Below are positions 1-34,507 of a DNA stretch of 34,507 bases, piece after piece. The translations under genes and the position numbers were made by a program. Below the pieces are notes generated by a model, which was not told where the DNA came from, made no database searches, and saw only the letters and a program-made list of their open reading frames with translations. Within the stretch, counting starts at the first letter, position 1; each line of letters opens with the position of its first letter. Source of the DNA: Nitrospinota bacterium (GTDB lineage: Bacteria; UBA8248); assembly GCA_028820795.1 (NCBI GenBank), contig JAPPHK010000079.1, positions 1-34,507 of the forward strand, written 5' to 3'.

Positions 1-174
1 CGCCGCGTTGGAAAGCTTTTCTCCGGACTTCCGGTTTACAGCTTCCGGTGGAAGGAAACCGGCGAAGCGGCGTTCGGAGTTCTCGCCGACGAGGTTGCAG
101 AGGTTATACCCGAGGCGGTATCGCAAAGTCCCGACGGCTACTTGCTCGTCGACTACGGAAAACTGGCGGCGTAG
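1..174 (+). CDS. C-terminal fragment of tail protein with Peptidase_S74-type chaperone domain (partial, 5' end outside window)
   Basis: Frame 1 is open from the first base to a TAG at 172-174, giving 57 residues with no start in the window. The fragment contains GLPVYSFRW, then GVLADEVAEVIPEAV, then GYLLVDYGKL. This is the signature of the C-terminal half of the Peptidase_S74 intramolecular chaperone, which trimerises and then cleaves itself from phage tail spikes and fibres. The catalytic Ser-Asp dyad and the usual SDxRLK start of the domain would lie upstream and are not visible. A conserved hairpin repeat begins two bases after the stop. The reading frame is compatible with the open gene at the other end of the window, which raises the possibility of a circular contig. 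Family call is firm; substrate and receptor are unknown. Confidence 0.82.
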   Translation, partial: RRVGKLFSGLPVYSFRWKETGEAAFGVLADEVAEVIPEAVSQSPDGYLLVDYGKLAA

Positions 175-176
175 AA

Positions 177-205
177 TGGGTTTTTCGTACAACACGAATT
201 GCCCA
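177..205. repeat. Hairpin repeat, copy 1 of 5
   Basis: Imperfect palindrome whose arms are TGGGTTTTTCGT and ACGAATTGCCCA around the loop ACAAC. It starts two bases after the tail-protein stop and ends just before the AAGGAG ribosome-binding site of the next gene. On the + strand it is in the opposite orientation to copies 3, 4 and 5. The stem can extend outward through A-U, G-U and A-U pairs after one A-C mismatch. No U-run follows, so it is not a textbook intrinsic terminator. Confidence 0.85.
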
Positions 206-222
206 CTTTAAGGAGACCCTCA

Positions 223-756
223 ATGGCACTCAACGAAGCAGAATGGGCTGCGGCACTGCGCCTCGCGCAGATGGGAATCATGCTTCCCGACGATCCCGGA
301 CAGGCGGCGGAGATGATTGCGCAGGCGGAGCAGGCGGGGGCGCAGCCGGCGCAAGAAGCTCCATTCGTCCCCGCTCCGCCGCAACAGCAGGTACCTGGAA
401 CGCCCGGAATTAACCCGTTCGAGCCCTCGCCTACGGCAATGCCTTCGCCTTCGCTGCCTGCGGAGGGGATGGGAATTCCGCAGGAACTGCCGGGATACGA
501 ACCGACGCCGCAGGAACAGGAAGCTGCTGCAGCGTTTCAGCGTGAGTCGGAACTGGATGCGTTTATGAAAGCGCTTGGGACGACGCTTCCACCGAAGTCA
601 GGCGCAGTTCCCGCGCCGCGTGCGCCCGCACCAGGCAACCTCGGCTTCCGTCCGCAGGACTCGATTCGCGAAGCAATTTTACCCTTCATTACCGGCCAAG
701 ACGTACCCGCGCCGCAGCAACTGCCGTCGCTTCAGCAACTGGCCTTCGGGAGATAG
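223..756 (+). CDS. Proline/glutamine-rich small virion-associated protein, unknown function
   Basis: 177 residues. The ATG at 223 is preferred over a TTG at 199, which lies inside the hairpin repeat, because AAGGAG at 210-215 sits at proper spacing before 223. The N-terminal 40 residues (MALNEAEWAAALRLAQMG onward) look helical. The middle is low-complexity and rich in Pro, Gln, Ala and Glu (residues about 45-115), and the C-terminus is again Pro/Gln-rich. No enzyme motif, signal peptide or membrane segment is seen. It lies between a tail-spike-type gene and two genes of internal-virion type, and its stop is three bases before the next start, so a minor structural or assembly role is inferred. 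No family recognised. Confidence 0.75.
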   Translation: MALNEAEWAAALRLAQMGIMLPDDPGQAAEMIAQAEQAGAQPAQEAPFVPAPPQQQVPGTPGINPFEPSPTAMPSPSLPAEGMGIPQELPGYEPTPQEQEAAAAFQRESELDAFMKALGTTLPPKSGAVPAPRAPAPGNLGFRPQDSIREAILPFITGQDVPAPQQLPSLQQLAFGR

Positions 757-759
757 CCT

Positions 760-2037
760 ATGGCCTTCGGTCAATACGCAATGCCGCAGGAAGAGGAGAA
801 CTCCGGCGGCGTGTTTGAGCGGCTTTTGTCGCATAACGCCGGAATACTCGACCGCCCGGAGACGAAAGCGGCGCTCGCGCAGTTCGGCATTTCGATGCTG
901 CAGGGACGGCCTTTCGGCCACGCGGTAGGCGACGCCGCTGGAGCGGTCGGACGGCATCACCAGCAGCAACGGCAGGACGAACAGCAGCGGATCGCCAACG
1001 AGCGAAAGCAGGCTGAACTGGACCTGCGGCGGCAGGAAGTCGAAACCGCTGCACGCCAGGGCGATGAGCGACTTGCGACTGATCGTCTGCGGGCGGAGCA
1101 GGCTGGAGCGTACCAGCAAGGTATGCTCGAGAGTTCGGCGGCGGACAGGGCGTTGCGTCAGCAGCAATTCACCGAACTCTCCGCCTACCAACAGGCGCAT
1201 TTGAAAGCCCAAGCTTCGCAGGCGAAGGCAAAAATCCTTGCCGAAATGGGAATGGCGCAGTCGAAAGCGGCGAACGACTTGCTTGACGATCTGTTCAACG
1301 TCGCCGAGGCGCAGGCGGCAAATCAGTACGGAACGGAGCCGTTCCAGCTCGACACGAATGCGATACAAAATCAGTTCCGTTCGCTTGCGCCGCTTTACGG
1401 AATTCGCCTTCCTGATACTGTCGTTACGGCGGAGCAGTTACAAGCTCTGGCGGCGCGAGGGCGGACTCCGGAGCAGCTACGTCAGCTCGGAAATCGCCAG
1501 GGAATTCGCCTTGACCCCGGCGCTCAACAGTGGCTCGCCGCGCAGGGAACTCCGGGACTCGGCGTCGGCTCGGAACAGGTAGCCGCCGACGGAACGACGC
1601 CTCCGTCGCAAGTTCCGCAACAGACAGGAACTGCTCCTGTCCCCGACGCCGAGGCGGTGCCTGGCGCCCGCGGACGGCGTGAGCGTCGCATGACGTACGA
1701 GCCTGACATTCCCGAACCGCGAACTGTCACACAGCGTATCGGCGGTCGGCGAGTTACGCGCACGATTGAGCCGCCTCAGGCAGTTGAAACTGAACCGAAA
1801 GCAGTTCCTCCTGTCAGCCGAAGGCGTCAGCGCAGACAAGCAGCTGATACGGCGCAAACGAAAGCTACTGCCGAGGCTTCCGTAGCGAAGCTAAATGCTG
1901 ATCCAGACGAAATTGATTTTGCCGTCTGGCGTGAGGTCTTGAGTAAACCTGCAACCCGGGCCGCAGCAGTTCGCCGCTACGGTAAGGCCAAAATCGCCGA
2001 AGTGATGCGATTCCTGAGAGGGTTAGATGGCAAGTAA
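760..2037 (+). CDS. Glutamine-rich coiled-coil virion protein, probable internal/ejection protein
   Basis: 425 residues, ATG with GGGAGAT upstream. Residues about 25-60 hold a DRPETKAALAQFGISMLQG segment followed by a small Gly/Ala-rich hydrophobic stretch. Residues about 65-215 are charged and Gln-rich with long predicted helices (coiled coil). The C-terminal third is Pro/Arg-rich and ends in a compact segment of about 60 residues. N-terminal segments of this kind are common in uncharacterised phage proteins encoded just before giant internal virion proteins. It overlaps the 1874-residue gene by 11 bases, so the two are probably translationally coupled and assemble together. Function is inferred from position and composition only. 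Confidence 0.75.
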   Translation: MAFGQYAMPQEEENSGGVFERLLSHNAGILDRPETKAALAQFGISMLQGRPFGHAVGDAAGAVGRHHQQQRQDEQQRIANERKQAELDLRRQEVETAARQGDERLATDRLRAEQAGAYQQGMLESSAADRALRQQQFTELSAYQQAHLKAQASQAKAKILAEMGMAQSKAANDLLDDLFNVAEAQAANQYGTEPFQLDTNAIQNQFRSLAPLYGIRLPDTVVTAEQLQALAARGRTPEQLRQLGNRQGIRLDPGAQQWLAAQGTPGLGVGSEQVAADGTTPPSQVPQQTGTAPVPDAEAVPGARGRRERRMTYEPDIPEPRTVTQRIGGRRVTRTIEPPQAVETEPKAVPPVSRRRQRRQAADTAQTKATAEASVAKLNADPDEIDFAVWREVLSKPATRAAAVRRYGKAKIAEVMRFLRGLDGK

Positions 2038-5000
2038 TCTCGACTTTCTCGACGGATTAATCGACCAGCCGGTTTCCGATCCGTCAGTCGACTATCTCGA
2101 CGGACTGCTCGGGCCGCAGCAGCCGGCGCCGCAGGAGATCGAAACGCCCGAACAGCCGAGTATGATCTTTGGCGAGTTCGGGCGGGGCGTTCGCGTTGGG
2201 CTGCGGCAAGTCGGAACGGACTTCGCAGCACTCGGAGCCGTTGGCGCAAACATCTTCGATGCGAACGAAACCGAACAGGAGTTAATTGACCTTGTCCGCG
2301 AGCGGGGTGAAGAGTCGCATAAGCGGTTTCCGAAAACGGTGGCGAAGATCGAGGATATCGATTCCGTTTCCGACTTCGTCCGCTTTACGGCGCGGGCCTT
2401 GGGAGAGCAAGTTCCGGTTATTGCGTCTATCGTTGCCGGCGGCGGAGCAGGCGGATTGGCCGGGCGATTGGTTGCTCGGGGTGCGGCCAGCCGTATTGCA
2501 GCGCAGCAAGCTGTTTCGCGCCTACCTCGCGTCGGCGCGGGAGTCGGCGCAGTTGCAACAGCTTCCGGACTGGAAACCGGCGTTACCGCCGAGGAACAGA
2601 TTGGATCTGTCGGCGAGATTGATCCCGGGGTGGCGCTCACCGCAGGCATATTCAAGGGCAGCTTGGAAGCAATCGTTCCCGCCGCGCTCGGAGCTCGGCT
2701 AGGACTTACGCCGGACCTGTCACGCGGGCTGCTCGGTGCGGTAACGAATACGTTTAACCGAGTACTGCCGCGGAGACTCGCATCGGTGCCGGCAGTCGGG
2801 ATGACGGAAGGTCTGACCGAGGCGCTGCAGGAAAGCGTCGATATCGGCGCACGAGCGTTCGTCGATGAAAACTACGACGTGCTCTCCGAGGAGACGAAAA
2901 GCCGACTGATAAACGCGGCGGGAACCGGCGCACTCGTCGGTATGTTTTTCGGTCCGCTGTTCGGCGGCGGCGGAGCACTCGAAGGTAGTCCGGAAACGCA
3001 AAGTGCGGACGCGGTAGAACAGGCGCAAATCGCAGCGCAACAGCCGGCGGGATTGCTTCCGCCGCCGGCAGTCGAAATACCTCAGGGGCCGGCGGGGCTT
3101 CCAGCACCACCCGGGATTGTGCCGCCCGGAGGGGGTTTGCCGGCTCCTGAGGTTCCGTTGCAGATCACAGACCAGCGATTTCCCTCGGGGCCGATCACGC
3201 CAACCGAGGGCGTAATCCGAACCGAACAGGGAGTACTCGGACTTGGCCAAGGTCAGATCAATGTTCCTCCGACGGAGGGGCAAGTTACGCAGATTCCTCC
3301 CGCTCCGAATGCGGAATTTGCTGCACTTGAGCGGGAGTTACTTCCTGACCCGAACCACAAACTGACAATCGAAATCCCTGAGCCCAGTTCGGTATCGAAG
3401 GCCGAACAGCAACGACAGCGTCCGGCACCGATTACGCAGGCGGAGATTCCGAGTGCGGAAATTCCTGCGCGATCGTCGCGAGATCTCGAAGGTCGGGTTA
3501 TTCCGGTTAGCGAAGAGTTGTTTCTCGAGACTCTCCGTAGCGGCGACGCACGCACGGCGGCGAGTATGGCTGTGCAGCTTGGAGATCAGTTGCAGGAATC
3601 CGGACTGGACGTAGCGATCCCCGCCGACGCGAAGCGAAGCGAAAAGCGGTTGCTGGAAACCATCGCTGGCGGCAACCGCAGACACTTCGTCCCGTTCGCG
3701 GTTAACGTCGCGCGAAAGCGTGCGCGGGAAAGGGCAGCGTTTGAAAATGCCTTTCCGACGCGGGAGAGTCGGGAGCTGCAGCAGCTCGGAATCGACACCG
3801 TTGGAGATACGTTTACGACTGAGTACGGCAGCATTACCGATCAGCAGTTTCGCGAGATTTTCGACGATGTTGATTTCGGTCCGACGACATCGCAACGGTA
3901 CAATGAGCTAAGGCAAACAGTCGATCCTCTGCAGGCGCCCGAGTCGGTTGCGCGGAATTACGTTCGGGGATTTGTCGAGGGGACGAACACTCCGACAGAG
4001 CAGGTTGAAGCGGTCACGGATGAGATTATTTCGCTTACCCGGAGGAACAAAGTTCAGTGGATTGGCGCTGCGGTTACGCCGCAAATCTCGGAGCGGGCAA
4101 ATACTGTCGCCGATGCGTATAAGCAACTGAAGAGTCAGCTTAATATTGAAAGTGATATACTGGTTTTAACCGACATGAGCACGAATACTGATGCGGGAAA
4201 GTTCCGCTCGTCGGAGAATTTCGATATCATCGAACTGGACTTAAATAGTCCGAAATGGCGGCAGACTGCTATTCATGAATTCGGACATTTGCTCGTCACG
4301 CGGAAGTTCTACTCCGCCCCGCAGGAGATGAAAGAGGCACTCATCACCGCGTATAACGAACGCCTTATTCGGACGGAATTAGTCGAAGGCCTTGAAGGTT
4401 TTGGGTTGAACTTCGCTGGCCCGACACGAGGGCTCGACGTCGCGCAGATCGACCCGACAGGAGCGCAGATCAAAGCTGCCGCTGACTACTGGCTCGGGTT
4501 TGACGAGTTCATGGCGGAGCAACTTGTCCGTGCGGCGGCAAGTAATAATCCGGCGACGTCGGGCACGGGAAAGTTTTTCGCTGATTTAGCTACGCAGTTG
4601 AAATCGGCAATGAAGCGCTTGCTCGAATTCTTTGCAAAGCGAACAGGCAAAGACGAAGCTTGGGTTCGCGAACGGGCGAGGAATTTCCGCCCGGAGCGGG
4701 AGTACGAAGACTTCCTCGACTACGTGCGAGCCGCGCCTCGGGATAGCTATTCGCAAGACTATGCGCAATCGCAGGCGGAAAGCGTCGCGCGAAACGAGCG
4801 GAGACTCGACGAAAACGAGTGGCTCGGCCATGCAGACCGCGAAGCGGGTGCGGAATCAGCCGCGACGGCGTCGGTTAAGAATTTCCTGAAAAAGCTCAAA
4901 GTCGGCCAAAAAGAGATCGACGGCGTAACCGCGCCGGCGGATAAGTATAATTGGTTTATCAAATTGTTCTGGTCGATTCAGCAAATCGCGGACAAAAACC

Positions 5001-7651
5001 GCGGTATCGCTCCGCTGCAGCGTTACGTCGAACTCGTCGACCAGTGGTATATCTTCACCATGTCCTGGGTGTCGAAGGCGAACGACACGCTGCGGCAGTG
5101 GATTAGTTTGGGACAGAAGCAGGGTGCGGCGCTGTCGGCGTTGATCTACGACGTCGAAACGATGAGCTACCGAAAACAGGGAGAGTTCCTCGATCGACTG
5201 CCGACCGAGCAGGAATTGGCCGAACTCGCGCAGAAGCACGGAGTTAACGCCGCGGGGCTAGAGGTGTACCAGCGGATTCAAAGCGATTTCGCGGATGTCT
5301 TTAATCAAATCGAGGAAACGACCATTCGCGATATCCGACGGACTGTTCTCAACGAGCGACGGCAGATACAGGAAGTTACAAAGGTCCGCGAAGAGTTCGA
5401 CGCCGCGCGCCAGCGTCCATATTTCCCGCATTCCCGCTTCGGCGACTTCGCTGTCGTCGTACGCGATCGAGAAGGGAAAATCCTGTATATGGAGCAGTTC
5501 GGCACGCGGACTGCGGCGCGAAAGGCAGTAGGGAAAATTCGTCGCGACAATCCGGGAGGAATAACTACAATTCGAAAGGTGCCGAAGTCGGTTCAGGTTT
5601 TCCGCGGCCTGCCAGCGACGATGCTCGAAACGATCCGAAATCGGCTCGACTTGACCGAGGAGCAGCAGGGATGGCTTGACGATTTCCTTGCCGAGCTGGC
5701 GCAAAGTTCTGGGCTTAAGAAATCGTTTGCTCGACGAAAAGATACTCCCGGGTTTAGCCTCGACGCGATGCGGACGTATGCGAATTACTTTTTTCACGGC
5801 GCCCGGCACTTCGCTCGAATCGAGTACGGGCCGTTGATGGAACAGGAAATCGCAAACCTGACGGCTCAGAACGGTACAGTGGCCGACGGAATTGACATCT
5901 CAAAGCGCGATGCGCTGCGGGATTACATGGCGCAGCACTACGACTACATAATGAACCCGACAAACGACTGGGCGCAGCTGCGTTCGCTGGCGTTCATGTG
6001 GTGGATCGGGTTTGTAGTTCAAAGCGCCGCGTTGAATATGACGCAGATTCCTCTGGTTGGGTATCCGTGGCTGGCGAGTCAATTTGGGGATACGAAAAGT
6101 GTACTCGAATTGAACAAAGCGGCGTTAAAGCTGCGGCAACTGTACCAGAACAAACCCGGTGCGCTGCCAGAGAATTTCGCCAAGGCGCTCGATCGCGCTG
6201 TTCGCGAAGGCGTTGTTGACGAGTCGCAGGCGACCGAACTCGCCGGCGTTGCGCAAGGGCAGTACATCTCGCGGCTTATGCCGGGGACGAAAGTCCAGCG
6301 TATGCTGATGAACTTCAACCACTACGGTTCGTGGATGTTCGCGACAAGCGAAAAGATGAACCGCCGGATTATGTTTCGCGCAGCTTGGGAACTGGCACAA
6401 AAGACGAAGAATCAGAAATACCTCGATGAGCTGGTCGAGCAGAATTCGCTGCTGTACGAGGATTTGATTAACGACGGATACTCGCCGCAGGACGCGAAGG
6501 CGTATTTGTCCGGGCGAGATGCCGTTGAACGGACGCAGTTCCGCTATGCCGCACACACGCGCCCGGAATTCATGCGCGGGAAGAAGGGAGTGCTGTTTAC
6601 GTTCTTTATGTTTGTACAGAACATGGTCTGGTTCGCCGCGCACTCGCCGGGGAATACGAGGTTTCTCGTCATGATGCTCGCGATGGGCGGGCTAATGGGA
6701 CTGCCCGGCGCGGAGGATATGTCAGCGGCGGCAAAGTTTGCGAGTAAGAAACTGCTCGGAAAAGACTTCGACGTAGAAGAGGAAATCCGCGAACTCGTTA
6801 CGGAAATGCTTGGAAGTGACGTCCCGCCGGATCTGTTGCTGTTCGGCTCGAGTCGATACGGGTTTGGCTTACCGGCTGCGATGGATGCGCTCGGGCTGCC
6901 GAAGGCGCATTTTGACATTTCGGCAAATATCTCGATGGGACGGATCGTACCAGGGCTGGCGGAAATCCTCAGCGGCGAAGGCGACTTTGACTCGAAGTAC
7001 AACCGTGTTACGACTGATATTGCCGGGGCGAGTTTCGGCATTGGGCTTAACCTGTTAAAGGCGCTCTCCGACGACCAGTTACCCGCCGACGACTTCAAGC
7101 GGTGGGAAAGGGCAATGCCTCGGGCGCTCAAGAACATCAATCGCGCTGCGCGATATCTTGCTGAGGGGCGAGAACGAAGTCGAACCGGCGCGACGGTACT
7201 AGAATACGATCTAAGCGATCCGGATCACATGGCGGAGATATTCGGCCAGGCGTTAGGTTTCACTCCTGCACGTTCGACGCAGATGTATAGTTTCCTCAAC
7301 GCAAAGCGCGAAACGGAAATGTACTGGGGGACACAGCGCCGGATACTGCTGACGCGGTTCGATCAAAGCTATGTGTTAAACGATCCTGCGATGCGGAAGG
7401 ATGTTATGCAGGACATTCGGGCGTTCAATAAGAGAGTTCCCTTCCCGTCGATTGCTGTAACGGGAAGGGACATAGCGAAGAGTCGAAAACTGCGCATTCA
7501 GGGACGCAGGAAAGAAGAACTCGGGTTGGCGAAAACTCGTCGCTTTGCTCCGCTGGTAGAACAGGTTGAAAGCCTGTATCCGGAAGTTACCGCCGCGGAC
7601 GGGGAAGTTACGAACGTCGAGGATGCAGGGCGGATTGCGCGGGGAGGGTAG
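2027..7651 (+). CDS. Giant polyvalent internal virion protein with zincin motif and membrane segments
   Basis: 1874 residues; ATG with GAGAGGG upstream. The N-terminus carries two similar short motifs (DFLDGLIDQP and DYLDGLLGP). Residues about 125-310 are rich in Gly/Ala hydrophobic helices of ejection-protein type. Residues about 330-480 are Pro/Glu-rich linker. HEFGH at 750-754 and DEFMAEQ at 826-832 together form the HExxH...E pattern of the zincin metallopeptidases found in phage polyvalent proteins. From about residue 1324 (MWWIGFVVQSA) and about 1547 (MMLAMGGLMGL) there are membrane-compatible segments, in a C-terminal region resembling large-polyvalent-protein-associated domains. Expected role: packaged with the DNA and ejected, opening a path through the envelope. 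Peptidase activity is inferred from motifs. No transglycosylase motif was recognised. Confidence 0.8.
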   Translation: MASNLDFLDGLIDQPVSDPSVDYLDGLLGPQQPAPQEIETPEQPSMIFGEFGRGVRVGLRQVGTDFAALGAVGANIFDANETEQELIDLVRERGEESHKRFPKTVAKIEDIDSVSDFVRFTARALGEQVPVIASIVAGGGAGGLAGRLVARGAASRIAAQQAVSRLPRVGAGVGAVATASGLETGVTAEEQIGSVGEIDPGVALTAGIFKGSLEAIVPAALGARLGLTPDLSRGLLGAVTNTFNRVLPRRLASVPAVGMTEGLTEALQESVDIGARAFVDENYDVLSEETKSRLINAAGTGALVGMFFGPLFGGGGALEGSPETQSADAVEQAQIAAQQPAGLLPPPAVEIPQGPAGLPAPPGIVPPGGGLPAPEVPLQITDQRFPSGPITPTEGVIRTEQGVLGLGQGQINVPPTEGQVTQIPPAPNAEFAALERELLPDPNHKLTIEIPEPSSVSKAEQQRQRPAPITQAEIPSAEIPARSSRDLEGRVIPVSEELFLETLRSGDARTAASMAVQLGDQLQESGLDVAIPADAKRSEKRLLETIAGGNRRHFVPFAVNVARKRARERAAFENAFPTRESRELQQLGIDTVGDTFTTEYGSITDQQFREIFDDVDFGPTTSQRYNELRQTVDPLQAPESVARNYVRGFVEGTNTPTEQVEAVTDEIISLTRRNKVQWIGAAVTPQISERANTVADAYKQLKSQLNIESDILVLTDMSTNTDAGKFRSSENFDIIELDLNSPKWRQTAIHEFGHLLVTRKFYSAPQEMKEALITAYNERLIRTELVEGLEGFGLNFAGPTRGLDVAQIDPTGAQIKAAADYWLGFDEFMAEQLVRAAASNNPATSGTGKFFADLATQLKSAMKRLLEFFAKRTGKDEAWVRERARNFRPEREYEDFLDYVRAAPRDSYSQDYAQSQAESVARNERRLDENEWLGHADREAGAESAATASVKNFLKKLKVGQKEIDGVTAPADKYNWFIKLFWSIQQIADKNRGIAPLQRYVELVDQWYIFTMSWVSKANDTLRQWISLGQKQGAALSALIYDVETMSYRKQGEFLDRLPTEQELAELAQKHGVNAAGLEVYQRIQSDFADVFNQIEETTIRDIRRTVLNERRQIQEVTKVREEFDAARQRPYFPHSRFGDFAVVVRDREGKILYMEQFGTRTAARKAVGKIRRDNPGGITTIRKVPKSVQVFRGLPATMLETIRNRLDLTEEQQGWLDDFLAELAQSSGLKKSFARRKDTPGFSLDAMRTYANYFFHGARHFARIEYGPLMEQEIANLTAQNGTVADGIDISKRDALRDYMAQHYDYIMNPTNDWAQLRSLAFMWWIGFVVQSAALNMTQIPLVGYPWLASQFGDTKSVLELNKAALKLRQLYQNKPGALPENFAKALDRAVREGVVDESQATELAGVAQGQYISRLMPGTKVQRMLMNFNHYGSWMFATSEKMNRRIMFRAAWELAQKTKNQKYLDELVEQNSLLYEDLINDGYSPQDAKAYLSGRDAVERTQFRYAAHTRPEFMRGKKGVLFTFFMFVQNMVWFAAHSPGNTRFLVMMLAMGGLMGLPGAEDMSAAAKFASKKLLGKDFDVEEEIRELVTEMLGSDVPPDLLLFGSSRYGFGLPAAMDALGLPKAHFDISANISMGRIVPGLAEILSGEGDFDSKYNRVTTDIAGASFGIGLNLLKALSDDQLPADDFKRWERAMPRALKNINRAARYLAEGRERSRTGATVLEYDLSDPDHMAEIFGQALGFTPARSTQMYSFLNAKRETEMYWGTQRRILLTRFDQSYVLNDPAMRKDVMQDIRAFNKRVPFPSIAVTGRDIAKSRKLRIQGRRKEELGLAKTRRFAPLVEQVESLYPEVTAADGEVTNVEDAGRIARGG

Positions 7652-7655
7652 GCTT

Positions 7656-7766
7656 TTATTTCTTCCTTTTCGCCTTTTTGTCAAGTGTTCTCCTATTTGC
7701 GGCAAGCTTTGCTGCTTTCGTCTGCACGGCCTTGCGACGATGAGCCTTTATCTGAGCAATGGTCAT
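7656..7766 (-). CDS. 36-residue highly basic protein, end of leftward operon
   Basis: Reads MTIAQIKAHRRKAVQTKAAK and continues to a KKAKRKK tail; about 40% of residues are Lys, Arg or His and none are acidic except one Asp. The start lies one base after the stop of the upstream helicase gene, and AAAGGA inside the end of that gene is spaced as a ribosome-binding site. It fills the gap between two convergent transcription units, with its TAA only five bases from the end of the giant virion gene. A nucleic-acid-binding role fits the composition, but no family is recognised. Its size makes chance a real alternative; the coupled start and the Shine-Dalgarno sequence argue that it is real. Confidence 0.6.
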   Translation of the reverse strand: MTIAQIKAHRRKAVQTKAAKLAANRRTLDKKAKRKK

Positions 7767-7767
7767 T

Positions 7768-8970
7768 TCATTTTCCTTTCGTTTGTTCGATAAGCGTTAC
7801 ATACACGTCCGCGCCGTGAGTACGGACGCCGAGGTAGCCAGCAATAATACACGCCTGTAGCGCGTCGTCGAACTCCTTTCTATCCATATGACGCATACAC
7901 CGACGCCAAAGATTTTTCTGCGTAATACTCCGTGCGGTTCGAACTAGCGACATAACCTCGTCGATATGCTTTGCCGCGTCGGTTGTGCCAATGCTGTCGA
8001 ATACGTTTATCATATCGAGTTCGAGCCCGGTCATCGCTGCGTCGGCGAGTTCGAGCGTGTCGCGCTGAATTACTAAATTATTTCCTGCGGCAGCTGTAAG
8101 AACCATGGCGAGTTTATGTATGTGTGTTTGCTTGCGCGCCATATATCCGTCGAAACGTTCGGAGGATAAATGGTCCGGACGGTTGGTCCAGTGGTGTTTA
8201 TACCAGTCGCGTCCCCAGATACGCGCCTCGGGCGCGATCTCGAAAGGGCCGATTAAGTTACTGATATCAACGAGGTCGTCGAATAGCATTTCCTCGCGAC
8301 GTTGAAAGTCTTTCTGTTCAATAAGCTCGTCGGGATAGGATATGTATTCCTGCTTCTCCGTACCCCAAACAAAGACACACCGCGAAGCGAGTCCGCCGAA
8401 AATCATGCTGGAAGGGAAGTTGTCGCGGAGCCAACTCGGCGTCGTGCAGCCGATGATGTTTAGCCAAGCGTTTTCGATGACGGTATCTTCCTCGTGCTTG
8501 AGTCCGCGTTTGAATGTACCTTTTTGTCCGTCCCAGGCGTCGGTTAGGAAGTCCATCATTTCCTGATCGGAAGGCTTGAGAAAAGTGCCGAGTTCGCTGA
8601 CATCGCAGGTGATAGCAGATTGGACTTCCTGCAAGCCGTTGTAGGGAAAGGAACTAAACGACTCGCTGAAGGCGCGAAGCAATCCCTGCCACGTCATGCT
8701 TTGCGGCCCGAATACGACTTTCGGAACGCGGCGGAGAATGCGATAGCCGATTTTCATACTTGTCGATTTCGTAACAACTCCGGGCGGCCCGACGAACACG
8801 ATGTAGAAATTCGGCGACCACTGAAAAATTCGCTGGTCGAGCCACACCTTTCTCTGTAACGCGCCGGCGACAACAGACACGCCGGTCCAGAAATGAAACG
8901 CCTTGGGCGCCTCGGAGATCGCCGTGTGCTCCGCGTAGGCACGGAGCCAATTAGGGAAATGCCGCGGCAC
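7768..8970 (-). CDS. DUF3987-like replicative helicase/ATPase
   Basis: 400 residues. The Walker A motif is GPPGVVTKST at residues 61-70, preceded by the strand NFYIVFV. A Walker-B-like segment (AITCDVSELGTFL) follows around residue 115. The arrangement, with an N-terminal PNWLRAYAEHT segment and FHFWTGVSVVAGAL before the P-loop, is that of DUF3987 primase/helicase-type ATPases widespread in phages, here without a primase domain. It should unwind DNA or load at the fork together with the PolA-type polymerase encoded just upstream in the same operon. The start is a GTG four bases after the DUF3310 stop, with a weak ribosome-binding site, so translation is probably coupled. Confidence 0.75.
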   Translation of the reverse strand: MPRHFPNWLRAYAEHTAISEAPKAFHFWTGVSVVAGALQRKVWLDQRIFQWSPNFYIVFVGPPGVVTKSTSMKIGYRILRRVPKVVFGPQSMTWQGLLRAFSESFSSFPYNGLQEVQSAITCDVSELGTFLKPSDQEMMDFLTDAWDGQKGTFKRGLKHEEDTVIENAWLNIIGCTTPSWLRDNFPSSMIFGGLASRCVFVWGTEKQEYISYPDELIEQKDFQRREEMLFDDLVDISNLIGPFEIAPEARIWGRDWYKHHWTNRPDHLSSERFDGYMARKQTHIHKLAMVLTAAAGNNLVIQRDTLELADAAMTGLELDMINVFDSIGTTDAAKHIDEVMSLVRTARSITQKNLWRRCMRHMDRKEFDDALQACIIAGYLGVRTHGADVYVTLIEQTKGK

Positions 8971-8974
8971 GAGG

Positions 8975-9181
8975 TTACTTCGCCGAGCGGCGTTCGATTT
9001 CTCGATTTATGTACCAAAGAGCTTTGCGTAAGTCCGTTATCGGATGGCCTTTTTTGTCGGCGCGCCAGAGGCATTTAATTGCATTTCCGACGTTGAAGGA
9101 AAAATGCAATGTGATTGTGATGCATTCGACTTCGCTCGGATGGTCGGTGTAGTGAGTTGGATGGTCTACCTCGTTGTGCAT
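8975..9181 (-). CDS. DUF3310 (SaV-like) small protein
   Basis: 68 residues. The pattern DHPTHY, EC, LHFSFNVGNAIKCLWRADKKG, DLRKALWYI matches DUF3310, a family of small phage and bacterial proteins of unknown biochemical role that usually sit next to nucleotide-metabolism or replication genes. ATG 9181 is chosen over an upstream in-frame start at 9229, because that extension reads through hairpin repeat copy 2, and AAGGGAG lies directly before 9181. It is separated from the polymerase gene by the repeat, the only sizeable gap in this part of the operon. Confidence 0.8.
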   Translation of the reverse strand: MHNEVDHPTHYTDHPSEVECITITLHFSFNVGNAIKCLWRADKKGHPITDLRKALWYINREIERRSAK

Positions 9182-9199
9182 CGTAGCTCCCTTTTTGAG

Positions 9200-9228
9200 T
9201 GTGTTTTTCGTACAACACGAATTGCCCA
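9200..9228. repeat. Hairpin repeat, copy 2 of 5
   Basis: Same palindrome as copy 1, with loop ACAAC on the + strand, and one changed base in the left arm (TGTG instead of TGGG). On the transcribed (-) strand it starts four bases after the polymerase stop codon and reads in the same sense as copies 3-5 on the + strand. Outer pairs G-U, A-U and G-C extend the stem. It lies between the polymerase stop and the DUF3310 ribosome-binding site. Confidence 0.82.
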
Positions 9229-9232
9229 TTCT

Positions 9233-11722
9233 TTAATTAAACTGTACCGGCTCGGCATCTCCCCAGGAGACAATACTCCACTTGCAGTTCCACGGAATGT
9301 ACAACTTCCTGTCGTAAGGAACGTACAGGCTGTTGAACATCGCCGCCATCTTCGGCAGCATATGTTCGTAGCGACGGGGGAACTGTACGAGGACCGAGTC
9401 GTGGACCTGCAATTTCACCTTTGCGAAGGGGAACTCCTCCTGGAACTTCAGCGCTCCTCGAACGCAGTTGAGTCCGACGGTTGACTGCGGTATCCACGCC
9501 AGCGCCTCCTTTAACAGGTTTTCGATGCGGTCGAAATAGAGAATGCGATTGCCGAACTTATTGCGGACGCCGCGCGAGGTTTGGATATCCTGATCGACGC
9601 GCTTCTGCCACTTACGAATGCCGGGATGGCGATCGAACCAGAAAGCCTGGAACTCCCGCTCCGTCTGAATCGACGTATACTCCGAACCGTAGAGTCCTAA
9701 AAGGGCTCTATGCACCGCCTCGGCCGATCCGCCGTAGTTGGTTGCGTGAATACGCCGTTTGCAGGCATCGTAGTACGGCTGTTTTGCCGTCCCGAAAAAC
9801 TCTTCGGAAGCCTCCGCGTGGAGTTTAACTCCGGCTTGGAGCTTGTCCAGCATTTCCGTGTCCTCGGCCTCTGCGGCGACTACCTGTGCGTCGGCTCCGG
9901 ACATGTCGAATTCGGCTAACGCGCATCCGGTGTCGGGGATGTAGAACTTTCTGACGTTCGGAAAGCCGTAAGTGGACAGTTCGGCTTCCTCATCCCCTTC
10001 TGGAAGGTTCTGCATATTCCCGCCCTCGCCCCAGGGGTTCTGCGACGTGCTCCACCTAAAGGTCTCGGTTCCGGCCGGATTGACCGAGCAACGCATACGG
10101 TTGTTGGAGGATAGTCGGGCTTTCGTGAATGTCGAATAGAAAACTCCGAGGGAGCGATAGGTCTCGATATGCTCGACAATTGGGCGCAGCAACGGTTCGC
10201 GCTTAGCGATGATTTGTAACGCCTCTTTATTCGTCGTCGGCTTGCGCGTTTTTCTATCGTTAACCGGCTTAACGCCAAATGTGTCGTAGAATATCTCTTT
10301 CATCTGCGTAGGGCTGCGGTACCACGGAGCGCCCTTTTGCTTGCGCTCGAAGCAGTATTCGGGAAGCATCGGGTCGAGCTGCTTTGCGTAGTTATCGAGG
10401 GCGATAGACAGGTCGAACGATGCCTGTGTCCGCTTACCGACGTCGACTTTCATACCTTCGAGCATGATCGGCAAGGCGAGTTTATTCACCTGCTTCATTT
10501 GTAGGGCATACTGCTCGGTAAGGTTTTGCTCCTCGACGACGCGGGTCTCGTGTTCGTTTACCTCGAACGTCGCGGTGGAGTCGCGGCAGTTGTAGTGCCA
10601 GTATTGCTCCTCCGGCATCGTGCGGTCCCAGGTTTTTCCCTCCTCTTTCCAGTAGCAGTACCAGTCGTTATAGACAGATGCGAGGTGGTGGAGGGACTTT
10701 TGCGGAAGTCCTGCGGGGCCGGTGCCTTTAATCGGGTCGCCGCCGCCAGGGAAACAGGTATGGTGTTTTATCATCGTATCGTCGGCGATAGGCGTTCGGA
10801 ACAGCATGTCGTGGAAGATATAAAAGGCGTCGAAGAGGAAATTCTGTCCGACGACCTTGACATTTGGGGAGGTTAAAAGTTTCCGCAGTGCGAGAGTAAT
10901 TGCAACTTCTTCCTCCGCCGACCAGTAATGCTTTCGCTCATGGGTAGTCATAAACGGAATACAGATTGCGGCCCTACGCGACCATGCGAGAGACAGACAG
11001 GCGATGTGTCGTCCGACGGTTTCTATGTCTACGGCGATCGTCCCGCCGTGATGCTGACAATGTAAGATTGTCGCCATCGTTCGCTGAAAGCTCGGACGGA
11101 GAGTGAAATCCCAGTTCGGCTCCTCCCACGACCGGCGCGACCGGAACTTTAAATCGTGCTGGATCATTCCGCGCCAGGGGTAAGTGTGGAAAGTCGCTGC
11201 GGGGTGATAGGTCGGCAGGAAGTTATAGCCATAAACCCCGCGGGAGGTTTTCAGCTGCGACCCGCGCCAGGAGGTAATTCCTGTCGGCTGTCTCCGGCTG
11301 GTTATTTTGTTGTAGTCGAAGCTGAAGGAATTTTCGGTTAAGGCCCAAAGAGTGTAGTTCCCGAGTCCTATGATGAGTTTCGGCTTGACGGCTTCGATCT
11401 GCGCCCACAGGTTTTCTAGCCCCCGACGGACGTTGTCGTGAGGGTGGAGACCTCCGACTCCGGGATGGCCGTCAGGGATTTGCTTCGGGTGGTGGAAGAA
11501 CCAGCTCATTTCGTTGCCGGCAGGCTTCTCCGGAACGACGTTTGTGAAGAAACACTCCGCGGGATCGTAGCCGGCGAAGGAGATTAACTCGTCGAGGAGT
11601 TCGCCGGACTTACCTACGAAGGGTTTGAGTTGCTTTGCCTCTTCCGCTCCCCATGACTCGCCAACGAACATGATGTCAGCGGCGCGGTTGCCTTTGGTGC
11701 CGTAGAAAATATCGGAGTTCAT
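9233..11722 (-). CDS. Uracil-DNA-glycosylase-like / 3'-5' exonuclease / family A DNA polymerase fusion
   Basis: 829 residues. Residues 1-200 look like a family 4/5 uracil-DNA glycosylase: GESWGAEE at 21-28, PFVGKSG at 34-40, TNVVP at 60-64, and YHPAATFH at 172-179. Residues 225-400 form a DnaQ-like proofreading exonuclease, with DIET at 232-235 and YNCRDS near 378. Residues about 400-829 are the polymerase: motif A DMSGADAQ at 606-613, motif B KRRIHATNYGG at 655-665, motif C VHDS at 773-776. Motif A has Asp where Pol I enzymes have the steric-gate Glu. UDG-like domains on polymerases are known from phages such as SPO1. The start at 11722 overlaps the methyltransferase stop as ATGA; a longer open frame upstream is out of frame with that gene and has non-protein-like composition. 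Confidence 0.9.
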   Translation of the reverse strand: MNSDIFYGTKGNRAADIMFVGESWGAEEAKQLKPFVGKSGELLDELISFAGYDPAECFFTNVVPEKPAGNEMSWFFHHPKQIPDGHPGVGGLHPHDNVRRGLENLWAQIEAVKPKLIIGLGNYTLWALTENSFSFDYNKITSRRQPTGITSWRGSQLKTSRGVYGYNFLPTYHPAATFHTYPWRGMIQHDLKFRSRRSWEEPNWDFTLRPSFQRTMATILHCQHHGGTIAVDIETVGRHIACLSLAWSRRAAICIPFMTTHERKHYWSAEEEVAITLALRKLLTSPNVKVVGQNFLFDAFYIFHDMLFRTPIADDTMIKHHTCFPGGGDPIKGTGPAGLPQKSLHHLASVYNDWYCYWKEEGKTWDRTMPEEQYWHYNCRDSTATFEVNEHETRVVEEQNLTEQYALQMKQVNKLALPIMLEGMKVDVGKRTQASFDLSIALDNYAKQLDPMLPEYCFERKQKGAPWYRSPTQMKEIFYDTFGVKPVNDRKTRKPTTNKEALQIIAKREPLLRPIVEHIETYRSLGVFYSTFTKARLSSNNRMRCSVNPAGTETFRWSTSQNPWGEGGNMQNLPEGDEEAELSTYGFPNVRKFYIPDTGCALAEFDMSGADAQVVAAEAEDTEMLDKLQAGVKLHAEASEEFFGTAKQPYYDACKRRIHATNYGGSAEAVHRALLGLYGSEYTSIQTEREFQAFWFDRHPGIRKWQKRVDQDIQTSRGVRNKFGNRILYFDRIENLLKEALAWIPQSTVGLNCVRGALKFQEEFPFAKVKLQVHDSVLVQFPRRYEHMLPKMAAMFNSLYVPYDRKLYIPWNCKWSIVSWGDAEPVQFN

Positions 11723-12993
11723 TCGGCGGACTCCATCTGCGTCAGCGCAAGGTTGTACATGTCTTCGTGAATTTCCACGCCCCAAGCTTCCGTTCCGCAG
11801 GCATTCGCCGCCGGGAATATCGTTCCCGCCCCGCAGCAGGGGTCGATAACGCGGTCGCCGGGCTGGCAGGCAAGTTTCATCAGATACGTATACAACCCTA
11901 TCGGCTTTTGCGCGGCGTGTAACTTCTCCTGCGCGGATGGAATACCGGAGATTAGATCTGACGGGGTCTGTGCCAGCATCCGATTGCCTTTGGTGGCGTA
12001 GAGGATATACTCCGTGTTCCGTGTGAAGTGATACGGTCCCCAAGGCGGAAAGCCCTGGTTGCCTTTTGCCCAGACAATAGGGGTTCGGAACACGCGCCAG
12101 CCGGCTTTGGCAGCTTCGTCGCGGATAGGGATGAAATGCTCTATGTCGATAAACATAAACAGAATGGCCTTCTCCCGAGTCCACAGCGCAAAGCCGTCGC
12201 GTAATATCTGATACATCAACGATTGCGCATATTCAGGATCGTCGTTATACTCGTGGACGTTTGAACTGAGATTGCCGAAGTGTTCAGCAGAGATTCCGTA
12301 GGGCGGATCGACGATAATTGCGTCGAAATAGTTTCTGGGGATTTCCTGCTTGCGATAGTCGCCGAGAAATAGCTTATGTTTCGTTTCGCGGCTTTCGCGC
12401 TTAAGCAGCTCCGCCGTCAACTCCAATTCAAATCGCTTTGAAATCGCCCGAAACGCCTGCGCCTCCGACTGCGCGTTCTTCAGCGCCGGGTCGTCTAGGT
12501 GCGGAGCGATTGCTGCTGCTCGCGAAAGAGCGTCGTGCGCGCCGCGCTCGGACATTCCACTGGTCTCGGCGAGTTCCTTCGCTGTTTCGGACAGGGGCTG
12601 CTCTTTTCGCAGTTCGAGCAGCCGAGCCCGAGCGGAAACGACATCCTTCCAGTCGAGATCGACGCGGAGGAGATTTTCGTTAATCTCGACTTCAAGAGCG
12701 TCAGCGTCGGATAGGTCCTTTATGAGGTTAAAAGGCAGGAGCGGAGGGGAGATTGTCAGGCCGTCGCAGATGAACTCCCTCTTCTCCTGCTGTAATAGTT
12801 TGATCGCGCGAAGTCGGCGTTCGCCTGCGACGAGGTGGTAGGTTTCGCCGACAGAGCGGAGAACCGGGGGGTGGTACAGTCCGTTTGACGCTATGTCGTC
12901 GGCGAGTTCGCGAATTTTTGTCTCGTCGAATTTGCGCCGAATGCGGGTGTCAGCGACGATTACCTCGTCGGTATTGTGCAGGCGAACGGGCAT
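11719..12993 (-). CDS. ParB-like N-terminal domain fused to beta-class DNA methyltransferase
   Basis: 424 residues. Residues 1-110 match the ParB/Sulfiredoxin nuclease-like fold, with HLVAGERRLRAI at 53-64. Residues 125-200 are helical and probably DNA-binding. The methyltransferase follows: motif IV DPPY at 229-232 and the AdoMet-binding motif DPCCGAGT at 384-391. The order IV then I defines the beta class, and DPPY favours N6-adenine or N4-cytosine methylation. No restriction endonuclease is nearby, so it is most likely an orphan enzyme that protects phage DNA or marks replicated DNA. The ATG follows directly on the TAA of the 26-codon gene, with GGAG seven bases upstream. It is translationally coupled to the polymerase. 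Confidence 0.88.
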   Translation of the reverse strand: MPVRLHNTDEVIVADTRIRRKFDETKIRELADDIASNGLYHPPVLRSVGETYHLVAGERRLRAIKLLQQEKREFICDGLTISPPLLPFNLIKDLSDADALEVEINENLLRVDLDWKDVVSARARLLELRKEQPLSETAKELAETSGMSERGAHDALSRAAAIAPHLDDPALKNAQSEAQAFRAISKRFELELTAELLKRESRETKHKLFLGDYRKQEIPRNYFDAIIVDPPYGISAEHFGNLSSNVHEYNDDPEYAQSLMYQILRDGFALWTREKAILFMFIDIEHFIPIRDEAAKAGWRVFRTPIVWAKGNQGFPPWGPYHFTRNTEYILYATKGNRMLAQTPSDLISGIPSAQEKLHAAQKPIGLYTYLMKLACQPGDRVIDPCCGAGTIFPAANACGTEAWGVEIHEDMYNLALTQMESAE

Positions 12994-13074
12994 TTAGGGG
13001 CTCCAAAAGAGGGCAAAAAAGGCGATCCAGATGATCGCGACGAGCGCGAGGGGAATTAGGGCAAGTTCGATCAT
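12994..13074 (-). CDS. 26-residue single-pass membrane peptide
   Basis: Reads MIELALIPLALVAIIWIAFF and ends in ALFWSP. Almost the entire chain is one hydrophobic helix. GGAGG lies eight bases before the ATG, the start overlaps the previous stop as ATGA, and its TAA is followed immediately by the ATG of the methyltransferase gene, so it is embedded in a run of coupled genes. It is the second of two consecutive tiny membrane genes. A holin-like or membrane-targeting role is possible but unproven; no family recognised. Confidence 0.62.
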   Translation of the reverse strand: MIELALIPLALVAIIWIAFFALFWSP

Positions 13075-13166
13075 GCAACCAGCCTCCACAGGTTGAACAG
13101 TACGAGGACGAAAAAGACAAAGGCGATAACGCCGAGTGCGTAGACAAAAAAAGTACTGCCACGCAT
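13071..13166 (-). CDS. 31-residue single-pass membrane peptide
   Basis: Reads MRGSTFFVYALGVIAFVFFV and ends in LVLFNLWRLVA: a short polar, Arg-containing N-terminus, a hydrophobic helix of about 22 residues and an Arg near the C-terminus. AGGAGA precedes the start, which overlaps the HAD-gene stop as TAATG; the stop overlaps the next tiny gene as ATGA. The two-gene arrangement of small membrane proteins recalls holin/antiholin or Rz-type pairs, but the location in a replication operon is unusual for lysis genes. Confidence 0.65.
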   Translation of the reverse strand: MRGSTFFVYALGVIAFVFFVLVLFNLWRLVA

Positions 13167-13654
13167 TAGAAATCTCCTGTGCCGACTTGGACGCAGGTAA
13201 TTCCGAAATCGCGGTACATTTCGACTAATCGTGTTCGGTCCTCGAATACCAGATCGGGACGCCCGTGTAGGCCGATCCATTCAGCTTTGATTACCGTATC
13301 GTTTCGTCGATCTTCGAGTTTGCGCATACACAGTCCGAGAAGATTTCCTGTCCGAGGATTGCGAAGTGTGGCGTAAGCGGCAGACGGAACATGACTTTCG
13401 AGATCTAGACCAAGCTTTTCTTCGATCCAACCAATCGTGTCGTCGAAGTACTCGAATGGGCGCCCAGTCCAAATCGAGATTTTGTGTTCCTCGGCAAGGC
13501 TGAGGGCGTCGAATATCTCGGCAATCGGACGGTTTATCGGATCGTTGATCTGCGCGGCGAAGAACGCATCCCAGTTCTTCGGCGTCTCCGACAGGAAGTG
13601 CTCGCGGTGCGCGGTGTCGGTAAGCGTTCCGTCGAGGTCGAATACGATTTTCAT
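13166..13654 (-). CDS. HAD-family phosphatase (polynucleotide 3'-phosphatase or nucleotidase-like)
   Basis: 162 residues. HAD motif I is DLDGTLTDT at residues 6-14; motif II is IWTGRP near residue 60; a VFEDR segment near residue 135 supplies the acidic motif IV. The size and the ISIWTGRP/VFEDRTRLVEMYRD pattern resemble the phosphatase half of phage T4 polynucleotide kinase and related stand-alone phage HAD enzymes. No P-loop kinase is attached. Likely substrates are 3'-phosphorylated ends or nucleotides. AAGGAG stands upstream of the start, overlapping the end of the 66-residue gene. Confidence 0.8.
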   Translation of the reverse strand: MKIVFDLDGTLTDTAHREHFLSETPKNWDAFFAAQINDPINRPIAEIFDALSLAEEHKISIWTGRPFEYFDDTIGWIEEKLGLDLESHVPSAAYATLRNPRTGNLLGLCMRKLEDRRNDTVIKAEWIGLHGRPDLVFEDRTRLVEMYRDFGITCVQVGTGDF

Positions 13655-13657
13655 CTT

Positions 13658-13858
13658 TCATTCTCCTTCAGCAGTGGCGTCGTCCGCAAAATTTGCTCGC
13701 GTAGCCCAATCAACGATTGCTAAGTCCGGGCCGGACGCTACTTGCTGTAGACGGTGCCCCACAAAATAGCCGGGCTTTTCCTCAATGACGAGACCTGTCA
13801 GAGAGCCTAACAGGTCTCGGTGGAGGCGAACGGGAATGATAACTTCAGTCGTGTTCAT
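13658..13858 (-). CDS. 66-residue protein of unknown function
   Basis: Small soluble protein beginning MNTTEVIIPVRLHRDLLGSL with a mixed alpha/beta-like pattern (strand VIIPVRLH, strand GYFVGHRL) and an acidic C-terminus. GGGGAG precedes the ATG. It sits between the helicase and the HAD phosphatase, and its terminal codons carry the ribosome-binding site of the latter. No family recognised. Confidence 0.65.
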   Translation of the reverse strand: MNTTEVIIPVRLHRDLLGSLTGLVIEEKPGYFVGHRLQQVASGPDLAIVDWATRANFADDATAEGE

Positions 13859-13870
13859 TGTATTGCTCCC

Positions 13871-15157
13871 CTAGCGATAGATCGCGACGCTCTCCGCCGC
13901 TCTCGTAATCGCGGTATACAGCCACTTGTTCCGCTCCTGCAGCTTCCACGACAGGAATTTGTCGTCGTACAGCGCTACGGTGTCCCACTGGCTGCCCTGC
14001 GCCTTGTGGACGGTAATCGCGTAGCCGAAGTCGAACTCCTGCGTGTCGCGCTTGTCCCACCACTTTACTTCCTTCAGCACGTCGGGGTTGTAATAGCTGT
14101 CGAAGTGCGCCTTGAGCGCGCGGACCCAGAAGGATTTTTCGTGTCCCTCCATGAGGACGAGGAGTTTGATGCTCGTCATGTCCTCGTCGCCGACTTTCAG
14201 CACCTCGCCCATGCCGCCGTTGAAGATCGCGACGTGCTCGCCGTTGTCTTTGCGAACGCGGTCGTTGGCGAGGCAGATGATCTTTTCCCCTTCGACGGGG
14301 TAGATCGACTGATCCTGCCGCCCGAGCGCCATACGCATCGAAGTGTTGAGCGTTTTCCGCGTCGCGTTCTTGCCGCAGAGAACTTGGTCGTATTCGAGGA
14401 GTTCGGTAAACTTCACGCCGATCTGGCCGACTACCTTCGATGTGCCGAACTCACCAGAAACCAGCGGTATGCCATTGCGAGCTTTTGTCGCCAGTTCGAT
14501 CAGGGGATTGTCTTTTGCCTGCCGGTGGATTTCCGTCAACAGCGCGTCGGGGGTGCCGCCGATATAGGCACCCTTGCCTTTGATCGGGGGAAGCTGTCCA
14601 GGGTCGCCGAGGACGAGGGTCGGAACGTCGAAGCTCTCGAGATCGCTGCGCATGTCGTATCCGACCATCGAGACTTCGTCGAGGACGAGGATAACTGCGT
14701 CAGAGAGTACGCTCTCCTCTTTGGTTTTCAGTTCAAAGCTGATCTTCCTTGCCTCGGAGAGTTGGGCGTAGAGCGCCGTTTTCTCCGCCTTGTCCGTCGC
14801 CAGCTTTGCCGCCTCGAGTAGCTCGTCGCACTTTTTCTTGTTCGGCGGAACAGGCCTGTAGGCCATCGAGTGAATCGTCGTAGCGGGAATGCCGTTCTTC
14901 CGCATGACCATCGCCGCCTTGCCGGTGAACGCGGCATGGACTTTGTCGCCGGTGATGCCGGAGAGTAAAGAGCGCAGCATCGTTGTCTTGCCGGTGCCGG
15001 CGTAGCCGAAGATGCGGCAGGGAGGAAGCGGCGTTCGGTCGGAAGCGTCCGACTTCTTACGCTGGTCGTCGCTGGCAAGTTCGGAAGTCTTGCGAAACCA
15101 GCTTTCGGCGATCTCCTTTGCCGCCTGTTGCTGGTAGGAAAGTTCGATTTGGGTCAT
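13871..15157 (-). CDS. RecD/Dda-like superfamily 1B DNA helicase
   Basis: 428 residues with the full motif set: motif I GYAGTGKTT at 51-59, motif II DEVSMVG at 160-166, motif III GDPGQLPP at 184-191, motif V TVHKAQGSQ at 382-390 and motif VI YTAITRA at 414-420. This is the organisation of 5'-3' helicases such as T4 Dda and RecD2. A charged insertion at about 100-150 separates motifs Ia and II. It probably removes proteins or remodels forks and recombination intermediates next to the Sak4-like and Cas4-like genes of the same operon. The start overlaps the stop of the Xre gene. Confidence 0.9.
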   Translation of the reverse strand: MTQIELSYQQQAAKEIAESWFRKTSELASDDQRKKSDASDRTPLPPCRIFGYAGTGKTTMLRSLLSGITGDKVHAAFTGKAAMVMRKNGIPATTIHSMAYRPVPPNKKKCDELLEAAKLATDKAEKTALYAQLSEARKISFELKTKEESVLSDAVILVLDEVSMVGYDMRSDLESFDVPTLVLGDPGQLPPIKGKGAYIGGTPDALLTEIHRQAKDNPLIELATKARNGIPLVSGEFGTSKVVGQIGVKFTELLEYDQVLCGKNATRKTLNTSMRMALGRQDQSIYPVEGEKIICLANDRVRKDNGEHVAIFNGGMGEVLKVGDEDMTSIKLLVLMEGHEKSFWVRALKAHFDSYYNPDVLKEVKWWDKRDTQEFDFGYAITVHKAQGSQWDTVALYDDKFLSWKLQERNKWLYTAITRAAESVAIYR

Positions 15158-15363
15158 AGAGCTGCCTTCAGTTCGTTTGCGTTGATGCTAAGTTCGTTGC
15201 AGATCTTTACAAGGCTTTCGCCTCGCGGAGTATGCCTGCCCAACTCCCAACTATGATATGTCGAAGCAGGAACGTTGAGATGGTCAGCGAAAACGTGTAG
15301 CGTCATCCTTCGCTTTATTCGCTCTTCGTAGAGCAAATCTGGAAGGTCGGCCAGCTTTGTCAT
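15154..15363 (-). CDS. Small Xre/HTH_3-family DNA-binding protein
   Basis: 69 residues with a helix-turn-helix of the Cro/C1 type: EERIKRRMTLHVFADHLNVP, then STYHSWELGRHTPRGESLVKI, then LSINANEL. AGGAAAG precedes the ATG. Its four-base overlap with the helicase gene makes it part of the operon rather than a divergent lysogeny switch; no partner repressor or integrase is present. It could time operon expression. The family call is firm; the operator is unknown. Confidence 0.82.
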   Translation of the reverse strand: MTKLADLPDLLYEERIKRRMTLHVFADHLNVPASTYHSWELGRHTPRGESLVKICNELSINANELKAAL

Positions 15364-15371
15364 GGTCTTTC

Positions 15372-15767
15372 CTAGAGTTGCTTGTTTCCGTGCATCGCCG
15401 GCCGTTTGCGGTTGTAGGCCATCTTTGCCTCGATGACAGAGGCTAAGTCAATTCTGTGTTCTTCGGCGATGTCGAGACAGCGAATGACTACATCGGCGAG
15501 TTCGCTGCCGACGCCGCAGGGCTTCGCGCCGTATTCGGTTTCCTCGAAATAGGCGTTCATTCCGTGCGTACGGTACGCCTCGAACGCCTCGCCGAGTTCG
15601 GTCAGGATCAGGGCGACAGCGTCGCCGAAGCGCCTGCCTACGTCGTGAAAGCCTTTTTCTTTGGCGTTGACGTAGATGGCGCGCTGGACGACGCGAAGGC
15701 CGTCGAAGCTTTCAGCGGAGAGAACGTACTGTTCGTTGCCTTCGACTTCGGTATCGTAGATTGACAT
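15372..15767 (-). CDS. MazG-like nucleotide pyrophosphohydrolase
   Basis: 131 residues. The metal-binding pattern ELGEAFEAYR, followed about 30 residues later by ELADVVIRCLDIAEEH, is the all-alpha NTP-PPase (MazG) signature ExxE...ExxD. A central DVGRRFGDAVALIL helix completes the bundle. Phage members hydrolyse dNTPs/NTPs or alarmones to the monophosphate. GGAG precedes the start. It is the first gene after an intergenic hairpin at 15797-15835. Confidence 0.82.
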   Translation of the reverse strand: MSIYDTEVEGNEQYVLSAESFDGLRVVQRAIYVNAKEKGFHDVGRRFGDAVALILTELGEAFEAYRTHGMNAYFEETEYGAKPCGVGSELADVVIRCLDIAEEHRIDLASVIEAKMAYNRKRPAMHGNKQL

Positions 15768-15796
15768 AGATTTGATCTCCGGAAAGGGGGAAAGGT

Positions 15797-15835
15797 GCGA
15801 GGAGGGGATTTGCGCAACGGCCCTCCCCTCCTCGC
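15797..15835 (-). terminator. Terminator- or attenuator-like hairpin between the SSB and MazG genes
   Basis: A perfect 11-bp inverted repeat: GCGAGGAGGGG at 15797-15807 and CCCCTCCTCGC at 15825-15835, separated by a 17-base loop. Read leftward, it is followed by ACCTTTCCCCCTTTCC, which has short U runs rather than a clean tract. It lies in the 99-bp gap after the probable SSB gene and would lower expression of the downstream replication genes relative to SSB. Confidence 0.55.
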
Positions 15836-15866
15836 GGTTCAGCGAAGTCGCGTCAGGGGAAAAGCG

Positions 15867-16313
15867 CTACTCCGCCGAAACCCGCACCACCTCCGAGTAC
15901 GGCCCCTCGCCGGTTTCCTTGTTGTAGCGATGGCCGACCTTTATCGTGCACGGCCCTGCGCCGACGAGCATCGCCGGACTCCACGCGGCGCCGGTATTCT
16001 GGCCGACCGCGGAGCGCAGGCGCCCGAGCCGAACGTTCTTGTTCGGACCGAACTCGATCGCGCCGTTCTCGTCCAGGTCGAGGAAGCAGGTCTGGCGGCA
16101 CTGGATCTCCTCCATGTTGAGTTCCTTTTTCAGGTCCTCGTCGGGGATGATCCACTGAATGATCAACGCGCCGCTGTCGCCGAGCTTCGTCGGCTCGACG
16201 TCCTTGATGTAGCAACCGGAATAGTCGTTCTCCGGCACCGGCGTGTAGGACTCCTCGTTGGCGCCGGAAACTTCCTGCGACATGAAGGTGTTGGGGTCGA
16301 AAGCGCTTGCCAT
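15867..16313 (-). CDS. Probable single-stranded DNA-binding protein (DUF669-like)
   Basis: 148 residues. An N-terminal DPNTFMSQEVSGANEESYTPVP segment is followed by YSGCYIKDVEPTKL and ALIIQWII strands and a GxxNVRLGRLRSAVGQN segment. This resembles the DUF669-like SSBs encoded beside Sak4-type ATPases in many phages. The position directly after the Sak4-like gene, with a strong AAAGGAA ribosome-binding site, and the terminator-like hairpin just downstream fit a protein needed in high amounts. The acidic C-terminal tail typical of SSBs is not obvious. Assignment rests on context and partial similarity. Confidence 0.6.
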   Translation of the reverse strand: MASAFDPNTFMSQEVSGANEESYTPVPENDYSGCYIKDVEPTKLGDSGALIIQWIIPDEDLKKELNMEEIQCRQTCFLDLDENGAIEFGPNKNVRLGRLRSAVGQNTGAAWSPAMLVGAGPCTIKVGHRYNKETGEGPYSEVVRVSAE

Positions 16314-16353
16314 TTCGTTTCCTTTCGGTTTAGGTTTGTACTACGCGGTACGC

Positions 16354-17232
16354 TTACGCGGAGCCGGTGTCGTCGGACTGTATTCGGTTGACGACCATCG
16401 GCTCAAACGAAGGTGCGAAGTCGCCGGTTAGTGGCGTGTTTCGCGCCTTCAAATTCGAATAGTCTCGCTTGTCCGCCGTCCAGCGGAATTTCCCGTTTTC
16501 TCGAAAGGCGAGAAGGGAGTCGGAAAAGAGCCTCGGTATCTTCGGCGCGAGCTTTCGGCCGAGTAGGCCGGCCATATACTGCGGACGGCCGATCACCTCG
16601 TCCATCTCCTTGTCGATATGCCCGGTCAGGCAGACGAAGCACTGGAGTGTCGAAACGAGCGTGAGGATTAGATTTTCCTCAAGGTTCATCGCGACGCCCC
16701 ATTCGCCTTGGTGCGCGACGGGCTTACCGGCGATTGTGAGCTTCATTGCGAGGTAGTTCACGCCGGTTAGGCTGTCCATTGCGAACATCCAATTGCCGGG
16801 GAACTTATCGACAGGGCCGAGAGACTCGCCGGTGTCCTGATCGACGAAGTCGGCCATCGCCTCGAGCATCTCGATGTAGCGAGTGTACTTTGCCTTATCG
16901 ACGGCCTTCATCTCGGTCAGGTCTTTGTATGACAGCTTCCCGACCATCTTCGCAGAGGCGATCAGGGCGGAAAAGTTGTCCTCGGCGGGAGGAATGTAGC
17001 GCAGGTGCAGGCGTTCGCGCGGGAGGTTTCGCTCCGCGAACGCCTGGATAAGCGACTCCTCGCCTTCTGGGTCGGTGACGAGAACGCAGAGATGTGGGTC
17101 GATGTTGTGCTTCAAACCCGCCTCGACGAAGGTGGCGAGGGAAGTTGTTTTCCCGCTGCCCGGTTCGCCGATAAGGAGGGTTTTCGTTCCGCGGAGAACG
17201 GAAGCGGAGGTGGAAGCGGGTTGCTCTGTCAC
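16354..17232 (-). CDS. Sak4-like RecA-fold ATPase (single-strand annealing/recombination)
   Basis: 292 residues from a GTG at 17232, which overlaps the preceding stop as GTGA and has GAGGGG at good spacing. The open frame extends to 17628, but that part overlaps two real genes and lacks coding character. Walker A is GEPGSGKTT at 22-30 and Walker B is WMFAMDS at 148-154. The LTGH sequence and the short C-terminus match the AAA_24/Sak4 group, which acts with a neighbouring SSB in phage recombination. The SSB-like gene follows at once and a Cas4-like nuclease lies two genes upstream. Confidence 0.82.
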   Translation of the reverse strand: MTEQPASTSASVLRGTKTLLIGEPGSGKTTSLATFVEAGLKHNIDPHLCVLVTDPEGEESLIQAFAERNLPRERLHLRYIPPAEDNFSALIASAKMVGKLSYKDLTEMKAVDKAKYTRYIEMLEAMADFVDQDTGESLGPVDKFPGNWMFAMDSLTGVNYLAMKLTIAGKPVAHQGEWGVAMNLEENLILTLVSTLQCFVCLTGHIDKEMDEVIGRPQYMAGLLGRKLAPKIPRLFSDSLLAFRENGKFRWTADKRDYSNLKARNTPLTGDFAPSFEPMVVNRIQSDDTGSA

Positions 17233-17450
17233 GACGGTGTCCCCTCGTAATATCCGAGTGTGTAGGCGAACCAGAAGATGTGCGCCTGCGTCGGGTTTCG
17301 TGGCAGCACAGTTAACCGGCGGCCGTCCTGCGGTTCGTCGCGAAGTGCTGTATTCCGTCCGACCGTTCGGCCAGTAGCATAGGCGAGCGACTGTTTGGCC
17401 TTGCGCAGGTCGGAGTCGAAGGCGACGATAGCGTGGAGGGTACGAGACAT
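17229..17450 (-). CDS. 73-residue protein of unknown function
   Basis: Starts MSRTLHAIVAFDSDLRKAKQ with AAGGGG before the ATG. The start directly follows the stop of the upstream gene (TAG then ATG) and its own stop overlaps the ATPase start. The chain is basic in its first half and aromatic near the C-terminus (IFWFAYTLGYYEG). No motif or family recognised. Its place in a fully overlapping gene string is the main support. Confidence 0.65.
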   Translation of the reverse strand: MSRTLHAIVAFDSDLRKAKQSLAYATGRTVGRNTALRDEPQDGRRLTVLPRNPTQAHIFWFAYTLGYYEGTPS

Positions 17451-17696
17451 CTACAACCCCTTCTGCGCGCTCAACTTCGTTGCGATGCGCTTGCGAAGCA
17501 TTTCGCTGTCGAAGGAGGTGTTGGCGAGCTTTGAAGCAGTTTCGTGTTCGCCCTGCCGTATGTGGTTGCAGGCAGCCAGGGATGCTCGATCGCGCTGCAG
17601 TTCCAGCGCCTGCGTAACGAGGTCCCATTCCTCGATGGAGAGGGAAAGACGAACGAGCTGACTAGGGTTTTTGTCGAGCATTTTGTTCTCCGTCAT
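17451..17696 (-). CDS. 81-residue protein of unknown function
   Basis: ATG 17696 overlaps the Cas4-like gene's stop as ATGA; the longer frame to 17780 reads backwards into that gene and is rejected. The sequence (LVRLSLSIEEWDLVTQALEL, then a charged region) is predicted helical, with a two-helix look. No enzyme motif. It may be a small accessory factor of the nuclease/ATPase cassette; that is inference from position only. Confidence 0.65.
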   Translation of the reverse strand: MTENKMLDKNPSQLVRLSLSIEEWDLVTQALELQRDRASLAACNHIRQGEHETASKLANTSFDSEMLRKRIATKLSAQKGL

Positions 17697-18679
17697 GAGA
17701 TGTCTGCCGCGCGTTCTAGCGGGTTCCAGCGCCGCACGTCGAAGTCGCTGTACCATATCGCAGGATTGGGACTCGTGCACAGGTCGGTAAAGATACAGCC
17801 GCCGTACTCGGTGCAGGAATTGCCGTAGTTGCGCGGCCAGACTTCGTCGACGGCTTTGAGGTCGTTGTCGTCGGCGCAGGTTTTAGCTTCCTCGTAGTAC
17901 GCTTTCATGTGGGCTACGGCGCGAAGCATGTTTGCTCTCCACCTGTCGACCATATGCGGCGGGAAATGCTTGATGACCTGCAGAGTGTCGTACTTCGTTT
18001 TCAGTATCGACACGCCGCGTATGACAGCGGTTTGTGTCTCGATCCCCGACCGTTGTGCGCCCCAGACATAGCCGATGAACTGCGACTTTAGCCCCCACTG
18101 GTTCGGCCACGAGGCTCCGAGCGCCGAGGTCGTTTTCTCGTCGATGATGGCGATGAACTTCTCGTAGTGGCCGAGGAGATCGAAGCGGCCCGCGTAGATA
18201 ATCGGGTCGCCGGTATCGGGATGATCGATCGGAAGCGGAATGCCGAAGGAGAATTCGATCGAGGATTGGCTGTCCGGCAACTCGACAGGCTTGATCGGAT
18301 CGCTCGCGAAGGGGTATTGCTCGAAGTAGAATTCGACCGCTCCCCATACACGCTCGAAGGTCTTGTTCGCCCCGGTGCCGCGTTCGGGGGCTTCGACTTC
18401 GCCCCACTCCTTGATAAAGGCGAGATGGGCTTGTTCGAGCGCGGCCAGCGAAGTGGCACCGAGGGTGTAGTACTGCAGCCTTGCCACTTCGAGCGCCTTC
18501 GCAAAGCACCCTCCGGCGTGGAGATGAATGCTTTTTTGCGGAGGTTGTAATCCGAGAAAATGTTGCCGATAGGCTTTCGTCGGACAGGAAAGAAAGGCGG
18601 AGACGATTGTATTGTCTACGACTTCGGGGAATTTGGGTTTGTAGGTTTGGAGGTTTTGCTGTTTTGTGTCTGTAGTCAT
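17693..18679 (-). CDS. Cas4/RecB-like PD-(D/E)XK nuclease with probable Fe-S cluster
   Basis: 328 residues. The nuclease core shows GRFD with D167 and IIDEKTTS with D180-E181-K182, followed by Q200 in LKSQFIGY, the RecB-type motif. Cys32 in FLSCPTKAY and three C-terminal cysteines at 289, 295 and 301 (spacing C-x5-C-x5-C) match the four ligands of the 4Fe-4S cluster in Cas4 and AddB-type nucleases. AGGAG precedes the start. There is no CRISPR array or other cas gene, so a role in phage recombination or end resection with the Sak4-like ATPase and SSB is more likely. Confidence 0.85.
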   Translation of the reverse strand: MTTDTKQQNLQTYKPKFPEVVDNTIVSAFLSCPTKAYRQHFLGLQPPQKSIHLHAGGCFAKALEVARLQYYTLGATSLAALEQAHLAFIKEWGEVEAPERGTGANKTFERVWGAVEFYFEQYPFASDPIKPVELPDSQSSIEFSFGIPLPIDHPDTGDPIIYAGRFDLLGHYEKFIAIIDEKTTSALGASWPNQWGLKSQFIGYVWGAQRSGIETQTAVIRGVSILKTKYDTLQVIKHFPPHMVDRWRANMLRAVAHMKAYYEEAKTCADDNDLKAVDEVWPRNYGNSCTEYGGCIFTDLCTSPNPAIWYSDFDVRRWNPLERAADIS

Positions 18680-18713
18680 TGCGTGCTCCTAGATGTAGGA
18701 TTTCCTCATCGTG

Positions 18714-19400
18714 CTACGCCAGCGCCTCGTCGACCATCGTCTTGAAACGCTTGTGCTGAGCTTTCTCGGCGGCGTTCCGGGCAGCTTCCCAGGCTTCTCT
18801 GGTTTCCCAGGCTTCTCTGGCTTCTCTGGCTTCTCTGGCTTCCCATGTGACGGCCCATGTGGCGGCCTTGGCGGCGGTGGTGGCGGCGGGCAGGGCGGCG
18901 GTGGTGGTGGCCTTTACGGCGACCCCTGCGGCGGCCCATGTGACGGCCTCGGCGGTGGCGGCCCATGTGGCGGCCTTGGCCGCGGTGATGGCGGCCTTGG
19001 CGGCGTCCCGTGCGGCGGCCCGTGCGGCGGCCCTCAAGCTCTCGTCGCCGGTTTCGAGGTATTTCCGCACCACGTCCGGCGCGTCCCAGAGGTGGATCAC
19101 GTCGAGCGCGCACTGTCGGGCGAAGCTCCGCAGCAGGTCGGTCGCGTCGATGCTGGCGCGGATCGTGCGCTCGCTCGCCACCAGTTTGTCGTTGCCGTAC
19201 AGGATTTCCCCGCCCACCACGACACGGTGAAGCAGCGGACCGGGGGCGTGGCTCAGCGCGTCCCATGGGCACATGCTCGCGTGCAGCCCGCTTTTGCAAA
19301 GCTCGATCTTCCCCTCGTGCCGCAGCGTCTCCCCGATCGCAGGGATCGGCCTGCCGTCGCGAAGGGTGTCGGTGGTGAAATGGTAGGCAGTGACGGACAT
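18714..19400 (-). CDS. DUF7666-like domain with long alanine-rich helical repeat tail
   Basis: 228 residues from ATG 19400, preceded by GGGAGG; an upstream in-frame start at 19448 overlaps the zinc-ribbon gene and is rejected. Residues 1-110 (YHF...GETLRHEGKIELCKSGLHAS, CPWDALSH, VVVGGEI) resemble DUF7666, a phage/bacterial domain of unknown function. Residues about 120-215 are a run of Ala-rich helix with regularly spaced Trp, Thr and Lys, ending in the near-perfect repeat REAREAREAWETREAWEAA. The DNA for that part carries 9-bp tandem repeats near 18795-18842. No membrane segment. Confidence 0.7.
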   Translation of the reverse strand: MSVTAYHFTTDTLRDGRPIPAIGETLRHEGKIELCKSGLHASMCPWDALSHAPGPLLHRVVVGGEILYGNDKLVASERTIRASIDATDLLRSFARQCALDVIHLWDAPDVVRKYLETGDESLRAAARAAARDAAKAAITAAKAATWAATAEAVTWAAAGVAVKATTTAALPAATTAAKAATWAVTWEAREAREAREAWETREAWEAARNAAEKAQHKRFKTMVDEALA

Positions 19401-19404
19401 CGAG

Positions 19405-19569
19405 TTATCCTCCCGTTCCCTCTCGTACGCAGGTATGACACAGCTCATCGAGGCGTTCCATTTCGGTACGGAGAGGCGAAGAGCAGAGATAGCACTTTGA
19501 ATGCATGACTTCCGCGAGGAATTCCACCTCGTCGGAGTATTCGATTTGGCGTTCCAGTTCGTTTTTCAT
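19405..19569 (-). CDS. 54-residue zinc-ribbon-like protein
   Basis: Begins MKNELERQIEYSDEVEFLAE and continues with CYLC at 26-29 and CHTC at 44-47, ending REGTGG. The two CxxC pairs are spaced as in a small zinc ribbon. The ribosome-binding site is AAGGGA inside a purine-rich leader, and its terminal codons carry the GGGAGG of the next gene. It fills an otherwise empty gap in the operon. Zinc binding is inferred; the partner may be nucleic acid or protein. Confidence 0.68.
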   Translation of the reverse strand: MKNELERQIEYSDEVEFLAEVMHSKCYLCSSPLRTEMERLDELCHTCVREGTGG

Positions 19570-19609
19570 TTTCGTTTCCCTTGCGTTTCCTTTTCGTTTC
19601 CGTTTCCGC

Positions 19610-19888
19610 TTAGAAATCCGCTAAGCCTAGTTGTTGTACCTCCTTTTTCGGCTTTGCCGAATTCCGCTTTGTCCGCCCGTCGGGGAGGTTTTCCCGCTCG
19701 ACTCGGAGAAGAATGAGTCCCTTGCGGATTTCGTTGGTTGTCAGCTCGCTTCCGCTGAGGAGCTTTGTCCGCAGGGCCTGTATCCGTGCGACGCGCTCGG
19801 CTGAGGATAGCGCAGTCGCGGCGGCGACGAGGGCGGTTTCCTCGGAGAGTTCGGTTTCCTCGGAGAGTTCGGTTTCGGTTTCGCTCAC
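19610..19888 (-). CDS. 92-residue acidic/helical protein, unknown function
   Basis: GTG start at 19888 overlapping the previous stop (GTGA), with AGGAG upstream. The N-terminus contains an ELSEET motif repeated twice in a row. The middle is a helical region with LRTKLLSGSELTTNEIRKGL, and the C-terminus is basic (RTKRNSAKPKK) and ends GLADF. No family recognised. The last residues of this protein and of the 191-residue protein at 21885 share a similar LADF ending, which may be chance. Confidence 0.65.
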   Translation of the reverse strand: MSETETELSEETELSEETALVAAATALSSAERVARIQALRTKLLSGSELTTNEIRKGLILLRVERENLPDGRTKRNSAKPKKEVQQLGLADF

Positions 19889-20085
19889 GGCGTTATCTCC
19901 TCTCGAGCTTCGCTCTGCGCGTCGAGCCGTTGGAAGTATTCGATAAGCGCTCGCTTTATAATTGCGCTTCGTGCGCCGTAGCCCGTACGGCGCCGTACGG
20001 GATCGAAGGCGAGTAAGTCGAGCCGAGCAGCGAGTTCCGGTTCGAGAATGATATGTATGCGCTGGCCGTGGATTGTGCGCGGCAT
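19885..20085 (-). CDS. Ribbon-helix-helix-like DNA-binding protein
   Basis: 66 residues. A basic N-terminal strand (GQRIHIILEPEL) followed by helix LAARLDLLAFDP and helix RSAIIKRALIEYFQRL fits the ribbon-helix-helix (CopG/Arc) fold of small dimeric repressors. AGGATAA precedes the ATG. It is close to the promoter end of the leftward operon, where an autorepressor or early regulator would be expected. A natural target to test is the palindromic hairpin repeat family or the 31-bp repeats. Confidence 0.72.
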   Translation of the reverse strand: MPRTIHGQRIHIILEPELAARLDLLAFDPVRRRTGYGARSAIIKRALIEYFQRLDAQSEAREEITP

Positions 20086-20091
20086 GAGGGA

Positions 20092-20565
20092 TTATCCTGT
20101 TTGAAGGTCGTCAGGAGCGGGAGTTTCGTCTCCGTCACTGTTGTCGTCGGCAGTCGACATCCGGGAGAGAATGCCGTCGTAGTCTATGGCGGACTTGAAG
20201 CGGGACTCCGAAGCGCTTTCGGCTTCGGGTTTGGGGTCGGCGGTGGAAGCGAAGTCTTTGCTTCCTGTTCCAACGCCGGTTCCGGCTCCGCCGGGCACGC
20301 CAGCGTTACGTAGGAGTTCCGCCTGTGTTGAAAGCCGCTGTGCAAGCAAAATTGTCGTTTCGTTATTCACTAAACGTAATTGCATACCCCGCGCCCGTGT
20401 TGCCGCTGGGTGGGCTTCTGCCTCCATCGCCAGCCGGCACTCGTTTAGCCGGGCGCGCAGGTTATACGCCTGTCCGCGGTCGTCGCAGTCGATTTCGAGT
20501 CCGGCGGGCTGCTGCCAGAAGTTAATCATCTCGACGGGGAACGAAGCGAGTTTGTGTTTGGGCAT
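20092..20565 (-). CDS. 157-residue protein of unknown function, Gly-rich linker
   Basis: Starts MPKHKLASFPVEMINFWQQP with GAGG upstream. Residues 20-90 look helical with a repeated Arg/Leu pattern (AYNLRARLNECRLAMEAEAH), residues 88-102 form a Gly/Thr-rich linker and the C-terminus is strongly acidic (TADDNSDGDETPAPDD). Six bases separate it from the next gene. An acidic, flexible tail after a folded core is seen in many small phage proteins that contact other proteins; no family recognised. Confidence 0.7.
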   Translation of the reverse strand: MPKHKLASFPVEMINFWQQPAGLEIDCDDRGQAYNLRARLNECRLAMEAEAHPAATRARGMQLRLVNNETTILLAQRLSTQAELLRNAGVPGGAGTGVGTGSKDFASTADPKPEAESASESRFKSAIDYDGILSRMSTADDNSDGDETPAPDDLQTG

Positions 20566-20586
20566 TGGGGAAACCTCTTTGCGAAG

Positions 20587-21006
20587 TTAAAAGGCTGAAA
20601 GGGGAAGCGGCACCGGCTTTGGTTTCGGTTCCGCTTTAACGTAGGTTTGGCCGTAGATTTTTATTCTGTTCGCCTCGGCCTTTTTCGCCTGACGTTTGCG
20701 CTGTTCGGGGGTTTGAGGCTTCCGCTTCGGCTGCGGCTTCCGCGTCGGTTGCGAGAACAAATCCGTTTGCCTTGCCGCGTTCGCTGTCGGCGTGTAGGTC
20801 GATACGCAGGCGGAACAATAGTCGATTTTCGTATGAATGTCAACGCGCGGAAAGCTCGCGCCGTGCGCGTTGACCTTCGCTGTCGGCCGCTCGAACCGAG
20901 TCCAGCCGGACGTCGATTTCCGCTCGTGCCGAAGTTCGCCGGGGAGGTTGTAAACGCTTCCGCAATGGGAGCATTGTCGGGTCTCGCTAACGAAAACGAG
21001 GGTCAT
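20587..21006 (-). CDS. 139-residue zinc-finger-like protein with basic tail, first gene of the leftward operon
   Basis: Two cysteine pairs, CSHC at 12-15 (in ETRQCSHCGSVYNLPGE) and CSAC near residues 64-67, suggest one zinc-binding unit. Residues 85-135 are very basic and proline-rich (KPQPKRKPQTPEQRKRQAKK). The start is an ATG with a weak CGAGG upstream. It is the promoter-proximal gene, so it is probably expressed earliest. Nucleic-acid binding is likely from composition; the exact family is not recognised. Confidence 0.7.
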   Translation of the reverse strand: MTLVFVSETRQCSHCGSVYNLPGELRHERKSTSGWTRFERPTAKVNAHGASFPRVDIHTKIDYCSACVSTYTPTANAARQTDLFSQPTRKPQPKRKPQTPEQRKRQAKKAEANRIKIYGQTYVKAEPKPKPVPLPLSAF

Positions 21007-21054
21007 ATGTCGGCCTCGAGAGTTGTTGCGCGGCGTCCCGTTTCCGGGCGTTGG

Positions 21055-21087
21055 ATTATATATAATGCATCAATGGGTCGTTGTAAA
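21055..21087 (-). promoter_or_regulatory. Candidate leftward promoter for the replication operon
   Basis: On the minus strand TTTACA (complement of 21082-21087, inside the first 31-bp repeat) is followed after 17 bases by TATATA within a TATATAAT stretch (21055-21065). Transcription would begin about 40 bases before the ATG at 21006. It is the only sigma70-like pair seen ahead of the whole leftward operon. Confidence 0.45.
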
Positions 21088-21159
21088 GGGGTTTATTTAG
21101 TATTTGGGTCGTTGTAAAGGGGTTTATTTAGTATTTGGGGCGTTATGAAGGGGTTTGGT
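21075..21159. repeat. 31-bp tandem repeats (iteron-like)
   Basis: Two identical 31-bp units at 21075-21105 and 21106-21136, each beginning GGGTCGTTGTAAAGGGGTTT and ending TTAGTATTT, followed by a diverged partial third unit from 21137 (GGGGCGTTATGAAGGGGTTT). The -35-like TTTACA of the leftward promoter candidate lies inside the first unit. They may bind an initiator or a repressor. Confidence 0.85.
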
Positions 21160-21175
21160 TAGGCGGAAACGGAAA

Positions 21176-21204
21176 TGGGCAATTCGTGTTGTACGAAAAA
21201 CCCA
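21176..21204. repeat. Hairpin repeat, copy 3 of 5
   Basis: Arms TGGGCAATTCGT and ACGAAAAACCCA around loop GTTGT; exact reverse complement of copy 1 over 29 bp. This is the only copy not placed next to a stop codon. It lies in the control region between the tandem repeats and the rightward genes. Two extra A-U pairs extend the stem. Confidence 0.85.
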
Positions 21205-21420
21205 TTGTGCTAGCGTGCAATATCGCGGTATGTAGAATGGATCCCTACCCACTAGCCTAGGCCGCAAGGTCTGTATTCCGCGTGTCGCATTTGTTTTGCA
21301 CGGATATAACTGCTGTCGGCATATCTACCCCTAACGGGCAATCCCGCTGGTGTTTAGATGATTTGACGTATGAACCCCCCACCCTTTTCCGCCGGGGGTT
21401 ATAGCTGGTTACTAGAGGTG

Positions 21421-21435
21421 TATGACTCCCTATAG
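21421..21435 (+). promoter_or_regulatory. T7-promoter-like sequence (speculative)
   Basis: TATGACTCCCTATAG differs at two positions from the core TACGACTCACTATAG of the T7 RNA polymerase promoter and faces the rightward genes. It is found once in the window, is followed by TATTT and the A tract instead of GGG, and no single-subunit RNA polymerase gene is visible here, so it may be coincidence. Confidence 0.22.
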
Positions 21436-21436
21436 T

Positions 21437-21468
<32 letters not shown>

Positions 21469-21807
21469 AATAAGCACTTAAAGAGCGAGGCTTTTGCTGA
21501 GGAAACGAACATCACACTATGCCCGGGGGGCGGAAAAAGGGGCGGGTGTCCGCGCGTCAAACCGGCTAGACACCAGGGGTATTTGACTATCTCGCAGTTT
21601 GTATTCTTAGGTAGACCTCGATCGGGATGGGCTACGAGGATAGGGGAGGTTTGCTGCAGAACGAACGGGAGGAGTAGGGAAACGGAACGGAAGGCTGGCG
21701 GGAGCGGAGGAGGAAAGACTGTGCAAGGTTCGTCGCCGGATGCCGATGTCCCGTCAACGCCGCCGATGCGCCGACAAAAAAAAATCGAAAAAAGTGCTCC
21801 TCCGGGC

Positions 21808-21836
21808 TTGCAATTCGGGTTGCCCGATGCCATATT
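21808..21836 (+). promoter_or_regulatory. Weak candidate promoter before the 191-residue gene
   Basis: TTGCAA at 21808-21813 and CATATT at 21831-21836 are 17 bases apart, each matching four of six sigma70 consensus positions. A GGCGGG/CCCGCC hairpin (21846-21862) would lie in the short leader. The solitary downstream gene must have its own promoter, but this assignment is uncertain. Confidence 0.3.
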
Positions 21837-21884
21837 CATTGTGCGGGCGGGATGACCCCGCCGCCAAACCGAAAGGAACCGAAA

Positions 21885-22460
21885 ATGGCACGGAAGCCCG
21901 AAACCCCACCGAAGCGCACCTTCCGCGTTCGCAAGCAGTACAACGCCGAGCATGGCACCGTGACCTTCGATTGCGTCACGGGCTCCGTCGCGAAGGGCGA
22001 TGTGGAGGTCGTTTCCGAGGCAATCGTCGTTGACCTGTCGGCCCTGCCGAGTGCGATGCGGTCCCAGGCCATGGCGCACGGCATCGCGCAGAAGCTCGGC
22101 GACGCGACGGCGAAGGATGCGGAAACCATCGCGGCGGGATATTCCCCAGAGGATGCCATCGCCGATATGCAGGCGATGTACGACCGCGTGCAGGACGGCG
22201 ATTGGACAACCAAGCGCGAGAGCTCCGGCGGCGCGACAGGCGGGATGCTGCTCGAAGCCATCGTCAAACTCAAGGTCGCTGCAGGCGAAACCGTCGACAA
22301 CGACGCCCGGCAGGCCATCCGCGCCAAGCTGAGGGACAAGGATGTTCGCGCCGGCGCGCTGGCCAACGAGGAAATCGCTGCCGAGTACGAGCGCGTCCGC
22401 GCCGAGCGACAGGCGGGCAAGACGGCGAACGTTTCCGCCGCGAGCCTCGCCGACTTCTAG
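21885..22460 (+). CDS. 191-residue phage protein, solitary and terminator-flanked, unknown function
   Basis: ATG 21885 has AAAGGAA at good spacing; an in-frame upstream start at 21852 lacks one. The N-terminus is basic (MARKPETPPKRTFRVRKQYN). A core with VVDLSALPSAMRSQAMAHGI and AQKLGDATAKDAETI is followed by a helical C-terminus rich in Ala, Glu and Arg. The MAHGIAQKLGDA segment recalls small conserved phage proteins of unknown role. Codons are rich in GCC, GGC and CGC, more so than in neighbours. A strong terminator follows within 25 bases, so it is a single-gene unit and probably highly expressed. Confidence 0.75.
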   Translation: MARKPETPPKRTFRVRKQYNAEHGTVTFDCVTGSVAKGDVEVVSEAIVVDLSALPSAMRSQAMAHGIAQKLGDATAKDAETIAAGYSPEDAIADMQAMYDRVQDGDWTTKRESSGGATGGMLLEAIVKLKVAAGETVDNDARQAIRAKLRDKDVRAGALANEEIAAEYERVRAERQAGKTANVSAASLADF

Positions 22461-22484
22461 TCTGCGTTTCATACGCAACCCCGA

Positions 22485-22519
22485 GGGGCCGGAGGGAAAC
22501 TTCCGGCCCCTTACCTTTT
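22485..22519 (+). terminator. Intrinsic terminator after the 191-residue gene
   Basis: Nine-bp perfect stem GGGGCCGGA (22485-22493) and TCCGGCCCC (22502-22510) with an eight-base loop, followed by TTACCTTTTG. It lies 24 bases after the stop codon and is the clearest terminator in the window. Confidence 0.8.
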
Positions 22520-22637
22520 GCAGTTTCCCCCGCCGGCCGGGCGGGTGGGTGGGATAGAAAGCCTCACCCGAAATTTTGGCCAAAATCTGAACAGCCCACT
22601 TCGAAAGCGGAGGCAGAGGCGGAACTCGGACCCAAAA

Positions 22638-22666
22638 TGGGCAATTCGTCCCGTACGAAAAACCCA
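22638..22666. repeat. Hairpin repeat, copy 4 of 5
   Basis: Same arms as copy 3 (TGGGCAATTCGT and ACGAAAAACCCA) but with loop CCCGT instead of GTTGT. It is placed 61 bases before the terminase small subunit start, after the terminator. AA/TT pairs extend the stem. Confidence 0.85.
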
Positions 22667-22727
22667 TTCTCCCTCTGACCTAAACCTTTCTCTTGACACG
22701 AATCCGCAAACGTGAAACGATGGGAAC

Positions 22728-23351
22728 ATGCAAACGGCAAGCGTCTACGGCAGCGATATCCGCGGCGAGCGCGCGGGGAACACGAAAGTCAAGCGGGTCA
22801 GCAATTGGCTGATGGCGCTGTCGGACTTCATGATCGCGTGCCCGGACGCCAGCGCGAAACAGGCGGCGCAATTCTTCGGGAAGAGCGAGGCCTGGATCAG
22901 CCAGGTAAAGAATTCCGATGCGTTTCGGTCGCTGCATTCGGCGCGGCGGGAGGAGCACTTCGATCGGATTTCCGGCTCGATGCGGGAGAAGTTGACGACG
23001 CTTGCCGAGGTCAGCATTGACGAGTTAGTCGACCGCATCGACACGAATCGGGATAAAGTGACCTTCGGGCAGTTGCACGATGCGGGGAAACTCGCACTCA
23101 ATGCGCTCGGCTTCGGCGGGAGCGGAACCCGCAATGGCGGAGTAAACGTGAACGTCGACTCGCGGACTGTTGTCGTGCACGACGCGGAGGCGTTAGAGCG
23201 AAGTCGGGAGACCCTGCGGCAGTTACGTGAGCGGAACGATGCGCAATTTGCGACGGTCGTTCGGCCGCAGGAAATCGCGGATAGAGCTTCCGAACAAATC
23301 GGAGAGGCAGCCGATGCAATTACCGAAAAGGAGCCTCCGACCGCCGCGTAA
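22728..23351 (+). CDS. terS: Terminase small subunit (DNA recognition)
   Basis: 207 residues. The N-terminal half holds a helix-turn-helix-like region (DASAKQAAQFFGKSEAWISQ), then a long helical oligomerisation segment (REEHFDRISGSMREKLTTLA), then a polar C-terminus. It precedes the nuclease and the terminase large subunit, the usual place for TerS. TerS binds the packaging site and delivers DNA to TerL. The ribosome-binding site is weak (ATGGGAAC). It overlaps the next gene by 38 bases. Family similarity is seen mainly in the HTH and gene order, so the call depends on context. Confidence 0.7.
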   Translation: MQTASVYGSDIRGERAGNTKVKRVSNWLMALSDFMIACPDASAKQAAQFFGKSEAWISQVKNSDAFRSLHSARREEHFDRISGSMREKLTTLAEVSIDELVDRIDTNRDKVTFGQLHDAGKLALNALGFGGSGTRNGGVNVNVDSRTVVVHDAEALERSRETLRQLRERNDAQFATVVRPQEIADRASEQIGEAADAITEKEPPTAA

Positions 23352-23847
23352 CTTCTTTCCCGCGGGGGCGGTAGAGTTCGCGGAACTCGCCCTGGAAACA
23401 CCCCCGTTTATAAAGCGGCAACGTCACACCGGCGTGAGGGCTCAAGGTGTTCGATACGAACGCAAGGCGCAGGGATTTCTCGAGCGGCAGAGCGTATGCT
23501 ACGTTCCCGGCCCCTGGCTGCGCTTTGCGGCACGAGGCGACCGAAAGCTTCGCTGGTGCCAGCCCGACGGACTGTATTTCGATTTCGGCGCTGGGCGCAT
23601 CACAGTTGTCGAAATCAAATACAAGCACACCGAACTCGCTTGGTGGCAGATCCGGCAGCTATACGGCCCGGTCGTGGCGGCGCTCTTTCCTGGCTGGGCT
23701 ATTGGCGCTCTGGAGGTGTGTCACTGGTTTGATCCGGCAGTCGGGTTCCCGGAAGCGGTTTGCAACGTCGGGCAACCGTTCGAGGAAAAGGATCGAGGTT
23801 GCGCCTTCTATGTCTATGTCTATAAGGGCAAGGCGCACGAAGGCTGA
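23314..23847 (+). CDS. PD-(D/E)XK-fold nuclease-like protein between terminase subunits
   Basis: 177 residues from ATG 23314 with GGAGAGG upstream; the open frame back to 23227 overlaps TerS and is not used. Residues 47-58 (RYERKAQGFLE) form a helix with a conserved-type Glu, followed by QPDGLYFDF with D85 and VVEIKYKHT with E100 and K102, then QIRQLY. This Asp-x14-Glu-x-Lys order is the active-site pattern of PD-(D/E)XK nucleases. It may assist packaging (branch or nick resolution) or degrade foreign DNA. No close named family recognised. Confidence 0.68.
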   Translation: MQLPKRSLRPPRNFFPAGAVEFAELALETPPFIKRQRHTGVRAQGVRYERKAQGFLERQSVCYVPGPWLRFAARGDRKLRWCQPDGLYFDFGAGRITVVEIKYKHTELAWWQIRQLYGPVVAALFPGWAIGALEVCHWFDPAVGFPEAVCNVGQPFEEKDRGCAFYVYVYKGKAHEG

Positions 23848-23877
23848 TCGACGAAGCAACTTCGGCTGGAAGGTGGC

Positions 23878-25401
23878 ATGAATACCGTGCCGCCTTCCAG
23901 TGCTACGGAGCTGTCCCGCGAGGAACTATTCGACCTCTGCGCGGGGGACAGCATTCTCTTCGAGCAAACGTTCTTTCCGAAAACCGTGCGCCAGGCGACA
24001 CCGCCATTCGCCCGAGACGTCTGGGCGGCGCTGGAAAGCTCCGCGCGGCTGGTCAACATTCAGATGTTTCGCGGCAGCGCAAAGACGACGCGCTGTCGGA
24101 TGTTCGCGGCGAAGCGCATCGGGTACGGACTCGCGCATACGATACTCTATATCGGGCTGTCGCAGGACAAGGCGATACAAAGCGTTCGGTGGCTTCGTAG
24201 GCAGATTGAGTTCAACCGGCCCTTTGCTGAGACTTTCGGACTGCGTCCCGGCAAAAAGTGGCAGGACGTCGAGTGCGAGATCGTCCACGAACTGCTCGAC
24301 TATCCGATAACGGTTCTCGCCTACGGAGTCACCGGATCCCTACGCGGCGTTAACCTCGACGACTATCGTCCCGACCTGATCATCGGCGACGATATACTAA
24401 ACGAGGAAAATACCGCCACGCCGGAGCAGCGGAAGAAGGTAAACGACCTGATCTACGGGGCGATCATCAACTCCCTTGCGCCGGAGACCGAAGCGCCCGA
24501 CGCGAAGTTCGTGATGACGCAAACGCCATTCAATCGCGAGGACCCGAGCACGAAGGCGTTAAACGACCCGGGGTGGCTGAGTCTGCGGGTTGGGTGCTTC
24601 ACTCCCGAAACGGCGAACCTCGAACTCGAGGCGCAGCGGTCGATTTGGGAGGATAGGTTTACCACGGAGAGCCTTCGCCGCGATAAGCGCAACGCCATTG
24701 CGCGAAACGCCTCCTCGACGTGGTATCGCGAAATGGAGTGCCGGATCGTCGCGCCGGAGAATACGGCGTTTCTCGCTTCCTGGCTGCAGTACTACACGCT
24801 TCAGCCTCCGATTGAGCAGATGCAAATCGTCTGTGCCATCGATCCCGTGCCGCCGCCGAGCGAAACGCAGATCGCCCAGGGGATGGCGAAAAAGGACTAC
24901 GAGGCGTTTGTCGTAATCGGACTCTTCGGCGGGAAATATTACCTCCTCGAATACTCGGCCAATCGCGGGCACGAGCCGGAATGGACGGTGGCGGAATTCT
25001 TCCGCCTCGGCCGAAAGTGGCGGCCGCAACAGTTCGTCGTCGAAACCGTCGCGTATCAGCGAACGCTGGTGTGGATACTCAAACGGGCGATGCAGCATCA
25101 GCGGACGTATTTCGTCGTAAACGAGCTGAGCGATAAGCGGAGCAAATACGACCGCATTCGCGATGCCTATTCCGGGCCAGCGAGTCAGCAGGCATTCTAC
25201 GTCAAGCAGGAGCATTCCGACTTCATTGACCAATTTTCCAACTATCCAGACGTGACCTATGACGACATCCTCGACGCCGGTGCGATGGCGGTGACGCGGC
25301 TTACACGGCTGGCCGATGCGGAAGGGGAAGCGGAAAGTCCGCTTAGAGAATTTGCTTCCGCCTCTGCGCCGCGGCTTGAATTCGCCTACGGGGCGCCGTG
25401 A
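23878..25401 (+). CDS. terL: Terminase large subunit (packaging ATPase-nuclease)
   Basis: 507 residues; ATG preceded by GGAAGG. The ATPase shows Walker A FRGSAKTT at 64-71 and Walker B DLIIGDD at 166-172, with a coupling motif FVMTQTPFNR at 211-220. The nuclease domain begins around residue 315 with CAIDPVP (D322), and the later acidic residues include VVETVAYQ and the DDILDAGAMA segment near the C-terminus. TerL pumps DNA into the prohead through the portal encoded next and cuts the concatemer. The stop overlaps the portal start. Confidence 0.93.
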   Translation: MNTVPPSSATELSREELFDLCAGDSILFEQTFFPKTVRQATPPFARDVWAALESSARLVNIQMFRGSAKTTRCRMFAAKRIGYGLAHTILYIGLSQDKAIQSVRWLRRQIEFNRPFAETFGLRPGKKWQDVECEIVHELLDYPITVLAYGVTGSLRGVNLDDYRPDLIIGDDILNEENTATPEQRKKVNDLIYGAIINSLAPETEAPDAKFVMTQTPFNREDPSTKALNDPGWLSLRVGCFTPETANLELEAQRSIWEDRFTTESLRRDKRNAIARNASSTWYREMECRIVAPENTAFLASWLQYYTLQPPIEQMQIVCAIDPVPPPSETQIAQGMAKKDYEAFVVIGLFGGKYYLLEYSANRGHEPEWTVAEFFRLGRKWRPQQFVVETVAYQRTLVWILKRAMQHQRTYFVVNELSDKRSKYDRIRDAYSGPASQQAFYVKQEHSDFIDQFSNYPDVTYDDILDAGAMAVTRLTRLADAEGEAESPLREFASASAPRLEFAYGAP

Positions 25402-27374
25402 TGCCGAGTCAAACGCTTGAAATAAAGCCGCAAACGCCGCTCGCTCGGCGCATCCTCACCTCGGTGCAGGACCGCGTTCAGGCGAGTCGAAAGCAGTACG
25501 GGCTGCAGCGTAAACGCTGGCGCGAGGCGGAGCGGGAAGCCGTAGCGTATCTGCCCGAAACCGAGCGGGACTTCCACGCCCAGACGAAACGCCGTACCGG
25601 ACAGCCGGAATATAAAACGCTCAAGCTGCCGTACAGCTACGGTATGCTCCTTGCGTCGCACACGTATTGGACTACTGTGTTCATGTCGCGGAGTCCGATT
25701 AATCAATTTACCGGTCGGCACGGGGAGTCGCAGCAGCAGATCCAGGCGCTTGAGGCGTTGATCGACTATCAAGTCCGCGTCGGCGATCAGATGGTGCCGC
25801 TTTATCTGTGGCTCTACGACGCCGGCAAATACGGACTCGGCGTCGTGCATAACGGCTGGGTCGAGGAGCAGTCGGTCGTTGCGAGTATTGAGGAAACGCC
25901 GGAGCTGTTCGCGGGCGTTATCCCTACCGGGCGGACAAAGAAGCGGAAAATCAGTCGGACCGTTCGCGGCTATGCGGGCAATCGGCTGACAAACATCCGC
26001 CCATACGACTTCTTCCCCGACCCTCGCGTGCCGGTGCGGTTTTTCCAGAAAGGCGAATTCTGCGCCGCGCGGCACGAACTCGGGCTGAATACCGTAATGA
26101 AGCGGGCCGAGCAGGGATACTACATCGAGGAGGCGCTCAAGCACGTTCGGCAGCGCGAGGTTTCCCACGGCGCGACAGTCGACGACGCCTATCGCGAATA
26201 CGGTAGCGAGGTGGTGCAGCTTCCTCTCGACGATTCGTTCTTCGTCTACGACAAGCACAACCGAGACGGGAGTTCGATCAACAACATTCTGGTCAAACTC
26301 GTCGAGTGCACAATCGAGCTTATCCCGAAGGACTGGGGGCTCGGCAGCGGGACGTATCCGGAAAAGTGGGTGTTCAGCACCACCGCCGACTTCAACGTGC
26401 TCCTCGGCGCGCAGCCGCTTGGGCGCAATCACGACAAGTTCGAGTACGCGGTGCTGGAATACGAGCCGGAGGGGTATGGGCTTACCTCGCGGGGGATTCC
26501 GGAGATAACGCAGCCGATCGGCGAGACGCTCGACTGGCTGGTCAACTCCCATCTGTACAACGTGCGCAAGACGCTGAACGACCAGTTCATCGTCGACCCC
26601 AGTCGCATCGTCGCCGGCGATTTAAATAACCCGCTGCCCGGCGGAATTATCCGGATGAAGCCGCAGGCCTACGGCGAGGACGTGCGGACGGCGATTACGC
26701 AGCTTTCCCAGCACGATGTAACACGAACGCACCTGAATGATATGAGCGCCTTGCAGGCATTCGGTCAGCGGGCGTTCGGCATCAGCGATCAAATCCAGGG
26801 AGCGATCCCGCCGACCGGAAGACGCTCGGCGACGGAAGTCCGAACCGGTGCTGGGTTCGGAATCAACCGACTGAAAACGACTTCCGAGTTCTTCTCGTTC
26901 ATGGGTTGGGCGCCGCTGGTGCAGATGCAGGTACAGAACTCGCAGCAGTACTACGACGAGGAAAAGAAATTCCGGATCGTAGGCGACTTGCTCCAAGGTG
27001 CCGGACAGGGCTTTATCGACGTCACGCCCGAGGACATTCTTGGATTCTACGACTACGTGCCCATCGACGGCACTATGCCGATTGATCGCCTGGCGCAGTC
27101 GCAGCTGTGGACGCAGCTGTTCGGGCAAATTTCACGCTTTCCGCAGGTCGTGCAGCAGTACGATATGGGGCGGATTTTTGAGTGGGTTGGGCAGCTTGCT
27201 GGGCTGAAAAATATGTCTCGGTTCAAGATCGAACTCCAGCCCGACGCGCTGCTCGCGCAGCAGGCGCAGCAAGGGAATGTTGTACCGCTGCCGACGCAGA
27301 CGACGCGAGGCAATCCGGCGCCGGAGCAGCCTCCGCAACAGACACTTCAGGGCGGGCCGGGAGGGCTTCCTTGA
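25401..27374 (+). CDS. Portal protein (head-to-tail connector)
   Basis: 657 residues from ATG 25401, which overlaps the TerL stop as TGATG; a GTG at 25398 is an alternative one codon longer. Long portal of podovirus type: an N-terminal helical region, a mixed middle (LIPKDWGLGSGTYPEKWVFS), a conserved stretch RGIPEITQPIGETLDWLVN and a segment SDQIQGAIPPTGRRSATEVR typical of portal stems, and a Gln-rich tail. It forms the dodecameric ring at the capsid vertex through which DNA enters. Gene order and these segments make the assignment secure. Confidence 0.88.
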   Translation: MPSQTLEIKPQTPLARRILTSVQDRVQASRKQYGLQRKRWREAEREAVAYLPETERDFHAQTKRRTGQPEYKTLKLPYSYGMLLASHTYWTTVFMSRSPINQFTGRHGESQQQIQALEALIDYQVRVGDQMVPLYLWLYDAGKYGLGVVHNGWVEEQSVVASIEETPELFAGVIPTGRTKKRKISRTVRGYAGNRLTNIRPYDFFPDPRVPVRFFQKGEFCAARHELGLNTVMKRAEQGYYIEEALKHVRQREVSHGATVDDAYREYGSEVVQLPLDDSFFVYDKHNRDGSSINNILVKLVECTIELIPKDWGLGSGTYPEKWVFSTTADFNVLLGAQPLGRNHDKFEYAVLEYEPEGYGLTSRGIPEITQPIGETLDWLVNSHLYNVRKTLNDQFIVDPSRIVAGDLNNPLPGGIIRMKPQAYGEDVRTAITQLSQHDVTRTHLNDMSALQAFGQRAFGISDQIQGAIPPTGRRSATEVRTGAGFGINRLKTTSEFFSFMGWAPLVQMQVQNSQQYYDEEKKFRIVGDLLQGAGQGFIDVTPEDILGFYDYVPIDGTMPIDRLAQSQLWTQLFGQISRFPQVVQQYDMGRIFEWVGQLAGLKNMSRFKIELQPDALLAQQAQQGNVVPLPTQTTRGNPAPEQPPQQTLQGGPGGLP

Positions 27375-27411
27375 TATTCCGTTTTTGTGGCTTTAGCAAA
27401 AGGAGAAAGCC

Positions 27412-27777
27412 GTGACCTGGACAGCCAGTTTCGCCGACAACCGCACCGAGGAAAACCTGACCCATCAGGTCGCCGGGCATGACGGCGAGGCCGAACGCCG
27501 CAGTACGATGGCCTTTAACCCCGGCAGCCACAAGTCGACCTTCGACATCAAGATCGCTATCTGCGCGGCTATGAAAACAATCATCGACCGGCGGACGAGC
27601 GTGCAAGACGCTTATAATAACCTCGATACTGAAAATCTGGGTATTGCGGAAATGGAGCGGGCCGCTTACGTCGACGCTATGCGCTGTTTTGAGAAGGCGC
27701 TGAATCAGCTGGAGATCGCCCAGATGTTCGCGGTCAAAGCGTTGCACACACGAGCGAACGCAGGGTTGAAGGACTGA
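27412..27777 (+). CDS. Acb2/Tad1-like cyclic-nucleotide sponge (probable anti-CBASS/anti-Thoeris protein)
   Basis: 121 residues from a GTG with AAAGGAG upstream. The sequence AFNPGSHKSTFDIKIAICAA at 34-53, followed by a C-terminal helix with LNQLEIAQMFAVKAL at 97-111, matches the FNPS...iK...A and (T)hLEeAqMWAVKAl pattern that I associate with the Acb2/Tad1 hairpin family. These small oligomeric proteins bind CBASS cyclic di- or trinucleotides or Thoeris signals and so block host defence. The insertion YNNLDTENLGIAEMERAAY separates the two helices. It lies between portal and scaffold, a position shared by other small phage genes. Similarity is from memory and must be checked; it might also be a minor head protein. 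Confidence 0.55.
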   Translation: MTWTASFADNRTEENLTHQVAGHDGEAERRSTMAFNPGSHKSTFDIKIAICAAMKTIIDRRTSVQDAYNNLDTENLGIAEMERAAYVDAMRCFEKALNQLEIAQMFAVKALHTRANAGLKD

Positions 27778-27781
27778 TTCC

Positions 27782-28099
27782 TTGACCAACGAACTCGAAA
27801 CTGAAGCCGAAACCGAACTCGACGCACTGCGGGCGCAGTACAAAGCGCTGTCGGAGCTGGCGTCGAGCGACGGGTGGAAGATTTTTTCCGCGTATCTCTC
27901 CGCGCGAGAAACGGCGGACTTGCGCAGTCTCCTCGCTCGTGACGCGCGTTCGCGGAGGGAGTTTCTTGCCGGGTCGGTTTCGGCGGCGAAGGAGATCGCG
28001 ACGTGGCTGTCTGAGTCGCTGCGGATAACTGAGGAGCAGATTTCGCTCCGCGTGGAGCAAAAGCAGGAAAACGAACCCGAGGACATGAACGATGGCTGA
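27782..28099 (+). CDS. 105-residue acidic helical protein, unknown function
   Basis: TTG start at 27782 supported by AAGGA eight bases upstream; no ATG or GTG start is available before residue 100. Predicted mostly helical with conserved-looking AQYKALSELASSDGWKIFSA in the first half and a charged C-terminus (LRVEQKQENEPED). It overlaps the scaffold gene by eight bases. The position between portal and scaffold suggests a head assembly role. No family recognised. Confidence 0.68.
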   Translation: MTNELETEAETELDALRAQYKALSELASSDGWKIFSAYLSARETADLRSLLARDARSRREFLAGSVSAAKEIATWLSESLRITEEQISLRVEQKQENEPEDMNDG

Positions 28100-29123
28100 C
28101 AAAAACGATATCGTCGAGACGGAAGAAGAACCGGCTCCGGAGGCGGAAACGGAAACCGAACTCTCCGACGAAGAAAACGCGCTACAGGAATTCCTCGCCG
28201 ACGACCTCGATGAAGAGCCGGATCAGCTCGAGCCGGACGAGAAAGAGGAAGCGGAAACGGCGCCGGCCGAGGAAACCGTTGTCGCTACTCCCGCGGAGGA
28301 GACTGATAAAGCCTCCGTTGAGTCGGACGCGGAAAGCAAAGCCGCGACCGAGGACAAACCTGCGTCGGAGCAGAAGACTCTGACCGAAACTCTTGCGGAC
28401 ATTCTTACGCCGAAGGCGGAGGAGCAGTCGTCCGAGGAGTCGAAGCCCGAGTCCTCCGAAAGCGAGGTTCGTCCATCTCCGGAGCCTCAACAGCAGCAAC
28501 CGGTTGAGGCGCCTCAGCAAGCTCAGTCGCAGGAGACTCAGCAGCCTACACAGGACGACGCAATCGAAGCCGCGCGGCTGGAGTACGGCGAACGAATTGC
28601 GGACTTCTACGGATCGCTGATGACCGAAGAACTGGTCGAAGAGTTGCAGACGAGTCCGGAAACGTTCATGCCGAAGATGGCGGCGCGGATGCATCTGGAT
28701 ATCATGGACGCCGTGAAGCAGGAAATTGCTTCGTCGATGCCGGCGCTTATGCGGCAGTATAGCGAAACGGAAACGGCGCGCTCGGAAGCGGAGGATAACT
28801 TCTTCGCGTTCTGGGATCAACAAGGCGCGGACTTGCGTCCGTATCGGCAGGATCTCGAACGGCTGAGTGCGGCATATCGGGCGGTCAATCCGGGAGCTTC
28901 GATCGAGGAGTTCACACGTTCGGTTGGGGCTCAGGTGATCGTTACGAATGCTGGAGCGTTTCAGAAACTGGCAAGTGCGCAGGAAGAGCCGCAGACGAAT
29001 AAGCCGAGCTTCTCCTCGGCGGCGGCGGCTTCCGGGCAAAGCGGTGTCATTGCTGGAACCCAGGCCCGAACGGGCTACGATGCGCTGGACTTCGAGCTAT
29101 TCGAAGACAGCCCTGACGACTGA
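28092..29123 (+). CDS. Capsid scaffolding protein
   Basis: 343 residues. The first 150 residues are highly acidic and repetitive (EEEPAPEAETETELSDEE; Gln/Pro-rich from 130 to 160). The rest is helical with charged residues (FYGSLMTEELVEELQTSPET; ARMHLDIMDAVKQEIASSMP) and ends in an acidic tail, FELFEDSPDD. Size, composition and the location directly before the major capsid gene are those of tailed-phage scaffolds, which guide capsid assembly and leave before DNA packaging. No protease domain is seen, so it is likely released or cleaved by another factor. Confidence 0.82.
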   Translation: MADKNDIVETEEEPAPEAETETELSDEENALQEFLADDLDEEPDQLEPDEKEEAETAPAEETVVATPAEETDKASVESDAESKAATEDKPASEQKTLTETLADILTPKAEEQSSEESKPESSESEVRPSPEPQQQQPVEAPQQAQSQETQQPTQDDAIEAARLEYGERIADFYGSLMTEELVEELQTSPETFMPKMAARMHLDIMDAVKQEIASSMPALMRQYSETETARSEAEDNFFAFWDQQGADLRPYRQDLERLSAAYRAVNPGASIEEFTRSVGAQVIVTNAGAFQKLASAQEEPQTNKPSFSSAAAASGQSGVIAGTQARTGYDALDFELFEDSPDD

Positions 29124-29140
29124 GAAAGGACAAGCGACCA

Positions 29141-30448
29141 ATGACGAGTTTCGCAGGACTGCGCGGAACGGGTAGCTTCGGAGCGGACGAACGCCCGAAG
29201 AACTTCCGCGAGATGATTCTGTTCCGCAACCCGAACGGAACGGCGCCTATCTTCGCACTCACGTCGAAGATGAGCAAGAAAACGGTGGACGACCCGGAAT
29301 TCTCCTGGTGGGATGAGCCGAATGATGTAGTGCGGCTGAGGGTCGACGGCGCGGTGGCGCAGGCAGGAACGACCGTCGTCGTCGACGGAGTCGATCCGAG
29401 TGCGGCGAGTCCGGGAAATTCCTGGGGTCACGGCAACAATGTCGTGCCTGGCGATCTGCTGCTGGTCGAGCCGAGCTCCGACGCGGCGGCGTGGAATCCG
29501 GAAATCATCCTCGTGACAGCGAACGCGGCCGGCGCCGACGCGGCACACCGAAGTCTGACTGTCGCTCGCGGGCAGCTCGGAACAGCGGCTCCGTCGGGAA
29601 ATCAGTCCATTCCGAACAACGCGACTCTGCTGAAGATCGGCAACGTCAACGCCGAGGGCACACGCGCTCCGATGGCGGCGACGCGCAATCCGATCAAGTA
29701 CAGCAACCTCTGCCAGATCTTCAAGAACACCTACAAGGTGACGGGGACGGCAGCGAAAACTCGGTTCCGTACGGGCGATCCGGTCAAGAACGACAAGCGG
29801 CGGAAAAGCTTCGATCACGCACGGGACATCGAGCTTTCGATCCTCTACGGCCGTCGGAGTGAGGGGACGGGCTCGACGCTGGCTGAGGGGCGCGAGACGG
29901 CGGTGACGGGGCTTCCGCAGCGGACGATGGGCGGGCTGCGGCAGTATATTCCGTCGACAATCCTGTCCTCGTCCGCGTCGATGAACACTCTTCTCGACGC
30001 AGTCAGTACCGTGTTCGACTGGGAGTCGCCGGCCGGCGACGAGCGGCTCGTGTTCTGCGGGAACGGGGCGCTCAACGCCTTCAACAAGGCGATCACGCAG
30101 CGCGGGGCCACGGCGAGTTCTGCCTTCGACCGAGTCCAGTACAAGTCGGACGAAATGACCTACGGCACGCGCTTCATGCGGTATCGCGTGCCGCAGGGCA
30201 ATCTGTTCCTGAAGGTCCATCCGCTGATGAACCGCGTTCCGATCCTGAACAACGCGATGTTCATCATCGACCCGAGCTGCCTCAAGTACGTCTGCGTTCG
30301 CGGGCGGGATACTCGGATGATGGACAACATCCAGGAAAACGATGAGGACGCAATCCGGGGTCAGTGGATGACCGAGTGCAGCATCATGGTCGACAAGGGC
30401 GGCCTGACGATGAAGTACATCGGGGCGATGAATAACCTGGACGCGTAG
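29141..30448 (+). CDS. Major capsid protein (SU10/DUF5309-like, HK97 fold)
   Basis: 435 residues; ATG with AAAGGA upstream. The sequence (FREMILFRNPNGTAPIFALT; KYSNLCQIFKNTYKVTGTA; GGLRQYIPSTIL; LVFCGNGALNAFNKAI; MFIIDPSCLKYVCVRGRDT) follows the SU10-type major capsid pattern. Residues about 80-165 appear to be an inserted strand-rich domain. There is no obvious delta-domain or protease site. It forms the icosahedral shell. A very stable hairpin (repeat copy 5) begins seven bases after the stop. Confidence 0.9.
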   Translation: MTSFAGLRGTGSFGADERPKNFREMILFRNPNGTAPIFALTSKMSKKTVDDPEFSWWDEPNDVVRLRVDGAVAQAGTTVVVDGVDPSAASPGNSWGHGNNVVPGDLLLVEPSSDAAAWNPEIILVTANAAGADAAHRSLTVARGQLGTAAPSGNQSIPNNATLLKIGNVNAEGTRAPMAATRNPIKYSNLCQIFKNTYKVTGTAAKTRFRTGDPVKNDKRRKSFDHARDIELSILYGRRSEGTGSTLAEGRETAVTGLPQRTMGGLRQYIPSTILSSSASMNTLLDAVSTVFDWESPAGDERLVFCGNGALNAFNKAITQRGATASSAFDRVQYKSDEMTYGTRFMRYRVPQGNLFLKVHPLMNRVPILNNAMFIIDPSCLKYVCVRGRDTRMMDNIQENDEDAIRGQWMTECSIMVDKGGLTMKYIGAMNNLDA

Positions 30449-30454
30449 GACTAT

Positions 30455-30501
30455 GAGGAAGAGTGGGCAATTCGTATAAGACGAAAAACCCACTCTTCCT
30501 C
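30455..30501. repeat. Hairpin repeat, copy 5 of 5, with extended perfect stem
   Basis: Core 30464-30492 has the same arms as copies 3 and 4 and loop ATAAG. Outside the core, GAGGAAGAG (30455-30463) pairs perfectly with CTCTTCCTC (30493-30501), adding nine base pairs to the core stem. The result is a 47-base hairpin with a three-pair internal mismatch, right after the capsid gene. It may be a processing, stability or partial termination signal that sets capsid expression apart from downstream tail genes. Confidence 0.85.
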
Positions 30502-30519
30502 GAACTGGGGATTAGGTAA

Positions 30520-30846
30520 ATGGCGATAGGTCCGAGAGTCTGGCGAGTTAGCCTTCCGGTAGCTTTGACGGGAACTGGCGAGCCTCCTGATTCGCTCGTA
30601 GCGATACAAAACCAGAGTCGTTCGCGCGATGTTCGGGTTGTCGTAGTTGCCGACGCTACGTCCCCGGCAGACGCGGCAGCTGATGCCCGCGCAGTTCCGT
30701 CGGGATTTGTCATTGAGCCGAGGGGCCGTCTGGGGTTGGGGAAAGCTGCCGGCGAGAAGTTTGTCGCGTGGGTCCCGGGCTGGAAGCCGGGCGACGCAAG
30801 CGTACCGGTAGCAACGCATCCGTTCAATAACGACGTGCGGTTCTAG
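30520..30846 (+). CDS. 108-residue protein after the capsid gene, unknown function
   Basis: ATG with TTAGGT upstream. Strand-rich sequence (VWRVSLPVALTGTGEPPDSL; RDVRVVVVADATS; KAAGEKFVAWVPGW). No membrane segment or enzyme motif. A small beta-rich protein just after the major capsid gene is typical of a head decoration/cement protein or a head-completion protein, but no family is recognised. Confidence 0.68.
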   Translation: MAIGPRVWRVSLPVALTGTGEPPDSLVAIQNQSRSRDVRVVVVADATSPADAAADARAVPSGFVIEPRGRLGLGKAAGEKFVAWVPGWKPGDASVPVATHPFNNDVRF

Positions 30847-30859
30847 GGAACTCGGATAG

Positions 30860-32470
30860 ATGCCCAACCTATCTCGCAGGCAGATCGCTGAGCAGCTCGC
30901 TACGCTGCTGCACGACAATACCTCAGGCGACATTTCAGCGCAGGATGTGCGGGATAGTTTTGCTCTCGTCGTGAATAACGTTCCGGAGTTTCACGGATCG
31001 TTTGCGTCGATTGAGGTTGGGACGCGGATTGAGCCCGGCGACACCTGTCTGACTGACGGCGGGTTGTTCTACGCCGAAACCGACTACGTCACGGCTGCGG
31101 ACGATCTCATTCCGGAGCTTAATCCTAACTGGCGAGCGCCGCAGAACACCCGTCCGGGCTATCTTTTCTATGCTCAGCCGGCGTTGACGACTCCGATGAT
31201 TCCGACGCTTCCGGCAAAGCTTCCAACTACAGGGCTCGAAGCTACAATTCTTGACGAGTATGAAGTCCCGGGGCCGGTTTTTCCGGGGATAGTATTTACT
31301 ACCGAATGGCGGGGTTTGCTTGATATCGAAGTTCAAGATATCGGTGCCGGTCCGCGCGAGCTTCAAGGTCAGATGATAACAGAACATGCGTTTGGGCCGA
31401 ATTTTTCTAAACGTCTTTCACATACGCGGACGTTGACGTGCGAGATTAAAAACGATGCAGGTTTGTGTCTCAATTTTAATGATTTCAATTCCTGGTCGAC
31501 ACTATCTACCGGAGCGTATCGTCCTCCGGGAGGAAATGTCGATGGTACGGATGACATTCAAATTACTGCTGAGGACTTTGCGGGGCCGAGTCGGATAACC
31601 TATAAGCTACGCTTACAGGTCATCCGAGATGCTCAGCGAGATCCGGTGACGTTTACGCTTAATCGAGCAAGACTTCCTGTCGGTATTGCCACTAGGTCGT
31701 TTCAAATAGCTCACGGTGAAGGAGCGCCGACGTTGCCCGTAGCGAATCGGCCTTCGATTACGCGGTTTACGCTTGCGCAGGGGAACCTCGATCCTGCACC
31801 GGGGTCGATTGCAGGCAACGCTTATAACTTTGATTATTCAGTTGGCCAGCCCGACGATGCTGGAGCCGTACGCGTAATCGGCTTTAAGGGCGCGTTTGAG
31901 GCGGCAAATGCTGTAGTGTTGTCTGAGATTGCCCGCGATCACTTCGCGCAGGGGCACGGAACGGTAACGATTCCGGCAGGTACGTCGCTCGCAGTCGGCG
32001 AGTCGTATACGCTGCGGCTTCAGGCGTTTGCTCGCGGAGTAACCGAGCCGGCGATTGGAACACAGCCGGCGGCCTACTCGGATATCGTCATTCGCGCTGC
32101 AGCGCCTGCGACGACAAACTATCGCTGGGGGCGGATTATTCGAAACACGGATGACGCAACAGCGGCTGCGACGGCAAACCGGATTGTGTTCGCGGACGAC
32201 GACCTGCAAACGGGAGTGCTGTTGGCGCGAAGCTATGCGGCAACTCCGCCGGCAGCAGGGACGGATGAGTATCAATTCTACCTGGCTGTTCGGGATGGAA
32301 GTGTTGAGCCGGTCGGGTGGAATTCTGCCGGGCTTGCGGCTGACGCGGCATTCCAAGCACCGGTTACGCGAACGATTAGCGACGTGCGGTGGGAATTCTG
32401 GATACTTCGGCCCGAACTCGCGCGAATGAGCGTCGACGGCGCGATCAACTACGAACCGAGGACGGCGTAG
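30860..32470 (+). CDS. Large strand-rich virion protein, probable fibre/tail or head-appendage protein
   Basis: 536 residues. The N-terminus MPNLSRRQIAEQLATLLHDN, followed by ISAQDVRDSFALVVNNV, resembles N-terminal attachment segments of phage fibre-like proteins. The rest is beta-rich with many Gly, Thr and Asn, including NFNDFNSWSTLSTGAYRPPG, and long low-complexity Ala/Thr stretches near residues 410-470. No catalytic motif. It ends immediately before the next ATG (TAG then ATG), so the two proteins are coupled and probably share one structure. Confidence 0.65.
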   Translation: MPNLSRRQIAEQLATLLHDNTSGDISAQDVRDSFALVVNNVPEFHGSFASIEVGTRIEPGDTCLTDGGLFYAETDYVTAADDLIPELNPNWRAPQNTRPGYLFYAQPALTTPMIPTLPAKLPTTGLEATILDEYEVPGPVFPGIVFTTEWRGLLDIEVQDIGAGPRELQGQMITEHAFGPNFSKRLSHTRTLTCEIKNDAGLCLNFNDFNSWSTLSTGAYRPPGGNVDGTDDIQITAEDFAGPSRITYKLRLQVIRDAQRDPVTFTLNRARLPVGIATRSFQIAHGEGAPTLPVANRPSITRFTLAQGNLDPAPGSIAGNAYNFDYSVGQPDDAGAVRVIGFKGAFEAANAVVLSEIARDHFAQGHGTVTIPAGTSLAVGESYTLRLQAFARGVTEPAIGTQPAAYSDIVIRAAAPATTNYRWGRIIRNTDDATAAATANRIVFADDDLQTGVLLARSYAATPPAAGTDEYQFYLAVRDGSVEPVGWNSAGLAADAAFQAPVTRTISDVRWEFWILRPELARMSVDGAINYEPRTA

Positions 32471-34507
32471 ATGGCTAACCTCCGCGGCGACCGCAATTCA
32501 GCTCAGCGCGCCGGAACAGCTTATCGCGGTTCCACCGATCGCGTACCGTTTACGTTCGCTCGCGACGTGGCACACGCGGATGCTGTTCCCGGAACGGACG
32601 ACAATGACGGGGACAGTTGGCGGCAGCATCTGACAGCGGGGGTTGCCGCCAGCCAGGAGGCGATCCGGCAGGCGCAGGCGCGGCTCGATACTTTCGGTAA
32701 TTTTATCGACGAGGACGGCTTCGCCATTGTCAGTGCGGACCAGGCTGGGGCGGGATATGCCTACCTGGCGCACGATGGGGTGTTCACAGGCAATTCGTCG
32801 CCGGCGTTCGTTGCTGGTAATCAGGACACTACTGTTGAAGCGGTCCCGACGGACGGCATTGTGCTCTATATGCGCGTTCCTGGCGGAGTCGATCCGAATG
32901 GTGTGCGTATAGACCACCGGCGCAGAAACTCGCTCGTCGTGTCCTACCCGCGCACCTCGGACGCCTGGCAGCGTAGTCCGAGCCTGCCCGGCCAGTTGGC
33001 GCACTATGACTATTATATCCTGGTCGACGGCGATCTTGGCAGCGTTATCAGTATTTCCGGGGTGCAGGTCAATGATACCTTCGTCATGCGCGTTCACGGG
33101 CACGAAAGTGCTGCGCCGCCTGTCGAGACGCTGGAGGTCATCTCGGATGACGTAGGTGCGCTGCCGGACGCGGCTGACTACCCTGATACTAAGCTGCTTC
33201 TGTGGCGAGGTCAGTTTTATCGCCGGGAGTCCGTCAGCGATGGCGAATTCTCGTTCAGTTTCCGGACCGGTCGATATATCCCTTCCGGCGGCGAGCCATC
33301 GTATGGCGTGGTCCCCGGACAGTTTGGTCAATTCATCGTCAACCCTAACAGCAACTTCGATGACTTGGCGACTGAGTCGGGCTTTGGGACGCTACTTTAT
33401 GTGGATCGGGCCGCTTACCGGGCCGCGAAGGGCAGCAACGAGGCGGCGGGCGATGCTCTCACGCTGAATCTCGTCACGGGTGAGACGCCTTCGCGCAGCG
33501 GTACAATTGAGTTGCGGCATCAAGGTTCTCCCCTCGCAGGGCCGGACGGACGGACCTACATTCCCTTCCAGAGCGCCGATACGATCAGCGTGCTGGATGC
33601 GGACTCCGTGGGCGACGATGTCACGGTCACACTGCAGCGCGGCGGCAGCGACTTTATGACTGTACAGGCCGGCCTACATGTGGAGTGGGTGATCGTCGAG
33701 CTGATCCAGACGCAGCTCAACGCCCAGGCCGTTCAGGAAATCCGCGACCAGCTTGCGAATATGGGCTCTCCGTCCGACCCACATACCAATGAGCGCTTGG
33801 CCTCGTTAGAAGACAAGACTTCCTCGATTACGTTCGATGATGTGTCGGACGTTTGGCTCGCTAACGAAAACACGCCCGACGCGAACGGTAAGTTCCCCTA
33901 CGGCCAATGGGCGTGGGTGCCGAGCGGCGGGAATGCGGCGTCCTACGCGGGGTACGACTACGCCGACGATTTCACCGCGTTCTCCGGGAGCGGATTCGCC
34001 GGTTCCGGTTCGGGTCTTCTGTGGGTTCTGCCCAACAACATCAACTGGAGTCACGTTCGGCTGATTGTTCGTCGATCTGACGGATCCGTGCGAAGCACAG
34101 TCGTCGCACAGTCGCTGCGCAACGCGCCTGCGTCGTTGACGGTGGCAAACCTGCCCGCTCCGCCGCCAGATCACACGATTCGCTGGTCTGCGTCTTCCGA
34201 TAGTGCCCCCTATGCTGTTTCGAACATTCAGGATACAGACACCATTACGCTCGAGACGTTGCAGGAGACTCATGATCCGGTTTGGGGCAGCGATATATCG
34301 GAGGACCTGCGCGAGCGCGTAGCCGCCAACGAGGTGCAGCTTGCTTCGATTAATCAGCAACTCCGTAACGATATTGCCAATCCGGTGTTCCGGGACATCC
34401 TGGAGATCAACGACAATAGCGATTGGGACGGTTCGACTGAGCGGTTCCGCATTTTTTCGCACACGATCAATGATGTTCAGGACGGTGATTTCGTCGAGAT
34501 CGACTGG
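32471..34507 (+). CDS. Modular tail fibre-like protein, C-terminus outside window
   Basis: Open for 679 codons from an ATG directly after the previous stop to the last base. Its start repeats the attachment-type pattern (TAGVAASQEAIRQAQARLDT helix, then GFAIVSADQAG). It continues with beta-rich modules and two short coiled-coil helices (ELIQTQLNAQAVQEIRDQLA near residue 420; EDLRERVAANEVQLASINQQ near residue 620), typical of trimeric fibres. No enzyme motif. The reading frame at the window end is phase-compatible with the S74 fragment at position 1, so in a circular genome it could be the same gene. Confidence 0.75.
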   Translation, partial: MANLRGDRNSAQRAGTAYRGSTDRVPFTFARDVAHADAVPGTDDNDGDSWRQHLTAGVAASQEAIRQAQARLDTFGNFIDEDGFAIVSADQAGAGYAYLAHDGVFTGNSSPAFVAGNQDTTVEAVPTDGIVLYMRVPGGVDPNGVRIDHRRRNSLVVSYPRTSDAWQRSPSLPGQLAHYDYYILVDGDLGSVISISGVQVNDTFVMRVHGHESAAPPVETLEVISDDVGALPDAADYPDTKLLLWRGQFYRRESVSDGEFSFSFRTGRYIPSGGEPSYGVVPGQFGQFIVNPNSNFDDLATESGFGTLLYVDRAAYRAAKGSNEAAGDALTLNLVTGETPSRSGTIELRHQGSPLAGPDGRTYIPFQSADTISVLDADSVGDDVTVTLQRGGSDFMTVQAGLHVEWVIVELIQTQLNAQAVQEIRDQLANMGSPSDPHTNERLASLEDKTSSITFDDVSDVWLANENTPDANGKFPYGQWAWVPSGGNAASYAGYDYADDFTAFSGSGFAGSGSGLLWVLPNNINWSHVRLIVRRSDGSVRSTVVAQSLRNAPASLTVANLPAPPPDHTIRWSASSDSAPYAVSNIQDTDTITLETLQETHDPVWGSDISEDLRERVAANEVQLASINQQLRNDIANPVFRDILEINDNSDWDGSTERFRIFSHTINDVQDGDFVEIDW

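Follow-up and report, generated by a model that had tools for sequence, protein, structure and literature searches.

The head operon analysed here contains an additional gene at 27412-27777 (+), whose 121-residue product is very probably homologous to the Acb2/Tad1 hairpin superfamily, the relationship being traced through an intermediate family of viral proteins. Acb2 sequesters the chemical alarm signals by which infected bacteria kill themselves. In our analysis the protein is probably an accessory cyclic-nucleotide sponge, expressed from the late operon and directed against CBASS (or Thoeris). The Acb2 family is already known, and the protein is a plausible further member of it rather than a novel system.

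The window, i.e. the whole stretch of 34,507 nucleotides that was analysed, is an entire contig of a 322-contig genome bin that is 79% complete. It reads as a tailed phage: the large terminase matches phrog_38 (E 1.6e-72), and genes of phage replication are present, including those for a DNA polymerase, a primase, a Dda-like helicase, an exonuclease and a Sak4-like protein. No integrase was recognised among the window genes scanned. At 2027-7651 (+), a protein of 1874 residues matches DarB-like antirestriction proteins as well as giant uncharacterised phage families (phrog_11358 and phrog_10089), and could be a second counter-defence factor or an injected virion protein. The features of the head region are the following:

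25398-27374 (+), SU10-type portal protein, upstream neighbour (PF23899, 2.1e-14, 53 bits; phrog_332/1216)
27400-27405 (+), ribosome-binding site AAGGAG, 6 nucleotides before the GTG start, read directly
27412-27777 (+), divergent Acb2/Tad1-hairpin protein of 121 residues, predicted cyclic-nucleotide sponge (reading frame, profile, hhalign, AlphaFold2)
27514-27552 (+), FNP-x8-IK block, F35 to K47, aligned to the cGAMP-pocket stretch Y8...K23 of T4 Acb2 (alignment; PMC10097602)
27532-27618 (+), predicted hairpin helix 1, residues 41-69 (AlphaFold2 model)
27637-27759 (+), predicted hairpin helix 2, residues 76-116, with R91, A96, A103, A107 and K109 (AlphaFold2 model, alignment)
27782-28099 (+), small head-operon gene conserved in related phages, 105 residues, downstream neighbour (profile of the relatives, E 3.9e-4)
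28092-29123 (+), scaffold-like acidic protein (composition, and position between the small gene and the major capsid gene)
29141-30448 (+), SU10-type major capsid protein (PF17236, 2.1e-29, 103 bits; phrog_1328)

The 121-residue reading frame is confirmed as a real gene. It is open from its GTG codon, begins 37 nucleotides after the stop codon of the portal gene and has a neighbour-like GC3 of 0.74 (terminase 0.74, portal 0.76). An earlier note, made from the sequence alone, had described a gene with a GTG start and a strong ribosome-binding site between portal and scaffold, and the AAGGAG motif, the GC3 and the neighbouring genes bear this out. Both peptides that it quoted are indeed present in the product, FNPGSHKSTFDIKIAICAA starting at residue 35 and LNQLEIAQMFAVKAL spanning residues 97-111. 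Neither the 27782-28099 gene nor the scaffold-like gene has a family match in Pfam or PHROG.

A family HMM search, which the earlier note had proposed as a check on its assignment to Acb2/Tad1, gave a divided answer when performed with the protein itself. Acb2_Tad1_hairpin (PF24729) ranked first in Pfam, yet its 14.1 bits fell short of the cut-off of 27, while T4 Acb2, taken as a control, scored 71.4 bits; removal of the central stretch of the protein brought its score to only 15.6 bits. The best PHROG was phrog_717, a weak match (E 0.11). PADLOC gave no match and NCBIfam nothing useful, and single-sequence searches of viral contigs, genome contigs and phage records brought up no close homologue. 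Pairwise similarity to T4 Acb2 is negligible, and matches to TPR and MdtN were discarded as chance resemblances between helices. When genomes of the host phylum and of a second phylum were searched for PF24729, nothing exceeded the cut-off, a 16-bit match on contig C122 being at noise level. At the sequence level, direct searches by themselves would thus not prove PF24729 membership.

The connection to the superfamily is made by a group of viral proteins carrying an FNP motif. Pattern scans of 2.9 million viral contigs, for DNA coding FNP-x8-IK and then AVKA either 30-40 or 40-50 residues on, matched at least 120 stretches each, and at least 237 loci hold the pattern within one open frame, mostly as proteins of 60-130 residues of the form GExRVGxxFNPSxxxxVxxIKxxxAxLID...RLxxLAxTxxExAAMWAVKAAT. 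Since a scan with a gap of 52-62 residues gave just 7 matches, of which the 6 in-frame ones all had 54 residues and none resembled the 121-residue protein, this enrichment does not reflect a chance rate. One of the candidate stretches, the viral locus L277, was also reached directly by tblastn from the 121-residue protein (E 2e-6). All 45 FNP-type representatives tested match PF24729 (best 1.3e-16), and 37 of them match phrog_717, in which Jenson et al. found homologues of Vs.4 (PMC10097602). Characterised Acb2 has been described as relatively rare (PMC11722364); the FNP-type group (loci L030-L269) is very abundant in viral contigs.

The 121-residue protein obtained 32.7 bits (E 1.1e-7) with a profile of 162 FNP-type proteins from which it, as the query, was excluded, compared with 22.7 bits for T4 Acb2 itself and at most 11.6 bits for 2000 shuffled sequences. 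Because the search pattern and the protein have nine residues in common, extra controls were run. When these nine residues were kept and the rest was shuffled, the maximum of 2000 sequences was 26.1 bits, and when they were masked, the query scored 8.0 against a masked-shuffle maximum of 5.9. Furthermore, hhalign of the protein against the FNP family gave Prob 96.2 and E 2.7e-9. The similarity to this family is beyond chance.

The AlphaFold2 model, obtained with 119 sequences, has a pLDDT of 85.2 and a pTM of 0.73, with 79 residues at 90 or above; values are mostly above 90 in the hairpin and low in the first 20 residues. A short helix (residues 26-31) is followed by a long hairpin (41-69 and 76-116). 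This predicted monomer fold is the Acb2 architecture, which consists of a short N-terminal helix and a long hairpin (PMC10419184). Foldseek found no significant match to the model in the PDB, T4 Vs.4 with cGAMP (7uq2) appearing at rank 43 (E 2.8, prob 0.72, TM 0.68 on target). Since an undisputed family member with 40 Pfam bits likewise gave no significant match, Foldseek is uninformative for short helical hairpins, whether run against the PDB or BFVD. In BFVD, the second match is named Acb2/Tad1 hairpin (probability 0.99).

In T4 Acb2, cGAMP is contacted by Y8, H11, K23, R79 and F82, the last being needed for cGAMP binding, and the hexamer interface involves L29, A66, A73 and A77 (PMC10097602). 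In the alignment with the 121-residue protein, K23 is kept as K47, the changes of R79 to K109 and of Y8 to F35 are conservative, although the latter drops a hydroxyl, and F82 is replaced by H112; H11 has no assignable counterpart. All three interface alanines are retained (A66/A96, A73/A103 and A77/A107), L29 lies where the alignment is gapped, and T68 corresponds to N98. K47, A96, A107 and K109 do not vary across the FNP group and R91 hardly does, with the reservation that K47, A107 and K109 belonged to the search pattern, while A96, A103 and R91 did not. An arginine is aligned to R91 in the Acb2 of Pseudomonas phage p26 as well. Judging from this alignment, the pocket and interface residues of T4 Acb2 appear to be largely kept or conservatively changed, and the changes at F82 and T68 could alter the choice of ligand. 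Collectively, the profile, hhalign, the predicted fold and the functional residues support the family guess of the earlier note.

The location of the gene, between portal and scaffold, is what one would expect of a head-assembly or head-decoration factor that is a helical hairpin by happenstance and has no defence role. Among portal relatives at 50-55% identity and named phages (the phages compared were Mel-JY34, VS-ABTNL-3, Kuura, a Desulfofustis phage and EBPR podovirus 3), a single small gene lies in this interval. At 12 related phage loci it matches the 27782-28099 gene and not the 121-residue frame; every related locus that was checked has a gene of the 27782-28099 type in the portal-scaffold interval. 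Indeed, a profile of the small genes of 11 relatives gives E 3.9e-4 for 27782-28099 and E 1.8e3 for the 121-residue frame. A match to a known head protein, named in the earlier note as evidence against its reading, was thus not found with the small head gene, and because the small gene of the relatives corresponds to the next frame, a role as a head protein is disfavoured. Moreover, no FNP-family gene was present in 11 viral contigs and in four related phages with complete genomes (best chance match E 4.7). Compared with related phages, this one carries the 121-residue gene as an additional insertion.

The surroundings of FNP genes elsewhere bear on the same alternative. Genes for terminase, PhoH, MazG, helicase and portal are among their large neighbours, and some positions would suit a head factor, namely those adjoining portal or terminase (TerL of phrog_2 in 14 of the 102 neighbours scanned) and, in phage PS3, a place flanked by genes of internal virion proteins. 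However, relatives also occur in early regions (EcP1 and elemo), beside lysis as well as terminase genes (Pmp11, Aaphi23 and DSL-LC05) and among nucleotide-metabolism genes; at L277, the relative lies near a gene that we read, from its open frame, as integrase-like. The survey of neighbours, made with a fixed structural role in mind, thus showed diverse contexts, and the positions fit an accessory gene. We therefore regard a head factor as unlikely.

Another possibility, to which we also give little weight, is that the protein, though a member of the Acb2/Tad1 hairpin superfamily, binds a non-immune nucleotide or a protein partner, and so is not a sponge. The loss of the F82 and T68 equivalents and the divergence of the region near the hairpin tip from the rest of the family would agree with such a function, and the literature searched contained no ligand-proven FNP-type member. 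Against it, the invariant lysine, the R/K position and the interface alanines are kept, and all characterised members named in that literature sequester immune nucleotides. A chance resemblance or a spurious reading frame is very improbable. The weak Pfam match and the lack of a close homologue in single-sequence searches of the viral and genome collections would be expected in that case, but the query beats all shuffles in three designs, and the strong ribosome-binding site, the neighbour-like GC3 and the 79 confidently modelled residues also speak against it.

A possible target of a sponge is found among the relatives of the presumed host, the assignment of phage to host resting on binning. 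No CD-NTase or SAVED gene was detected in the binned genome (79% complete), and of six further genomes in the genus to which binning assigns the contig, two carry CBASS operons. One (G004:C19:365000-373500, L287) comprises TRIP13, HORMA, a cyclase and a SAVED-PDDEXK endonuclease; the other (G002:C41:29000-36500, L288) has a cyclase and a SAVED-2TM (two-transmembrane) effector and adjoins a CapP-like gene. The SAVED endonuclease of the former, a cap4-like gene (L289), shares 62-82% identity with copies from many proteobacteria and from other phyla, which suggests wide transfer of this operon. No related portal was found in the other 17 genomes of the host family. Provided that this genus is the host of the phage, its operons offer an obvious target to a CBASS sponge.

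In the reading that we prefer, the late head operon carries an accessory gene whose product is a divergent Acb2/Tad1 hairpin protein of the FNP type. If it behaves like T4 Acb2 (Vs.4) and p26 Acb2, the protein would assemble into a hexamer of alpha-hairpins, in which F35/K47 and K109/H112 could line pockets between protomers. These pockets may bind cyclic di- or trinucleotides, and possibly also the Thoeris signal gcADPR, and the alarm signal would be removed before CBASS or Thoeris effectors fire. We infer both the sponge activity and the late or constitutive expression of the gene. A more specific version is speculative and, in our view, improbable: the altered pocket (F35, N98 and H112) of a long-hairpin FNP-type sponge would accept a signal that known Acb2 proteins do not bind, and placement in the late operon would time the sponge to a CBASS triggered by head proteins.

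The protein, as a candidate member, would widen the reach of the Acb2 superfamily to include a phage whose head genes are SU10-like and which is linked to a poorly sampled lineage of bacteria; members as divergent as this one are missed by the curated HMM alone. If the FNP-type group consists of sponges, phages sequester cyclic nucleotides more widely than one would conclude from the Acb2 proteins reported so far.

Compared with known systems, the protein shares with Tad1 (Thoeris anti-defence 1) the C-terminal two-helix hairpin named in PF24729, whereas the N-terminal beta-sheet of Tad1 (PMC12043709) has no equivalent in the model, in which no strands are predicted. With the FNP-type PF24729/phrog_717 proteins, exemplified by gene 43 of Providencia phage PS3, gp26 of EcP1 and gene 39 of Pasteurella phage Pmp11, it has in common the FNP-x8-IK, R, A and E/A-M-aromatic-AVKA pattern, as well as the short N-terminal helix followed by a hairpin. 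These proteins are, however, mostly of 60-100 residues, with shorter hairpins and about 20-34% identity to the 121-residue protein, whose hairpin is the longest among the FNP-type matches listed. The central insertion seen in the earlier note holds in relation to this group, since the IK-to-AVKA spacing is 59 residues in the query and 32-54 in its FNP relatives, but the same spacing is normal next to T4 Acb2 (53) and p26 Acb2 (56).

Along with this similar hairpin length, the p26 protein (PDB 8h2j and 8ixz) has the arginine that starts helix 2, R66 in the chain numbering of 8ixz, equivalent to R91 of the query; direct sequence identity is little, and p26 carries GYRD in place of the FNP motif. 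For a further structure, PDB 9ptq ('Acb2 homolog 43'), the literature search turned up no paper. T4 Acb2 (Vs.4; PDB 7uq2) falls by profile in the same hairpin superfamily and, besides K23, A66, A73, A77 and the basic position of R79, also has M75 conserved. It differs at the three positions Y8, T68 and F82 (F35, N98 and H112 in the query) and in its N-terminus, with 7 residues before the tyrosine against 34 before the FNP motif. Finally, the T4 gene is located in the vs/regB region, whereas the gene described here lies in a late head operon.
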